Source of the DNA: Bradyrhizobium sp. 186
GTDB taxonomy: Bacteria > Pseudomonadota > Alphaproteobacteria > Rhizobiales > Xanthobacteraceae
Reading direction: 5' to 3'
Length of the DNA stretch: 64,000 nt
NCBI RefSeq assembly: GCF_023101685.1
Contig: NZ_CP082164.1
Location: 2,108,001-2,172,000, forward strand
Position 1 is the stretch's first letter, and every line of letters begins with the position of its first letter. The notes under the pieces were generated by a model. The model saw nothing but the letters and a program-made list of their open reading frames with translations, made no database searches and had not been told where the DNA came from. Both the position numbers and the translations under genes were made by a program. Shown in pieces: positions 1-64,000 of this stretch.

Positions 1-2
1 TC

Positions 3-401
3 GAAAAGATGTATCCGGACGCCGTCTTCCTCGGCGAGAAGAAGGGCGCGGATCTCACCGCCCATCTCGCTGCCGCCGACGTCTTCGTGTTCCCGAGCCT
101 GACCGATACGTTCGGCGTGGTGCAGCTCGAAGCGCTCGCCTGCGGCACGCCGGTTGCGGCGTTTCCGGTGACCGGACCAAAGGACGTCATTGCCGATCAT
201 CCGATCGGCGCGATCGACCACGATTTGCGTACGGCCTGTCTGCGCGCGCTCACGATGTCGCGCGAGACCTGCCGCAACTTCGCGCTCGAGCGTTCCTGGG
301 AGAACAGCGCACGCCAGTTCGTCGGCAATCTTACGTCACTTCAGCCCAGCCGTTCGCTGCGCGCTTCGCCGGTCATGGCGCGGCGGCCGGTGCGCGGTTG
401 A
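3..401 (+). CDS. Glycosyltransferase, family 1/GT4-type, C-terminal part
   Basis: This is the 3' end of a gene whose start lies before the window; the frame is open from base 3. The visible 130 or so residues look like the C-terminal Rossmann half of a GT-B glycosyltransferase. An AADVFVFPSLTDTFG segment is followed by LEALACGTPVAAF, the family's nucleotide-sugar-binding E-x7-E region. Such enzymes move a sugar from a nucleotide donor to a lipid or saccharide. The substrate cannot be read from this fragment. The gene ends 35 bp before pmtA on the same strand, so a shared transcript and a role in membrane lipid glycosylation are possible but unproven. Confidence 0.85.
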   Translation, partial: EKMYPDAVFLGEKKGADLTAHLAAADVFVFPSLTDTFGVVQLEALACGTPVAAFPVTGPKDVIADHPIGAIDHDLRTACLRALTMSRETCRNFALERSWENSARQFVGNLTSLQPSRSLRASPVMARRPVRG

Positions 402-436
402 TCCGAACGTTTTGAACCACAGCGAGAACCTCACCG

Positions 437-1126
437 ATGGCTAAGATCATGAACCTTGACGGCACCCAGCAGCTTGACCTCGACCGTGGCACGGTCGAGC
501 AGGCCTATGACCGCTGGGCGCCGGTTTACGACCTCGTGTTCGGAGGCGTGTTCGCCAAGGGCCGGCAGGCGGCGATCGCGGCCACCAACAAGATCGGCGG
601 TCGCGTGCTCGAGGTCGGTGTCGGCACCGGCATTTCGCTGCCGATGTACGCGCCGCATCTGCGCATCTTCGGCACTGACATTTCGGAAGCGATGCTGGAC
701 AAGGCGCGCCAGCGCGTCACCGACGGCAAGCTGAAGAACGTCGAGGGGCTCGCGGTGATGGACGCCGAGAAGCTCGAATTCCCCGACAACTCGTTCGACG
801 TCGTGATGGCGCAATATGTCGTCACTGCGGTGCCGAATCCGGAAGTCGCGCTCGACGAATTCGCCCGCGTGCTGCGTCCCGGCGGCGAGCTGATCATTCT
901 CACCCGCGTCAGCGCCGATGCCGGCATGCGCCGTTTCATCGAGCAGAAGCTCCAGCCGGTGGTGCGTCCGCTCGGCTTCCGCACCGCCGAGTTCGCCTGG
1001 TCGCGCTATGCGAAATGGCTGGCCGGTGCCAACGGCATCGAGCTCGCCGAGCGCCGCCTGATTCCGCCGCTCGGCCATTTCTCGCTGGTGCGCTTCCGCA
1101 AGGTCGACGTCGCCAAGGCGGCGTGA
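437..1126 (+). CDS. pmtA: Phosphatidylethanolamine N-methyltransferase
   Basis: SAM-dependent methyltransferase of 229 aa that should convert phosphatidylethanolamine stepwise to phosphatidylcholine at the cytoplasmic membrane. The class I SAM-binding motif VLEVGVGTGISL is near residue 56, the acidic loop FGTDISEAM follows near residue 77, and the later motif FDVVMAQYVV is near residue 121. The N-terminal YDRWAPVYDLVFGGVF segment is typical of the rhizobial PmtA family. The length matches the family. The ATG start follows the glycosyltransferase by 35 bp. A phosphatidylserine-decarboxylase-like gene about 2.8 kb downstream could supply the substrate lipid. PmtA is the best-supported choice over other UbiE-like methyltransferases. 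Confidence 0.88.
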   Translation: MAKIMNLDGTQQLDLDRGTVEQAYDRWAPVYDLVFGGVFAKGRQAAIAATNKIGGRVLEVGVGTGISLPMYAPHLRIFGTDISEAMLDKARQRVTDGKLKNVEGLAVMDAEKLEFPDNSFDVVMAQYVVTAVPNPEVALDEFARVLRPGGELIILTRVSADAGMRRFIEQKLQPVVRPLGFRTAEFAWSRYAKWLAGANGIELAERRLIPPLGHFSLVRFRKVDVAKAA

Positions 1127-1251
1127 GTCGCCATTCGCGTGAGCGTGCGTCATCGCGTCGCTGCACACTGTCATATGACAAAATGATGATGTCACACGGC
1201 GTACATCGAATCCCTGTAAATCCCGTACCCGAAAGCATTTTGGGGGAGAGC

Positions 1252-1911
1252 ATGATCAAGAATTATCTCGAGCAGCTGCGGATCCAGCGCTGGGACGACC
1301 ATCGCTACTATCACCACAGCCGCATCAATCAGAGCCTGCACTTCGTCAGCGCGCTGAGCTTCCTGTTCGCCTATGTCTGGCTGTTCGTCGATCCCATGAT
1401 CTCCGCGCTGGTCGGCTGGCTGGTCTCGATGACCTCGCGCCAGGCCGGTCACTTCTTCTTCGAGCCGCACGGCTACGACCACATCAACCAGGCGACGCAC
1501 GAGCACAAGGAAGAGATCAAGGTCGGCTACAATCTTCAGCGCAAGGTGGTGCTGATGTCGATCTGGGCGCTGTCGCCGCTGGTGCTGTTCCTCGATCCGA
1601 CGCTGTTCGGCCTGTTCCAGCCCTGGGCGGGTGCGACCGATTTCCTGCGGCAGGTTGCCAAGATCTGGCTGGCGGTCGGGATCGGCGGTCTTCTGTTCCG
1701 CACCGTGCATCTGTTCTTCATTCGCGACGTCGAGACCGGCCTCGTCTGGATGTCCAAGATCCTGACCGACCCCTTCCACGATCTGATGCTCTACCGCAAC
1801 GCGCCGCTGGCGCTGCTGCGCGGCGAGCTGATGGACCCCGGCCTGCATCTCAACCCCGAGCACACGCTGGGCTTGATCTCCGAGCCCAATTTCGAAGAGC
1901 AGCACGCCTGA
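1252..1911 (+). CDS. Integral membrane protein with histidine-rich loop, unknown function
   Basis: A 219-aa protein with four probable membrane helices, at residues around 25-58, 100-115, 135-150 and 160-170. Between helices 2 and 3 lies a conserved-looking QAGHFFFEPHGYDHIN stretch followed by ATHEHKEE, giving a His/Glu-rich loop that could bind metal. The GHxxFE pattern recalls the DUF962/Mpo1 group of fatty-acid dioxygenases, but the likeness is weak and I do not assign that function. The start at 1252 is chosen because TGGGGGAGAG lies just upstream; the frame is open further upstream into the end of pmtA. Position next to pmtA suggests a lipid-linked role, as inference only. Confidence 0.75.
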   Translation: MIKNYLEQLRIQRWDDHRYYHHSRINQSLHFVSALSFLFAYVWLFVDPMISALVGWLVSMTSRQAGHFFFEPHGYDHINQATHEHKEEIKVGYNLQRKVVLMSIWALSPLVLFLDPTLFGLFQPWAGATDFLRQVAKIWLAVGIGGLLFRTVHLFFIRDVETGLVWMSKILTDPFHDLMLYRNAPLALLRGELMDPGLHLNPEHTLGLISEPNFEEQHA

Positions 1912-1955
1912 GCGCGCCGCTTCGACCAAGCACTCCGATGTCTGATGGTTGCGTT

Positions 1956-2150
1956 ATGCCCGGGCTGGTCCCGGGCATCCACGTCTTGGGGGCCTCTTCG
2001 CCTCTCCCCGCATGCGGGGAGAGGTCGGATCGCATCGGAGATGCGATCCGGGTGAGGGGGAGTCTCCTCGAGTCCAGCCGTCACCGCGGTTGCGGAAGCG
2101 GCCCCTCACCCCAACCCTCTCCCCGCGAAGGGCGGGGAGAGGGGGAGGAG
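1956..2150. repeat. Intergenic palindromic repeat cluster
   Basis: Two GC-rich inverted repeats in the gap between convergent genes. The first is an imperfect hairpin at 1956-1978 (ATGCCCGGG/CCCGGGCAT). The second is a perfect CCTCTCCCCG-catg-CGGGGAGAGG hairpin at 2001-2024, with related CCCTCTCCCCGCG units again at 2110-2150. Similar units recur at 5421-5577 and 42019-42173, so this is a dispersed non-coding repeat family. It may act as a bidirectional terminator here. Confidence 0.8.
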
Positions 2151-2189
2151 AGGGCGGTGCTCGCGGCGCAGCGTGAGTGTGGTAAAGCC

Positions 2190-3854
2190 TCAGCGCCCGA
2201 AGCGCTTGGCCAGCATCTCTTTCAGGATTTGCCGCTTGATGCCCTTGTTGGTGAGCGCGGCATCGTGCCACCAGAAGCCGTCGGCTTTCATCTTCTCCGC
2301 GGCGCGGACGAAGCGGTCGGCGACCTCGGCGAAGTCGGCGTCGGTGTAGTTCAGACTGAAGATCAGCCGTCCGGTGCCGACCCAGCTCAGCGACAGGCCT
2401 TCGGCGCGCAAATAGTATTGCAGCATCCAGTTGTAGCGGGATGGCTCGGTGTATTTCACCGTCCAGATCGACGACAGATTGGCGACCTGCACCGGCAGGC
2501 CGGCATCGGTCAGCATCTGGTTGAGCTTTTGCGCGCGGCCGTTCCAGGTCTCGTCCAGGTGGTCATAGACGGCGCGGAAGTTCGGGCTGGCGAGCCTGCT
2601 CAAGAACTCGTCCATCGCCGTCATGACGTAGGGATGCGAGTTGAAGGTGCCGCGGGCGAAGCAGACGTCGGCGGGGCGGTCGTCGCGGAAGCGGCGCATC
2701 AGCTCCTTCTTGCCGCAGACCACGCCGACCGGCAGGCCGCCGGCGAGGCTCTTGCCGTAGGTCACCATGTCGGCGCGCACGCCAAAATATTCCTGGGCGC
2801 CGCCGGCAGCCAGCCGAAAGCCGACGAACACCTCGTCGAAGATCAGCACGATGCCGCGCTCGGTGCAGACCTGGCGCAGCTTCTTCAGCCAGTCGGTATA
2901 GGCCGCGCGGTCGAAGTTGCCGCCGCGGGAGGAATCGACCAGCGCGGAATCGCCGGGCGCGTTGGAATTGGGATGCAGCGCCTGGAGCGGGTTGACCAGC
3001 ACGCAGGCGATGTCGCGACGGGTGCGCAGCACGTGCAGCGTCTTCTCGGACATTTCGGCGAGGGTGTAGGTCTCGTGCGCGGTGATCGGGTTGCCGACGC
3101 CGGGCTGCACGTCGCCCCACCAGCCGTGATAGGCGCCGGCAAACCGGACGAGATGCGTACGCTTGGTGTGGTAGCGCGCGAGCCGCACCGCCTGCATGAC
3201 GGCCTCGGTGCCGGACATGTGGAAGGAGACTTCGTCAAGGCCCGAGATCTGGCAGAGGCGAGTCACGTTCTCGAGGATGACGGAATGGTAGGGTCCGAGC
3301 ACGGGGCCGAGCGCGTGGGCCCGCTTTTCGGATCCCTCGATGCACTCCTTGTAGAAGTCGTTGCCGAAGATGTTGACGCCGTAGGAGCCCGTGAGGTCGT
3401 AGGAGACGTTGCCGTCGACGTCCTTGACGGTGACGCCGCTCGACGACTCCATGAAGGTCGAGGTGCCCAGGTGCTCGCGGACGAGACGCGAGAACTGGAA
3501 CGGCACGCGGTAGGTCTCGGTGAAGTGCAGGTCGGAGATCTTCTCCGCCGCTTCCTTCGTCATCGCGCGGCCCTTGGGGTAGCGCTCGGCGTAGAGGGCG
3601 GCGAGACGGAAGAAGCCGTCGTGGCGTTGCGTGGCGACGTTCGCCGGTGCGCCGTCGCAGGCAAAATAGTCGTTGATGTCGAACTCGTAGAACGGGACCA
3701 GCCGCGCCACCCGGCGCGACATCTTGGAGTGCCCGGAGAGCGACCGGTGCTTGGCGCGGGACAGCTCGATCCGCGCTTTCAGCTTCGGGAAGACGGCGGC
3801 AGCGCTGGCTGCGGCGGCCACGGACAAAGAGAGAATCGGGAGTGTCGTTTCCAT
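2190..3854 (-). CDS. Class-III PLP-dependent aminotransferase
   Basis: A 554-aa fold-type I, class-III aminotransferase related to glutamate-1-semialdehyde aminomutases. The substrate-binding HMSGTEAVMQAVRLAR is near residue 212, FAGAYHGWWGD near 238, the PLP-ring aspartate is D340 in IFDEVFVGFR, and the Schiff-base lysine is K368 in TYGKSLAGGLPVG. It is about 120 residues longer than HemL. The extra N-terminus begins with a hydrophobic Ala-rich segment (residues 6-22) and a basic stretch, which may anchor it to the membrane. It is divergent from the psd-like gene with only 35 bp between the start codons, so the two are probably co-regulated. The amino acceptor is unknown; a lipid head-group precursor is an inference from the neighbour. 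Confidence 0.85.
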   Translation of the reverse strand: METTLPILSLSVAAAASAAAVFPKLKARIELSRAKHRSLSGHSKMSRRVARLVPFYEFDINDYFACDGAPANVATQRHDGFFRLAALYAERYPKGRAMTKEAAEKISDLHFTETYRVPFQFSRLVREHLGTSTFMESSSGVTVKDVDGNVSYDLTGSYGVNIFGNDFYKECIEGSEKRAHALGPVLGPYHSVILENVTRLCQISGLDEVSFHMSGTEAVMQAVRLARYHTKRTHLVRFAGAYHGWWGDVQPGVGNPITAHETYTLAEMSEKTLHVLRTRRDIACVLVNPLQALHPNSNAPGDSALVDSSRGGNFDRAAYTDWLKKLRQVCTERGIVLIFDEVFVGFRLAAGGAQEYFGVRADMVTYGKSLAGGLPVGVVCGKKELMRRFRDDRPADVCFARGTFNSHPYVMTAMDEFLSRLASPNFRAVYDHLDETWNGRAQKLNQMLTDAGLPVQVANLSSIWTVKYTEPSRYNWMLQYYLRAEGLSLSWVGTGRLIFSLNYTDADFAEVADRFVRAAEKMKADGFWWHDAALTNKGIKRQILKEMLAKRFGR

Positions 3855-3889
3855 GACAACAAGCGCTAACCGGACCAGCTGACAGATTC

Positions 3890-4753
3890 ATGACAGTCAA
3901 AGCCCTCATTGCCTCTTTCACCCAGCAGGAAGACCTCAACTTCCTGTTGACCAACCGCATCCCCCGCGCCGCGCTGACCCGCTTTATGGGCTGGTTCTCC
4001 AAGATCGAGAACCCGCTGGTCCGTGACGGCTCGATCGCGCTGTGGAAGCTGTTCTCCGACCTCGATCTGTCGGAGGCGCGCAAGTCACATTTCAAGAGCT
4101 TGCACGATTGCTTCACCCGGGAGCTCAAGCCGGGCCTGCGGCCGTTCGATTCCGATCCCGCGGTCGTCGCCAGTCCCTCCGACGGCATCGTCGGTGCCCA
4201 TGGGCGGATCGCCGACACCGAGCTGTTCCAGGTCAAGGGCGCGCCCTATTCGCTGCTCGATCTGCTCGGCGACTCCGCGCTGGTCGACCAGCACCGCAAC
4301 GGTTCCTTCGTCACGCTGCGGCTGACGTCGAGCATGTATCATCGTTTCCACGCGCCCTCAGACGCGCATATCGAGCGCGTCACGCTGATCCACGGCGACG
4401 TCTGGAACGTCAACCCGATCGCGCTGAAGCGGGTCGAGCGCCTGTTCTGCAAGAACGAGCGCGCGGTGATCCGTACGCACCTTGCGACCGGCGAGGCCGT
4501 GACACTGGTGCCGGTCGCCGCGATCCTGGTCGCCAGCATCCGCCTGCACTTCCTCGACATGGTGCTGAACGCGCAGACAAAGGGGCCGGTCAATTTCGCC
4601 TGCGACGTCAACGTGACGAAGGGCGAGGAGCTCGGCTGGTTCGAGCACGGCTCGACCATCATAATCCTCGCGCCCGGCGATTTTTCATTCTGCGACGGCA
4701 TCGCCGAAGGCACGCGCATCCGCGCGGGTCAAGCGCTGCTGAGAGAAAACTAG
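3890..4753 (+). CDS. Phosphatidylserine decarboxylase-like proenzyme (E. coli type)
   Basis: A 287-aa pyruvoyl-dependent decarboxylase of the PSD family. The self-cleavage triad is visible: D98 in SPSDGIVG, H154 in MYHRFHAP, and S255 in the HGST site near the C-terminus, where cleavage creates the pyruvoyl group on the small subunit. The canonical LGST reads HGST here. The family converts phosphatidylserine to phosphatidylethanolamine, the substrate of PmtA. Many alphaproteobacteria use a shorter PSD, so this long form may be a second paralogue with a different substrate. It faces the class-III aminotransferase across a 35-bp shared promoter gap. The family call is firm; the exact lipid substrate is not. 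Confidence 0.85.
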   Translation: MTVKALIASFTQQEDLNFLLTNRIPRAALTRFMGWFSKIENPLVRDGSIALWKLFSDLDLSEARKSHFKSLHDCFTRELKPGLRPFDSDPAVVASPSDGIVGAHGRIADTELFQVKGAPYSLLDLLGDSALVDQHRNGSFVTLRLTSSMYHRFHAPSDAHIERVTLIHGDVWNVNPIALKRVERLFCKNERAVIRTHLATGEAVTLVPVAAILVASIRLHFLDMVLNAQTKGPVNFACDVNVTKGEELGWFEHGSTIIILAPGDFSFCDGIAEGTRIRAGQALLREN

Positions 4754-4820
4754 CCTTCAATCCGCCGTCTCGGCCGCCTATATCGTCCGCGGGGACGATC
4801 TGACACGGCGAGACTTTTCG

Positions 4821-5387
4821 ATGGCGCGGGCGCCGGTGATGGCGGCGGGTGGTATTGTGCTGCGGCGTGGTGCGACGCCGCTGATCGCGGTCGTGCGCCA
4901 GCGCAAGCGCAACGAATGGGTCTTGCCCAAGGGCAAGCTCGACGACGGCGAGACGCCAAAGGCGGCCGCGCATCGCGAGGTACTGGAGGAGACCGGCCAC
5001 GACGTCGCCATCCACGAATTTTTGGGCACGCTCGTCTACCAGTCCGGCGGGCGCTCCAAGGTCGTGCATTTCTGGCGCATGGAAGCCGAGGGCGGGCCGG
5101 TCCGCAAGCTCATGAACGACATCAAGGCGGTCGACTGGCTGACGCTGGAGGATGCGATCGCACGCCTGTCGCGCGAATATGAGCGCGCCTTCCTGGTGCA
5201 GATCGGCCCGATCGCGCTCGCCGCCGCAGGCCTCACGCCGGCCGAAGCCGAAATCACACCGCCACTCGCAACCGACGACGTCGACGCCGCCATGCAGACG
5301 TTGACACCAGCCGAAGCCGCCTCCATCGACGAGCTGCCCCACGGTCTGTTGCAGAAGGTGAGAGCATGGCTTCGCGGCGAGGCGTGA
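4821..5387 (+). CDS. Nudix hydrolase
   Basis: A 188-aa Nudix-fold hydrolase. The Nudix box G-x5-E-x7-REVLEETG is complete at about residues 38-60 (GKLDDGE followed by seven residues and REVLEETG), so the magnesium-binding glutamates are present. The N-terminal strand APVMAAGGIVLRRG is typical of diphosphoinositol-polyphosphate or (di)nucleoside-polyphosphate hydrolases. It is longer than the simplest MutT proteins and has a roughly 45-residue C-terminal tail. The gene starts 67 bp after the psd-like gene on the same strand. The nucleoside-diphosphate substrate cannot be told from the sequence. Confidence 0.85.
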   Translation: MARAPVMAAGGIVLRRGATPLIAVVRQRKRNEWVLPKGKLDDGETPKAAAHREVLEETGHDVAIHEFLGTLVYQSGGRSKVVHFWRMEAEGGPVRKLMNDIKAVDWLTLEDAIARLSREYERAFLVQIGPIALAAAGLTPAEAEITPPLATDDVDAAMQTLTPAEAASIDELPHGLLQKVRAWLRGEA

Positions 5388-5420
5388 GCTCTCTTCACCT
5401 CGCCCCGCGTTGACGGTGCA

Positions 5421-5577
5421 CCCTCGCCCCTTGTGGGCCCCTTGTGGGAGAGGGGGGCTTTGCGAAGCAAAGCCGGGTGAGGGGTCTCTCTCCGCGCGTG
5501 AAGCTGTCGATGAGTTTTCGCGGATAGAACCCCTCATCCGGCGCTTCGCGCCACCTTCTCCCACAAGGGGAGAAGGA
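5421..5577. repeat. Intergenic inverted-repeat element
   Basis: An imperfect palindrome between convergent genes. The left arm contains CCCCTTGTGGGAGAGG and GCTTTGCGAAGCAAAGC. The right arm carries CACCTTCTCCCACAAGGGG, complementary to the left arm. It belongs to the same style of element as 42019-42173 and ends next to the stop codon of the FecR-domain gene, so it may serve as a two-way terminator. Confidence 0.75.
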
Positions 5578-5583
5578 AAAAAG

Positions 5584-6957
5584 TCACCGCCGCTCTTTCT
5601 TCTCCTTTGGCGCCGGCGCCGGTTTTCGCTGTGGGGCAGGCCGTTGCGCGCCCGGCAGGCGCTGCTGCAATCCGGGCTGGCGCTGCGCCGCGCCTGGCTG
5701 CGGCTGGGCCGCGGGCGCCGTTCCCGATGGGCCCGGCTGCAATCCCGTGCGCGGCATCGTGCCGGGTTGCGGCGGGACCACGCCGCTCGGCTGCTGCGGA
5801 GTCTGTCCGGTGCGCGGCGCGCCTGCCGGCCGTCCCGCACCTTGTTGCTGACCCTGACCCGCGCGCGGCGTACCCGGCTGCACGGCGCCGCCTTGTCCTT
5901 GCCGTTGCGGCGGCTGCGCGCCTTGACGGTTCGGCGTGCCCGGCTGCTGCTGGCCCGGACGGTTCTGACCGGGTTGGCCGTTCGGCCGCTGCGGCTGTTG
6001 TCCCGGCGTCGGCCGCAATTGTTGTTGCTGCGGCTGGAGCGGACGTGGAATGCGGCTGCTTGCCCCCGGATTGGCACGGCGGAAGTCGCGCTGCTCGGTA
6101 ACGATCTGGCGGCCCGCGGTCTGCGCCAGATGCACCTGGCTGACGAAGCCGCGGTCGCGCGCGATCTGCTGCGGCGCGATCGTGATCGGCACCGCGGCAA
6201 AGCGCATGCCGCCGGCGCCGCCCGCGCCCGGCCGGATCGCAAAGCCGCCCGCACCTTGCGTCAGCGCGCCGAGCCGCGTGCCGTTGCTGCGGTCGGCGAC
6301 GTCGATGTGCCCGACGCGGCCGTCGGCATCGGGATAGAGCTTGATGTTGACGTTGTTCGCGCTGTTCGCGGCCGCGCCCACGGGCACGTCGATGACACCG
6401 GTGGTGCCGCGGATGCCGAGCGTCGCCGTCGGCGTCGTGATCTTCATGTCGCCGGTTTTCGCCACCGCCGCGGCGACGAAGGCGACCGTGCCCTTGCCGA
6501 TGTCGACGATCGCCGAATTCTGCTTGCCGCCGTCCTCATAGACGTAATTGTCGACGGTGATCGTGGCGCTGGCCGAGAGGTTGAACGTGGTCGCATCGTT
6601 GAAGGTGATGCCGAGCGAGGAATTCGACGAGGTCCGCACGACGTCGTTGAGATAGATGTCGTCGCGGATCTTGAGCGGATATGAATTCTTGTCGCGGATC
6701 ACGGTCGCGATGCCCGTCACGGCCGCGACGTTGCCGATCGGTTCGACGGTGGCGGGCTGCGCGTCCGCCGCCGGTGTCGGCGAGGCTGCCGGCGTCGAGG
6801 AGGGCGCGGGTGCCGGCTGGGCTTGCGGCTGGACTTGCGGCTGCGCCTGCGCAAGCTCGATTGTATCGGATGCAGATGCCACGCTCGCGCCGGCCAGCGG
6901 CAACGCCAGCAGCGGAAGCGCGAACACGAAGCGGCGCCAGGCCACGATAAAAGTCAC
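5584..6957 (-). CDS. FecR-domain secreted protein with Pro/Gln-rich tail
   Basis: A 457-aa exported protein. A Sec signal peptide (residues 1-30, ending near SVASA) is followed by a low-complexity Q/P/A-rich linker to about residue 70. A FecR-type domain then spans about 75-200: VAAVTGIATVIRD, LNDVVRTSSNSSLGITF, the TFNLS repeat, and TPTATLGIRGTTGVIDV. The last 190 residues are a Pro/Gln/Gly-rich, probably disordered tail. FecR domains of this free-standing type occur in secreted or periplasmic proteins and need not be anti-sigma factors. No sigma-factor or TonB-receptor gene lies beside it. The tail suggests attachment to the cell wall or matrix, as inference. The function is unknown. Confidence 0.8.
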   Translation of the reverse strand: MTFIVAWRRFVFALPLLALPLAGASVASASDTIELAQAQPQVQPQAQPAPAPSSTPAASPTPAADAQPATVEPIGNVAAVTGIATVIRDKNSYPLKIRDDIYLNDVVRTSSNSSLGITFNDATTFNLSASATITVDNYVYEDGGKQNSAIVDIGKGTVAFVAAAVAKTGDMKITTPTATLGIRGTTGVIDVPVGAAANSANNVNIKLYPDADGRVGHIDVADRSNGTRLGALTQGAGGFAIRPGAGGAGGMRFAAVPITIAPQQIARDRGFVSQVHLAQTAGRQIVTEQRDFRRANPGASSRIPRPLQPQQQQLRPTPGQQPQRPNGQPGQNRPGQQQPGTPNRQGAQPPQRQGQGGAVQPGTPRAGQGQQQGAGRPAGAPRTGQTPQQPSGVVPPQPGTMPRTGLQPGPSGTAPAAQPQPGAAQRQPGLQQRLPGAQRPAPQRKPAPAPKEKKERR

Positions 6958-7062
6958 GAGGATGTCCCGGTGAGAAGCGCGAGGCGAGATCGCCCGATAT
7001 CAGCCGGGAATGGCTGAATGGCGGATGAACGCCTATCGCACGGGGGCGGTGAACGTTCAAAT

Positions 7063-7089
7063 GCCACGTCCCTGCATGAGGGACGTGGC
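7063..7089 (-). terminator. Perfect 11-bp stem-loop after the DUF2147 gene
   Basis: GCCACGTCCCT and AGGGACGTGGC form a perfect 11-bp stem with a five-base loop. It lies 54 bp past the stop of the DUF2147 gene and 106 bp before the start of the FecR gene on the same strand. No strong T-run follows, so it may be a terminator or an mRNA-stabilising hairpin. Confidence 0.6.
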
Positions 7090-7142
7090 GCCATCATAAG
7101 AACAAGAACGCTTTGCGACCGCGGTGGGTGACGCCCTCGGCG

Positions 7143-7907
7143 TCAGCTCACGCGCTTCCAGGTCTGGCCGCCGCAGAACATGCCGCCGAAGGCGCAGCCC
7201 TGCACGCGCATCGCGTTCGGGCCCTTCATCGCGATGGTGGAGTCGTAGTTGCGGCCGGAGTCGGGATCGTGGATGCGGCCGCTCCACTTCGAGCCCTCGG
7301 GCTTCATGTTGATCAGGATGCGCTCGTTGGACTTCTCGGCATAGCCGCAGAGATTGGCGCCGCACTGCTCGACGCGAACGTTGCCCTTGTTCTCTTCGGT
7401 CGCCCACACGCCGAGCGGGGTGTTCGTAGCCGGGGCGGGCGTGGTGGCAACCGGGGCTGGAGCGGGCGCAATTGCGACTGGCGCAGGCGCAGCAGCGGGA
7501 GCTGCAATGGGCGCAGGCTGCGCCGGCGTATCGAAGCCGACGGAAGGCGCGGCGGCAACGGTTGTGGCGGGCGCGGCGACGGCCGGTGCGGTCGCCTGGA
7601 CGGGTGCCTGCTGCACGGGCTGCGGCTGTACCGGAGCCGGCGCGGGCTGAGCGGTCGTGGTCGTTGCCGGCGTGGTGTCGTCATCGTCCTTGGAGCCAAG
7701 GCCGTTGAGGTTGATGTTGTTCAGCTTGATCGGCTTGTCCGACAGGCCCGGCGCGACGATGGTCACGCAGTCGAGCGAAGCGCAGTTGCGCGGCGTCTCG
7801 ATGCGGATGTGCTGGCCCTCGATCTGGAACGAGATCGAGTTGCCGGCATGCGCGACGGCGGTCGAAGCTAGGAAGAGCGCGGTGGTGGCGACATAGAGCT
7901 TGTTCAT
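7143..7907 (-). CDS. Exported DUF2147-domain protein
   Basis: A 254-aa protein with a clear signal peptide (residues 1-21, ending TAVAHA). A central Ala/Pro-rich linker covers about residues 85-165, and a C-terminal DUF2147 domain follows. The domain shows the opening pattern GVWATEENKGNVRVEQCG, then NLCGYAEK and the closing MFCGGQTWKRVS. DUF2147 domains are small periplasmic beta-barrels of unknown role. The first 60 mature residues contain a separate QIEGQHIRIETP motif that I do not recognise. The start is supported by a strong GGGAGG seven bases upstream of the ATG. Confidence 0.82.
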   Translation of the reverse strand: MNKLYVATTALFLASTAVAHAGNSISFQIEGQHIRIETPRNCASLDCVTIVAPGLSDKPIKLNNINLNGLGSKDDDDTTPATTTTAQPAPAPVQPQPVQQAPVQATAPAVAAPATTVAAAPSVGFDTPAQPAPIAAPAAAPAPVAIAPAPAPVATTPAPATNTPLGVWATEENKGNVRVEQCGANLCGYAEKSNERILINMKPEGSKWSGRIHDPDSGRNYDSTIAMKGPNAMRVQGCAFGGMFCGGQTWKRVS

Positions 7908-8120
7908 GACAACCTCCCAGATTGCGTGGTGCCGATATGAACTGAAGTCGGCGTTGGACTAAGCGTGGTTCGACCCTATGCCTCGCTCGTCCTGCCTTCT
8001 GTGATGGACGTCACAACGGCTTCGCGCTCCTCGGGTGAGGCAGCGCAAATTCAGCCGCCGCCCGTCTGCGCAACATGGTCACAAGGGGAGAAGGGAAGGC
8101 GGGCCCTTCGATGGACGCTG

Positions 8121-8204
8121 CTAGATCATGCCGAGCACGATGGCGCCGACAAAGGCCATAGCGAGATACGCGGTGATAACGCTCAGTCTTCCGACGAACG
8201 TCAT
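8121..8204 (-). CDS. 27-aa single-pass membrane peptide
   Basis: A short reading frame that encodes 27 residues: a polar start (MTFVGRLS) and then one hydrophobic helix (VITAYLAMAFVGAIVLGMI). A GAGGGAG Shine-Dalgarno lies about 6 bases upstream of the ATG, and the stop is TAG. It fills the otherwise gene-free stretch 7908-8390, in which I see no other coding frame. Composition and ribosome site look real, but a protein this short is not proven. It would sit in the inner membrane. Its function is unknown. Confidence 0.55.
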   Translation of the reverse strand: MTFVGRLSVITAYLAMAFVGAIVLGMI

Positions 8205-8390
8205 GAGGTCGCTCCCTCTGTTCGCGTCCTTTCGCGCCCAACGATAGCTAACAGAACGTCTCCCTGCCAAAAAAGTCAGCCTTGCTGTCTTTCATCCGAA
8301 GCGTGGTCGCGCCTGCGGGCCAACATGGTTAAAAAAAGCTGAAATCAATACGTTGAAGAGTCTTTAAGTAAATTCACCGAACCTGCGTGC

Positions 8391-9569
8391 ATGACGCGCG
8401 GAGTTCGTTTGTATCTCGTCGGCTCCATCGTCCTTGTTTCGCTTGCGGGTTGCGGACGCGGCTTTTTCCAGGCCGAACGTGAACCGTGGCGGGCCGAGGC
8501 CGAAGCGGCATGCCTGAAGTCCGGCGCGGTGAAGGAGAGCGCGGAGATCGTCCGGATCGAGCCGATCTCCGGCCCCGGCATGTGCGGCGCCGAGTTCCCG
8601 CTGAAGGTCGCCGCCATCGGCGAAGGCTCCAGCAGCTACGGCTTTGCGGACGAGGAATTGCGCCCGCCAGGAAGCGTCGGCAACCAGCCGCGCTGGCCGG
8701 TAACGCAGCCGCGATCCGGCTATCCGCAACGTCAAAACTATCCGGAGAGCGCCGTGCGCCAGCCGTCCGGCTACGGCGCGTCATCCGGCCCGGTTTCGCT
8801 CAGCGCGCCCGGCGTGGCGCCGCAGGAGGACGAGATCGACCTGCCGCCCGAGGGGATCGATGCCGCTGGCGCGGCGCGCTACATGAATGCGCCGAGCTAT
8901 CCGGCTCGGCCGCCCGGTCCGGCCCCGTATTCGCAGGCCCCCGCACAGCAACCGCTGCCGCGACTCGGTCCGGCACAGGGCAATCCGGTCACCGCCGTCG
9001 GCCCGGTCGCGGTGAAACCGGTCGCGACGCTGGCCTGTCCGATCGTGTCCGAGCTCGACCGCTGGTTCGCCGACACCGTGCAGCCATCGGCGATGCGCTG
9101 GTTCGGCGCCCGCGTCGTCGAGATCAAGCAGATCTCCGCCTATTCCTGCCGCGGCATGAACGGCAATTCGCATGCCCACATCTCCGAGCACGCCTTCGGC
9201 AACGCGCTCGACATCGCGGCCTTCGTGCTTGCCGACGGCCGCGGCGTCACGGTGAAAGATGGCTGGCGCGGCATGCCGGAAGAGCAGGGCTTTCTGCGCG
9301 ACGTGCAGTCGGGCGCGTGCGCGCATTTCACCACCGTGCTGGCGCCGGGCTCCAACGTCTATCACTACGATCACATCCACGTCGATTTGATGCGCCGCGC
9401 CAGCCGCCGCCTGATCTGCCAACCGGCTGCAGTCTCCGGCGAAGAAGTCGCCGGGCGGGCGCAGCGGCGCAGTCCTTATGCGAACACGCGCGATCCGTAT
9501 GTCACCGGCTCGCTCGGCCGCAAGACCACGACACGCAAGCACGAAGAAGACGAGTACGCGGACGATTAG
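8391..9569 (+). CDS. Extensin-like C-terminal domain lipoprotein
   Basis: A 392-aa predicted lipoprotein: the lipobox LAGC places the lipid-bearing cysteine at residue 21. A Pro-rich linker (about residues 90-205) leads to an extensin-like C-terminal domain with CPIVSELDRWFAD, YSCRGMN, SHAHISEHAFGNALDI and YHYDHIHVDLM. The H-x6-D and H-x-H pattern is that of the DUF882/VanY-like metallopeptidase fold, which suggests a zinc-dependent cell-wall peptidase; activity is inferred. The tail is basic and polar. No strong ribosome site is visible at the chosen ATG, so the start could differ slightly, but the signal peptide fits this start. Confidence 0.82.
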   Translation: MTRGVRLYLVGSIVLVSLAGCGRGFFQAEREPWRAEAEAACLKSGAVKESAEIVRIEPISGPGMCGAEFPLKVAAIGEGSSSYGFADEELRPPGSVGNQPRWPVTQPRSGYPQRQNYPESAVRQPSGYGASSGPVSLSAPGVAPQEDEIDLPPEGIDAAGAARYMNAPSYPARPPGPAPYSQAPAQQPLPRLGPAQGNPVTAVGPVAVKPVATLACPIVSELDRWFADTVQPSAMRWFGARVVEIKQISAYSCRGMNGNSHAHISEHAFGNALDIAAFVLADGRGVTVKDGWRGMPEEQGFLRDVQSGACAHFTTVLAPGSNVYHYDHIHVDLMRRASRRLICQPAAVSGEEVAGRAQRRSPYANTRDPYVTGSLGRKTTTRKHEEDEYADD

Positions 9570-9590
9570 GCGGACGCAGCTTCCCTACAA

Positions 9591-9618
9591 GCCCGGATGG
9601 AGCGCAGCGCAATCCGGC
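9591..9618. repeat. Short dispersed repeat fragment
   Basis: A GCCCGGATGGAGCGCAGCGC unit of a kind commonly dispersed between genes in such genomes, followed by AATCCGGC. It lies between the extensin-like gene and the phosphatase-like gene. An upstream extension of the next reading frame would run through it, which argues for the later start chosen there. Confidence 0.6.
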
Positions 9619-9659
9619 GAGAGGTGTTCCCGCATTCCGCTTCGCTCCATGCGGCTACG

Positions 9660-10268
9660 ATGTACGACCATGTGAACCAAATGCCCGCCGATATCGTCCG
9701 CTATCTCACCCACCCGCAAGTGCAAATCGATCCTGATGTGCCCGTGCCGCAATGGGGCCTCAGCCCTATCGGACGCGCGCGTACTGAAGCACTGGCGCAT
9801 GCGGGCTGGCTCGCCAACACCACGCAGATCATTTCCAGCGGCGAGCGCAAGGCGATCGAGACCGCCGAGATAATTGCCACAAGGCTCGGCATCATGATCG
9901 AGATCCGCGAGGCCATGCACGAGAACGACCGCTCGGCGACTGGCTTCCTGAAGCCGGCCGAGTTCGAGGCGGTCGCCGATCAGTTCTTCGCGCGACCTGA
10001 TCTCAGCGTCCGCGGCTGGGAGCGCGCGGTGGATGCGCAGGCGCGCATCGTGCGCGAAGCCGAGGCTGTGCTGGCCCGCAATTGTCCCGGCGATGTCCTC
10101 TTCGTCGGCCACGGCGCCGTCGGCACGCTGCTGTTCTGCCACTATGCCGGCCATTCCATCGATCGCATCCACGATCAGCCGGCTGGCGGCGGCAATTGCT
10201 TTGCGTTCGCCCGGGACGGACGAAATGTCCTGTATGGGTGGCGCAAGATGGAAGAGGTCGGGGCGTAG
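9660..10268 (+). CDS. Histidine-phosphatase-fold protein lacking the RHG triad
   Basis: A 202-aa member of the histidine phosphatase (phosphoglycerate-mutase-like) superfamily. The second half is typical: SSGERKAIETAEIIA, then DVLFVGHGAVGTLL with the second catalytic-type histidine. At the N-terminus, where the family has R-H-G, this protein reads RYLTHPQVQIDP. A histidine is present (T-H-P) but the usual arginine and glycine are not. It may be a diverged or non-classical phosphatase. The start at 9660 avoids the repeat at 9591-9618; ATG at 9681 is an alternative. The substrate is unknown. Confidence 0.78.
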   Translation: MYDHVNQMPADIVRYLTHPQVQIDPDVPVPQWGLSPIGRARTEALAHAGWLANTTQIISSGERKAIETAEIIATRLGIMIEIREAMHENDRSATGFLKPAEFEAVADQFFARPDLSVRGWERAVDAQARIVREAEAVLARNCPGDVLFVGHGAVGTLLFCHYAGHSIDRIHDQPAGGGNCFAFARDGRNVLYGWRKMEEVGA

Positions 10269-10286
10269 CCCTACGGTGTTAGAAAG

Positions 10287-10628
10287 TCATGTCGAGGTCG
10301 GCTTCGACGGTGCGAGAACTAGCCCCATGCACCGCTGCACCTCGCCTGGGACGTTGTAGGTTCGCATGATATGGCGGCTGTCGCGCAAGCCGGTCGCCTC
10401 ACGTTGCACCACGAACATCCAGAGCGCCTGGCCGGCTTCCATCACCAGCTTGCTCCTGGCCGGTTGCATTGAGGCCGGCGTCCCCGAGAGCGCGTGTGTG
10501 GCGTCGAACTCGCGCAAACGCGCAAGCGTCTGTTCGAGTGTGCGGCCCATCCGTCCAAGCGCTGAGGCCTGTTCCCGAACGATCTCATAATGGAGGATAT
10601 CGACCGGCGGGCGAAGATCACGGGACAT
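10287..10628 (-). CDS. DUF6665-like hypothetical protein
   Basis: A protein of about 113 aa (start MSRDLRPPVD) containing HYEIVREQASALGRMGRTLE followed by a helical segment and a conserved-looking MEAGQALWMFVVQREATGLRD block. I associate this pattern with the DUF6665 group, for which no function is known. No signal peptide or membrane segment is seen. A longer start at 10664 is possible, but the extra residues are basic and not family-like. It is convergent with the phosphatase-like gene, 18 bp away. Confidence 0.7.
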   Translation of the reverse strand: MSRDLRPPVDILHYEIVREQASALGRMGRTLEQTLARLREFDATHALSGTPASMQPARSKLVMEAGQALWMFVVQREATGLRDSRHIMRTYNVPGEVQRCMGLVLAPSKPTST

Positions 10629-10681
10629 GGCGTCAATATAGTGTCGCGGGATCGGCCTGCGCAACGCATGGCCCGCTGCTG

Positions 10682-11317
10682 CTACTTCGCCCGATACGCC
10701 GCCAGAAACATCCGGGTCGCGCTGTCGATGACTTCAGCCTTGCGTTCCTCCGACGGCGCGGGTGCGGCCTGGAAGACGAAGGGGAGGAAGAGTGAGGCCT
10801 TGCACAGTTCCATGAACTGCGAGGCGGCAAGATCGCAGTCGTCGATCTTGAGATCGCCGGAAGCGACATGGGCTTTGAGATATTCGGAGAGCCGGTTGAT
10901 GGTCTTGTCCAGCACGCGCAGGTAATAGCGGCGGCCGACGTCGGGCATGCGCTCGGCGATCGCCATCACGGTGCGGATCGCCGATCCGCCGCCGGGCCGG
11001 CAGAGCAGGTGGATGTAGGCCTGCCCGAAATCCTTCAGCGTGGTCTCGGCATCGCGCGCGGGATCGAAATTGAACACGACCTGGCCGTACTGGAGCGCTT
11101 CCTGCTCGAGGATGGCTTCGAACAGCGCGCATTTGTCGGCGAAGTAGACGTAGAGCGTGCCCTTGGAAACGGTGGCCGCGCGCGCGATCTCGCCCATGCT
11201 GGCGCCGTCGAAGCCGAAATCCATGAACACCTTGCGGGCGCCATCCAGGATCTGGCGGCGCTTGGAGCTGTCCTCTTCAGAGACGACGTTCAGATGTTCG
11301 CGGTCGGCTGCAACCAT
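10682..11317 (-). CDS. TetR/AcrR-family repressor of the adjacent efflux genes
   Basis: A 211-aa regulator with an N-terminal TetR helix-turn-helix (residues about 20-65: ILDGARKVFMDFGFDGASM, then VSKGTLYVYFADKCALFEAI). A helical C-terminal ligand domain of the AefR/TetR_C_7 kind follows. The frame is open for another 150 codons upstream, but that portion overlaps the emrA-like gene and is not regulator-like, so the ATG at 11317 is chosen. It is divergent from an EmrA-EmrB pair. A perfect palindrome in the shared gap (11413-11435) is its probable operator. It probably represses both itself and the efflux operon until a toxic ligand binds. Confidence 0.87.
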   Translation of the reverse strand: MVAADREHLNVVSEEDSSKRRQILDGARKVFMDFGFDGASMGEIARAATVSKGTLYVYFADKCALFEAILEQEALQYGQVVFNFDPARDAETTLKDFGQAYIHLLCRPGGGSAIRTVMAIAERMPDVGRRYYLRVLDKTINRLSEYLKAHVASGDLKIDDCDLAASQFMELCKASLFLPFVFQAAPAPSEERKAEVIDSATRMFLAAYRAK

Positions 11318-11412
11318 TGGTTTAGGGTCTCGAAAGGTTTTGGTTCGGGTTTTGGACCATGAAACCCAATGAAAGGATTCGGGCCAGTACGGTGCGCTCG
11401 GAATAAATCTAT

Positions 11413-11435
11413 ATTGACCGAACCGTTCGGTCAAT
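11413..11435. promoter_or_regulatory. TetR-type operator palindrome
   Basis: ATTGACCGAA and TTCGGTCAAT form perfect 10-bp arms around a CCG spacer, centred 107 bp before the TetR start and 87 bp before the emrA start. Dyads of this size with TTGACCGAxCGGTCAA character are usual for TetR regulators of RND/EmrAB pumps. It overlaps where promoters for both directions should lie. Confidence 0.8.
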
Positions 11436-11510
11436 GATATTTGGGACGGCGAGAGGAACAGGCCGGGCGACGGCCCGTCCGGATCGCGCTTTTTTGTTGG
11501 GGAGGCCTTT

Positions 11511-12842
11511 ATGGCCACATCGAGAGACCAGGCTGCGCGCGTGCTTCGCCAGGAAGCGGCGGAAACGACGCCTGAGCAGGCCGGCGGTGAAGTTGCGACT
11601 GAAAAATCCGCCGCGCTCGCCGAGCAGCTGCGCTCCCATGTGGCTGAAGAGACCAAGCGCCGCACCAGCGAGGCGCCGGAGAAGCCCGTGACCGACAAGC
11701 CGGCTCCTGCCGCGCCTGCGCCGGGCGCTCCCGCCACCGCGGGCGCCCCCAAGTCCGGCAAGCGCAAATTCGTCCTGATGGGCGTCGGCCTCGTGCTGGC
11801 GCTCGCGGCCGCGAGCTATGCCGGCTACTACACGCTGGTCGGCCGCTTCTACGTCTCCACCGACGACGCCTACGTCCGCGCCAACAACACCATGCTGGGG
11901 GCGCGCGTCGCCGGCCACATCTCCTCGATCCTCGCCGGCGACAACACCTTGGTGCGCGCCGGCGATATCGTCCTGCGCATCGACGACGGCGACTACAAGA
12001 TCGCAGTCGATGCCGCTGCGACCCGGATTGCGACCCAGCAGGCCACCATCGATCGCATCGGGCGCCAAGTCGCGGCGCTCGACAGCCAGGTCGCACAGGC
12101 CAAGGCGCAGTCCGTGTCCGCTGAAGCGGGTTTGAAGCGCGCCGATCTCGATTATGAGCGCCAGCAGGCGCTGAACAGCAAGGGCTTTGCCTCGCGCGCC
12201 ACCTTCGAAACCTCGGAGGCCGGGCGCGACCAGGGCGCCGCCGCGGTCAAGGCCGCGCAAGCCGCTTATGACGTCGCCGTCAGCAATGTCGACGTCGCCA
12301 AGGCGCAGCAGGCCGAAGCGCAGGCGCAGCTCGCCGAGCTTAAGACCACGCTCGCCAAGGCGGAGCGTGATCTCGGCTTCACCGCGGTGCGCGCGCCGGT
12401 TGACGGCACATTCTCGAACCGCCTGGTCAGTGCCGGCGACTTCGTCGCGGTCGGCCAGCGGCTCGGCAACGTCGTGCCGCTCGACAACGTCTATATCGAC
12501 GCCAATTTCAAGGAAACCCAGCTCAAGCGCATCCGCCCCGGCCAGCCGGTGACGATCAAGGTCGATGCCTACGGCATGCGCAAGTTCACGGGCGTCGTCG
12601 ACAGCATCGCGGCGGGCGCGGGCTCGGTGTTCACGCTGCTGCCGCCGGACAACGCCACCGGCAACTTCACCAAGATCGTGCAGCGCGTGCCGGTCCGCAT
12701 CCGCGTGCCGAAGTCGGTCGCCAGGCAGAACCTGCTCCGCGCCGGCATGTCGGTCTATGCGAGCGTCGACACCAACAAGGGCGCCGCCGACGCCGACAGC
12801 GAGATCGATCTCGACGATCCCACCGCGGTCCATCCGCAGTAG
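11511..12842 (+). CDS. emrA: EmrA/HlyD-type membrane fusion protein
   Basis: A 443-aa periplasmic adaptor of an MFS-type tripartite pump. It has an Ala/Pro-rich cytoplasmic N-terminus (residues 1-82), one membrane helix at about 86-106, and a biotinyl-lipoyl half-motif near 115-165 (YVSTDDAYVRANNTMLGARVAGHI). A long coiled-coil hairpin (about 170-280) and a beta-barrel domain (VRAPVDGTFSNRLVSAGDFV and YIDANFKETQL) follow. It would link the inner-membrane EmrB-like transporter to an outer-membrane channel, which is not encoded here. The EmrB gene starts 29 bp later, so they form one operon, probably under the divergent TetR. Confidence 0.9.
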   Translation: MATSRDQAARVLRQEAAETTPEQAGGEVATEKSAALAEQLRSHVAEETKRRTSEAPEKPVTDKPAPAAPAPGAPATAGAPKSGKRKFVLMGVGLVLALAAASYAGYYTLVGRFYVSTDDAYVRANNTMLGARVAGHISSILAGDNTLVRAGDIVLRIDDGDYKIAVDAAATRIATQQATIDRIGRQVAALDSQVAQAKAQSVSAEAGLKRADLDYERQQALNSKGFASRATFETSEAGRDQGAAAVKAAQAAYDVAVSNVDVAKAQQAEAQAQLAELKTTLAKAERDLGFTAVRAPVDGTFSNRLVSAGDFVAVGQRLGNVVPLDNVYIDANFKETQLKRIRPGQPVTIKVDAYGMRKFTGVVDSIAAGAGSVFTLLPPDNATGNFTKIVQRVPVRIRVPKSVARQNLLRAGMSVYASVDTNKGAADADSEIDLDDPTAVHPQ

Positions 12843-12871
12843 GCGCGCTTCAAGCGCTGCGAGGCCAGACC

Positions 12872-14455
12872 ATGGCGACCGCCACGACTGCTTCACCTGC
12901 CATGATGGGCAACCCCGCTTCGGAGCGCATCGCGCCGAAGCGGCTGATCGCCTTCATCATCATGGTGTTCGGGATGTTCATGTCGATCCTGGACATCCAG
13001 ATCGTCTCGGCCTCCTTGAGCGAAATCCAGGCCGGCCTGTCGGCGAGCTCGAGCGAAGTCTCCTGGGTCCAGACCGCCTATCTGATCGCCGAAGTGATCG
13101 CGATCCCGCTGTCGGGATTTTTGTCGCGCGCTTTCGGCACCCGTCTCCTGTTCGCGATCTCGGCCGCCGGCTTCACCTTATCGAGCCTGCTCTGCGGCTT
13201 TGCCACCACCATCGAGGAGATGATCCTCTGGCGCGCGCTCCAGGGCTTTCTCGGCGCCGGCATGATCCCGACGGTGTTCGCCTCGGCCTACACCGTCTTC
13301 CCGCGCTCGAAATTCCACATCGTCGGTCCGATCATCGGCCTCGTCGCGACCCTGGCGCCGACCATCGGGCCGACGGTCGGTGGCTACATCACCGATCTGA
13401 TGTCGTGGAACTGGCTGTTCTTCATCAACGTCGTGCCCGGCATCGGCATCACCATCGGCGTGCTGGCGTTGGTCGATTTCGACGAGCCGCATTTCGAATT
13501 GCTGGACCGCTTCGACTGGTGGGGCCTGATCTTCATGGCCGGCTTCCTCGGCGCGCTCGAATATGTGCTGGAGGAAGGCCCGCAATGTGAATGGCTCCAG
13601 GACACCTCCGTCGCGATCTGCGCCGCGGTCTGCGCGGTGTCGGCGGTCGCCTTCTTCTGGCGCGTGCTGACGGCCGCCGAGCCGATCGTCGATCTCCGCG
13701 CGTTTGACAACCGCAATTTCGCGGTGGGCTGCGTGCTGCAATTCTGCATCGGCATCGGGCTCTATGGCCTGACCTACATCTATCCGCGCTACCTCGCCGA
13801 AGTGCGCGGCTACAGCGCGCTGATGATCGGCGAGACCATGTTCGTCTCCGGCATCACCATGTTCCTGGTTGCGCCGCTAGTCGGCCGGCTGATGCTGAAA
13901 TTCGACATGCGCTACATGATCGCGTTCGGGCTGATCGTGTTCGCGATCGGCTCCTACCAGATGACCTGGATCACGCGCGACTATGATTTCTACGAGCTGT
14001 TGATACCGCAGATCCTGCGCGGCGTCGGCATGATGTTCGCGATGGTGCCGACCAACAACATCGCGCTCGGCACATTGGCCCCGGACCGGGTGAAGAATGC
14101 CTCGGGCCTGTTCAACCTGATGCGCAATCTCGGCGGCGCGGTCGGGCTCGCCGTCATCAACACCGTGCTCAACGACCGCACCGACCTCCACATCACGCGC
14201 CTCCAGGAGCGCGTGACCTGGGGCAATGCGACCGCGACCGAAACCCTGAACATGTTCATGCAGAAGTTTCAGGGGCTTGGCGACGCCACGCTGATGGCGA
14301 TGAAGCAGCTCTCCCAGCTCGTGCACCGGCAGGCCGTGGTGATGAGCTTTGGCGACGCCTTCTTCGTGCTGACGCTGTTCTATCTCGGCCTCAGCCTGCT
14401 GGTCACGCTCCTGAACAAGCCGGCCTCGCTGACCGGCGGCGGCGACGCGCATTAA
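12872..14455 (+). CDS. emrB: EmrB/QacA-family MFS drug exporter (DHA2)
   Basis: A 527-aa transporter of the DHA2 family with 14 predicted membrane helices. MFS motifs are visible: FMSILDIQIVSASL in helix 1, SWVQTAYLIAEVIAIPLSGFL near helix 2, the RALQGFLGAGMIPT signature in helix 4, and antiporter motif C-like GPTVGGYITD in helix 5. It should expel hydrophobic drugs or weak acids in exchange for protons, working with the EmrA-like adaptor just upstream. An acidic LEEGPQCEWLQD loop lies mid-protein. A hairpin begins one base past the stop codon. Confidence 0.92.
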   Translation: MATATTASPAMMGNPASERIAPKRLIAFIIMVFGMFMSILDIQIVSASLSEIQAGLSASSSEVSWVQTAYLIAEVIAIPLSGFLSRAFGTRLLFAISAAGFTLSSLLCGFATTIEEMILWRALQGFLGAGMIPTVFASAYTVFPRSKFHIVGPIIGLVATLAPTIGPTVGGYITDLMSWNWLFFINVVPGIGITIGVLALVDFDEPHFELLDRFDWWGLIFMAGFLGALEYVLEEGPQCEWLQDTSVAICAAVCAVSAVAFFWRVLTAAEPIVDLRAFDNRNFAVGCVLQFCIGIGLYGLTYIYPRYLAEVRGYSALMIGETMFVSGITMFLVAPLVGRLMLKFDMRYMIAFGLIVFAIGSYQMTWITRDYDFYELLIPQILRGVGMMFAMVPTNNIALGTLAPDRVKNASGLFNLMRNLGGAVGLAVINTVLNDRTDLHITRLQERVTWGNATATETLNMFMQKFQGLGDATLMAMKQLSQLVHRQAVVMSFGDAFFVLTLFYLGLSLLVTLLNKPASLTGGGDAH

Positions 14456-14500
14456 ATTTGCAACACTCGCGCGTGATCTCGCGCGAGCTGTATTGCAAAT
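14456..14500 (+). terminator. Two-part hairpin immediately after emrB
   Basis: Outer arms ATTTGCAA (14456-14463) and TTGCAAAT (14493-14500) enclose inner arms CTCGCGCG (14466-14473) and CGCGCGAG (14480-14487) with a six-base loop. All arms are perfect. No T-run follows. It probably ends or stabilises the emrAB transcript. Confidence 0.6.
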
Positions 14501-14553
14501 TGCAAACGACACATCTATAAAGCGCACCTCATTGAATCGAACCGGGGAGGGAT

Positions 14554-14706
14554 TTGCATGATTTCGTCGCATTCGCAGATCGCATGCCCGCGCTCGATGT
14601 TCTGGCTCGGTATGTGCTCGGCCTTTTAGAGGCCAATTCCGCCAGCTTCGATTGGGCTCCAAGTCCCGATCGCTCCGCTCCCCAAGTCAAAATCAAACTG
14701 AAGTGA
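14554..14706 (+). CDS. Possible 50-aa small protein with TTG start
   Basis: In the 326-bp gap between emrB and the ABC gene a strong GGGGAGGG (14544-14551) precedes a TTG codon at 14554. That frame encodes 50 residues: (M)HDFVAFADRMPALDVLARY, then VLGLLEANSASFDW and a basic VKIKLK end. An ATG at 14558 in another frame would give only 23 residues (14558-14629). The longer frame is more protein-like, with an amphipathic helix. No family is recognised. Nothing else is seen in the gap apart from the hairpin at 14456-14500. Confidence 0.35.
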   Translation: MHDFVAFADRMPALDVLARYVLGLLEANSASFDWAPSPDRSAPQVKIKLK

Positions 14707-14781
14707 CGCCGTTCCGGCTCTGGTTGCCGGCCTGCGTCCATCAATGGAGCCGGCCCGCACCAGAAGCGGCCGGATGATGCC

Positions 14782-16581
14782 ATGACCGCTCTGTCAAAAA
14801 AGCCCGCGGCGATACGCGTGGTGCTGCCCTTCGTGTTCCGGCACTGGCTGAAGCAGCCGGGGCGTACGCTTGTCATCGCTGTTGGCCTGTTGGGTGCCAC
14901 CATCGCCGACCTGTTCATGCCGGTGTTTTCGGGCCATCTGGTCGACGCGTTGACGCAAGGTCCATCCGATCCCGACGCGCGCCACGCCGCGCTGGTGGCG
15001 TTGGGCGGCATCGTGGCGCTGGGCGCAGCCTCGATGGTGCTGCGGCTGGCCGGCCTCCAGGTGATCGTGCCGTTCACGCTGAAGATCATGTCCGAGGTCG
15101 CCGAGGGCGCCTTCATGCGCGTGCAGCGCTTCTCGACCGACTGGCACGCCAACTCCTTCGCCGGCTCCACGGTGCGCAAGATCACGCGTGGCATGTGGGC
15201 GCTCGACCTGTTGAACGACACTATCCTGCTGGCGCTGGCGCCTTCGCTGTTCGTGCTGATCGGATCGATGATCCTGCTCGGGGTGCACTGGGCCTCGCTC
15301 GGCGTTGTGATCGCGCTCGGTGCGCTGGCCTATGTCACGATGACGGTGCTGTTCTCGACGCGCTACATCGCGCCGGCCGCGCGAATCTCCAACGCCTGGG
15401 ACACCAAGGTCGGCGGAACGCTGGCGGATGCGCTGAGCTGCAACGCGGTAGTGAAATCGTTCGGCGCCGAAGCGCGCGAGGATGCGCGGCTCGCCCGCGT
15501 CATCAGCCGCTGGCGCGTGCGCGTGCGGCGGACCTGGCTGCGCTACAACTACACCGCCATGTCGCAGCTCTCGCTGCTGCTATGCCTGCGCGCGTCCGTG
15601 ATCGGCGGCTCGGTGCTGCTGTGGATGTCGGGACACGCCTCGCCGGGCGACGTCACGTACGTTCTGACGAGCTACTACGTCATCCACGCTTATCTGCGCG
15701 ACGTCGGCATGCACATCAACAACCTCCAGCGCTCGGTCAACGATATGGAGGAGCTGGTGGCAATCCATGACGAGCCGATCGGGATTGTAGATGCCGCTGA
15801 TGCGCGGCCGATCGCGATCGAGGGCGGCGAGATCGTGTTCGACGACGTCACGTTCCATTATGGCGGCCATCGCGCGCCGCTGTACGACGGACTGTCGGTG
15901 TCGATCCGCGCCGGCGAACGGGTCGGTCTCGTCGGCCGCTCCGGCTCCGGCAAGACCACCTTCGTCAAGCTGGTGCAGCGGCTCTATGACGTCACCGATG
16001 GTCGCGTCCTGATCGACGGGCAGGACATCGCCAAGGCCACGTAGCAATCGCTGCGCAGCCAGATCGCGATCGTGCAGCAGGATCCGATCCTGTTCCACCG
16101 CTCGCTCGCCGAGAACATCGCCTATGGCCGGCCGGGCGCCGGCCTGGAGGCGATCGAGCAGGCGGCGCGGCTTGCGAATGCGCACGATTTCATCCTGCGC
16201 CTGCCCAAGGGCTACGGCACGCTCGTCGGCGAGCGCGGCGTGAAACTGTCGGGCGGCGAGCGGCAGCGCGTGGCGCTGGCGCGCGCGTTCCTGGCGGATG
16301 CGCCGGTGCTGATTTTGGACGAGGCGACTTCGAGCCTCGACTCGGAATCGGAGGCGCTGATCCAGCAGGCGATGGAGCGGCTGATGAAGGGCCGGACCTC
16401 GATCGTGATCGCGCACCGGCTGTCGACGGTGCGGAGCATGGATCGGATCCTGGTGTTCGACCGCGGTGAGATCGTCGAGCAGGGCACCCATGCCGTGCTC
16501 GCGGCCAAGCCCGGCGGCATCTATCGCGGCCTGTTCGAGCGCCAGGTGGTGGAGCTTGGGCACATCGCAGCAGCGGAATGA
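14782..16581 (+). pseudogene. ABC half-exporter interrupted by an in-frame TAG
   Basis: A type-I (ABCB-like) exporter half-transporter that reads in one frame for 599 residues apart from a TAG stop at 16042-16044. Residues 1-330 form the six-helix transmembrane domain. The nucleotide-binding domain starts at about 350 with Walker A GRSGSGKT near 394. After the TAG the same frame continues with [14 protein letters not shown] (Q-loop), the [15 protein letters not shown] signature, Walker [13 protein letters not shown] and the H-loop HRLST. The stop lies where a Gln codon would fit (CAG to TAG). The first product lacks Q-loop and signature and should not transport. The second half has only a GTG at 16072 and no clear ribosome site. 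A sequencing error is possible. Confidence 0.82.
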
Positions 16582-16654
16582 GGAATGGCGCGTGGTTGAC
16601 GGACGAAGGTCCGGAAACCGCGCCGCCAGGGAATGCCGTTAAGGATGAATTGAC

Positions 16655-18061
16655 ATGAAAGACCTGACACACGGCTCAATCGCTAGCCACATCCTGCACA
16701 TGGCGCCGCCGATCATGGTCGGCATGGTCACGATCATGGTCTGCCAGCTGGTCGATCTGTACTTCGTTTCGGGATTGGGCGACGCAGCCGTTGCGGGCGT
16801 CGCCGCGGCCGGCAACGCGGGCTTTCTCGTCAACGCGCTGATGCAGGTGCTCGGCGTCGGCACGGTGGCGCTGATCGCGCATGCCGTGGGACGCAAGGAT
16901 CGGCTAGATGCCAACCTGATCTTCAACCAGGCGATCGTGCTGTCAGTGCTGTTCGGCCTGTTGACCCTGGTTGCAGGTGTCGCGCTGTCGCGCGTCTACA
17001 TGCGTTCGATTGCCGCGGATCAAGCCACGATCGAGGCGGGGACCACTTATCTGTTGTGGTTCATGCCCGCTCTCGCGCTGCAATTCGCTACCCAGGTGAT
17101 GGGATCTGCGTTGCGCGCCACCGGCATCGTGCGTCCCGCCATGCTGGTGCAGGCGCTTGCCGTCGTCATCAACATCGCGCTGGCGCCGGTGCTGATCTTG
17201 GGTTGGGGTACCGGACACGCGCTCGGTGTCGCCGGAGCGGGCCTTGCGAGCTCGATCGCCGTCTTCATCGGCGTGCTGATGCTGCTGGCGTATTTCCGCA
17301 AGCTGGAGCGCTATGTCGCCTTCAATCCGGCGCAGTGGCGTCCGCAGGCGCATCATCTGAAGCGCATCCTCAATGTCGGTCTGCCTGCCGGCGGCGAGTT
17401 CGCGATGATGTTCATCTTCATGGCGGTGGTCTATTTCGTGCTGCGCGATTTCGGCGCGGCGGCGCAGGCGGGGTTCGGGATCGGACAGCGCGTCTTGGGC
17501 CTGATCCAGATGCCGGCGCTTGCAGTTGCGCTCGCCGCCGGGCCGATCGCCGGCCAGAACATGGGCGCCGAAAATGGCGAGCGCGTGCGGGAAACCTTCG
17601 TCAAGGCGGCGCTGATCACCAGTGTCGTGATGATCGGCTTCATGTGCCTCGCGCAGTTGAAGCCGGAGGTCCTGCTTGCCGGATTCTCGAACGACCGGGA
17701 AACGATGGCGATCGCTTTCCTGTTCCTGCGGATCATTTCGCTCAACATGGTGGCACAGGGCCTGATCTTCACCTGCTCGAGCATGTTCCAGGGCCTCGGC
17801 AATACCAAGCCGGTACTGTGGAGTTCGGCAACGCGCGTGTTCACCTATTCGCTGCCGGCGATCTGGCTGTCGACGCGGCCGGGCTTCCGGATGGAGCACG
17901 TCTGGTACCTGTCGATCGCCGCGACCACGCTACAGGCCGCGTTGAGCCTGTGGTTGTTACGCCGCGAATTCGGGAAGCGTCTGGTGTTGCCCCGGCAGGC
18001 GGAGGCTGCGGAGCAGGCCGGGCCTGAGCCCGTGGCGCCACCCGCACGCGCGCCGGCGTAG
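16655..18061 (+). CDS. MATE-family multidrug/sodium or proton antiporter
   Basis: A 468-aa MATE (NorM/DinF-like) exporter with two bundles of six predicted membrane helices. The first bundle opens with ILHMAPPIMVGMVTIMVCQLVDLYFV and the second with ILNVGLPAGGEFAMMFIFMAVVYFVL; both show the family's pattern of a polar residue in helix 1. The product should expel cationic drugs or metabolites in exchange for sodium or protons. It lies 73 bp after the broken ABC gene, on the same strand. A hydrophilic Glu/Ala/Pro-rich tail of about 20 residues ends the protein. The start has a weak AAGGATGAA ribosome site. Confidence 0.9.
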   Translation: MKDLTHGSIASHILHMAPPIMVGMVTIMVCQLVDLYFVSGLGDAAVAGVAAAGNAGFLVNALMQVLGVGTVALIAHAVGRKDRLDANLIFNQAIVLSVLFGLLTLVAGVALSRVYMRSIAADQATIEAGTTYLLWFMPALALQFATQVMGSALRATGIVRPAMLVQALAVVINIALAPVLILGWGTGHALGVAGAGLASSIAVFIGVLMLLAYFRKLERYVAFNPAQWRPQAHHLKRILNVGLPAGGEFAMMFIFMAVVYFVLRDFGAAAQAGFGIGQRVLGLIQMPALAVALAAGPIAGQNMGAENGERVRETFVKAALITSVVMIGFMCLAQLKPEVLLAGFSNDRETMAIAFLFLRIISLNMVAQGLIFTCSSMFQGLGNTKPVLWSSATRVFTYSLPAIWLSTRPGFRMEHVWYLSIAATTLQAALSLWLLRREFGKRLVLPRQAEAAEQAGPEPVAPPARAPA

Positions 18062-18133
18062 CGATCTTGTTCTCTCCCCACGGCTCCGGCTAATTTGCGG
18101 CGCCGTGGGGGTAGCGGATCTGCAAGGGGCTGA

Positions 18134-19400
18134 ATGACCGGGGTGTTGAACGAGCAGCGGCTCAATTTCTGGCTCTCCGCGATCTGGGCGGCGCGCTATC
18201 GCACGCCGGCCCGCTTCGTCGCGCTGATCGCGCTGCTCCTGCCGTGGACGACGACGGGGCTGACTTTTGCGCTCGTGCCCTGGCTGATCGCTTTCGCGTT
18301 CGTCGATCTCCGCGAATTTCCGCGCTCGCTGCTCCGCCCGATCTGCCTGCTGCCGATCGCGCTGTTCGTCCTCGCACTTGCCGGCACACTCTGGTCGGAT
18401 GCGCCCTGGGCCGAGCGGCTGCATGCGATCGGGCCCTCGGCGAAGCTGTTGGTGATCCCGCTCCTGATCTACCAGTTCGAGCGCTGGCCCTACGGCAACT
18501 GGGTGTTTTCCGCGTTCCTGGTGTCCTGTACGCTATTGATGCTGTACTCCTTCGCGGTCGCGATCGACCCCGGCCTCTCGCTAAAGCTCTATCTGTCGCG
18601 CGGGCCCTACAAGGTCGAGAGCGGGATCGCGGTGCGCAACTATATCGACCAGAGCCAGGAGTTCGCGCTCTGCGCGATCGCGCTGGTCTATCCGATCGCG
18701 AGGTTGCTCCGCGAAGGCCGCGTTCGCGTCGCGGCGCTGCTCGCGGTATTGGCGGTCGGCTTCCTTGCCAACATGATGTTCGTCGTGGTCTCGCGCACGG
18801 CGCTGGTGACGCTGCCGATCCTGCTCGTGGCGTTCGCGCTGCTGCATCTGCGCTGGCGCACGGCCCTGCTCGCCGCCGGTGCGATGGGGCTATTGGCCGT
18901 GCTGTTGTGGAACGTCTCGCCGCATCTGCGCGCGACGGTGGCGAAGTTCAACGGCGACTATGAGCTCACTGCCGTTGAGAACGAGGTTAGCGGCATGGGA
19001 TCGCGGCTGGAGTTTTGGCGCAAGTCCGTTGGCTTCGTGGCCGTCGCGCCGTTATTCGGTCACGGCACCGGTGCAACCCGCGGCCTGTTCGAACGCGCCG
19101 CGGCAGATGAGGTCGGAATGCGTGCGCAGGTCGTGAGCGATCCCCATAATCAGACCCTCAGCGTTGCCGTGCAGTGGGGCGCAGCCGGTGTCCTCATCCT
19201 CTATGCGCTATGGTTTGCGCATCTGTTGCTGTTCCGCCGCGGCGAGGGACTGTCCTGCTGGATCGGGCTCCTGGTCGTGGTGCAGAACATGCTGTCCTCG
19301 CGTCAACTCGCACCTGTTCGATTTCGCTACGGGCTGGATCTACGTGCTCGGCGTCGGCGTTGCCGGCGGCATGGCGCTCGCGAAGAAACCGAAGCCTTAG
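18134..19400 (+). pseudogene. O-antigen ligase-family protein with 3' frameshift
   Basis: A WaaL/O-antigen polymerase family membrane protein with about ten predicted helices. The large periplasmic loop contains YLSRGPYKVESGIAVRNYID, and the signature GHGTGATRGLFE is followed by SDPHNQTLSVAVQWG. After VVVQNMLSS the reading frame is lost at about 19299-19305. The following bases read in the +1-shifted frame give NSHLFDFATGWIYVLGVG and a final AKKPKP before TAG at 19400, a sensible C-terminal helix. In the original frame translation instead runs 180 bases further into the antisense of the next gene with Arg-rich nonsense. Comparison with the expected SSLFNSHLF suggests a loss of two bases. It may be mutation or sequencing error. 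Confidence 0.78.
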
Positions 19401-20143
19401 TGTGTACCGATGCTGTTCCAGACGAGGACGGCGCCAGACAGTGCCAAGAGGCCGAGCACGACGTCGCCGAAATGCTTGTCGCTCAGCGCGTGATAGACGC
19501 GCGCACCGGCCCATGCCCCGGCAAGCGTGCCGGGAAACGCGACCAGCGCGAGCCAGACCACCTTGAACGCGACGAGGCCTGAGGCCGTCTGTAGCACTAG
19601 CGCGCTGGCGAGCACCGTAAAATTGAAGAGCTGGAAGATGCCGCGCCGTTCGTGCTTGTTCCAGCCCCGGACGTTGGCCCACAGGATCGGCAGCGGCCCC
19701 GACAATCCGGCCAGGCCGCCGAGAATGCCGCCGGCGAAGCCGATCGCGCTGTCGGCGATGCGGCCGCCGAACGTAATGGCGAGCGGTCGCTTGTTCAGGT
19801 AGAGGGCAGTCGAAAAGATCAGGATCAGCACGCCGACGCTCAGCTTGAACACTTTGGGATCGGCGGAGGCCACCATCATGATTCCCAACGGCACGCCGGC
19901 AAGCCCGCCGATCAGGAACGGCCACACCAGCGAGAGGTCGAAGCTCTTCCACATCGACGGCAGCGTCGAGGTCTGCGCGACCACCGAGCAGATCAGCACC
20001 AAGGGCACCGCGAGCGAGGGCGGCAGCACGTAGAGCCAGATGCCGAGCGCCATCAGCGCGGTGCCGAATCCGGCCAACCCCGAGACGAAGCCGCCGGCCA
20101 GCGCGCCGAACAGCAGCAGCGCGTAATTGGACGCTTCCACCAA
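19397..20143 (-). CDS. TauE/SafE (TSUP) family exporter
   Basis: A 248-aa membrane protein of the sulfite-exporter TauE/SafE family, with eight predicted helices in two similar halves. The first half opens GALAGGFVSGLAGFGTALMALGIWLYVLPP and the second GFAGGILGGLAGLSGPLPILWANVRGW. The family carries sulfur-containing or carboxylated anions across the inner membrane; the actual substrate is not evident. It is convergent with the O-antigen ligase gene and overlaps its restored stop codon by four bases. That arrangement also supports the frameshift interpretation of its neighbour. Confidence 0.88.
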   Translation of the reverse strand: MVEASNYALLLFGALAGGFVSGLAGFGTALMALGIWLYVLPPSLAVPLVLICSVVAQTSTLPSMWKSFDLSLVWPFLIGGLAGVPLGIMMVASADPKVFKLSVGVLILIFSTALYLNKRPLAITFGGRIADSAIGFAGGILGGLAGLSGPLPILWANVRGWNKHERRGIFQLFNFTVLASALVLQTASGLVAFKVVWLALVAFPGTLAGAWAGARVYHALSDKHFGDVVLGLLALSGAVLVWNSIGTH

Positions 20144-20365
20144 TAAATTCCTGTGGTTACCGGCGATCCCGAAGCGGTGATCGCCGTTCGGCGCTTAGCA
20201 CAGATGCGGCTGGGGCGGGCAATTTCAAATCCGCACGCAAGCGTGATCCCCGCGGGGGCGGGCGTTCCCGGAAGACGCGCCTACATGATGGCCGTACTGC
20301 AATCTGGGGGACCCGGTCGATGCTGTGTGCGCTCCGATTGGCCAGTCCCGAATGAATGATGGAGA

Positions 20366-20638
20366 ATGACCATGACTCGCACGAAGATTGCCGCTGCGGC
20401 GGCGCTGTTATCTGCCGCGGTGCTGATGCCGACATTGGCGCAGGCGCAGTTTTCGGAGCCCGCCGCTTATCAGGCCGCGCATCCTGACCGGGATGTGTTG
20501 AACGGCGGGCAGCTCACGCCGGCCGCACGCGCGGCCGCCGGTCAGCAGGGATCACCGAGCGATGCCTACGCGTCGCAGGCCTATCCCTCGCCTGCTGCGC
20601 CCGTCGTCCGCTCCCGCCATCGCCGTCAGCGTCAATAA
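20366..20638 (+). CDS. Small exported protein, unknown function
   Basis: A 90-aa protein with a clean signal peptide (residues 1-27, ending TLAQAQ). The mature part is short: FSEPAAYQAAHPDRDVLNGG, a Q/A/S-rich middle, and a basic RSRHRRQRQ end. The pattern recalls small DUF4148-like secreted proteins but is not close enough to call. GGAGA lies just before the ATG at 20366; an ATG two codons later (20372) would have better spacing to it. The gap 20144-20365 before it holds no other gene that I can see. It is convergent with the MocR gene, 8 bp away. Confidence 0.65.
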   Translation: MTMTRTKIAAAAALLSAAVLMPTLAQAQFSEPAAYQAAHPDRDVLNGGQLTPAARAAAGQQGSPSDAYASQAYPSPAAPVVRSRHRRQRQ

Positions 20639-20646
20639 GTTTTTAG

Positions 20647-22017
20647 CTAGACGATCTGCCTGGTGTCGGCGGGCTTGTGCAGCGCGCCGACGAGGATGCG
20701 TAGCGCCTCGGTCAATTCAGGTCTGTTGCGCGCCGCGCCGAGCGAGACGCGCGCCGCATGCGGCGGTATCCCATCGACCGCGAAGGCGTCGCCGGCCACG
20801 ACCGCGAGCCCGTTGCGCAACAGATCGGTCGCGACGTCGGGTCGACCTTCAGGCAGACGCAGCCACAGATGATGAGCGGCCGGCTTGGCCAGGAACTGAA
20901 AACCCTTCAGCGCGCGCTGCGCGAGTTGCTGGCGGCCGACGGCTTCGTTGCGGATAGCTGTAATGATGCGGTCGGCGATGCCGCTCTCGAGCCAATGCGT
21001 CACCAGCGCGACCATCAGCGGCGCCGGCATCTGCACGGTGGCTTGCAAATAGCTCCGCATCTCCTGCTGCGCGCCGCTGTCGGGCGTCACCAGATAGGCC
21101 ACGCGCAGTGCCGGCGCGATGCATTTTGACAGCGTGGTCGCCAGATACGTCCGCTCCGGAATGAGGTTGGCGATCGGCGACGCGGATCGATCGAGCAGCC
21201 CGTAGGCGTCGTCCTCGATCAGTGTTGTGCCGGCATCGTGGATGATCTTTGCGATCGCACTGCGCCGTTCTGCGGACAGCGTCGCGGTGGTCGGATTGTG
21301 CAGCGTCGGAATGAGATAGACGGCCTTCGGCTTGTGCGCGCGGCAGGCTTTCCCCAGCGCATCGGGAAGGATACCGCCGTCGTCCATGGCGACGCCGGCG
21401 AGCTTGACGCCGAGCCGCCCGGCGGCGGCCTTGATGCCGGGGAAGGTGAGCGCCTCCGTCAGCACCACGTCGCCTGGTCGCGCGAGACTGGCGAGCAGAT
21501 TGAACAGAATTGTCTGCGCGCCCGGAAAGATCACGAGCCGGTCGGCATGTGCGTGCGGAACGCGGGCGCGCATCCACCTTGCCGCAACCTCCCGCTCATG
21601 CGCGCTGCCGCCGGGCGGCTGGTAGTTGAGGTGCGCGGTCAGGCCCGATTGCGCGCGGATGGCCTCGAGCCCCGCGATGATGCGCTCGTCGAGCTGCGCT
21701 TCGAGCGGATGCGGCGGCACGTTCATCGAGAGGTCGATCGCGATGGGATGCGGCAGGTCGACCGCGCGCCGGGCGCTCGTCTCCGACACGAACGAGCCCT
21801 GTCCGACCCGGGCCTCCAGAATTCCGCGGCGCCGCGCCTCGGTGTAGGCGCGGGTCACCGTGGTAAGGTCGATGCCGAGCGCTTTTGCGAGCGCACGCTG
21901 CGTCGGCAATTGTTGGCCGCGCACCAGCCTGCCGGCTGCGATATCGGCCTCCATGGCATCGACGATGCGCTGGTATCGGGGCCCGCTCAGCTCCGAGATT
22001 GTAGGGGTCCAATCCAT
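20647..22017 (-). CDS. MocR-type GntR/aminotransferase transcriptional regulator
   Basis: A 456-aa MocR (PdxR-like) regulator. The N-terminal GntR winged helix covers about residues 10-75 (YQRIVDAMEADIAAGRL, then LPTQRALAKALGIDLTTVTRAY). A fold-type I aminotransferase-like domain makes up the rest: IFPGAQTILFNLL, PTLHNPTTATLS, IEDDAYGLLDR, and the PLP lysine in TTLSKCIAPALRVAYL. Such proteins sense PLP or an amine-PLP adduct. It is divergent from the DUF983 gene across 79 bp, which contains two direct repeats that probably form its operator. The target is most likely its own gene and the divergent one. Confidence 0.88.
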   Translation of the reverse strand: MDWTPTISELSGPRYQRIVDAMEADIAAGRLVRGQQLPTQRALAKALGIDLTTVTRAYTEARRRGILEARVGQGSFVSETSARRAVDLPHPIAIDLSMNVPPHPLEAQLDERIIAGLEAIRAQSGLTAHLNYQPPGGSAHEREVAARWMRARVPHAHADRLVIFPGAQTILFNLLASLARPGDVVLTEALTFPGIKAAAGRLGVKLAGVAMDDGGILPDALGKACRAHKPKAVYLIPTLHNPTTATLSAERRSAIAKIIHDAGTTLIEDDAYGLLDRSASPIANLIPERTYLATTLSKCIAPALRVAYLVTPDSGAQQEMRSYLQATVQMPAPLMVALVTHWLESGIADRIITAIRNEAVGRQQLAQRALKGFQFLAKPAAHHLWLRLPEGRPDVATDLLRNGLAVVAGDAFAVDGIPPHAARVSLGAARNRPELTEALRILVGALHKPADTRQIV

Positions 22018-22042
22018 GCAAATACAGTCCGTATCCTTTGAA

Positions 22043-22072
22043 TGTATGGATGCAGGATATTATTGTATGGAT
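22043..22072. promoter_or_regulatory. Direct-repeat operator candidate for the MocR regulator
   Basis: TGTATGGAT occurs twice, at 22043-22051 and 22064-22072, a 21-bp period equal to two helical turns. It lies between the divergent start codons of the MocR gene and the DUF983 gene. MocR proteins commonly bind directly repeated half-sites spaced by whole turns, so this is a good operator candidate. Confidence 0.6.
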
Positions 22073-22096
22073 CATCGAAAAGGAAGAGGTGTGGTC

Positions 22097-22531
22097 ATGG
22101 CGACCGGTGCAGTCTCTCTGGCAAAGGCGATGTGGCGCGGTTTTCGCGGCAAGTGTCCGAACTGCGGCGAAGGGCATGTGTTCGGCCGATTCCTGAAAGT
22201 GGCCGACACCTGCGACCATTGCGGCGAGGAGCTGTTTCACCAGCGCGCCGATGACTTTCCGGCCTATCTCGTGATGGTCGTGGTCGGGCATCTCGTGGTG
22301 CCGGCGATCCTTGCGGTCGAAACCGCCTATGCGCCGCCGGTCTGGCTGCAACTGGCGGTGTGGCTGCCGCTGACGCTGTTTGCCTCGCTGGCGCTGCTAC
22401 AGCCGACCAAGGGCGCCATCGTCGGGCTGCAATGGCAGATCGGCATGCACGGTTTTGAGGCGGGCAAACTGCGGCGCGAGGCCGGTCAGCTTGCACCGGT
22501 CCTCGTCAAGGCGGACACGCGCGCGGCCTGA
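22097..22531 (+). CDS. DUF983-family zinc-ribbon membrane protein
   Basis: A 144-aa protein with an N-terminal four-cysteine zinc-ribbon motif (C-P-N-C at about residue 20 and C-D-H-C near residue 38), typical of DUF983. Two membrane helices follow (about residues 55-75 and 80-102). The C-terminal GAIVGLQWQIGMHGFE motif is also typical. The frame is open far upstream into the antisense of the MocR gene; the ATG at 22097 with AGGAAGAGG just upstream is chosen. The family is common in alphaproteobacteria and has no proven role. Divergent orientation suggests control by the MocR protein. Confidence 0.85.
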   Translation: MATGAVSLAKAMWRGFRGKCPNCGEGHVFGRFLKVADTCDHCGEELFHQRADDFPAYLVMVVVGHLVVPAILAVETAYAPPVWLQLAVWLPLTLFASLALLQPTKGAIVGLQWQIGMHGFEAGKLRREAGQLAPVLVKADTRAA

Positions 22532-22591
22532 GGGGCTGTCACGTTTACATCACGCGCTCGGCGGCTACACTCCATCGTACAAACAAGAACG

Positions 22592-23317
22592 ATGGAAACG
22601 CCGATGGCCGCCTCGCCCAAAACTTTCCTGCTCTGTCACGGCGCCTGGTCCGGCGGATGGGCCTGGAAGAAGATGCATCTGCTGATGGCGCAGGCCGGCC
22701 ACCGCCTGATTGCGCCGACCTACACAGGGCTTGGCGAGCGTTCGCACCTTGCAAATCCCGCGGTCGACCTGGAGACGCATATCCAGGACATCCTCAACGT
22801 CATCAGGTTCGAGGATCTCCGCGACATCGTGCTGCTCGGCCACAGCTATGGCGGCATGGTCGCGACCGGCGTCGCCGATCGTGCCCGCGACCGCTTGGCG
22901 CAACTGATCTATCTTGACGCCTTCGTGCCGCGTGACGGACAGTCGCTGTTCGATCTCAATGAGGCAGGGCGCGAGCCGATGCGCAAGGCGGCCGCATCCG
23001 GCGACGGCTACCGCATTCCGCCGAACCCGCCGCCGCCGGACACGCCGCAGGCCGATCTCGACTGGCTCAATGCACGCCGTATCAACATGCCGATCAAGTG
23101 CTTCGAGACGAAGCTGAAGCTTGAGCATGGCGAGGCAGCAGTGCCGCGCAGCTACATCTATTGCACGCGCATTCCGCCGGGCGACGTGTTCGGGCAGTTC
23201 GCGAAGCGCACGAAAAGCGAGGAGGGCTGGCGCTATTTCGAGCTCGATGCGAGTCATGCGCCGAATGTCACGGCACCGGAGGCGTTGATGGGCGTGTTGA
23301 CCGAGATCGTGGCCTGA
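22592..23317 (+). CDS. Alpha/beta hydrolase, esterase-like
   Basis: A 241-aa alpha/beta-hydrolase-fold protein. The oxyanion-hole region is LLCHGAWSGGWAW, the nucleophile elbow is GHSYGGM with Ser near residue 91, an acidic residue follows in LIYLDAFVP, and the catalytic His is in DASHAPNVT. The pattern is close to plant-type methyl-salicylate esterase and hydroxynitrile-lyase relatives found in soil bacteria. The natural ester is unknown. The ATG at 22592 is used; a second ATG four codons on is possible. It follows the DUF983 gene by 60 bp. Confidence 0.85.
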   Translation: METPMAASPKTFLLCHGAWSGGWAWKKMHLLMAQAGHRLIAPTYTGLGERSHLANPAVDLETHIQDILNVIRFEDLRDIVLLGHSYGGMVATGVADRARDRLAQLIYLDAFVPRDGQSLFDLNEAGREPMRKAAASGDGYRIPPNPPPPDTPQADLDWLNARRINMPIKCFETKLKLEHGEAAVPRSYIYCTRIPPGDVFGQFAKRTKSEEGWRYFELDASHAPNVTAPEALMGVLTEIVA

Positions 23318-23326
23318 TCCGCGCTC

Positions 23327-23367
23327 GTCATTCCGGGGCGCGACGAAGTCGCGAGCCCCGGAATGAC
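23327..23367. repeat. GTCATTCCGG-family palindromic repeat
   Basis: GTCATTCCGGGGC and GCCCCGGAATGAC form the arms of a 41-bp palindrome, with an inner CGCGACGAAGTCGCG. The same GTCATTCC...GGAATGAC frame occurs at 34578, 43144, 55319 and 62300. It lies between the hydrolase and the terminator of the RNase P RNA. Confidence 0.85.
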
Positions 23368-23373
23368 GAGCTC

Positions 23374-23415
23374 AAAAAATGGTGAGGGGCCCGATGCGCT
23401 AACATCGAACCCCTC
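23374..23415 (-). terminator. Rho-independent terminator of the RNase P RNA gene
   Basis: On the minus strand GAGGGG-tt-CGATG pairs with CATCG-gg-CCCCTC, followed three bases later by a run of six T residues. It begins about 12 bases past the 3' end of the RNase P RNA. This is the clearest intrinsic terminator in the window. Confidence 0.85.
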
Positions 23416-23427
23416 GTTGCAAGATAT

Positions 23428-23858
23428 CAGCCGGCCTGTAAGCCGGGTTCTGTAAGGCACCGTCCGCTTGCGCGAACGATACGTGACGGCCATTCCTCTG
23501 GGACCATGTTTGCACATGGCCTCGAGCAACCTACCCGGACGGCGGGCCTGACATCGCCCCGCGGCGTTATCGCTTGCGCGAACAGCCCGCTTAAGCCGTC
23601 CCTATTCGGTTTTGCTCCCGGTGGGGTTTACCATGCCGGCTCCGTTGCCGGAGCCGCGGTGCGCTCTTACCGCACCTTTTCACCCTTACCTCGCCAAAGC
23701 CCCCGAAGGGGCGACGGCGGGCGGTTCGTTCTCTGTGGCACTTTCCCTAAGGTCACCCTCGCCGGACGTTATCCGGCACCGTATGTCAAGGGAGCCCGGA
23801 CTTTCCTCCCCGGCGTCCTTTCGGCCCCTGCCGGAGCGGCCGTCCGGCCGACTGACGG
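23428..23858 (-). ncRNA. rnpB: RNase P catalytic RNA (bacterial type A)
   Basis: The ribozyme part of RNase P, which trims the 5' leader from pre-tRNAs. On the minus strand the hallmark GGAGGAAAGUCCGGGCUCC block is present near the 5' end, and the GGUAAACCCCACC-type core occurs further on. The ends pair to form helix P1 (5' AGTCGGCC near 23852 with 3' GGCCGGCT near 23429). The length of about 430 nt fits alphaproteobacterial type A RNAs. The exact ends are estimated to within a few bases from P1. Several reading frames across this region are chance and should be ignored. A terminator follows at 23374-23415. Confidence 0.95.
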
Positions 23859-24003
23859 CTTACGCATGGGGCATTTGTGACGGTTCCGTCAAGCGGAGAT
23901 CGCCGCGCACGCGATCATCAAATAATTTATCCTGAAGATGTCGTTTGGTGTGTGCCCCGTTCGACTGCATGTCGGCGATCCAGCCGAACAACAGGAGTGA
24001 CCG

Positions 24004-24354
24004 ATGCAGTATCTGCTGCTGATCTACCGGAACGAAGCGAAACTGATCAATATGACTCCCGAGGACCGCCAGAAGGTGTCGGCGGAGTACGGTGCTTATA
24101 CCCAGTCCATCGTCCAGAGCGGCAATTTCAAGGCCGGCGACGGCCTGCAGCCGACCACGACGGCGACTACAGTGCGCGTGCGCGAGGGCAAGATCATGAC
24201 AACCGATGGTCCGTTCGCGGAGACCCGCGAGCAACTCGGCGGCTACTATCTGGTCGAGGCCAAGGATCTCGACACCGCCATTGCACTGGCTGCGCGGATT
24301 CCCGAAGCCAAAGAGGGGTCGATCGAAGTCAGGCCGGTCATGATCTACAAGTGA
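24004..24354 (+). CDS. YciI/DGPF-domain protein
   Basis: A 116-aa protein of the YCII-related (DGPF) superfamily. It opens MQYLLLIYRNEAKL and carries the hallmark MTTDGPFAETREQLGGYYLVEA followed by LDTAIALAARIPEA and a closing VEVRP-like IEVRPVM strand. AGGAG lies six bases before the ATG. It overlaps the sigma-factor gene by GTGA, so the two are translationally coupled. DGPF genes next to this kind of long ECF sigma factor define the ECF42-type arrangement. The biochemical role of the small protein is not known; it does not look like an anti-sigma factor. Confidence 0.88.
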   Translation: MQYLLLIYRNEAKLINMTPEDRQKVSAEYGAYTQSIVQSGNFKAGDGLQPTTTATTVRVREGKIMTTDGPFAETREQLGGYYLVEAKDLDTAIALAARIPEAKEGSIEVRPVMIYK

Positions 24355-25586
24355 TTTCGTCGACCGACATCGACAAGATCTTTCGCGACGAGGCGGGGCG
24401 GGCGCTGGCCACACTGATCCGCCTCGTCGGCGATTTCGATCTCGCCGAGGATGCGCTTCAGGACGCCTTTGCGGTCGCACTGGAGCGTTGGTCGGCGAGC
24501 GAGGTGCCCGACAATCCGCGCGCCTGGCTCGTCAACGTCGGCCGCAACAAAGCGATCGACCGCATCCGGCGGCAGGCCGCTTTTCGCGGCAAGCAGCGAG
24601 CGCTCGTGCATGAGCTCGAGCTCAATGCGCACGCGCCCGACGAGCCGCCGGCAATGCTCGACGACGACATGCTGCGGCTGATCTTCACCTGCTGTCATCC
24701 GGCGTTTGCGGCCGAGGTCCAGGTCGCTCTGACGCTGCGCACCGTCTGCGGCCTCTCCACCGCGCAGGTCGCCCGCGCCTTCCTCGTCAGCGAAGAGGCG
24801 ATGTCGCAGCGGCTCGTCCGCGCCAAGCAGAAGATCAGGCTCGCCGGCATTCCCTACGAGATGCCGGAGCGCGACGCGCTGGCGCCGCGGCTCGACGGTG
24901 TGCTCGCCGTGATCTATCTCGTCTTCACCGAAGGCTATGTCGCGACCTCAGGCGCAGACCTGATGCGGCCCGATCTTGCGGTCGAAGCCATCCGGCTCGG
25001 CCGTTTGCTCGATCGGCTGATGCCCGATCGCGCCGGGATCAAAGGCCTGCTCGCCCTGATGCTGCTGCATGACGCGCGGCGCGCCGGGCGCGAGACCGCA
25101 GCCGGCGACATCGTGCTGCTGGAAGAGCAGGACCGCACGCTGTGGGATCGCGCGCAGATCGAGCAGGGCCTGCGGCTGGTGGACGACGCCCTGCGCGCAC
25201 CGGGTCGGCCGCAGCCCTATGCGGTACAGGCCGCGATTGCCGCGCTGCATGCCCGCGCGCCGAGTTACGACGAGACCGACTGGCCGCAGATCGCCGGCCT
25301 CTATGAGGTCTTGCTGCGCATCAGTCCGTCGCCGGTGATCGAGCTCAACCACGCGGCGGCAGTGTCGATGGTCGACGGGCCGGCACGCGCACTCGATCTC
25401 GTCGACGCAATCGCCGCGCGCGGCGGGCTTGATGGCTATGAGATGTTGCCCGCGGTGCGCGCCGATCTGTTGCGGCGGCTGGAGCGCAAGGAGGAGGCGC
25501 GCGCGGCGTATCGCCAGGCGACGGAGGCGACACAGTTGGAGCCGCTGCGAAGGCTCTATGCGCGGCGACTGGCAGAGATGGGTTGA
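24351..25586 (+). CDS. ECF42-type RNA polymerase sigma factor with C-terminal extension
   Basis: A 411-aa extracytoplasmic-function sigma factor. Region 2 is at about residues 10-80 (LVGDFDLAEDALQDAFAVAL, then NPRAWLVNVGRNKAIDRIRR). Region 4 is at about 115-165 (LTLRTVCGLSTAQVARAFLV, then EEAMSQRLVRAKQKIR). The remaining 240 residues form the long helical extension typical of ECF42 factors, ending in TPR-like repeats (GLYEVLLRISPSP and LELNHAAAVSM-like VIELNHAAAVSM). The extension is thought to regulate activity in place of an anti-sigma factor. The GTG start at 24351 overlaps the stop of the YciI gene. An in-frame region further upstream is not sigma-like and overlaps YciI. Confidence 0.88.
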   Translation: MISSTDIDKIFRDEAGRALATLIRLVGDFDLAEDALQDAFAVALERWSASEVPDNPRAWLVNVGRNKAIDRIRRQAAFRGKQRALVHELELNAHAPDEPPAMLDDDMLRLIFTCCHPAFAAEVQVALTLRTVCGLSTAQVARAFLVSEEAMSQRLVRAKQKIRLAGIPYEMPERDALAPRLDGVLAVIYLVFTEGYVATSGADLMRPDLAVEAIRLGRLLDRLMPDRAGIKGLLALMLLHDARRAGRETAAGDIVLLEEQDRTLWDRAQIEQGLRLVDDALRAPGRPQPYAVQAAIAALHARAPSYDETDWPQIAGLYEVLLRISPSPVIELNHAAAVSMVDGPARALDLVDAIAARGGLDGYEMLPAVRADLLRRLERKEEARAAYRQATEATQLEPLRRLYARRLAEMG

Positions 25587-25595
25587 TAGGTCGTC

Positions 25596-25667
25596 ATGGC
25601 CGGGCTTGTTCCGGCCATCCACGCATCACCACAATTGAAGAAGCACGTGGATGCCCGGGACAAGCCC
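25596..25667. repeat. Left part of a palindromic repeat split by an insertion
   Basis: GTCATGGCCGGGCTTGTTCC opens an inverted-repeat element, and a GTGGATGCCCGGGACAAG segment follows at 25648-25664. The repeat's natural end, CCCGGGCATGAC, is found only at 25931-25942. The element is therefore split by the insertion at 25668-25922. Confidence 0.75.
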
Positions 25668-25922
25668 ACGGCTGTCCGGTTCAGGCTTCGGCGTCAAAAA
25701 GCGAGTCGCTAGAGTCAATTAATGGCGTCGGGGCATAGCTGCGAATACTTGTTGTTCGCGAGAACACCGCAAATTTTCTTCATTGCGGACCTCAGCATAC
25801 TCCGCTGCGGGTCGCTCGGCTAAAACGAGAGCGCAAAAATCGTGAGTCGCATCAATGAATTTTGCGCTCATTACGAGTCGATGCGTCTCGTTGCAACCGT
25901 TTTGCCTGAACCGGACAGCCGT
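25668..25922. mobile_element. MITE-like 255-bp insertion with perfect terminal inverted repeats
   Basis: ACGGCTGTCCGGTTCAGGC (25668-25686) is perfectly inverted at 25904-25922. GGGACAAGCCC directly flanks both sides (25657-25667 and 25923-25933). Because the flanking bases are themselves partly complementary, the true terminal repeat may be 22 bp (beginning CCC) with a 5-bp ACAAG target duplication. The interior is AT-richer than its surroundings and codes for nothing. It has an internal inverted repeat GAGCGCAAAA/TTTTGCGCTC (25829-25838, 25860-25869). It interrupts a palindromic repeat. No transposase is encoded, so it would need one in trans. It accounts for the 376-bp gap after the sigma gene. 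Confidence 0.78.
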
Positions 25923-25962
25923 GGGACAAGCCCGGGCATGACGGAGCAAGCGGTCAGTACCG

Positions 25963-26826
25963 TCACTTCGACGCCACCGCCGTCCCCTCCGCCGGCAAGC
26001 TCGCCAGCAGCGCCTGCAATGTCGACAGCGTCGAATGATCCGCGACGCCATCGAGGCGCGCCGGGCGGAAGTGGCGCTGGAAGGCGGTGACGACTTCCAT
26101 GGTCGCGGCGTCGTATTTGCCGGTCAGCGGCACGCCATAGCCGTATCTGGCGAGCGCCTGCTGGAGGCTCAGCACCTCGTCGCGGATGGTGCCGAGCATC
26201 AGGCTCTCGCCGCGCACGACCGGCGCCGGCGTCACCCAATGGCCGACGCCGGAATTGGCCAGCGAATGCCACGGAAATTTCTCGCCAGGATCCTTCTTGC
26301 GCGCAGGTGACACGTCGGAATGGCCGAGGACCCGGTGCGCCGGCACCTTGCGGCGAAGCATGATGCCGCGGCACAGCGCAATCACGGCGGCGATCTGGCG
26401 CAGCGGATACTCGGGATAGCCCCAGTCATGGCCGCGATTGACGATCTCGATGCCGATCGAGCAGGAATTGATGTCGTCCTCGCCGGCCCAGGACGAGACG
26501 CCGGCGTGCCAGGCGCGCCTGGCCTCAGGCACGCATTGCACGATCCGGCCATCCTCCAGCACGACGTAGTGCGCCGACACCTCGGTGCCGGCCGAGCAGA
26601 GCCGCGCCAGCGCGCCCTCGACGTCGGGCATGCCGGTGTAGTGCAGCACGATCATGTCCGGGAGCCGTCCCTTGTTGCGGTCACCGTAGTTCGGCGAGGG
26701 GATGATGTCGGAGACGATCGATGAATCCGGATCGAACGTCCGCCCGCTCGCCGCGGTCTTGGGAACCGGGAGAACGCGCTGACGCTTCGAGTCGGGTCCA
26801 GGTGACGCGGGCGAACCGGGCGACAT
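25963..26826 (-). CDS. N-acetylmuramoyl-L-alanine amidase with peptidoglycan-binding domain
   Basis: A 287-aa enzyme with an N-terminal Amidase_2 (AmpD/AmiD) domain and a C-terminal PG_binding_1 domain. The zinc ligands are visible: His in MIVLHYTGM, His in RVLGHSDVSPARKKDPG with the paired acidic residue, and the WHAGVSSWAGEDDIN segment of the substrate groove. The binding domain (about residues 205-270) shows LQQALARYGYGVPLTGKYD, then VTAFQRHFRP. It would cut the amide bond between MurNAc and the stem peptide in muropeptides or the sacculus. No signal peptide is seen, so a cytosolic, AmpD-like recycling role is likely. A start four codons earlier (26838) is possible. Confidence 0.88.
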   Translation of the reverse strand: MSPGSPASPGPDSKRQRVLPVPKTAASGRTFDPDSSIVSDIIPSPNYGDRNKGRLPDMIVLHYTGMPDVEGALARLCSAGTEVSAHYVVLEDGRIVQCVPEARRAWHAGVSSWAGEDDINSCSIGIEIVNRGHDWGYPEYPLRQIAAVIALCRGIMLRRKVPAHRVLGHSDVSPARKKDPGEKFPWHSLANSGVGHWVTPAPVVRGESLMLGTIRDEVLSLQQALARYGYGVPLTGKYDAATMEVVTAFQRHFRPARLDGVADHSTLSTLQALLASLPAEGTAVASK

Positions 26827-26838
26827 GAGGCAGCTCAA

Positions 26839-27276
26839 ATCGGACGAGTGGAACTATGGGATGTTATGGCTCTCACTTTACTATTCCTTTACCCTCCCGC
26901 CCGCGCAATCGCGTGGGGCGGTTAACCGATGCATTTTGCGCCGTATGTGTGGATGAAGCATCACCGGCCGGCGACCTTTTCGACTTGTAAGGAGGCGATC
27001 AACGCTTTCTTAACGCTAAGGGCCGTTACTGAGAGATGAAGAGCCGACCCGCGTCCGGAGGCGGCCAAAGCGTTTTTGGCTCGAAATCCCATGGCTGCCC
27101 GACAAATTCCTCTGGGAACACTGGGTTTGCGGCCTGGGACGATCGGGCTCGGCAACCGTGCTGCACAGGGGTTGGGTCGTGGAACCGCCGCGACGCGGAA
27201 TCATTCGAGGCATTATGGGCTTGTTCGCCCCCGATTTCATCTGGACGTTCACTTGGGCGTTCGGCAGGCGTGGCGC
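26839..27276. other. Gap before the dcw cluster; no mraZ seen
   Basis: 438 bp between the divergent amidase and rsmH. No MraZ-like (AbrB-fold) reading frame is present on either strand, although mraZ normally leads the dcw cluster. GTTAACC at 26921-26927 and CTTAAC at 27009-27014 resemble CtrA half-sites. The main dcw promoter must lie here or in the 5' part of rsmH. Confidence 0.5.
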
Positions 27277-28266
27277 ATGAGTTCGGTTCCGCACATCCCC
27301 GTTCTTGGCCGCGAGGCGATCGCCCATCTCGCGCCGCGCGAGGGCGGCCTTTATGTCGACGCCACCTTCGGCGCCGGCGGCTACAGCCGTGCCATCCTCG
27401 ACGTGCCGGGAACCCGCCTGATTGCGATCGACCGCGACCGCACGGCGATCGCGGGCGGTTCTGAACTGGTCGAACAGTCCGCCGGCCGGCTGACGCTGGT
27501 CGAGGACCGCTTTTCAAATCTCGCCGAGGTCTGTGCGGCGCAGGGTGTCGACGCCGTCGACGGCGTCGTGTTGGATGTCGGCGTGTCCTCGATGCAACTC
27601 GATCAGGCCGGCCGCGGCTTCTCCTTCCGCCTCGACGGTCCGCTCGACATGCGGATGGGGCAGGTGGGGCCGACGGCGGCCGACGTGGTCGCGCGCGCCT
27701 CGGAAGCCGACCTCGCCGACATCATCTATCTCTTCGGCGAGGAGCGGCATTCGCGCCGCGTCGCCCGCGCCATTGTGGCGGACCGACAAGAGACGCCGTT
27801 CACGACGACGCGCTCGCTCGCCGATCTCGTCGCCAGGGTGGTCCGCTCAAAGCCCGGGGATATTCACCCCGCGACGCGGACGTTCCAGGCCCTGCGCATC
27901 TTCGTCAACGAAGAGCTCGAGGAACTTCAGACCGCGCTCGCCGCAGCGGAGCGCGTGCTGAGGCCCGGCGGACGGCTCGTGGTCGTCTCGTTCCATTCGC
28001 TGGAAGACCGCATCGTCAAGAATTTTCTCGTCGAACGTTCCAGGACCGGCGGCGGCTCGCGCCATCTGCCGGAAGTGGCGCAGGTTGCGCCGAGCTTCCA
28101 GCTCCTGACGCGGCGGCCGGTGATCGCCGGTGAGGACGAAGTTGCGAAGAACCCGCGCGCCCGTTCCGCCAAGCTCCGCGCCGCCGAGCGCACCGATGCG
28201 CCCGCGCATGACGACAGCGAGGTGTCGTCATGGCCGAAACTCTCCGACGTCATGAGAGGCGGCTAG
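27277..28266 (+). CDS. rsmH: 16S rRNA (cytosine1402-N4)-methyltransferase
   Basis: A 329-aa RsmH (MraW) enzyme that methylates N4 of C1402 in 16S rRNA, in the ribosomal P site, using [16 protein letters not shown] opens the protein, and the SAM motif [15 protein letters not shown] is near residue 28. IAIDRD, the catalytic-loop [20 protein letters not shown], and the C-terminal [22 protein letters not shown] are all present. The frame is open upstream of 27277, but that part is not RsmH-like, so the ATG just before [10 protein letters not shown] is used. It opens the dcw operon, 3 bp before ftsL. Confidence 0.95.
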
Positions 28267-28269
28267 CGC

Positions 28270-28662
28270 ATGCGCTTCATCCACCTCCTCGTCATCGGCG
28301 CGCTGATCTTCGCGGCGGCCTATGTCTACCGGATCAAGATGGACTCCACGGCGCGCACCGAGAAGGTTCTGCGGCTGCATGCCGAGATCCGCGAGCAGCG
28401 CGACGCGATTGCGGCGCTGCGGTCCGAATGGGCCAAGCTCGATGCGCCCCTGCGCCTGCAGGGACTGTCCGAGCGGCATCTTCCGCTGAAGCCGGTCAAC
28501 GCGACGCAATATGATTCGCTCAAGAACCTGCCGGAGCGTCCGCCGCGCCTGTTCAGGCCGGGCGAGCCGGATCCGATCGGGTCCATGATCAACACCATCG
28601 AAGCCGCGAGCGATCCGGATACGGTGACGGGCTCGGTGCCTCAGCCCGAGGACAAGCAATGA
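28270..28662 (+). CDS. ftsL: Cell division protein FtsL
   Basis: A 130-aa bitopic divisome protein. A short cytoplasmic start leads to one membrane helix (residues 3-20: FIHLLVIGALIFAAAYVYRI). A periplasmic coiled coil follows (about residues 28-58, KVLRLHAEIREQRDAIAALR) and then a proline-rich tail. FtsL forms a complex with FtsB and FtsQ and activates FtsWI. Sequence conservation is low in this family, so position between rsmH and ftsI and the topology carry the call. Its stop overlaps the ftsI start by ATGA, implying coupled translation. Confidence 0.88.
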   Translation: MRFIHLLVIGALIFAAAYVYRIKMDSTARTEKVLRLHAEIREQRDAIAALRSEWAKLDAPLRLQGLSERHLPLKPVNATQYDSLKNLPERPPRLFRPGEPDPIGSMINTIEAASDPDTVTGSVPQPEDKQ

Positions 28663-30401
28663 GCGGTGCTGCTCCGGCCAAACCTGTTGAACCGTGGCGG
28701 CAGCGGCTGATCCGCAGCCTGCTCTACGGGCGCAACGTCGACCGCGCCGCGAAGGCGCGGGCGCGCGTCGGGCTGGCGATCCTCGCCTTCGCCGGGGTCT
28801 ACATCCTGATCGGCAGCCGGCTGGTGATGTTCGCGATCGGCGCCGACGCCCACAGCGCGCGGCGCGCCGCGGCGCAGGAAGTGGTCGCGACCGCGCGGCC
28901 CGACATCGTCGACCGCAACGGCGCGATCCTCGCAACCGACGTCAAGGCGGCGAGCCTGTTCGGTGAGCCGCGCCGCATCATCGACAAGGACGAGGCAATC
29001 GAGTTGCTCACCGCTACCGTGCCCGACCTCGACGAGGCCGAGGTGCGCGAGCGCCTGTCGGCGCGAAAGGGTTTTGTCTGGCTGAAGCGCGAGATCACGC
29101 CGAAGCAGCAGCAGGACATCCACAAGCTCGGCATTCCCGGCATCGGCTTCCTGCGCGAGAACAAGCGTGTCTATCCGACCGGCAACGAGGTCGCCCACCT
29201 CATCGGTCTCGTCAACATCGACAACCAGGGCATCGCCGGCATGGAGAAGTGGCTCGACAATAACGGGCTCGCCGATCTTCACCGCGCCGGCTTCGCCACC
29301 GACCGGCTGCAGAAGCCGATCGAGCTGTCGGTCGATCTGCGCGTCGAGCACGCGCTGCGCGACGAATTGCTCAAGGCCAAGGAAAAATTCCACGCCAAGG
29401 CCGCCTCGGGCATCATCTCCAACGTCAAGACCGGCGAAATCGTCGCGCTGGTTTCTCTGCCGGATTTCGATCCCAACAATCCCAAGGAAGCCCACGACCC
29501 CGATCGCATTAATCGTCTGACCACCGGCGTCTACGAAATGGGCTCGACCTTCAAGGCGTTCACGCTGGCGATGGCGCTTGATTCCGGCAAGATCAACCTG
29601 AACTCGTCGTGGGATGCACGGGGAAACCTGCACTATGGCAAGTTTACCATCCATGACAGTCACCAGCTCGGTCGTTTCATCAACACCAAGGAAGTCTTCA
29701 CCTACTCGTCCAATATCGGCGCCGCGCGGATCGCGCTCAGCCAGGGCGTCGAGGCGCACAAGACGTTCCTCGCCAAAATGGGTCAGTTGACGCGGCTGCG
29801 CACCGAGTTGCCGGAGAGCGCGGCTCCGCTGGTGCCACGCCGCTGGGGTGAGCTGAACACGGTCACCATCGCGTTCGGTCAGGGCCTGTCCGTGGCGCCT
29901 CTCCAGGCGGTGATGGGCATCAACGCCCTGGTGAACGGCGGCTACCTGATCCCGCCGACATTCATGAAGCGCAGCGAATCGGAAGCCACGGCGATGGCCA
30001 AGCGCGTGATCAAGCAGGAGACCAGTGACAAGATGCGGTACCTGATGCGGCTCAATGCCGAAATCGGTACCGCCAAGACCGCCGACGTCAAGGGCTACTA
30101 TGTCGGGGGCAAGACCGGTACGTCCGAGAAGGTCATCAATGGCCGCTATGCCAAGAAGCGGGTGCTCAATTCCTTCACCGCGATCATGCCCTCGGACGAT
30201 CCAAAGTATCAGATTCTGATCATGCTGGACGAACCGCAGGCGCTGCCCGAAACAAAAGGTTTCATCACCTCGGGCTGGAACGCAGTGCCCACGGGCGGCA
30301 AGGTGATCGAGCGGATCGCGCCGCTTTTGGGGGTCGAGCCTCGCTTCGATTTGCCGCCGTCCGACCGCCTTATTCTTGCAGCATCCAGGGCAACCCAGTA
30401 A
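28659..30401 (+). CDS. ftsI: Septal peptidoglycan transpeptidase (penicillin-binding protein 3)
   Basis: A 580-aa class B penicillin-binding protein that cross-links septal peptidoglycan in the periplasm. A membrane helix lies at about residues 38-60. The non-catalytic pedestal domain follows ([15 protein letters not shown], then [13 protein letters not shown]). The transpeptidase domain has the nucleophile motif S296-TFK, the SxN motif near residue 350 (YSSNIG), and the KTGT motif at 485. It is coupled to ftsL by a 4-base overlap. FtsW, its glycosyltransferase partner, is encoded 6 kb downstream in the same cluster. Confidence 0.95.
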
Positions 30402-30450
30402 GGCGTATACTTCAGCGGCGCGAGCACTGCGCCAGCCAGACTGGAAGATC

Positions 30451-31908
30451 ATGAGACTTCGCGAACTCTTTAGCGATGACGCCACGCTCGATCCGGGCGC
30501 GCTCGACGTCGTGGTCGGAGGGCTCGCGCTCGACAGCCGCGCGGTCAGGCACGGCGACCTTTTCTTCGCACTCGCGGGCAGCAAGACCGACGGCGCGCGC
30601 TTCATCGATGCCGCGATTGCAGCGGGCGCGGTAGCGGTCGTTGGCGACCATGCGCCGGCCGGCTGCAAGGTGCCGTTCATCACTGTCGCCAATCCGCGCC
30701 GCGCACTGGCGCTGGCCGCGGCAAGGTTTTTTCCAGCGCAGCCCGCGACCATCGCGGCGGTGACCGGTACCAGCGGGAAGACCTCGGTCGCCGCATTCAC
30801 GCGGCAGATCTGGGAACGGCTGGGATATGTCTCCGCCAGCATCGGTACCATCGGCCTCGTCTCGCCCAAGCGTACCGTCTACGGCTCGCTGACGACGCCA
30901 GATCCGATCGCGCTGCATCGGCAATTGGATGAGATCGCAAACGACGGCGTCACGCATCTCGCCTTCGAGGCGTCTTCGCATGGGCTCGATCAATATCGCC
31001 TCGACGGCGTGCGCGTCTCGGCCGGCGGCTTCACCAATTTGTCGCGCGATCACATGGACTATCATCCGACCGTCGCGCAATACCTCGCGGCCAAGCTCAG
31101 GCTGTTCCGCGAACTGGTTCCACCGGATGGTGCGGCGGTGATCTCGGCCGATCATGATTGCTCGGCGGAAGCGATCGACGCCGCAAAGTCGCATGGCCTG
31201 CGCGTGATGGCGGTCGGCCACGATGGCGACGGTGCCGGTGAGGGCATTCGCCTCGCCGATGCCGAGGTTGACGGGTTTTCGCAGAAGCTCGCGCTCGAAC
31301 ATCGTGGCAAGCGGTTTGTGATCCGGCTGCCGCTGGTCGGCGAATTCCAGATCGAGAACGCGCTCGTGGCCGCCGGGCTTGCGATCGGCACCGGCAGCGA
31401 TGCAGCAAATGTGTTTGCCAGCCTCGAGCATCTCGAAGGCGCCAAGGGCCGGCTCGAACGCGTCGGCGAGCGCAACGGCGCGCCGATCTTTGTCGACTAC
31501 GCGCACAAGCCCGATGCGCTGGCGAAGGCGTTGCAGGCTTTGCGGCCTTACGCGAAACGCAGGTTGATCGTCGTGTTCGGCGCCGGCGGCGATCGCGATG
31601 CCGGCAAGCGTCCGATCATGGGCGAGATCGCGGCGGAGAACGCCGACGGCGTCATCATCACCGACGACAATCCGCGCAGCGAGAAGCCCGAGGCCATTCG
31701 CGCGGCGATCCTTGCGACCGCCAAGGGCGCCCGCGAAATCGGCGACCGCGCTGCGGCGATCCGCGCTGCGATCGAGGAACTGGAAGAGGGCGATGCGTTG
31801 CTCATCGCCGGCAAGGGACACGAGACCGGGCAGATCGTCGGCGACCAGGTGCTGCCCTTCAGTGATCATGAGGCGGTTGCCGCCGCATTAGCGTCGAGGG
31901 TTGCATGA
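30451..31908 (+). CDS. murE: UDP-MurNAc-tripeptide synthetase, meso-diaminopimelate adding
   Basis: A 485-aa ATP-dependent ligase that adds meso-diaminopimelate to UDP-MurNAc-L-Ala-D-Glu. The ATP-binding GTSGKTS is near residue 106, VAFEASSHGLDQYRLDGV contains the carbamylated-lysine-region signature, and VDYAHKPDAL is followed by VFGAGGDRDAGKR. The DDNPRSE motif near residue 408 is the DNPR signature for diaminopimelate rather than lysine. The frame is open from 30376, but the ATG at 30451 fits the family. It ends with a 4-base overlap with murF. Confidence 0.95.
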   Translation: MRLRELFSDDATLDPGALDVVVGGLALDSRAVRHGDLFFALAGSKTDGARFIDAAIAAGAVAVVGDHAPAGCKVPFITVANPRRALALAAARFFPAQPATIAAVTGTSGKTSVAAFTRQIWERLGYVSASIGTIGLVSPKRTVYGSLTTPDPIALHRQLDEIANDGVTHLAFEASSHGLDQYRLDGVRVSAGGFTNLSRDHMDYHPTVAQYLAAKLRLFRELVPPDGAAVISADHDCSAEAIDAAKSHGLRVMAVGHDGDGAGEGIRLADAEVDGFSQKLALEHRGKRFVIRLPLVGEFQIENALVAAGLAIGTGSDAANVFASLEHLEGAKGRLERVGERNGAPIFVDYAHKPDALAKALQALRPYAKRRLIVVFGAGGDRDAGKRPIMGEIAAENADGVIITDDNPRSEKPEAIRAAILATAKGAREIGDRAAAIRAAIEELEEGDALLIAGKGHETGQIVGDQVLPFSDHEAVAAALASRVA

Positions 31909-33284
31909 GCGCGCCACTATGGACAGTTGCCGAAGTGGCGCGCGCGCTGGGCGTGGCCGGATCATTTCCGGACACGGTAATCGACTTCGTCACCCAGGAC
32001 AGCCGTCTGGTGAAGCCGGGCTGCCTGTTCGTCGCGCTCAGCGGCACGCCGAGCGGCGGCTTCATCTCGGCCTTCGCCAGCGTGCGTGACGGCTGGGAGT
32101 TCGCGGACAAGGCAGAAGCCTCCGGTGCGGTTGCGATGATCGTGCCGCACGAGATCGCCGGCATCCGCATTCCGCAGATCGTCGTGAAGGACACGCTGAT
32201 CGACGGTCTCTGGGGCCTCGCACGTGCTGCACGCGCGCGCTTCAACGGTCCGGTGATCGGCCTCACCGGCAGCGCGGGCAAAACCAGCACCAAGGAGTTT
32301 CTCGCAGCCTATCCGAACGCCTATGCGAGCCCGTCGAGCTTCAACAATTTCTGGGGCGTGCCGCTGACGCTGTGCAATGCGCGGCCCGACGCCAGCCTCT
32401 GGGTCGTCGAGATGGGCATGAACCAGACCGGCGAGATCGCGCGGCTCAGTGAATTGACGCGGCCGACGGTTGCGCTCGTCGTCAACGTCCAGCCGGTGCA
32501 TCTGGAGAAGCTCGGTTCGCTCGAGGCGATCCGGCGCGAGAAGGTGTCGATCGCGCTCGGCCTGCCCTCGGGTGGCGTGCTGGTGCTGCCGGCCGGGATC
32601 GCCGCGCCCGACTGGAAGGGCAAGGTCGTGCGCTTCGGCGAAAATGCCGAGGTGCACGAGATCACGCACGCCCCGCACGGCGAGAGCTGGCAGGTCGTCG
32701 CTGGGATCGGCAAGAAGGAGCTCGCGTTCAGTCTGACCCCGGGTGCGCCGCACCGCGTTCAGAATGCGCTTGCCGCGCTCGCTTCGATCCTCGCCGCGAA
32801 GCTCGATCCCGCGACGCTTGCGATCAAGCTCGACCGGGTCGGCATCATGACCGGCCGCGGCGTCGAGCAGGTGGTCGGCGGCGTCACCGTGATCGACGAC
32901 AGTTTCAACGGCAATCCGGCCAGCGTGGCTGCTGCACTGCAAAGCCTCCAGGCGCGTCACATGAGCGGCGGCCGTCGCATTGCGGTGCTCGGCGACATGC
33001 TGGAACTGGGCGGCGACGCGCCGGTCTATCACACCGGCCTCGCCGAGCAGCTTGCGGGGATCGACGGCGTCTATTGCGTCGGGCCGCTGATGCGCCATCT
33101 CTACGATGTGCTGCCGGCCGGCAAGGGCCTCGGCTGGCACGACGACCCCGCCACGCTTAGGCCGAATGACGTCGCAAGCCTGCTGAAGGCAGGCGACGTC
33201 GTGGTTGTCAAGGGCAGCAAGAAGATGTTCTGGGTCAACAAGTTTGTGCCGGCCCTAGTGGCCGCCTTGCAGGCAAAGGCGTAA
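31905..33284 (+). CDS. murF: UDP-MurNAc-tripeptide--D-alanyl-D-alanine ligase
   Basis: A 459-aa Mur ligase that adds D-Ala-D-Ala to UDP-MurNAc-tripeptide in the cytoplasm. The substrate-binding region FVTQDSRLVKPGCLFVALSG opens the protein. The ATP site is GLTGSAGKTSTKEFL near residue 119, the metal-binding VVEMGMNQTGEI follows, and VIDDSFNGNPASVAAAL and VLGDMLELG mark the C-terminal domain. It is translationally coupled to murE. After its stop there are 165 bp without a gene before mraY, in which I see only a possible dyad. Confidence 0.95.
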   Translation: MSAPLWTVAEVARALGVAGSFPDTVIDFVTQDSRLVKPGCLFVALSGTPSGGFISAFASVRDGWEFADKAEASGAVAMIVPHEIAGIRIPQIVVKDTLIDGLWGLARAARARFNGPVIGLTGSAGKTSTKEFLAAYPNAYASPSSFNNFWGVPLTLCNARPDASLWVVEMGMNQTGEIARLSELTRPTVALVVNVQPVHLEKLGSLEAIRREKVSIALGLPSGGVLVLPAGIAAPDWKGKVVRFGENAEVHEITHAPHGESWQVVAGIGKKELAFSLTPGAPHRVQNALAALASILAAKLDPATLAIKLDRVGIMTGRGVEQVVGGVTVIDDSFNGNPASVAAALQSLQARHMSGGRRIAVLGDMLELGGDAPVYHTGLAEQLAGIDGVYCVGPLMRHLYDVLPAGKGLGWHDDPATLRPNDVASLLKAGDVVVVKGSKKMFWVNKFVPALVAALQAKA

Positions 33285-33449
33285 ACTGCTTGGAAAGCGC
33301 TGTTCCCGATCCCAACCATTGCGGCGCGAAGCTGTCCGGTTTCTTAGAGGTCGCCCGACCACTTGATGAAGACCCGCGAATGCGCGTGAGGCACGCCCGG
33401 CCGAGGCTAGGGCCTCGGCCGTGTGCAAAGGCGCCATAGGACCGTCTGA

Positions 33450-34553
33450 ATGTTTTACTGGCTGATCGAGCTCTCCAATACATTTCCGGGCTTTGGTGCG
33501 GTTCGCACCTTCCTCAACGTCTTCCGTTACATCACCTTCCGCACCGGCGGCGCCGTCGTCACTGGCGCGCTGTTCGTGTTCCTGTTCGGGCCCTGGATCA
33601 TCGATCACTTACGCATCCGGCAGGGCAAGGGCCAGCCGATCCGGGCCGATGGCCCGCAATCGCATCTCAGCAAGAAGGGCACGCCCACCATGGGCGGGCT
33701 GATGATCCTGTCCGGCCTTACGGTCGGCACGGTGCTGTGGGCCAATCCGCTCAACCCCTACGTCTGGATCGTGCTCGCGGTGACGCTCGGCTTCGGCTTC
33801 GTCGGCTTCTATGACGACTACCTCAAGGTGACCAAGCAGACCACGACCGGGTTCGGCGGCAAGCTTCGCCTGCTGATCGAGGCGGCTATCGCGCTGGCGG
33901 CCTGCTATGCGCTGGTGCGGCTGAACCGCGATCCCTCGTCAACCGCGCTTTCGATTCCCTTCCTCAAGGATACGGTGCTGCATTTCGGCTGGTTCTTCGT
34001 CGTCTTCGGCGCCTTCGTCATCGTCGGCGCCGGCAATGCGGTGAACCTCACCGACGGTCTCGATGGCCTTGCCATCGTGCCGGTGATGATCGCAACGGCG
34101 AGTTTTGCGATGATCGCCTACCTCGCCGGCAACGCGGTGTTCGCCGACTATCTCCAGATTAAATACGTCGCCGGCACCGGCGAACTGGCAGTGCTCTGCG
34201 GCGCGCTGCTCGGCGCCGGCCTCGGGTTCCTCTGGTTCAACGCGCCGCCGGCCTCGATCTTCATGGGCGACACCGGCTCGCTCGCGCTCGGCGGCATGCT
34301 CGGCGCGATCGCGGTCGCGGTGAAGCATGAGATCGTGCTCGCGGTAATCGGCGGCCTGTTCGTGCTCGAGGCGGTCTCCGTCATCGTTCAGGTCGTCTCG
34401 TTCAAGCTCACCGGCAAGCGCATTTTCAGGATGGCGCCGATCCATCACCATTTCGAGCAGCTCGGCTGGACCGAGCCGCAGATCGTGATCCGGTTCTGGA
34501 TCATCTCGGTGATGCTGGCGCTTGCCGGCCTGTCGACGCTGAAGCTGCGGTGA
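33450..34553 (+). CDS. mraY: Phospho-MurNAc-pentapeptide transferase (lipid I synthase)
   Basis: A 367-aa integral membrane enzyme with ten predicted helices. It transfers phospho-MurNAc-pentapeptide from UDP to undecaprenyl phosphate to make lipid I. Motifs in order: KKGTPTMGG near residue 72, the catalytic Asp pair in [12 protein letters not shown] near 116, [10 protein letters not shown] near 196, [12 protein letters not shown] near 269, and the C-terminal [22 protein letters not shown]. All catalytic residues are present. A perfect palindrome lies between its stop and the start of murD. Confidence 0.96.
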
Positions 34554-34577
34554 TTGCGGTGGTGGCCGATGATTGCT

Positions 34578-34653
34578 GTCATTCCGCGGCTCGCGCAGCG
34601 AGAACCCGGAATCTCGATATTCCGGGTTCTCGCTGCGCGAGCCGCGGAATGAC
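34578..34653. repeat. Perfect 76-bp palindrome before murD
   Basis: Two perfect 35-bp arms, from GTCATTCCGCGGCTCGCGCA to its complement ending GCGGAATGAC, around a CTCGAT loop. It is a member of the GTCATTCC family and the most perfect copy seen here. It ends 12 bp before the GTG start of murD, so in the dcw mRNA it should form a very stable hairpin that reaches the ribosome site. Confidence 0.9.
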
Positions 34654-34665
34654 AGGGTTCAAATC

Positions 34666-36066
34666 GTGATTCCCGTCACGTCCTTCGCCGGCAAGACCGT
34701 CGCGGTGTTCGGCCTCGGCGGTTCGGGGCTTGCGTCCTGCCACGCCTTGAAGGCCGGGGGCGCCGAGGTGATCGCCGGCGACGACAGTGCCGAGAACGTC
34801 GCCAAGGCCACGCAAGCCGGTTTCATTACCGCCGATTTGCGCAATGTCTCCTGGGCGAATTTCGCCGCACTGGTGCTCGCGCCCGGCGTGCCGCTGACCC
34901 ATCCGGTGCCGCATTGGAGCGCGCTGAAGGCGCGCGAGGCCGGCGTCGAGGTGATCGGCGACATCGAGCTGTTCTGCCGCGAGCGGCGGCGGCACTCGCC
35001 CGACGCGCCGTTCGTCGCGATCACTGGCACCAATGGAAAGTCGACCACGACGGCGCTGATCGCGCATCTGACCAAAGTCGCCGGCTACGACACCCAGATG
35101 GGCGGCAACATCGGCACCGCGATCCTGTCGCTGGAGCCGCCGCGCATGGGCCGCGTCCATGTGATCGAGATGTCGTCCTACCAGATCGACCTCACGCCCT
35201 CGCTCGACCCCTCCGTCGGCATCCTTCTCAATGTCAGCGAGGATCATATCGACCGTCACGGCACGATCGCGCATTACGCCGCCGTGAAAGAACGCCTCGT
35301 CGCGGGCGTGCAGCCGCGCGGCACCTCGATCGTTGGCGTCGACGACGGCTTTTGCCGCGATATCGCCGACCGGCTCGACCGCGCCGGCAAGAACGTTGTG
35401 CGCATCTCGGTGAAGAATCCGCTGGCGAGCGGCATCTCAGTCGAGCACGGAGCGATCGTGCGCAGCTCAGGCGGCGCCCGCAGCGAGGTCGCTGTTCTCG
35501 GCGGCATCGGCTCGCTGCGCGGTCTGCACAACGCACAGAACGCGGCCTGCGCCGCCGCCGCCGCGCTCGCGATGGGCATCAGCCGGGAGGTGTTGCAGAA
35601 CGGCCTGCGCAGCTTTCCGGGCCTTGCGCACCGCATGGAGCAGGTCGGCCGTCGCGGCAACGTGCTGTTCGTCAACGATTCCAAGGGCACCAACGCTGAC
35701 GCCACCGCGCATGCGCTGTCGTCCTTTTCGGAAATCTTCTGGATCGCCGGCGGCAAGCCGAAGGCGGGCGGTATCACTGGCCTCACCGGTTTCTTCCCGC
35801 GCATCCGAAAGGCCTATCTGATCGGCGAGGCCGCGCCGGAGTTTTCCGGCACGCTCGGCACGCAGCTAGTGCACGAGATCAGCCAGACGCTCGACGTCGC
35901 CGTCACGCACGCCGCGCGCGATGCGGAAGCCTCGGGCCTCACCGACGCCGTCGTGCTGCTGTCGCCCGCCTGCGCCTCCTTCGATCAGTACCGCAACTTC
36001 GAGATCCGCGGCGCCAAGTTCCGCGAATTGGTGCAGGCGCTACCGGGTGTGAAGCCGGTGGTGTAG
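34666..36066 (+). CDS. murD: UDP-MurNAc-L-alanine--D-glutamate ligase
   Basis: A 466-aa Mur ligase that adds D-glutamate to UDP-MurNAc-L-alanine. Features: the Rossmann-like [18 protein letters not shown], the ATP site [17 protein letters not shown] near residue 122, [29 protein letters not shown], and the C-terminal [17 protein letters not shown] with the lysine/asparagine catalytic region. The frame extends upstream through the palindrome at 34578-34653, but the family N-terminus begins [11 protein letters not shown], so the GTG at 34666 is chosen. Confidence 0.94.
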
Positions 36067-36094
36067 AGGGTGCGCAGCCGCCTCTTACGCCGCT

Positions 36095-36196
36095 GTCATC
36101 GCCCGGCTTGATCGGGCGATCCAGTACGCCGCGGCTGTGGTTATGAACCTCGACGCCTCTGGAATACTGGATGCCCCCGCTTTCGCGGGGCATGAC
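36095..36196. repeat. Two-part palindromic repeat between murD and ftsW
   Basis: GTCATCGCCCGGC begins the element, and CCCGCTTTCGCGGGGCATGAC ends it. Between them lie GATCCAGTACGCCGCGGC and CTGGAATACTGGATGCCC. A second copy with the same segment order is at 56771-56866. Confidence 0.75.
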
Positions 36197-36309
36197 GAGC
36201 ATTTGAGGTGGCGCTCCCCGTTTCATCTCCAAACATTCCCAATTCCTTAACCCCCCGTAAACCAACCTCGGCGACCAATGGGCCGACCTCCGTCCGAAAG
36301 CGGCCGCCC

Positions 36310-37461
36310 ATGCTCTCCCGTGAAGAACGCACCCCCTTTTCCGAGTGGTGGTGGACCGTCGACAAGCCGCTGCTCGGCGCGATCCTGGTACTGATGCTGA
36401 CTGGCGTCATCCTGTCGCTGGCGGCGAGCCCGCCGGTTGCGACCCGCATCGGGCTCGATCCCTTCCATTTCTTCAGCCGCCACGTGATGTTCCTGGCGCC
36501 GTCGTTCATGGTGCTGGTCGGCGTCTCCTTCCTGTCGCCGCGGGCGATCCGCCGCTCGGCGCTGATCATCTTTGCGGCCAGCATCATCCTGATCGTGCTG
36601 ACGCTCGCGATCGGCCCGGAGGTGAAGGGCTCGCGGCGCTGGATCACGCTGCTCGGCGTCAATATCCAGGCCTCCGAAGTGGCCAAACCTTCTTTCGTCG
36701 TCATCGCGGCCTGGCTGTTCGCGGAGTCGACAAAACGTCCGGAAATGCCGGCGACCTCGATGGCGCTGGTGCTGCTGTTGATGCTGGTCTCGCTGCTCGT
36801 GATGGAGCCCGATTTCGGCCAGACCATGCTGATCCTGATGGTGTGGGGCTCGCTGTTCTTCATCGCGGGCATGCGCATGATCTGGGTGTTCGGCCTTGCG
36901 GGCGCCGCTGCGGCCGGCCTGTTCAGCGCCTATCTTTTTGTTCCCCACGTCGCAGGGCGCATCAAGCGCTTCATGAACCCGGCCTCCGGCGACACCTTCC
37001 AGGTCGATACCGCGATGGAAGCCTTCTACAACGGCGGCTGGTTCGGGCTCGGACCGGGCGAGGGCATCGCCAAGCGCAGCCTGCCGGACAGCCACACCGA
37101 CTTCGTGTTCGCGGTCGCAGCCGAAGAGTTCGGCATCATCCTGTGCCTCGCCATGCTGGCGCTGTTCGCCTTCGTGGTCATCCGGACGCTGTCGCGCGCC
37201 TATTCCAATGAGGACATGTTCTCGCGCTTCGCGGCCTCCGGCCTTGCGATCCTGTTCGGCGTGCAGGCCGCGATCAACATGTCGGTCAACCTCCAGCTCA
37301 TCCCGGCCAAGGGCATGACTCTGCCGTTCATCTCCTATGGCGGCTCCTCGATCGTGTCGCTGGCCTATGGCGTCGGCATGATGCTGGCCCTGACGCGGCT
37401 GCGCCCGCGCACCGAGGTGGAGTCGATCGGTCGCGCTGAGGCGATGCGCAGCTACGCGTAG
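36310..37461 (+). CDS. ftsW: Septal peptidoglycan glycosyltransferase
   Basis: A 383-aa SEDS-family protein with about ten membrane helices. It polymerises glycan strands at the septum with FtsI. Motifs: KGSRRWITLLGVNIQASEVA near residue 100, VMEPDFGQTMLI near 155, the large periplasmic loop with FYNGGWFGLGPGEGIAKRSLPDSHTDFVFAVAAEE (key Asp in SHTD), and the closing KGMTLPFISYGGSSI. The ATG at 36310 is chosen; the open upstream frame overlaps the repeat region. An IS element follows, separating it from murG. Confidence 0.94.
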   Translation: MLSREERTPFSEWWWTVDKPLLGAILVLMLTGVILSLAASPPVATRIGLDPFHFFSRHVMFLAPSFMVLVGVSFLSPRAIRRSALIIFAASIILIVLTLAIGPEVKGSRRWITLLGVNIQASEVAKPSFVVIAAWLFAESTKRPEMPATSMALVLLLMLVSLLVMEPDFGQTMLILMVWGSLFFIAGMRMIWVFGLAGAAAAGLFSAYLFVPHVAGRIKRFMNPASGDTFQVDTAMEAFYNGGWFGLGPGEGIAKRSLPDSHTDFVFAVAAEEFGIILCLAMLALFAFVVIRTLSRAYSNEDMFSRFAASGLAILFGVQAAINMSVNLQLIPAKGMTLPFISYGGSSIVSLAYGVGMMLALTRLRPRTEVESIGRAEAMRSYA

Positions 37462-37819
37462 TTCTTCGTCATTGCGAGTGAAGCGAAGCAATCCAGAATC
37501 CCTCCGCGGTGACAGTCTGGATTGCTCACATGGGGAATGTGTGTGTCAAGGATGAGCAGTCACCTTTTTGTTCGACTGCAGCCACCTCTTCGTCCCGACC
37601 GCGGGTTCTGCAGGATGGCGCGCGCAGATCAAGTCAAGGCCGGCCTGTTAGGGCCGCCGCGAAGCGGCTTGGCCTTGAGTTGAGCGAGCACGCCATCATG
37701 CTTGGTGCGTTGGGCCGATAGGAGCTCCTCGCGTTGGCGGTTCTGTCAGGGCATCTGCCATCCTCGCATTTGCGATCCAAGGGTCGAGCCGGTTCGACGA
37801 TCTGGGTTGCTTGCCAGAT

Positions 37820-37940
37820 CAAACTCACATTCGGTCGTCGCACAAGGCGACTGCACCACGATTCCGCTTGCGGCGGGCAGGCTCGAGAGGACGAGGCCAT
37901 TCTTCGTTGCGGCGTTTGAAGCCATGCAATCCATCGGTTC
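37820..37940 (-). ncRNA. Candidate bridge RNA guide region of the IS element
   Basis: Read on the minus strand, TGGATTGC (37933-37926) equals the left target flank up to the C of the CT core. CGAAG (37906-37902) is complementary to the right target side CTTCG. Then GGAATC (37865-37860) equals the element's end at 39293-39298, and ATGTGAG (37830-37824) is complementary to the other end CTCACAT (37525-37531). This is target loop then donor loop, the order known for IS110 bridge RNAs, and it lies downstream of the transposase as in the IS1111 group. The right target match is weak (5 bases). RNA ends and fold are not determined. Confidence 0.5.
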
Positions 37941-38040
37941 GTCCACCCGGATCTTCCGAGACTGATCGGGCCTCGGCAGATGGGTTATGGTTCTTTCGTT
38001 GCGCGCGGGCGGCGAAGCACGCCGCTTGGTGCGGTCCGGA

Positions 38041-39222
38041 TCAGGCGGCGGGCTTCATCACGGCCCCCTCGATGGTCTCGCCCGCGGTGACATACTTCCA
38101 CAAGGTCACGAGAAGCTTGCGCGCCAGCGCCACGATCGCGCGCTTGCGGCCTTGCGGGCTTCGCTCCTTGAACCAGCGCGTCAGGGCCGACTGCGGCTGG
38201 TGACGTATCCACAGCCAGGCGAGCTGGATCATTGTGGTCCGCAGCCTGGGATTGCCGGCCTTCGACACGCCCTGCTCGTGCCGGATGCCTCCGCTTTGCC
38301 ACGGCGTCGCCGCAAGCCCCGCATAGGCGGCGACCTGGCGGCGGTTGGAGAACTGCCGGTAGAACGCCTCCGACCAGAGCACGGCCGCAAAGTTGGCGCC
38401 GAGCCCTTTCAAGGCCAGCAGCATCGCCACCGGATCCGGCGCGACCTTGTCTGCAGCGTTCTTGTCTGCAGGCTTCCGGGCTGCGGCCAGCAGAGCATCT
38501 CGCGCGGCCTCGACCGCCTTGATCTGTTCCAGAAGCAGTTCGACCCGATCGAGCTCGCGGCCGATCTGCGCCTTCAAATGCGAAGGCAGCTCCCGCCCGT
38601 CGCCCGTGCGCAAGGCCTCAAGCCGCGCCCGCCGATTGCGCCGCAGCGGCACGTAGTCGGATATCCCCTGCGCGAACAGAAGACCCTTGATCCGGTTCAC
38701 ATGCGTGATGCGCTCGGCGATCAGCGTCGCTCGTTCGCGACACAGCCTGCGCCGGTCCTCCTCTTCAGGCGAGGGCGCAACCACCATCGCACAGACCCGC
38801 GGCTCGCCGCGCTTGTAGGCCAGAAGCGCCCGCAACAGCGCCTCGCCATCGAGCCTGTCAGTCTTGGCCCGCCGCCGCCGTCGCGACGTCGCAATCGAGG
38901 CGGGATCGACCACGTGGCTCTCAATGCCGTTCTGTTGCAGAACACGGTGCAGCCAGAACCCGTCCAGCCCAGCTTCCTGGATCGTGATGATCGGATAGCT
39001 CTCGCGGGTCCTGGCCTCCGCCTTGCGCCTGAGTTCCGCAAACAGCTTCATCAGCTCAGCCGTATCGCCGGCCGTGACGCTGTGCCTGGACATCTTCTCG
39101 CCCGTACCAGGCGAAAGTGACGTAATCACCCACGTCGAACGGCTCAGTTCCAAAGACACAAAAATTGCGCCAAACTGCGTCCGGATAGCGGTCGGTCCGT
39201 CGGAAGGATGATCGAGCAACAT
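38041..39222 (-). CDS. IS110-family transposase (DEDD/serine recombinase)
   Basis: A 393-aa IS110 recombinase. The RuvC-like N-terminal domain has acidic residues E25 (in VSLELSRST, where the first Asp is usual), E83 (IQEAGLDG), D122 and D125 (KTDRLDGEA). A coiled-coil segment (about 205-245) leads to the C-terminal Tnp domain with LKGLGANFAAVLWSEAF, then YAGLAATPWQSGG with the catalytic-type serine S310, and SKAGNPRLR. The frame is intact, so the element may be active. The family uses a bridge RNA to pair donor and target DNA. The ATG at 39222 lies 77 bp from the element's edge. Confidence 0.93.
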   Translation of the reverse strand: MLLDHPSDGPTAIRTQFGAIFVSLELSRSTWVITSLSPGTGEKMSRHSVTAGDTAELMKLFAELRRKAEARTRESYPIITIQEAGLDGFWLHRVLQQNGIESHVVDPASIATSRRRRRAKTDRLDGEALLRALLAYKRGEPRVCAMVVAPSPEEEDRRRLCRERATLIAERITHVNRIKGLLFAQGISDYVPLRRNRRARLEALRTGDGRELPSHLKAQIGRELDRVELLLEQIKAVEAARDALLAAARKPADKNAADKVAPDPVAMLLALKGLGANFAAVLWSEAFYRQFSNRRQVAAYAGLAATPWQSGGIRHEQGVSKAGNPRLRTTMIQLAWLWIRHQPQSALTRWFKERSPQGRKRAIVALARKLLVTLWKYVTAGETIEGAVMKPAA

Positions 39223-39345
39223 CGTCGTCTCCAGGTTGAGGGGTTCAGCAACCTCAGTCTGGCCTCAGACCTGGTCGCTATCCACTCCCCATGGAATCTT
39301 CGCTCCGCTCGCAATGACGGAAAAGTCCCTGTAAAACTCCCCGCC

Positions 39346-40446
39346 ATGGACACGTCTCCCCTGATTCTTCTCGCCGCGGGCGGCACCGGCGGTCATCTGT
39401 TTCCGGCCGAGGCGCTCGGTGTCGAACTGATCCGGCGCGGCTTTCGCGTTCGCCTCGTTACCGACGAGCGCGCGCTGCGCTATAGCGGGCTGTTCAACAA
39501 GGACATGATCGACGTCGTCAGCAGCGAGACCGCGCGCGGCCGCAATCCGCTTCAGCTCGCCTATGCCGGCCTCACGCTCGCCGCCGGCACGCTGTCCGCC
39601 TACAGTCTGATCAAGCGGTTGAAGCCGGTCGCCGTGGTCGGCTTCGGCGGCTATCCGACGCTGCCGCCGCTGATCGCAGCGAAATTCGCCGGCGTGCCCG
39701 GCATCATTCACGATGCCAACGCCGTGCTCGGCCGGGCCAACCGCTTTCTGGCGAGCCGCGTGCGCGCGATTGCGACGTCGTTACCCGGCGTGCTCGACCG
39801 CGATCCGGCGCTCTCTGGAAAGACCACGACGGTCGGCACGCCGATGCGGCCAGCGATCCTCGCGGCTGCCGGGGTGAAATATGCCGCACCTGAAGCGAAC
39901 GGACCGCTCCGTCTGCTCGTCGTTGGCGGCAGCCAGGGTGCTCGCATCATGGCCGACATCGTGCCGGGCGCGATCGAGCGGCTCGAGCCCGCGCTGTGGG
40001 GCCGGCTCATCCTCACCCAGCAGGTGCGCGACGAGGACATGGCGCGCGTGCGCGCGGTCTACGACAAGCTGAAGATCAATGCCGAGCTCGCGCCGTTCTT
40101 CAGCGACCTGCCGGCACGGCTCGCCTCCAGCCATCTGGTGGTGTCGCGCTCCGGCGCCGGTACCGTCGCCGAGCTCGCCGCGATCGGCCGTCCCTCGATC
40201 CTGGTGCCGCTGCCGGGCTCGATCGACCAGGACCAGTTCGCCAATGCCGGCGTGCTGGCCAAGGTCGAGGGCGCGATCCGCATCCCGCAGACCGAGTTCA
40301 GCTCGGACCGGCTGGCCGCCGAGATATCCGCCTTCGCCGCCGAGCCCGCGCGCCTCGCCGTCATGGCCGGGGCCGCCCGCGGCGCCGGCCGGCTCGATGC
40401 GGCCGAACGTTTGGCCGATCTGGTGGTCAAAGTCGCCGGAATCTGA
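39346..40446 (+). CDS. murG: UDP-GlcNAc:lipid I N-acetylglucosaminyltransferase
   Basis: A 366-aa GT28 enzyme that adds GlcNAc to lipid I, making lipid II on the inner face of the membrane. The N-terminal AAGGTGGHLFPAEAL motif is near residue 8, GGYPTLPPLIAA and IHDANAVLGRANR mark the acceptor side, and VVGGSQGAR and SGAGTVAELAAIGRPSILVPLPGS bind the UDP-GlcNAc. The ATG at 39346 is used, 46 bp from the IS border. The upstream IS end might alter expression of murG and what follows, since a polar effect on ftsQAZ would be harmful; some promoter must read through or lie in the element. Confidence 0.95.
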   Translation: MDTSPLILLAAGGTGGHLFPAEALGVELIRRGFRVRLVTDERALRYSGLFNKDMIDVVSSETARGRNPLQLAYAGLTLAAGTLSAYSLIKRLKPVAVVGFGGYPTLPPLIAAKFAGVPGIIHDANAVLGRANRFLASRVRAIATSLPGVLDRDPALSGKTTTVGTPMRPAILAAAGVKYAAPEANGPLRLLVVGGSQGARIMADIVPGAIERLEPALWGRLILTQQVRDEDMARVRAVYDKLKINAELAPFFSDLPARLASSHLVVSRSGAGTVAELAAIGRPSILVPLPGSIDQDQFANAGVLAKVEGAIRIPQTEFSSDRLAAEISAFAAEPARLAVMAGAARGAGRLDAAERLADLVVKVAGI

Positions 40447-40569
40447 CGCGAAAAAGCCCTTGTCATCGCCTTCTAAAGCGGGGCATCCAGTACGAGGGGC
40501 CTGCGGCTGATTTGGCCGTGACCTTCGCCAGATGCCGCCTTTGCGGGCGGCGAGGTCAGGGAACAGAGC

Positions 40570-41973
40570 ATGAGACTGCCGCGCGAGATCGGACCCATCC
40601 ACTTCGTCGGGATCGGCGGGATCGGCATGAGCGGCATCGCCGAGGTGTTGGTCAATCTCGGCTATGCCGTGCAGGGCTCGGACGCCTCCGACAACTACAA
40701 TCTCGACCGTCTGCGCAAGAAGGGCGCGAAGGTTTCGGTCGGCCACAAGGCGGAGAATGTCGACGGTGCCGAGGTCGTCGTGGTGTCCTCGGCGATCAAG
40801 CGCGACAATCCGGAACTGATGGCGGCGCGCGCGCAGCGCATTCCCGTGGTGCGCCGCGCCGAGATGCTGGCCGAGCTGATGCGGCTGAAGAGCTGCGTCG
40901 CCATCGCCGGCACCCATGGCAAGACCACGACGACGACGATGGTGGCAACGCTGCTCGACGCCGGCGGCCTCGATCCTACTGTGATCAACGGCGGCATCAT
41001 CAACGCCTACGGCTCCAACGCGCGTCTCGGCGCCGGCGACTGGATGGTGGTGGAAGCCGACGAGAGCGACGGCACATTCCTCAAGCTGCCGACCGAGGTC
41101 GCGATCGTCACCAATGTCGATCCCGAGCATCTCGATCACTTCAAGACCTTCGAGGCGGTGCAGGACGCCTTCCGCCTCTTCGTCGAGAACCTGCCGTTCT
41201 ACGGCTTTGCCGTGATGTGCATCGATCATCCGACGGTGCAGAGCCTGGTTGGCCAGATCGAGGATCGCCGCATCATCACCTATGGCGAGAATCCGCAGGC
41301 CGACGTCCGGCTGCTCGATCTGACCCCGACGGGCGGCGGATCGAAGTTCAAGGTCGCATTCCGCAATCGCAACACCGGTGCGACGCAGGAGGTCGCGGAC
41401 CTCATGCTGCCGATGCCCGGACGCCACAACGCCTCCAACGCAACGGCCGCGATCGCGGTGGCGCGGGAGCTCGGCGTGACGGACGAAGCGATTCGCAAGG
41501 CCATCGCCGGCTTCGGCGGCGTGAAGCGCCGCTTCACCAAGACCGGCGAGTGGAACGGCGTCACCGTGATCGACGATTACGGCCATCATCCCGTCGAGAT
41601 CGCGGCGGTGCTGAAGGCAGCGCGGGAATCTACCGACGGCAAGATCGTCGCCGTGGTGCAGCCACATCGTTACACCCGCCTGCAATCCCTGTTCGAGGAA
41701 TTTTGCACCTGCTTCAACGATGCTGATGCGGTGATCGTCGCCGACGTCTATGCCGCGGGCGAGACGCCGATCGAAGGCATCGATCGCGATCATTTCGTCA
41801 CGGGCCTGCGTGCGCATGGGCACCGCGAGGTGATCCCGCTGCCGGCGGCGACCGATCTGGCTCGCATCGTCAAGGGGCATGCCACGTCAGGCGATCTCGT
41901 CGTGTGCCTCGGCGCCGGCAACATCACGCAATGGGCCTATGCGCTGCCCGGCGAATTGAAGACGCTGGGGTGA
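40570..41973 (+). CDS. murC: UDP-N-acetylmuramate--L-alanine ligase
   Basis: A 467-aa Mur ligase that adds L-alanine to UDP-MurNAc. The Rossmann-type [17 protein letters not shown] opens the protein, the ATP site [11 protein letters not shown] is near residue 115, and [24 protein letters not shown], and the C-terminal [16 protein letters not shown] and PHRYTRL follow. All are family signatures. The gap of 123 bp after murG contains no gene and only a short repeat remnant. Confidence 0.95.
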
Positions 41974-42018
41974 GGGCGGGGATGATGAGTTCATTGCCCG
42001 CCACGAGGCAAACTGCGC

Positions 42019-42173
42019 TCCCTCCCCCCTTGCGGGGGAGGCATAGGCCGCCTACGGCGGCCGTCCTCTTAAGGAACGCCGAAGCGAAGCTTCGGCTATG
42101 GGAGAGGGGTAGCCCCGGGCGAGGTCAGAGTTCGTGGCTACCCCCCTCCCTGACCCTCCCCCGCAAGGGGGGA
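42019..42173. repeat. Inverted-repeat element between murC and murB
   Basis: The left end CTCCCTCCCCCCTTGCGGGG is complementary to the right end CCCCGCAAGGGGGGAGGG. An inner CGAAGCGAAGCTTCGG hairpin lies near 42081. It belongs to the same class as 5421-5577 and fills the 247-bp gap. Confidence 0.75.
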
Positions 42174-42220
42174 GGGAACGGAGATAGCGTGCTTCCCTCA
42201 CGCGAAGTGAGCGCTCACGC

Positions 42221-43141
42221 ATGACCTTCCCCGACATCACGCCCGACCTCAAAGCCGCAATGCCTGACCTGCGCGGCCGGCTGCTCGCCAACCAGTCGCT
42301 CGCCGAGCTCACCTGGTTTCGCGTCGGCGGTCCGGCGCAGGTGTTGTTTACGCCGGCGGACGAGGACGATCTCGCCTACTTCCTCGCGCATCTCGCGAGC
42401 GGCATTCCCGTCTACGTCGTCGGCGTCGGCTCCAACCTCATCGTGCGCGACGGCGGCCTTGCGGGGGTGGTGATCCGGCTTGGGCCGCGCGGCTTTGGCG
42501 AGGCGAGGGCGAGCGGCGACGTCGTCGCGGCAGGCGCGGCCGTGCTCGACAAGCGCGTGGCGGAGGTTGCCGCGAGCGGCAATATCGGCGGGCTGGAATT
42601 CTACTTCGGCATTCCCGGCACGATCGGCGGCGCGCTGCGCATGAATGCAGGCGCCAATGGCGGCGAGACCAAGGACGTGCTGGTCGAGGCGACCGGCGTC
42701 GGGCGCGATGGCACAAAGCACGTCTTCTCCAACGCCGACATGAAATTTGTCTACCGCAATAGCGGCGTCGATCCTTCCATCATCTTCACCTCGGCGCGCT
42801 TTCGCGGCGAGATCGGGGATGGTGAAGCCATCCGCGCGCGCATGGTGGAAGTGCAGACCCATCGCGAGACCGCGCAGCCGATCCGCGAAAAGACCGGCGG
42901 CTCGACCTTCAAGAATCCGCCGGGCCATTCCGCCTGGAAGCTGGTCGACGCCGCCGGCTGCCGCGGTCTGCGCGTCGGCGGCGCGCAGGTGTCCGAGATG
43001 CACTGCAATTTCCTGATCAACACGGGCGAAGCCACCGCGCACGACATCGAGACGCTGGGCGAAACCGTGCGCGAACGGGTGAAGGCAAATTCCGGAATTG
43101 AGCTACACTGGGAAATCAAGCGGATCGGGGTTTCCGGCTAA
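42221..43141 (+). CDS. murB: UDP-N-acetylenolpyruvoylglucosamine reductase
   Basis: A 306-aa FAD enzyme that reduces UDP-GlcNAc-enolpyruvate to UDP-MurNAc with NADPH. It is the short type II form. FAD-binding [13 protein letters not shown] and [14 protein letters not shown], the [20 protein letters not shown] loop, YRNSG, and the catalytic [10 protein letters not shown] and HCNFLIN segments are visible. It is intact and follows a repeat element after murC. Confidence 0.95.
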
Positions 43142-43143
43142 CA

Positions 43144-43183
43144 GTCATTCCGGGTTCGCGCTTTCAGCGCGCCCCGGAATGAC
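43144..43183. repeat. GTCATTCCGG-family palindromic repeat
   Basis: GTCATTCCGGG and CCCCGGAATGAC arms with an inner GCGCTTTCAGCGC hairpin, 40 bp in all, beginning two bases past the murB stop and ending 26 bp before ddl. Confidence 0.85.
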
Positions 43184-43209
43184 AAAAGCAAGGTGACGGA
43201 CAAAAGCGA

Positions 43210-44196
43210 ATGCGCATTACCCTCCTCTTTGGCGGCTCCAACCGGGAGCGTCTGGTTTCGGTCGCTTCAGCCCAGGCGCTGCATCAGGCGCTGCCCGAGG
43301 CCGATCTCTGGTTCTGGGACATCCAGGACAAGGTGCACGTGGTCCAGTCAAAGCAGTTGCTCGAACATGCCCGTCCCTTCGAGGACGAGTTCGAGCCGGG
43401 CACGCGCGGCGTTCCATTGGAGCAGGCGCTTGACCAGGCCAAGGCCGAGGACCGCGTGCTTGTGCTCGGCCTGCACGGCGGGCGCGCCGAGAACGGCGAG
43501 TTGCAGGTGACGTGCGAGGCGCGCGGCGTGGCCTTCACCGGATCGGGCTCTGCTTCCTCGCATCTCGCCTTCGACAAGGTCGCGGCCAAGCGGTTCGCCG
43601 CGCTCGGCGGCGTGACGCCGCCGGCAAACATTGCGCTGGAAAACATCGACGAAGCCTTTGCCGAATACGGCCGGCTGATCGCAAAGCCGGCGAGGGACGG
43701 GTCGAGCTATGGCCTGATCTTCGTCAATGCGAAGCAGGATCTGGTTGCAGTCCGAAATGCGGCGAAGCACGAGGAGTACGTCATCGAGCCCTACATTGCC
43801 GGCGTCGAAGCAACCTGCGGCGTGCTGGAGCGGCCGGACGGCTCGATCATCGCGCTACCGCCGATCGAGATCATTCCGGGCGAGGGCAATTTCGACTACG
43901 CCGCAAAATATCTCTTGAAGTCGACCCAGGAGATCTGCCCGGGCCGCTTCACGGCGGAGATCACCGCCGCGCTGAAGCAGCAGGCGATGCTGGCGCATCG
44001 CGCGATGTCCTGCACCGGTTATTCCCGGTCGGACTTTATCGTCTCGGACAAGGGCCTGGTTTATCTCGAAACCAACACGCTGCCCGGGCTGACGAAGTCT
44101 TCGCTCTACCCCAAGTCGTTGAAGGCCGAAGGCATCGCGTTCGTTGACTTCCTGCGCGGCCTGATCGAGCTCGCCGAACGGCGGGTGCGGAAATAA
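43210..44196 (+). CDS. ddl: D-alanine--D-alanine ligase-type ATP-grasp enzyme
   Basis: A 328-aa ATP-grasp protein in the position of ddl between murB and ftsQ, likely to make D-Ala-D-Ala for MurF. It opens with RITLLFGGSNRERLVSV, equivalent to the G-G-x-S-x-E motif. KPARDGSSYGL is the usual glycine-rich ATP loop, and YLETNTLPGLTKSSLYP is the closing metal-binding motif. It is rather diverged from E. coli DdlB: the HGKYGEDG-type motif reads HGGRAENGE, and the C-R-V-D motif reads YSRSDF. Context and overall pattern still favour Ddl. Confidence 0.82.
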   Translation: MRITLLFGGSNRERLVSVASAQALHQALPEADLWFWDIQDKVHVVQSKQLLEHARPFEDEFEPGTRGVPLEQALDQAKAEDRVLVLGLHGGRAENGELQVTCEARGVAFTGSGSASSHLAFDKVAAKRFAALGGVTPPANIALENIDEAFAEYGRLIAKPARDGSSYGLIFVNAKQDLVAVRNAAKHEEYVIEPYIAGVEATCGVLERPDGSIIALPPIEIIPGEGNFDYAAKYLLKSTQEICPGRFTAEITAALKQQAMLAHRAMSCTGYSRSDFIVSDKGLVYLETNTLPGLTKSSLYPKSLKAEGIAFVDFLRGLIELAERRVRK

Positions 44197-44212
44197 TTAG
44201 GACTGGTTAACG

Positions 44213-44241
44213 GCCAAACCGGCGAAATCGCCCGGTTTGGC
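44213..44241 (+). terminator. Stem-loop after ddl
   Basis: GCCAAACCGG and CCGGTTTGGC form a perfect 10-bp stem with a nine-base loop, 16 bp past the ddl stop. No T-run follows. It may weaken read-through from the mur genes into ftsQAZ. Confidence 0.55.
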
Positions 44242-44545
44242 TACCAAAACCGGTAAAATGCCGGATATCGCGGCATAAATGCCTCACAGCGCGGGGCAAA
44301 AAGCTTTCCGCGTTAACGAACTTTACCTTTTGTTTACCAGGAAGGCCGAAGGTTAACGCTGGCGGCGCATATGGCGCTTTGGCTGCCGGCGCGTGAGCTG
44401 TTGCGGGTGATCTCACCTCCAGCGAACGCTTTGATGGGGAAAGGCTTCTTCTGCTGAAGACCAGCACCCGGCCCGGCAAGTCCGAGACGTCATGTTCGCC
44501 AGGACCCGCGCGATGTTGCGGGCAAACTGTTGACGAGCTCGTGCA
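44242..44545 (+). promoter_or_regulatory. ftsQ upstream region with GTTAAC motifs
   Basis: A 349-bp gap (from 44197) separates ddl from ftsQ. GTTAAC occurs at 44206-44211, 44312-44317 and 44352-44357. These match the TTAAC half-site of the cell-cycle regulator CtrA, which controls ftsQA in related bacteria. A full TTAA-N7-TTAA pair is not seen. The region is AT-richer than its surroundings and probably holds the ftsQAZ promoter. No gene is seen in it. Confidence 0.5.
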
Positions 44546-45604
44546 ATGGATGGTGCAGGAAGCCTCACCCGGTCGTTTTTCAGATCGCTGAGGCCCCAAG
44601 CTGATCTGAAGGCGGCCGCTGTTGGAGCGGTCGTGCTTCTGCGCGAGTGGGTGCAGCAGCGCAATGAGACGCGCGCTGTCGCCAAGGACAAGATCCAGGA
44701 CAAGGCTCGGGCCAAGGCCAAGGACAAGGCTCGGGCCAGGGCCAAAGCGGTCATCGAGCGCGAGTCGCCGCCGCGCGCGGTCGCGCTGGTCGAGCGCTAT
44801 CTGCCGCGCCGGGTCGGGATCAGCATGACCGTGCTGCTCCTGGTTGGAAGCTGCGGCTTCGGCATCGTCAAGGGCGGCCATCTCCAGGATTTCATCACCG
44901 CCGTCAGCGACGCCCGTAATGCGCTGGCCAATTCCGCCGGCTTCCGCATCACCTCCGTCGTCATCAACGGCCGCAAGCAGTTGAGCCAGGACGAGATCCT
45001 CGCGATCGGCGGCGTCAGCGGCCGCTCCTCGCTCCTGTTCCTCGATGCCGACGGCGTCCGCGACAAGCTCAAGGCCAATCCCTGGATTGCGGATGCGACC
45101 GTGCTGAAGCTCTATCCGGGCCAGCTTATGATCGAGATCACCGAGCGCAAGGCCTTCGCGCTGTGGCAGCAGGCCGGCCGGCTCTCCGTCATCGCCGACG
45201 ACGGTGCCCTGCTCGAACCCTATGTCTCGCGCCGGTTCCTGTCGCTGCCGCTCGTGGTCGGCAAGGGCGCCGACACGCAGGCCCGCGACTTCCTCGCGCT
45301 GCTCGCACGCTATCCGCAGGTGAATTCGGTGACGAAAGCCGCGATTTATGTCGGTGAGCGGCGCTGGAACCTGAGACTGAAGGACGGTCTCGACATCCGC
45401 CTGCCCGAGCAGGACGTCGGCAATGCCCTTGCGACGCTTTCCAGGCTCGACAAGGACGACAAGCTGTTCTCCCGCGACATCCTCGCCGTCGACATGCGCT
45501 TGCCCGATCGCCTCGTGGTGCAGCTGTCCGACGACGCCGCGAAGGCGCGCGAGGACCAGTTCAAGGACAAGAAGTCCAAGAAGAAGGCCGGAGACTCCGC
45601 ATGA
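44546..45604 (+). CDS. ftsQ: Cell division protein FtsQ
   Basis: A 352-aa bitopic divisome protein. The cytoplasmic N-terminus is long (about 90 residues) and includes a highly charged K/R/A/D helix at residues 45-70, made partly of a 24-bp tandem repeat (44698-44721, 44722-44745). A membrane helix at about 91-108 is followed by the POTRA domain (FRITSVVINGRKQLSQDEIL, residues 133-200) and the beta domain. It ends in a lysine-rich KDKKSKKKAGDSA tail. FtsQ links early and late divisome proteins. It overlaps ftsA by 4 bases. Confidence 0.9.
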   Translation: MDGAGSLTRSFFRSLRPQADLKAAAVGAVVLLREWVQQRNETRAVAKDKIQDKARAKAKDKARARAKAVIERESPPRAVALVERYLPRRVGISMTVLLLVGSCGFGIVKGGHLQDFITAVSDARNALANSAGFRITSVVINGRKQLSQDEILAIGGVSGRSSLLFLDADGVRDKLKANPWIADATVLKLYPGQLMIEITERKAFALWQQAGRLSVIADDGALLEPYVSRRFLSLPLVVGKGADTQARDFLALLARYPQVNSVTKAAIYVGERRWNLRLKDGLDIRLPEQDVGNALATLSRLDKDDKLFSRDILAVDMRLPDRLVVQLSDDAAKAREDQFKDKKSKKKAGDSA

Positions 45605-46923
45605 CCGGCCTCGACCGCACCCAGACCCCGAAGACGCGCCCGATGCCGCACAAGCGCGGCGGCCTCGTCGCCTGCCTCGACATCGGCACCAGCAAGATCG
45701 CCTGCATGATCGCGCGGCTGAGGCCGTCGGCGCCGAGCGAAGCCCTGCGCGACCGTACCCACGCGGTGGAGCTGATCGGTTACAGCCAGATCCAGTCGCG
45801 CGGCATGAAGGCCGGCGCAGTGGTCGATCTCGCCGAATGCGAGCAGGCGGTGCGTCAGGCCGTCGGGCTTGCGGAGAAAATGGCCAAGGTTCGCGTTGAC
45901 TCCGTGTTGCTGTCGGTCTCCGGGGGCAGGCTCTCCGGCCAATTGGTCGAAGCTGCGGCCGATATCCGCGGCGGGGCGGTGACGCCCGCTGACGTCAGCC
46001 GCGTCACCTCCACCGGCATGCGCCACGCCACCGGCGAGGGCCGCACCGTGCTGCACGCGCTGCCGGTCGGCTACACGCTCGACGGCGTCAAGGGCATCCG
46101 CGATCCCCGCGGCATGGTCGCGCACCAGTTCGGCGTCGACATGAACGTCGTCACCTGCGACGCCACGGTGGCGCGGAACCTGATGCTGGCGGTGGAACGC
46201 TGCCACCTCAACGTCGAAGCCATGGCGGCAAGCCCCTATGTGGCCGGCCTGTCGGTGCTGACCGACGACGAGGCGGATCTCGGCGCCGCCGTCGTCGAGA
46301 TGGGTGCGGGCACCACCACGATCGCGGTCTATGCCGGCGGCCGCTTCGTGCATGCGGCCGGCTTTGCGGTCGGCGGGCAACACATCACGATGGATCTCGC
46401 GCGCGGACTCTCCGCGACCATTGCCGATGCCGAGCGAATCAAGACGTTATACGGGACCGTCCTCACCGGCGGATCGGACTCGCGTGAGCTGATGTCTGTA
46501 CCGACAGCCGGTGACGAGCAGGATCTGCCGCAGATCGTCTCCCGCGCCACCATCGCCAACATCGTCAAGCACCGTGCCGAGGAAATCTTCGAAATGGTCC
46601 GGGACCGGCTGAAGGATTCGCCCTTCGCGGCAGAGCCCAATGGGCGCGTCGTGCTCAGTGGCGGCGCCTCGCAGCTCACTGGCCTCGTCGAACTCGGAAC
46701 ACAGATTCTCGGCCGGCCCGTGCGGGTCGGACGTCCGCTCGGTTTTGGCCGGCTGCCCAACGAGGCGAAGAACGCCGCGTTCGCGGTCCCCGCAGGGCTC
46801 CTGGTCTACCCGCAATATGTTCACCAAGAACATGTCGAACCGCGGCATACGCGGCAGCAGGCCAAGACAGGGACCGGCGGTTATTTCGGAAAGGTCGGAC
46901 GATGGCTACGCGAGGGCTTCTGA
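45601..46923 (+). CDS. ftsA: Actin-like cell division protein FtsA
   Basis: A 440-aa actin-fold ATPase that anchors FtsZ to the membrane. The ATP site CLDIGTSKIACMIARL is near residue 25, the 1C-domain segment is SVSGGRLSGQLVEA, and GAGTTTIAVYAGG and VVLSGGASQLTGLVELG are the phosphate-2 and adenosine motifs. The C-terminal amphipathic membrane-targeting helix is present (GKVGRWLREGF). Translational coupling with ftsQ by ATGA overlap and an 87-bp gap to ftsZ are standard. Confidence 0.95.
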   Translation: MTGLDRTQTPKTRPMPHKRGGLVACLDIGTSKIACMIARLRPSAPSEALRDRTHAVELIGYSQIQSRGMKAGAVVDLAECEQAVRQAVGLAEKMAKVRVDSVLLSVSGGRLSGQLVEAAADIRGGAVTPADVSRVTSTGMRHATGEGRTVLHALPVGYTLDGVKGIRDPRGMVAHQFGVDMNVVTCDATVARNLMLAVERCHLNVEAMAASPYVAGLSVLTDDEADLGAAVVEMGAGTTTIAVYAGGRFVHAAGFAVGGQHITMDLARGLSATIADAERIKTLYGTVLTGGSDSRELMSVPTAGDEQDLPQIVSRATIANIVKHRAEEIFEMVRDRLKDSPFAAEPNGRVVLSGGASQLTGLVELGTQILGRPVRVGRPLGFGRLPNEAKNAAFAVPAGLLVYPQYVHQEHVEPRHTRQQAKTGTGGYFGKVGRWLREGF

Positions 46924-47010
46924 TGACTCTTTTCCGCAATTCCCGACTTTCACCAACTCCCGCGGCCGTCGGCCGGGGCGAACCCACGCGCGCGTGATCG
47001 AGAGGCAAAC

Positions 47011-48807
47011 ATGACCATCAATATCAATGTTCCTGATATTCACGAACTGAAGCCGCGGATCACCGTGTTCGGCGTGGGCGGCGCCGGCGGCAACGCCGTC
47101 AACAACATGATCACGGCCGGCCTTCAGGGCGTCGACTTCGTGGTCGCCAACACCGACGCGCAGGCGCTGACGATGTCGAAGGCGCAGCGCATCGTGCAGA
47201 TGGGCACGGCGGCGACGCAAGGGCTGGGCGCAGGCTCGCAGCCGGTCGTCGGCGCGGCCGCGGCCGAAGAGGTGATGGACGAGCTCCGCGACCATCTCTC
47301 CGGCGCCAACATGGTGTTCGTCACCGCCGGCATGGGCGGCGGCACCGGAACCGGTGCTGCTCCCGTGATCGCCAAGATCGCGCGCGAGATGGGCATCCTC
47401 ACCGTGGGCGTGGTCACCAAGCCATTCCACTTCGAGGGCGGCCGCCGCATGCGCACCGCTGAAGCCGGCATCAACGAGCTTCACAAGGTGGTCGATACGC
47501 TCCTGATCATCCCGAACCAGAACCTGTTCCGGGTCGCCAACGAAAAGACCACCTTCGCCGACGCCTTCGCGATGGCCGACCAGGTGCTCTACTCCGGAGT
47601 TGCCTGCATCACCGACCTGATGGTCAAGGAAGGCCTGATCAACCTCGACTTCGCCGACGTTCGCGCCGTCATGCGCGAGATGGGCAAGGCGATGATGGGC
47701 ACGGGCGAGGCCTCCGGCGACAAGCGCGCGCTGACCGCCGCTGAAGCCGCGATCGCCAACCCGTTGATCGACGACTCATCGATGAAGGGTGCCAAGGGCC
47801 TCCTGATCTCGATCACCGGCGGCAAGGATCTCACCCTGTTCGAGGTCGACGAAGCCGCGACCCGCATCCGCGAGGAAGTCGACCAGGACGCCAACATCAT
47901 CGTCGGCGCGACCTTCGACGAAGCGCTTGACGGCCTGATCCGCGTCTCGGTCGTCGCCACCGGCATCGAGCAGGCGGCGATCGCCCGCAACAGCCAGGCC
48001 ACCAGCTCTCCGGTTGCGAACCCGGCACCCCAGGCTCAGCAGGCTCCGGCCGCGGTCGCCGAGAGCCGTCTCGCCGACCTGACTGCACGGCTCCGCGCCG
48101 ACAATCAGCGTATGGCCGAGCGCGCCCAGAAGCTGGAAGGGCAGAATCCGGCGGCCACACCGGGCTCGTTCGCTGCCGCTCCTATGGCTCCGCGTCCCAA
48201 TGTCGAGCGTGCGGCGCTCGCCGCCATTGCCGCCGCCGTTGCGGAAGTCCCGCAGGCGCCCGCGCCGATGCAGACCTATGGCGACGTCACCGTGCGCCCG
48301 ATCGCGCAGAAGCCGACGCTGTTCCCGGAGCCTGAGCAGGCCCCGCTCGCGATGCATGAGCCGATGACGCCGGAAAACTTCATCCCGCCGCAGGCCGAGC
48401 GGCCGCCCGTGCGTGCGCCGCGGATGCCGCGCCTCGACGAACTGCCGATGCCGGCCCAGGCCGAGATTCGTCAGGCCCGTGGCGAGGTGGAGGACGAGAC
48501 CCCGCAAAAGACCCGCCTGTCGCTGCTCCAGCGCCTCGCCAATGTCGGCCTCGGCCGTCGCGACGAGGAGAGCGAGCCGCCGATCGCGGCCCGGACTGCT
48601 GGGCCGGCGATGCCAGCGCTGCCGGAGCGCAAGCCGCAGCGGAGCGTCGCGCAGCAGATCGCAGCCAGCGAGCCGGTATCGGAGTATGCGCGTCGGCCCG
48701 CGCCGCAGGGCTTGGATATGCACGGCCGTCCCGCGCCTGTTGCCTCGGCGCCACAGGGAGACGACCATCTTGATATCCCGGCCTTCCTGCGGCGGCAGGC
48801 GACCTGA
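47011..48807 (+). CDS. ftsZ: Cell division GTPase FtsZ with long C-terminal linker
   Basis: A 598-aa tubulin homologue that polymerises into the Z ring. [14 protein letters not shown] is near residue 20, the tubulin signature GGGTGTG is at 109-115, and the T7 loop [11 protein letters not shown] is near 211. The GTPase domain ends at about residue 320. The next 260 residues are a Pro/Ala/Glu-rich, probably disordered linker with several PMT- and ERP-like stretches, as in alphaproteobacterial FtsZ. The end [10 protein letters not shown] is the conserved peptide that binds FtsA and other partners. A strong terminator follows. Confidence 0.97.
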
Positions 48808-48833
48808 GGATTGTTACAATAAGGCAGACGAAA

Positions 48834-48866
48834 AAAGGTCCCGGCGGGAAGCTTGCCGGGACCTTT
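48834..48866 (+). terminator. Intrinsic terminator after ftsZ
   Basis: AAAGGTCCCGGC and GCCGGGACCTTT form a perfect 12-bp stem with a nine-base loop. An A-run precedes it and CCTTTGG follows. It lies 27 bp past the ftsZ stop and is a likely end of the dcw transcript, so lpxC needs its own promoter. Confidence 0.88.
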
Positions 48867-49168
48867 CCTTTGGTCCCGTGAATGTCCGGATTGCACGCTC
48901 AAGCAACTGATTTTAAATCATTAATTATGTATTCGATGGTTCAGTAAAGCTGCCGGTGGCAGCCCCAAAACTCGGCGCAATTTGGTTAAGCCTTGGCGCG
49001 AATACGGCAGAGTTGGGGTAACAATCGGTAAAAAAGCGTGAGTTGGCGCTGTTTGAGGCTGTGACTATGGTTTGCCGTGACTTGGGGATACGGAGATTCG
49101 AACGGTCGATCTCGGTCGATCAGTTCAGTCCAGTATAAGTCGCAGCAGTCGTAGTGGGGCGGTTCCTG
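48867..49168 (+). promoter_or_regulatory. AT-rich region upstream of lpxC
   Basis: Three hundred bases without a gene. GATTTTAAATC and neighbouring AT-rich sequence (48909-48932), a GCTGCC/GGCAGC hairpin (48949-48963) and TTGGTTAAGCC are seen. It probably contains the lpxC promoter. No conserved motif is certain. Confidence 0.4.
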
Positions 49169-50131
49169 ATGAAATTTAGCCGGCAAACAACGCTTCGTGC
49201 GCAAGCCACCGTGGCCGGCGTCGGCGTTCATTCCGGTCTTCCCGTCACTCTCACCCTTGGACCTGCGCCTATCGATGCAGGTTTTATTTTTGTCCGCACC
49301 GGCCTTGAGGGAAGTGACCGCGAATTTCAGGCGACGGCCGAGCAGGTGATCGCGACCGAGTTTGCGACCGTCCTTGGTGATCGCGACGGCCCGCTGGTCT
49401 CCACTGCCGAGCATGTGCTTGCTGCACTGCGGGGCATGGGTGTCGACAACGCCGTCATTGAAATCGATGGCCCTGAAGTGCCGATCATGGATGGCAGCGC
49501 CGCGGCCTTCATTGCGGCGATCGACCAGGCCGGCATCGTCACTCAATCGGCGCAGCGCCGCTTCATCCAGGTTTTGAAGCCGGTCTCGGTCAAGGTCGGT
49601 GCCTCCTTTGGCGAGATCCGCCCCTATGCCAGCGGGTTCCGCGCCGAGGTCGAGATCGACTTCACCAATCCCGTGATCGGCCAGCAGAGCTACACCTTTG
49701 ACCTGAGCCCGGAACGCTTCCGCCGTGAAGTCGGCCGTGCCCGGACCTTCGGTCTGATGAGCGATGTCGCCCGGCTCTGGAGCGCGGGCTATGCGCTCGG
49801 CGCCTCATTCGACAACACCGTCGTGTTCGACGACGAGCGGCTGCTCAACACCGAGGGCCTGCGCTACGCTGACGAATGCGCCCGCCACAAGGTTCTGGAC
49901 GTCATTGGCGATCTCGCGCTGGCCGGCCTGCCGCTGCTCGGTGCCTATCGCTCGGTTCGTGGCGGCCACAAGCTCAACCACGCCGTCCTGACCGCGCTGC
50001 TCGCCGACCGTACCGCCTGGCGGGTGGTCGAGGGCGAGGTGGCCCGCCGCACCACGCGTCCCGTCGTCGAGGTCGGCAGCGGCATCGTCGGCGGCTGGAT
50101 CGCCGCGGCCTACGGGCCGGACGTGTCCTGA
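49169..50131 (+). CDS. lpxC: UDP-3-O-acyl-N-acetylglucosamine deacetylase
   Basis: A 320-aa zinc amidase, the first committed step of lipid A synthesis. The zinc ligand H82 lies in VSTAEHVLAALRG; HKVLDVIGDLAL and HKLNHAVLTALL supply the other His and Asp residues. The substrate-binding MDGSAAAFIAAI and RTFGLMSDV are present. The family N-terminus MKFSRQTTLRAQATV makes the ATG at 49169 the best start; a GTG five codons earlier is open. It lies in the usual place after ftsZ but behind a terminator. Confidence 0.95.
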   Translation: MKFSRQTTLRAQATVAGVGVHSGLPVTLTLGPAPIDAGFIFVRTGLEGSDREFQATAEQVIATEFATVLGDRDGPLVSTAEHVLAALRGMGVDNAVIEIDGPEVPIMDGSAAAFIAAIDQAGIVTQSAQRRFIQVLKPVSVKVGASFGEIRPYASGFRAEVEIDFTNPVIGQQSYTFDLSPERFRREVGRARTFGLMSDVARLWSAGYALGASFDNTVVFDDERLLNTEGLRYADECARHKVLDVIGDLALAGLPLLGAYRSVRGGHKLNHAVLTALLADRTAWRVVEGEVARRTTRPVVEVGSGIVGGWIAAAYGPDVS

Positions 50132-50371
50132 CGGATCTGTTGTCGCAGGCGTTTGACCGCCGTTGTCCCGGGAAACTCCTGGTAACCATGATCGGCTAGC
50201 ATTGCGGCACGTTCGCCTTAATCCGGGCGGAATGCCTGCCTATCCGGTTAACGATCGTTTTTCGGTTACATTGGCGTGGTCGCATGGCAGGCACCACGGT
50301 CACATTTCGCGCCCATGACGGGATTCATGGGCTGGCGGGCACCGCATCACAGGGCGTCAGGTCTTAAATTC

Positions 50372-51274
50372 ATGTCGGCACAGCGTATGACGCGCGGATA
50401 TCTTTCGGTTTCGCCAAAGGCTGCGATCGGAGCCCGTGGGCTGCTCCGGGCTGCCACCTTCTTCTTGCTTGCGCTGCCGCTGGCTGGCTGCGGCACCGGC
50501 GCGCTCTGGGACAAGTTCACCGCCAAGGACGACACCTTCCTCGAGGAGCCCGCCGACAAGATCTACAATGAGGGCCTGTACCTCATGAACGAGAAGAAGG
50601 ACATGAAGGCGGCGACCAAGAAGTTCGAAGAGGTCGACCGCCAGCATCCCTATTCCGACTGGGCGCGCAAATCGCTGCTGATGTCGGCCTATGCGTCCTA
50701 TCAGGGCGGCGACTTTGACGGCTGCATCGGCGCCGCCACCCGCTACGTCACGCTGCATCCCGGCAGCCCGGACGCGGCCTACGCCCAATATCTGATTGCC
50801 GCCTCGCATTACGACCAGATTCCGGACACCAGCCGCGACCAGGCCCGGACCGAGAAGGCGATCGCCGCGCTGGAAGAGGTGGTGCGTAAATATCCGAACT
50901 CGGAATATGCGATCTCGGCCAAGGCCAAGATCGAGGGCGCGCGCGACCAGCTTGCCGGCAAGGAAATGAATGTCGGCCGCTACTACATGCAGAAGCGCGA
51001 CTACACGGCCGCGATCAACCGCTTCAAGGCTGTGGTCACGCAGTATCAGACCACCCGCCACGTCGAGGAGGCGCTGTTCCGCCTCACCGAGGCCTATCTG
51101 GCGATCGGCATCGTCGGCGAGGCGCAGACCGCGGCCGCCGTGCTCGGGCACAATTTTCCTGACAGCCGCTGGTACAAGGACGCCTATAATCTTGTAAAAT
51201 CCGGCGGTCTCGAACCGAGCGAGAATCAGGGGTCCTGGATCAGCAGGACCTTCAAGAAGATGGGCCTCGGCTAG
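50372..51274 (+). CDS. bamD: Outer membrane protein assembly factor BamD
   Basis: A 300-aa outer-membrane lipoprotein of the BAM complex. The lipobox LAGC puts the lipid anchor at Cys40. About five TPR motifs follow, including KIYNEGLYLMNEKKDMKAAT, KYPNSEYAISAKAKI and YYMQKRDYTAAINRFKAV, all standard for BamD (ComL/YfiO). It binds BamA and helps fold beta-barrel proteins. The start at 50372 is preferred over the open upstream frame because of the signal peptide. The 240-bp gap before it holds no other gene. Confidence 0.93.
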   Translation: MSAQRMTRGYLSVSPKAAIGARGLLRAATFFLLALPLAGCGTGALWDKFTAKDDTFLEEPADKIYNEGLYLMNEKKDMKAATKKFEEVDRQHPYSDWARKSLLMSAYASYQGGDFDGCIGAATRYVTLHPGSPDAAYAQYLIAASHYDQIPDTSRDQARTEKAIAALEEVVRKYPNSEYAISAKAKIEGARDQLAGKEMNVGRYYMQKRDYTAAINRFKAVVTQYQTTRHVEEALFRLTEAYLAIGIVGEAQTAAAVLGHNFPDSRWYKDAYNLVKSGGLEPSENQGSWISRTFKKMGLG

Positions 51275-51287
51275 GAAATTTGGTTCC

Positions 51288-55308
<4,021 letters not shown>

Positions 55309-55318
55309 AGTCGCCGCT

Positions 55319-55397
55319 GTCATTCCGGGGCGATGCGAAGCATCGAACCCGGAATCTCGAGATTCCAGGGTTCGCACTTCGTGCGCCCCGGAATGAC
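55319..55397. repeat. GTCATTCCGG-family palindromic repeat
   Basis: A 79-bp palindrome: GTCATTCCGGGGCG... and ...CGCCCCGGAATGAC arms with an inner AATCTCGAGATTCC core. It lies between convergent ligA and the Bcr/CflA gene. The core equals that of the copy at 62300. Confidence 0.88.
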
Positions 55398-55402
55398 AGG
55401 GG

Positions 55403-56683
55403 TCACATCATCCCGCCCTCCTCCTCCTCCGCCTGCTCGATCAGCGTCTCGCTCACCACGACCTCGCGGCGGGGCACGACGAAGATCATCGTGCAGGCGC
55501 AGAGCAGCGAGATCGCGAGGACTGCGGCGGTGAGCGGCAGCGTCGTGGCGGAGTGACCGCCGAGATAGGCGCCGAATTGCGACATCAGCGCGCCGATGCC
55601 CTGTTGCAGGAAGCCCATCGCGCCGGATGCGGTGCCGGCGGCCTCCGGGCGGATGCTGATCGCGCCGGCGGCCGAGTTCGCCATCACGAAGGCATTGCCG
55701 GCCATCACGATCATCTGCGTGCCGAACAGCCAGGCGGGCGCCTCATTCCAGCCTGTGAAACTCCAGAGCAGGTTCAAAAGGCTGCCGCAGAGTTGCAGGC
55801 CGAGCCCGAACCAGATCAGGTTTTCCAGCGAGTGACGCGGTGCGAAGCGCACGCAGAGGAGATTGCCGACCAGATACGCAAAGCCTGTCGTCGCGAACCA
55901 TGCGCCGTACTCGGCGCTGCTGCGGCCCATCTGCGTCACCACGATGTAGGGCCCGCCGCCGGCAAAGGTGAAGATGATCTGCGAAGCCAGCACCTGGCAC
56001 ATCACATAGCCGATGAAGGCGCGGTTCCTGATCAGCATGCCGACGTCGCCGCGAAAGCCGCTGCCGGCCGCACGGCTGCGGCGTGTTTCCGGGAGAGCGA
56101 GCGCGATGCCGACGGCGACCGCGAGCGCGCCGATCGTGATGGCATAGAAGATCGCGCGCCAGCCGAATGCGGTCTCGATCAGGCCGCCGGTGAGCGGCGA
56201 GAGCATCTGTCCGATCATCAGGGCCGCGATGACGAGGCTGATCATGGAGGCGACGCGCTCGCGGTCGTAGATGTCGCGGATGATGGCGCGGCTCACCACC
56301 ATGCCGGCCGCGCCGCCCAGCGCCTGGAAGAAGCGCGCGGCGATCAATTGCGGCAGGTTTTGCGCGAAGATACAGGCGAGGCTTGCCACGACCATCAGCG
56401 CCAGCCCCGCGAGCAGCACCGGGCGGCGTCCGAACTTGTCCGACAGCGGCCCCATGATGAGCTGCGACAGCGCGATGCCGACCATGTAGAGCGACACCGT
56501 CATCTGCGCGATCGAGATGTCGCTGCCGAAATTCGTCGCCAGCACGGGGAGCGCCGGAACCAGCATATAAAGCGAGATCGGCGCGATCCCGGTCATGACG
56601 ACCAGCAACAGCAGCACCACGCGCGAGGTCGCGAGGTTCCTGTTCGCCGCCGTTTCCGGCGGCCCGCTGATCATGCCATGCAT
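55403..56683 (-). CDS. Bcr/CflA-family multidrug exporter
   Basis: A 426-aa MFS transporter of the DHA1 Bcr/CflA subfamily with twelve predicted helices. MFS signature LSDKFGRRPVLLAGL lies after helix 2, and the subfamily pattern ISLYMLVPALPVLATNFGSD opens the protein. RFFQALGGAAGMVVSRAIIRD and SPLTGGLIETAFGWRAIFY are also typical. It should expel drugs such as bicyclomycin or sulfonamides, or natural products, by proton antiport. The C-terminus is acidic (QAEEEEGG). Confidence 0.9.
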   Translation of the reverse strand: MHGMISGPPETAANRNLATSRVVLLLLVVMTGIAPISLYMLVPALPVLATNFGSDISIAQMTVSLYMVGIALSQLIMGPLSDKFGRRPVLLAGLALMVVASLACIFAQNLPQLIAARFFQALGGAAGMVVSRAIIRDIYDRERVASMISLVIAALMIGQMLSPLTGGLIETAFGWRAIFYAITIGALAVAVGIALALPETRRSRAAGSGFRGDVGMLIRNRAFIGYVMCQVLASQIIFTFAGGGPYIVVTQMGRSSAEYGAWFATTGFAYLVGNLLCVRFAPRHSLENLIWFGLGLQLCGSLLNLLWSFTGWNEAPAWLFGTQMIVMAGNAFVMANSAAGAISIRPEAAGTASGAMGFLQQGIGALMSQFGAYLGGHSATTLPLTAAVLAISLLCACTMIFVVPRREVVVSETLIEQAEEEEGGMM

Positions 56684-56770
56684 GGAAAAGACACTAGCCG
56701 GTTCGCGATTGCCGCGAATACGGATGTTTCGGCATGCGGCTATGCGCGATGCTCGCGCCGCAACCTCGGT

Positions 56771-56866
56771 GTCATCACCCGCGAAAGCGGGTGATCCAGT
56801 ACGCCGCGGCGGTTGCTAGGAATCTCGACGTCTCTGGACTGGATGCCCCCTTCGCGGGGATATGAC
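56771..56866. repeat. Two-part palindromic repeat, second copy
   Basis: Starts GTCATCACCCGCG, ends CCCCCTTCGCGGGGATATGAC, with GATCCAGTACGCCGCGGC and CTGGACTGGATGCC between. Segment order matches 36095-36196. It lies between the Bcr/CflA gene start and the aminopeptidase stop. Confidence 0.75.
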
Positions 56867-56914
56867 GGCGATGATTGAGAGCGTTGCACAAATCGCGTAG
56901 CGCCATGCGCAGCG

Positions 56915-58741
56915 CTATGTCAGCTCCGCCGTCGCCTGGTCCAGCCAGGCCTTCGTCGCTTCGTCCAGCGCCGGCCGCACCTCGGCGCGGACGCGCGCAT
57001 GGTACGCATTGAGCCAGTCGAGCTCGTCCTTGCCCAGCATCGCCACGTCGATCAGTCGGCGGTCGATCGGCGCCAGCGTCAGCGTCTCGAACGCGTTCAT
57101 CGGTTTCTCGGCGCCCTTGATATCGGCTTCGACCACCAGCTCGAGGTTCTCAATGCGGATGCCAAAGCCGTCGGTCTTGTAGTAACCGGGCTCATTGGAC
57201 AGGATCATGCCGCGCTTCAACGGCGTGGTGCCGAGTTTTGAAATTCGCGCCGGTCCCTCATGCACCGAGAGATAGCTGCCGACGCCATGGCCGGTGCCGT
57301 GCTCGAAATCGACGCCGGCGGCCCAGAGATATTGCCGCGCCAGCGTGTCGAGCTGCGCGCCGGTGGTGCCGTCCGGGAACACCGCGCGCGCGATCGCGAT
57401 ATGGCCGCGCAAGACTCGGGTGAAGCGGTCGCGCATCTCGTCGGTCGGCTCGCCGACCGCGATGGTGCGGGTGACGTCGGTGGTGCCGTCTTCATATTGC
57501 GCGCCGGAATCGATCAGCAGCAGGTCGCCGCGCGCGATCCGCCGGTTGCTCTTGCGGGTGACGCGATAGTGCACGATGGCGCCGTTCGGTCCGGTGCCGG
57601 AGATGGTCGGGAACGATACGTCCTTCAACGCGCCGGTGTCGCGGCGGAACGTCTCCAGCGTCTCGACGGCGTCGATCTCGGTGAGTTTGCCGCTTGGTGC
57701 CTCGCGATCGATGAAGGCGAGGAAGCGCGCCAGCGCCACGGCGTCGCGCCGGTGCGCCGTCTTCGTGCCCGCGATCTCCGTCGTATTCTTGACGGCCTTC
57801 AGCAGCGCAATCGGATCGCTGCCGCGCACCGCCTTGCCGCCAGCGCCCGCGATCAGCCGGCTGAGCGCGTCGGCCGCGGTGGCATTGTCGAGCGCAATCG
57901 CGGCGCCGCTCTTGGCCAGCGCCATCAGCGTCGGCGCCATCGCATCGGGCTCGCGCACGTCAGCTGACTGCTCGAGATGATCGCGGGTCAGGTTGGAGAG
58001 TTTGCGGTGGTCGATGAACACGGTCGGCCGGCCGTCCTTCGGCACCAGCGCGTAGGACAAGGGCAGCGGCGTGTGCGCGACGTCGGCGCCGCGGATGTTG
58101 AAGGTCCAGGCCACGGCGTGACTATCGGAGAGCACCAGCGCGTCCGCGCCGAGCCTGGCGATCTCGCCCTGGATCTGCGTCACCTTCTCGGCCTCCGCGA
58201 TCCCGGCATATTGCAGGCCGTGTACGGCAACCGGCGCGATCGGCGGCGGCGGCCGGTCCTGCCAGACGGCGTCGATCGGATTGCTGTCGACCGCGACGAG
58301 CTCCGCGCCGGCCTTGGTGCAGGCGGCGGACAAACGCTCGGCTGCCGCAAAAGTGTGCAGCCACGGATCAAATCCCAGGCGGTCGCCGGCCTTCAGCTGC
58401 GCGGACAGCCAGCTCTCCGGCGGCGGATCAATCAGCGATTCCACCGCCCAGGCTTTCGCGTCGACCTGCTTGGCGGCCTGAAGCGTGTAGCGGCCGTCGA
58501 CGAACACCGCGGCCTCGTGGGTCAGAACCACCGCAAGTCCCGCCGAACCTGTGAAGCCGGTGAGCCAGGCGAGACGCTCTTCCGACGGCGGAACATATTC
58601 ATTCTGCTGCTGATCGGCGCGTGGAATCACGAAGCCGGTCAGCTTGCGGCGGGCGAGTTCTTCACGAAGTGCGGCAAGCCGCGCCGTCAATGCGACGCCG
58701 GCCTCGGGCTCCTCGAATGTCTGGAAGTGTGCTTCGAACAT
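56915..58741 (-). CDS. Aminopeptidase P family metallopeptidase (M24B)
   Basis: A 608-aa Xaa-Pro aminopeptidase-like enzyme of the three-domain type. Two creatinase N-terminal domains (FVIPRADQQQNEYVPPSEER near residue 35, and LGADALVLSDSHAVAWTFNIRG near 200) precede the catalytic pita-bread domain. Metal ligands are visible: Asp in LLIDSGAQYEDGTTDVTRT, His in EHGTGHGVGSYLSVHEG, Glu in SNEPGYY and Glu in GIRIENLELV. It would release N-terminal residues next to proline. The ATG at 58741 fits the family; the frame is open 52 codons further, but that portion is not family-like. Confidence 0.92.
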   Translation of the reverse strand: MFEAHFQTFEEPEAGVALTARLAALREELARRKLTGFVIPRADQQQNEYVPPSEERLAWLTGFTGSAGLAVVLTHEAAVFVDGRYTLQAAKQVDAKAWAVESLIDPPPESWLSAQLKAGDRLGFDPWLHTFAAAERLSAACTKAGAELVAVDSNPIDAVWQDRPPPPIAPVAVHGLQYAGIAEAEKVTQIQGEIARLGADALVLSDSHAVAWTFNIRGADVAHTPLPLSYALVPKDGRPTVFIDHRKLSNLTRDHLEQSADVREPDAMAPTLMALAKSGAAIALDNATAADALSRLIAGAGGKAVRGSDPIALLKAVKNTTEIAGTKTAHRRDAVALARFLAFIDREAPSGKLTEIDAVETLETFRRDTGALKDVSFPTISGTGPNGAIVHYRVTRKSNRRIARGDLLLIDSGAQYEDGTTDVTRTIAVGEPTDEMRDRFTRVLRGHIAIARAVFPDGTTGAQLDTLARQYLWAAGVDFEHGTGHGVGSYLSVHEGPARISKLGTTPLKRGMILSNEPGYYKTDGFGIRIENLELVVEADIKGAEKPMNAFETLTLAPIDRRLIDVAMLGKDELDWLNAYHARVRAEVRPALDEATKAWLDQATAELT

Positions 58742-58928
58742 GTGGATCACTTTAGGATCATGGCGATCAGTCCGCAATGTAGACGCATTTGCATCGCATC
58801 TGGCATGGACTGTGCTTGAAAAGTTTCCGCTTGAGTCGGGTGGAGTAAACGGATGCAGCCTCTGAGCTTCATCCGGATAACAGGGAAATTCGAGCAAGTG
58901 TTTCTACTCAACGGCGAGGGGATACACG

Positions 58929-59102
58929 ATGCCTGCGTTCACGTTTGAGAAGATTTCGCCGCCGGTCCGCCGCGCCCCGGCTGCAACCACACCGAAGAAG
59001 CCGCGCGGCCTCATCAGCCAGATGATCGATCGCTTCGCCGAGCGCCGCGCCAGGCGTGCGTTGCGCGCATCGGTCCGCCGTGACGAGAAGCCGGTGAAGT
59101 AG
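58929..59102 (+). CDS. 57-aa basic small protein
   Basis: A small frame beginning MPAFTFEKISPPVRRAP, then GLISQMIDRFAERRARRA and a RDEKPVK end. GAGGGG lies about seven bases before the ATG. The middle is a likely amphipathic, Arg-rich helix, suggestive of nucleic-acid or membrane-surface binding, but no family is recognised. It sits alone between two minus-strand genes, in a region with codon use like a real gene. Confidence 0.6.
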   Translation: MPAFTFEKISPPVRRAPAATTPKKPRGLISQMIDRFAERRARRALRASVRRDEKPVK

Positions 59103-59163
59103 CACCACATCGACGACTTCGTGGGGTGGGTTAGCTAACCAACCCTGCGAGAGCCACGGCAGC

Positions 59164-60072
59164 TCAACCCATCCGCTTCAGCAACAAACTGCTCCACCCC
59201 TCGATCCGCAGGTGCCGTACCGGCACTAGGCCGCGGGCGCGGTAGGCGGCGATCACGGCGGGCGCCTGATGCGTCAACAGGCCGGAGAGGATGACGCGCC
59301 CGCCCGGTGCCAAGTGCCGCGTTATGGGACCCGCCAATTGCCGTAACGGATTGGCAAGGATGTTGGCCAGCACCAGGTCGAACGGGCCTGCCCGCGAAAA
59401 ATCCGGCGCGGCGAAGCCGGTGGCGCGGATCACCCGCACATGGTTACCAACTTCGTTAAGCGCCGCGTTTTCGGCCGCCACCCGCACCGAGGGCGGGTCG
59501 ATGTCGGAGGCCAGCACCGCACGATGCAGCGCTTTGGCCGCTGCGATTCCCAGCACGCCGGTGCCGGTGCCGAGATCAAGCAGGTTCCTGGGACGAGAAC
59601 TCTTCAGGACATGGTCAAGCAGCAGTAAACAGCCGCGCGTGGTGCCGTGGTGGCCGGTGCCGAAGGCGAGCGCCGCCTCGATCTCGATGGCGAGCTTGTT
59701 CGGCGCCACGCGATCGCGGTCGTGGCTGCCGTGCACGACGAAGCGACCGGCGGGCACCGGGACGAGGTCTTCCAGGCTCGCCTTGACCCAGTCCTTGGCC
59801 TCGATCGTGTCGAAGGCAAGCGTTGCCGCGATGCCGTTTCCTGCCGAAGTTGCAACGAGTTCGCGCAGCAACGCCTGATCCGGCGCCTCGGCGAAATGGA
59901 GCGCGACACCCCATTCCCCGTCCGGCCGTTCGAAGGCGACGACCGCTGCATCGCCTTCGAAAAAGACCTCGCCGAGCACATCGACGATGCGCTTGGCGGC
60001 GGCCTCATTGCCGATCGAAAAGCTGGCGCGATGGGTGGGTGAAGATTGCATCCGGGGTTCCGCTACATTCAA
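59164..60072 (-). CDS. prmA: Ribosomal protein L11 methyltransferase
   Basis: A 302-aa SAM methyltransferase that trimethylates ribosomal protein L11. The SAM motif NLLDLGTGTGVLGIAAAKA is near residue 160, ASDIDPPSVRVAAENAALN follows, and the catalytic-type LVLANILANPL is near 232. AFGTGHHGTTRGCLLLL marks the substrate-binding PrmA signature. A start seven codons later (60051) is also possible. The downstream neighbour on the opposite strand is a pilin gene, with no link to its role. Confidence 0.93.
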   Translation of the reverse strand: MNVAEPRMQSSPTHRASFSIGNEAAAKRIVDVLGEVFFEGDAAVVAFERPDGEWGVALHFAEAPDQALLRELVATSAGNGIAATLAFDTIEAKDWVKASLEDLVPVPAGRFVVHGSHDRDRVAPNKLAIEIEAALAFGTGHHGTTRGCLLLLDHVLKSSRPRNLLDLGTGTGVLGIAAAKALHRAVLASDIDPPSVRVAAENAALNEVGNHVRVIRATGFAAPDFSRAGPFDLVLANILANPLRQLAGPITRHLAPGGRVILSGLLTHQAPAVIAAYRARGLVPVRHLRIEGWSSLLLKRMG

Positions 60073-60205
60073 TTTTTGGAACTTTTGTTCTCAATTTTCC
60101 GCATAACTTGCAACCTCCGGATTAACTTGACCGCAGGTTGTGCTCCGTACATTCACGGATGTTGGAACCAGCCAACACATCTTTAAATGGAAACGGAGGC
60201 GAGTC

Positions 60206-60370
60206 TTGAAGCGCATGGTTTTGAAGTTCTGGTCCGATGAGTCCGGTGCAACCGCGATCGAATACGGCCTGATCGCAGCGGGTATCGCGCTGGCGATCAT
60301 CACCGTGGTGAACAGCCTGGGCAGCACCATGAACGACAAGTTCGGTTCGATTAGCAGCTCCTTGAAGTAA
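60206..60370 (+). CDS. Flp-family type IVb pilin
   Basis: A 54-aa Flp pilin subunit: WSDESGATAIEYGLIAAGIA, a hydrophobic helix (ALAIITVVNSLG), and a short NDKFGSISSSLK end. Prepilin peptidase would cut after the Gly in ESG, leaving the A-T-A-I-E-Y start with Glu at +5. GGAGG lies six bases before a TTG at 60206, giving the M-K-R-M-V-L-K start; an ATG at 60214 is an alternative but less well placed. A longer upstream start at 60140 is unlikely. No tad assembly genes lie nearby. Confidence 0.85.
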   Translation: MKRMVLKFWSDESGATAIEYGLIAAGIALAIITVVNSLGSTMNDKFGSISSSLK

Positions 60371-60494
60371 TTTCCGCCTCTGTTTTCCCAGCAGGGCCCA
60401 TTCTCTTCATAGACTGTTTCGACCAGCGCCCGCTGGGGGGAATTGCCCCTTGGCGGGCGGAGTCGTTTTGGGGGGCGCGGCTTGGCTCTCAGCC

Positions 60495-60674
60495 ATGTCC
60501 ACAAGCTGTCCACCCGTTTTGCCGGGCATTGTCCACCGGCCTATCCCCTCGGTAGTCCCAGGGTTTTCCACCACCTTTCCCCAGCATGGCCGGATTGGCC
60601 TTGGGCAGGTATCCACCACTCTGCCACAGGCTTCTCGACAGCCTGTCCACAGTTCATCCACAGGCCTATCCACG
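60495..60674 (+). promoter_or_regulatory. Strand-biased cluster of DnaA-box-like 9-mers
   Basis: Eight copies of a TCCAC-cored 9-mer on the plus strand: ATGTCCACA 60495, CTGTCCACC 60506, TTGTCCACC 60529, TTTTCCACC 60564, GTATCCACC 60609, CTGTCCACA 60643, TCATCCACA 60654 and CTATCCACG 60666. These resemble the DnaA box TTATCCACA. It fills the 295-bp gap between the Flp pilin and the oxidoreductase gene, which has no gene of its own. Confidence 0.5.
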
Positions 60675-62276
60675 GCTTCCGAACAGCGCCCGGTGATCCC
60701 GCAAAATCGTTTGCGCCGCGTTGTGGCCGGGGGCGCCGGTGACGCCGCCGCCGGGGTGGGCGCCGGAGCCGCAATGGTAGAGACCCCTGAGCGGACCGCG
60801 ATAATCGGCATGGCCCAGCATCGGCCGCGCCGAGAACAGCTGGTTCAGCGTCAGCGCGCCGTGAAAGATGTCGCCACCGAGCAGGCCGAACTGCCGTTCG
60901 AGATCGAGCGGGGAGAGGATCTGGCGGCCGAGCACGCTTGCAGCAAAGCCCGGCGCGTAGCTATCCACCGTCGCGATCATGAGATCGGCGACCTCCTCGC
61001 GATGGTCGTCCCAGGACTTGCCGTCCGGCAATTCGGGCGCGACGTGCTGGCAGAACAGGCTGGCGACGTGCTTGCCCGTAGGCGCGAGCGTGTCGTCGAG
61101 CGTCGAGGGGATCAGCATCTCGACGACCGGCTCGCGGCTCCATCCTTCCGCGCGCGCATCGAGATAGGCGCGGTCCATGTAGCCGAGGCTCGGAGCCAAA
61201 ATGATGCCGGAGGTGAGATGATCGCCGTCGCCGGGCAGCGCGGTGAAGGAGGGCAGGCGGTCCAGCGCCACGTTCATGCGAAACGTGCCGGAGGCGTTCT
61301 TCCAGTGGCGGATGCGGGCGAGGAACTCCGCGGGCAGGGCGTCGGCCGCGATCAGCCGCGTATAGAGCAGCTTTGGATTGACGTTGGACGCGACATATTT
61401 CGCGCGGATCGTCTCGCCGTTCTCCAGCACCACGCCGACGGCGCGGTCGCGCTCAACGATCACCTCGCGCACCCCCGCATCCGTGTCGATCACAACCCCC
61501 CGATCTCGCGCGGCGCGCGCCATGGCCTGCGTGATCGCGCCCATGCCGCCGATGGCGTGGCCCCAGACGCCCTTCTTGCCGTTCACCTCGCCGAAGGCGT
61601 GATGCAGCATCACATAGGCCGAGCCGGCCGCGTAGGGGCTGGCATAATTGCCGACGATGGCGTCGAAGCCGAACAGCGCCTTGACGAGATCGTGCTCGAA
61701 GCGCTCGTCCAGCATCTCGCCGGCCGAGCGGGTGAAGAGATCGAGCAGACTGCGGCTCTGCTCCAGCGTCAGTCCGCGCAGGACGTTGGCCGTCTGCAAC
61801 GCGTTCACGGCCTCGCGGATCGCAGCCGTGCCAAAACCGGCGACGAGGTTCGGCGGCGCGCGCAGCACGAATCGCCGCAGCACGTCCGCGATGTCTTCCA
61901 GCTCGCGCGAAAACCCGTCGAGCGCATCCGCGTCATGCGTGCTCAGCCGCGCGACGGAGGTCTTCGTCCGACCCTCTCCGGTGAGGAGATAGCTGCCGTC
62001 CGGCGCGGGCAGGAAATTCTGCGCGCGCCGCTCGACGATTCGTAGGCCCTGCTCGGCGAGCTTCAAGTCACGGATCACCTGCGGATTGAGCAGGCTGACA
62101 GTGTAGGCCGCGACCGAATTGCGGAAACCCGGATGAAACTCTTCCGTCACCGCGGCCCCGCCGACCACCTTGCGGCGCTCGACGACGTGCACGCGCAGAC
62201 CCGCCATCGCGAGATAGGCCGCGCAGGTGAGGCCATTGTGGCCAGCGCCAATGATGACGACGTCGGTTTCGGTCAT
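60666..62276 (-). CDS. Phytoene desaturase-like FAD oxidoreductase (CrtI/PYROXD2 type)
   Basis: A 536-aa FAD-dependent oxidoreductase. The N-terminal dinucleotide-binding VVIIGAGHNGLTCAAYLAMAG is intact, and the second segment VVGGAAVTEEFHPGF is the CrtI-like flavin signature. The C-terminal GLYHCGSGAHPGGGVTGAPGHN is the family's FAD-closing motif. This subgroup is not linked to carotenoids and its substrate is unknown. Two starts are possible: 62276 and 62303; the latter overlaps a palindromic repeat, so 62276 is used. The stop codon lies inside the last DnaA-box-like 9-mer. Confidence 0.85.
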   Translation of the reverse strand: MTETDVVIIGAGHNGLTCAAYLAMAGLRVHVVERRKVVGGAAVTEEFHPGFRNSVAAYTVSLLNPQVIRDLKLAEQGLRIVERRAQNFLPAPDGSYLLTGEGRTKTSVARLSTHDADALDGFSRELEDIADVLRRFVLRAPPNLVAGFGTAAIREAVNALQTANVLRGLTLEQSRSLLDLFTRSAGEMLDERFEHDLVKALFGFDAIVGNYASPYAAGSAYVMLHHAFGEVNGKKGVWGHAIGGMGAITQAMARAARDRGVVIDTDAGVREVIVERDRAVGVVLENGETIRAKYVASNVNPKLLYTRLIAADALPAEFLARIRHWKNASGTFRMNVALDRLPSFTALPGDGDHLTSGIILAPSLGYMDRAYLDARAEGWSREPVVEMLIPSTLDDTLAPTGKHVASLFCQHVAPELPDGKSWDDHREEVADLMIATVDSYAPGFAASVLGRQILSPLDLERQFGLLGGDIFHGALTLNQLFSARPMLGHADYRGPLRGLYHCGSGAHPGGGVTGAPGHNAAQTILRDHRALFGSRG

Positions 62277-62299
62277 GAAAGGTTCAAGCTGTTCCACGT

Positions 62300-62378
62300 T
62301 CATTCCGGGATGGTCCGAAGGACCAGACCCGGAATCTCGAGATTCCGGGTTCGCCTCTTCGAGGCGCCCCGGAATGAC
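62300..62378. repeat. GTCATTCCGG-family palindromic repeat
   Basis: TCATTCCGGG... and ...CCCCGGAATGAC arms, with the same AATCTCGAGATTCC core as 55319-55397. It lies between divergent genes and touches the possible 62303 start codon. Confidence 0.85.
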
Positions 62379-62493
62379 ACCTGTATATCAGGCATTCCTC
62401 GCCACAACATCACGACAGCATTTATTGCCCGTTCAGGCGCCTTGTGCTCCATTGCGCGCGCCCGGCGCCCGCCGGGGTTAAGCCGGAGCTTCC

Positions 62494-64000
62494 ATGGATT
62501 CGATCGTGCAACCCGCCGCCACGGAGCAGCCGTCCACGTCACGCAACCGGCTGCTGCTGACGGTCTATACGGCTGCGATTTTCGTCAGCGCGCTGCTGCT
62601 GTTCTCTGTGCAGCCGCTGTTCACGAAAATGGTGCTGCCGCGGCTCGGCGGCTCGCCGGCGGTGTGGTCGGTGGCGATGGTGTTCTTCCAGTCGCTGCTG
62701 CTCGCGGGCTATGCCTATGCGCATCTGCTGATGCAGATCAAAAATCGAGTCGTTCCCGTCGTGGTGCATCTGGTGCTGCTGATCGCCGCCTTCGCCACGC
62801 TGCCGCTCGGCATCGCCGGGGCGTATGGCGAGCCGCCCGCTTCGGGCTATGCGTTCTGGCTGCTCGGCCTGTTCGTGGTCTCGATTGGCCTGCCGTTCTT
62901 CGCGCTGGCTGCCAACAATCCGCTGCTGCAAGCCTGGTTCGTCCGCACCGGCCATCCGGCCGGGCACGATCCCTACTTCCTCTATGCCTCCTCCAACATC
63001 GGCAGTTTCCTTGCGCTTTTGTCCTACCCGTTCCTGCTGGAGCCGATGTTCACGCTACACACGCAGAACCGGTTCTGGACCGGCGGCTACGGCGTCTTGA
63101 TCCTCCTGATCGCCGCCTGCGGCGCGCTGCTGCTGCGCTCACCGGCGCAAGCCTCTGTCATCACCCAGGCAGATGATCCGAATGCGCCGGCGCCCGGCCT
63201 GGTGACACGGCTGCGCTGGATCTTCCTCGCCGCGGTTCCCTCGGGCCTTCTCATCGCCGTGACCGCGCACATCTCCACCGACGTGGCGGCGGCACCGCTT
63301 CTGTGGGTGTTGCCGCTGTCGCTGTATTTGTTGACCTGGGTGGTGGTGTTCCAGTCGCGGCCGCTGTTGCCGCACAAATGGATGCTGATGCTCCAGCCGG
63401 TCGCGATCGCGGGCGTCATCTTCCTGCTCGCCTTCGGCGGCGAGCAGAATTTGCTGCTGACGCTCGGCGGTCATCAATTGTGCTTCTTCGTCATCGCCAT
63501 GGCCTGCCATGGCGAACTGGCGCGGACGCGGCCGCCCGCAAAATATCTCACCGGCTTCTATGTCGCGCTGTCGTTCGGCGGCATGGTCGGCGGCCTGTTC
63601 GCAGGACTTGTTGCGCCGTTCACCTTCTCCTGGATCGCCGAATATCCGATACTGGTCGCGCTCGCCGCGCTGTGCCGGCCCTCGGTGAACGAGCGCTTCG
63701 CTGGTCTCGTCAAATGGTATTGGCTGGTGCTCGCCGCGCTGGCGGTGGCGCTGGTCGTGCCGTCATACACCACGGGCAGTCTCTCGACCTGGTTCGAGGA
63801 TCACCGCGTCTGGGTCGCCGGCGCCGTCGGCGTGCTTGCAGCGCTTCTGGCGCTCGCGCTCAATGCCGGCCGCTGGAAGATCTTTGCCACCGTCGCGCTC
63901 GCGCTGGCGTTGATCCGGATCTATCCGGCGGACGAGGGCCGCGTCATGACCGTGCGCAGCTTCTTCGGCGTGCACAAGATCGTGGTGACACCCGGTGGCT
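62494..64000 (+). CDS. Fused MFS/spermidine-synthase-like membrane protein, N-terminal part
   Basis: An open frame of 502 codons that runs off the end of the window. It starts MDSIVQPAATEQPSTSRN and is followed by at least ten hydrophobic helices (IFVSALLLFSVQPLFTKMVL, FALAANNPLLQAWF, YFLYASSNIGSFLALLSYPF, and so on). The QPLFTKMVLPRLGGSPAVW and YASSNIGS motifs are those of the membrane half of fused MFS/spermidine-synthase proteins. A soluble aminopropyltransferase-like domain would be expected past the window's end. The function is not established in this family. The start has a GGAGC-like ribosome site. Confidence 0.82.
   Translation, partial: MDSIVQPAATEQPSTSRNRLLLTVYTAAIFVSALLLFSVQPLFTKMVLPRLGGSPAVWSVAMVFFQSLLLAGYAYAHLLMQIKNRVVPVVVHLVLLIAAFATLPLGIAGAYGEPPASGYAFWLLGLFVVSIGLPFFALAANNPLLQAWFVRTGHPAGHDPYFLYASSNIGSFLALLSYPFLLEPMFTLHTQNRFWTGGYGVLILLIAACGALLLRSPAQASVITQADDPNAPAPGLVTRLRWIFLAAVPSGLLIAVTAHISTDVAAAPLLWVLPLSLYLLTWVVVFQSRPLLPHKWMLMLQPVAIAGVIFLLAFGGEQNLLLTLGGHQLCFFVIAMACHGELARTRPPAKYLTGFYVALSFGGMVGGLFAGLVAPFTFSWIAEYPILVALAALCRPSVNERFAGLVKWYWLVLAALAVALVVPSYTTGSLSTWFEDHRVWVAGAVGVLAALLALALNAGRWKIFATVALALALIRIYPADEGRVMTVRSFFGVHKIVVTPGG

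Follow-up and report, generated by a model that had tools for sequence, protein, structure and literature searches.

An IS1111-group element between ftsW and murG

The window, a stretch of 64,000 nucleotides from Bradyrhizobium sp. 186, holds an insertion element within a cell-wall gene cluster, where its neighbours are ftsW (36208-37461) and murG (ATG at 39346, to 40446). The element ends 46 bases ahead of the murG ATG, and its transposase gene is oriented opposite to ftsW and murG. The features of the locus, in window coordinates, are:

37527..39299, minus strand: IS1111-group IS110 element, spanning one CT core (AG on the minus strand)
38041..39222, minus strand: IS110 family RNA-guided transposase, 393 aa, with E25, E83, D122, D125 and S310-G311 invariant in the clade
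37529..37536, plus strand: subterminal inverted repeat CATGGGGA, right end in transposase orientation
39286..39293, plus strand: subterminal inverted repeat TCCCCATG, left end in transposase orientation
37525..37526, no strand: CT core of the left flank, placed from the sequence and intact half-sites; its partner CT is 39298-39299
37467..37526, no strand: left part of an interrupted palindromic repeat, whose second half-site is intact at 37484-37495
39300..39319, no strand: right part of the interrupted repeat
37544..37549, minus strand: TTGACA, candidate -35 near the element end, of a promoter that would form on end joining

The element belongs to the IS1111 group of the IS110 family. Its subterminal inverted repeats lie within the 7-17 bp of that group (CATGGGGA is perfect over 8 bp, and 10 of 11 positions agree as CATGGGGARTG), and the longer noncoding region is downstream of the gene (514 nt, versus 77 nt upstream). 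Both PF01548 and PF02371 were found in the transposase (38.2 and 61.3 bits; cut-offs 29 and 21.3), which also scored 218 against NF033542 (cut-off 140). The genome carries 23 copies of the element, 19 with identical ends 1-1773 and 4 partial. One locus (L017, genome positions 1280471-1284019) is a tandem pair, in which the right end of the full copy is joined to position 297 of the second at a GAG common to both. A search of the same genome with the IS110 DEDD domain family gave 70 matches, among them several IS110 types beside the present element.

In 45 of 48 scanned elements, TTGA[CT] and the right end were 23-25 bases apart; the other 3 had misplaced ends in that scan. No -10 consensus was found, and the linear element is without a consensus promoter. 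Joining of the ends would put TTGA[CT] at the position of a -35 box, which agrees with the mention of a junction promoter in PMC11187229.

The element lands at one site of a palindromic repeat

The CT core is the meeting point of the left flank, ending in CTGGATTGCT, and the right flank, TCGCTCC..., with a single CT inside the element (39298-39299). The uninterrupted form of the insertion site, CTGGATTGCTTCGCTCCGCTCGCAATGACG, is present as 3 intact half-sites elsewhere in the genome, within two repeats. The copies in this genome are at one site of the palindromic repeat, a few of them in a partial repeat (for example, L014, L025 and L029). Read in transposase orientation, all 22 intact left ends have CGA just before the core AG, and 20 of the 21 intact right ends adjoin a repeat (19 at CAATCCAG and 1, L019, at CAAATCCAG), the remaining one adjoining a truncated tandem copy. 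Intact half-sites of CTGGATTGCTTCG number 63 in the genome, some of which belong to an occupied repeat as its unoccupied second half; a reversed control of CTGGATTGCTTCG gave 0 in the same genome. Past their common part the repeats diverge, with GCGA or GACGA on one side.

Four guide segments in the noncoding end

The original prediction had read a bridge RNA from four short segments in the noncoding end, meeting at the CT core common to the flanks. All four are exact on the minus strand (TGGATTGC at 37933-37926, CGAAG at 37906-37902, GGAATC at 37865-37860 and ATGTGAG at 37830-37824), and the flanks and the intact uninterrupted half-sites bear out the shared core. As now delimited, the guides are:

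37926..37933, minus strand: left target guide TGGATTGC, matching its own flank at 7/7 plus the core C and covarying over 29 distinct targets
37902..37906, minus strand: right target guide CGAAG, 7 bases in many relatives, with CGA before AG in 22/22, covarying
37861..37865, minus strand: left donor guide GGAAT, the earlier GGAATC minus its last C, its third base following the element end
37824..37830, minus strand: right donor guide ATGTGAG, equal to the element end in 60/60 rows

The left donor segment was thus retained in part: GG[A/G]AT is conserved, and because the base after it varies in relatives, the last C of GGAATC falls outside the conserved guide. The shortness of the right-target match, already remarked on in the prediction, was seen again. 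The AA directly 5' of CGAAG does not match this target, and the right guide comprises only CGA plus the core because the landing-site repeats differ beyond that common part.

Among 20,000 dinucleotide-preserving shuffles of the noncoding end, TGGATTGC occurred in 0.9%, CGAAG in 69%, GGAATC in 20% and ATGTGAG in 2.9%, when each was taken singly; all four together occurred in 1 shuffle, and all four in the observed order in 0. The segments in this test were picked after the fact, and the real evidence is the homologue test. CGAAG would be expected by chance alone and becomes credible only through comparison with homologues, which were needed because two of the four segments are common by chance.

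Target guides change with the landing site

Transposase relatives at E <= 1e-80 were present in 55 of 265 genomes of the genus, and such elements are therefore a regular part of these genomes. The homologue set comprised L031-L110, from a scan of genome contigs in which 80 of 87 relatives were kept, and L111-L140, from the search of the 265 genomes. In a first pass, ends were found in 48 elements and anchored guides in 46, of which 43 were usable (L053, L058 and L060 were dropped); over 31 distinct combinations, the left guide matched its own target at 5.68 of 7 bases versus 2.05 for swapped pairs, and the right guide at 4.19 of 5 versus 1.49.

In a stricter pass, ends were called by the left-end motif and TTGA[CT]...TGAG only, without reference to the guides, and a one-base shift was permitted equally for own and swapped pairs. 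This left 60 of 110 loci usable (the window plus 109), with 10 lacking a left end, 33 a right end and 7 a flank or anchored guide; L109 and L124 had both ends and no anchored guide in this pass, although L109 had matched fully in the first. Because some of the 60 rows are the same element in two collections (L032/L112, L038/L115, L039/L116, L041/L114, L043/L120 and L065/L126), each distinct left target entered the test with a single row. These 29 targets are not fully independent, some being near neighbours of one another, and the transposases of the set range from 100% to about 49% identity. The left guide matched its own target at 6.31 of 7 bases versus 2.90 for swapped pairs (s.d. 0.23; maximum of 20,000 permutations 3.86), and the right guide at 4.34 of 5 versus 1.43 (s.d. 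0.22; maximum 2.31), with 0 of the 20,000 permutations reaching the observed left or right match. The left match was 6 or 7 in 25 targets and below 6/7 in 4, the weakest being L068 (4/7) and L096, L102 and the L139/L140 type (5/7); the right match was 4 or 5 in 25 and below 4/5 in 4. Homologues carrying the same segments next to unrelated flanks had been named beforehand as the observation that would speak against the guide assignment. Instead, changes in the target segments go along with changes in the flanks, and changes in the donor segments with those in the ends of the element. The element has guides that match and covary with their targets, as a bridge RNA does.

A close pair illustrates this. 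Of the 10 proteins in the close Bradyrhizobium branch (support 99/97), 8 come from elements that carry TGGATTGC and sit at CAATCCA. L038 and L039 (and L040), whose transposase is 84% identical, carry the guide TGGTCTGC and have a matching landing site, CAGACCA, so that two bases are altered in both guide and target. Judged by these sequences, L038-L040 and the present element represent a natural switch of address. The guide TGGATTGC would address CTGGATTGCTTCG, and a change of AT to TC in the left guide would shift the address to CTGGTCTGCTTCG.

Donor guides change with the element ends

Across the 60 rows, duplicates included, the left end and left donor guide read ATTCC/GGAAT in 27, ATCCC/GGGAT in 21, ATCCT/GGGAT in 10 and ATTCC/GGGAT in 2. 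In 58 of 60 rows, the guide base that matches the third base of the left end changes with it; the exceptions (L075 and L096) are explicable only as G-T wobble. A tree of 46 different proteins requires 6 changes of the end base, and well-supported branches force 5 of these. In every row the right donor guide is identical to the right element end, including 6 rows, from two separate parts of the tree, that read ATATGAG at both places. Thus, guides that match and covary with the donor are also present.

A conserved fold holds the guides in two loops

To the guides, a consensus structure calculated with RNAalifold on 34 relatives adds the following features:

37775..37974, minus strand: predicted bridge RNA core of about 200 nt, downstream of the transposase gene (consensus structure, 34 sequences)
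37889..37944, minus strand: target-binding stem-loop, with stem 37944-37936 / 37898-37889 and inner hairpin 37924-37921 / 37913-37910
37784..37886, minus strand: donor-binding multi-branched domain, with closing helix 37886-37880 / 37790-37784

The fold consists of a 5' hairpin (37974-37958), a long outer stem (37952-37947 / 37780-37775), the target stem and the donor domain. Over the whole fold, 95.0% of 1392 cells pair and 19 of 41 pairs show two-sided changes; in the target-binding stem-loop, helix 3 has 94.4% of cells paired and two-sided changes in 6 of 9 pairs, and helix 4 has 97.1% paired; helix 5, which closes the donor domain, has 97.9% paired and two-sided changes in 3 of 7 pairs. 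The covariation score was 0.243, versus 0.148 (s.d. 0.006) for shuffles and at most 0.069 for slid structures; the structure was derived from the very alignment on which it was counted, which biases the comparison with slid versions in its favour. Folded on its own, the sequence of this element showed no gain in stability over shuffled versions (z -0.39; 67 of 200 shuffles fold as well), and Rfam gave no curated RNA family match up to E = 1 in 37300-39600.

In the consensus fold, the target guides occupy opposite sides of the loop between the target stem and the inner hairpin, and the donor guides lie on either side of a hairpin (37858-37832) within the multi-branched domain, the first G of the left donor guide being drawn within a weak 2-bp helix. 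The expectation that a fold would place the segments in two loops was therefore upheld: the two target guides share an internal loop and the two donor guides a multi-branched one, giving the two structured guide-holding loops of a bridge RNA.

The noncoding region also varies in length. Downstream of the gene it measures 462-522 in close Bradyrhizobium elements versus about 300 in most relatives, a surplus of about 150-200 noncoding bases 3' of the gene that corresponds to 37527-37770; it is likewise long in L047, L057 and L072 (530-599). L098 and L109 carry CATGGAATCT, a 10-base copy of the left-end sequence, past the right donor guide (noncoding offset 231).

The clade has a probable glutamate-first active site

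The four acidic residues and the SG motif of the family are present in the transposase (E25, E83, D122, D125 and S310-G311) and constant in 30/30 aligned proteins. Unexpectedly, the first catalytic residue is Glu in all 30 and in 33/33 rows of an overlapping alignment; among 25 other IS110 rows of the same genome, the motif was readable in 13, and Asp is first in 13/13. In IS621 the corresponding set is D11, E60, D102, D105 and S241 (PMC11208158). The structural alignment starts at model residue 18 versus IS621 residue 4, and this offset of 14 places E25 on IS621 D11, provided there is no gap between. The active site of the clade would thus be EEDD, not DEDD, with Glu at the position of IS621 Asp11.

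Proposed mechanism and alternatives

Alongside the observed ends, copies, target, covariation of guides with targets and donors, conserved RNA fold, and protein family and fold, we propose the following mechanism. The noncoding right end (minus strand, about 37974-37775) would be transcribed into a bridge RNA and bound by the element's own recombinase. The first loop would pair with both strands of the repeat at TGGATTG-CT-TCG, the left guide with one strand and the right guide with the other, and the second loop would pair with the excised circle where its ends are joined, at GGAAT-CT-CACAT. Strand exchange at the CT core by the recombinase would then insert the circle in one half of the palindromic repeat. 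The excised circle, transcription from a junction promoter, the RNA-protein complex and serine-based strand exchange are carried over, by analogy, from IS621 and ISEc11-type elements.

An alternative that we consider improbable is that a short seekRNA of about 80-100 nt finds only the target, with the protein reading the ends through their inverted repeats and the donor-like segments being leftovers of the ends. The ends do carry a conserved inverted repeat, and the predominant RNAs of ISEc11, ISPa11 and ISKpn4, described with target matches, are 82-96 nt, although a longer form is also present (154 nt in ISEc11; PMC11187229). Leftovers would not be expected to behave as the donor segments do: over about 6 changes on the tree the left guide tracks the end base in nearly all rows, the right guide is identical to the end in every row, and both lie in one domain of the conserved fold. 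It is still less probable, and in our view very unlikely, that the conserved RNA serves in regulation, or belongs to the transposase mRNA as a 3' untranslated part, and does not act as a guide. The REP-targeting ISPpu9 is reportedly under the control of two small RNAs (PMC8450116), but regulation does not foresee hypervariable loop letters that track each element's own landing site. That the matches arose by chance, or are target pieces acquired by the element, has a negligible probability: frequent as CGAAG and GGAATC are in shuffles, no permutation over the 29 targets reached the observed matches, which recur at the same two places of the conserved fold.

We therefore hold it almost certain that this is an IS1111-group element with a bridge RNA, whose target loop acts on the repeat and whose donor loop acts on the joined ends for insertion at the CT core; the group, the guide order and the downstream position agree with the descriptions in PMC11187229 and PMC11208160. 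Very probably, then, the element carries a small guide RNA that names both landing place and cargo. Relatives that land elsewhere carry correspondingly different guides, which makes this a well-supported new example of an RNA-guided system of recent discovery.

Significance and comparison with known systems

A guide assignment read from one sequence has now been tested, yielding 29 natural target-guide pairs on one RNA scaffold. The pairs suggest pairing rules for the clade: 7 bases on the left, about 5 on the right, and donor guides GG[A/G]AT and AT[G/A]TGAG. It seems rather likely that we are dealing with a broad, mainly alphaproteobacterial clade of RNA-guided EEDD recombinases, working with Glu where the first metal-binding Asp would be, whose bridge RNAs have in nature come to address more than two dozen targets while keeping a near-constant scaffold. 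If so, the clade would supply orthogonal enzymes already programmed by nature, among them a pair whose re-addressing is near-minimal (TGGATTGC versus TGGTCTGC), and its active site poses a concrete question on enzyme mechanism.

The kind of system is already known as the bridge RNA or seekRNA; what is new is the present element with its guides, and the broader set of pairs. Bridge RNAs are described as having a target loop and a donor loop with guides overlapping at the core, and a multi-branched donor loop in many IS1111 members (PMC11208160); in IS1111 elements the RNA is usually downstream, with the top-strand match 5' of the bottom-strand match (PMC11187229); the present element conforms in each of these respects. 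That IS110 elements target REPs has long been known (PMC1525189), and ISRm19 of Sinorhizobium meliloti, likened here by its description, is also an IS110 family element of an alphaproteobacterial host, REP-associated in 4/4 cases in the table of that paper. In IS621 the RNA lies upstream of the gene, whereas here it is downstream and the donor guides are in a multi-branched loop, as reported for many IS1111 members (PMC11208160); D11 of IS621 (PMC11208158) is replaced by E25. The closest likeness is to the IS1111 seekRNA elements ISEc11, ISPa11 and ISKpn4, as described in PMC11187229, in transposase domains, subterminal inverted repeats, a long downstream noncoding region and two target matches in the same order, and ISPa11 also lands in REP. 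Unlike those three, the present element has another target and other guides, Glu for the first Asp of DEDD, donor guides assigned by covariation, and a transposase of 393 aa, versus the 330-350 printed there for the IS1111 group.
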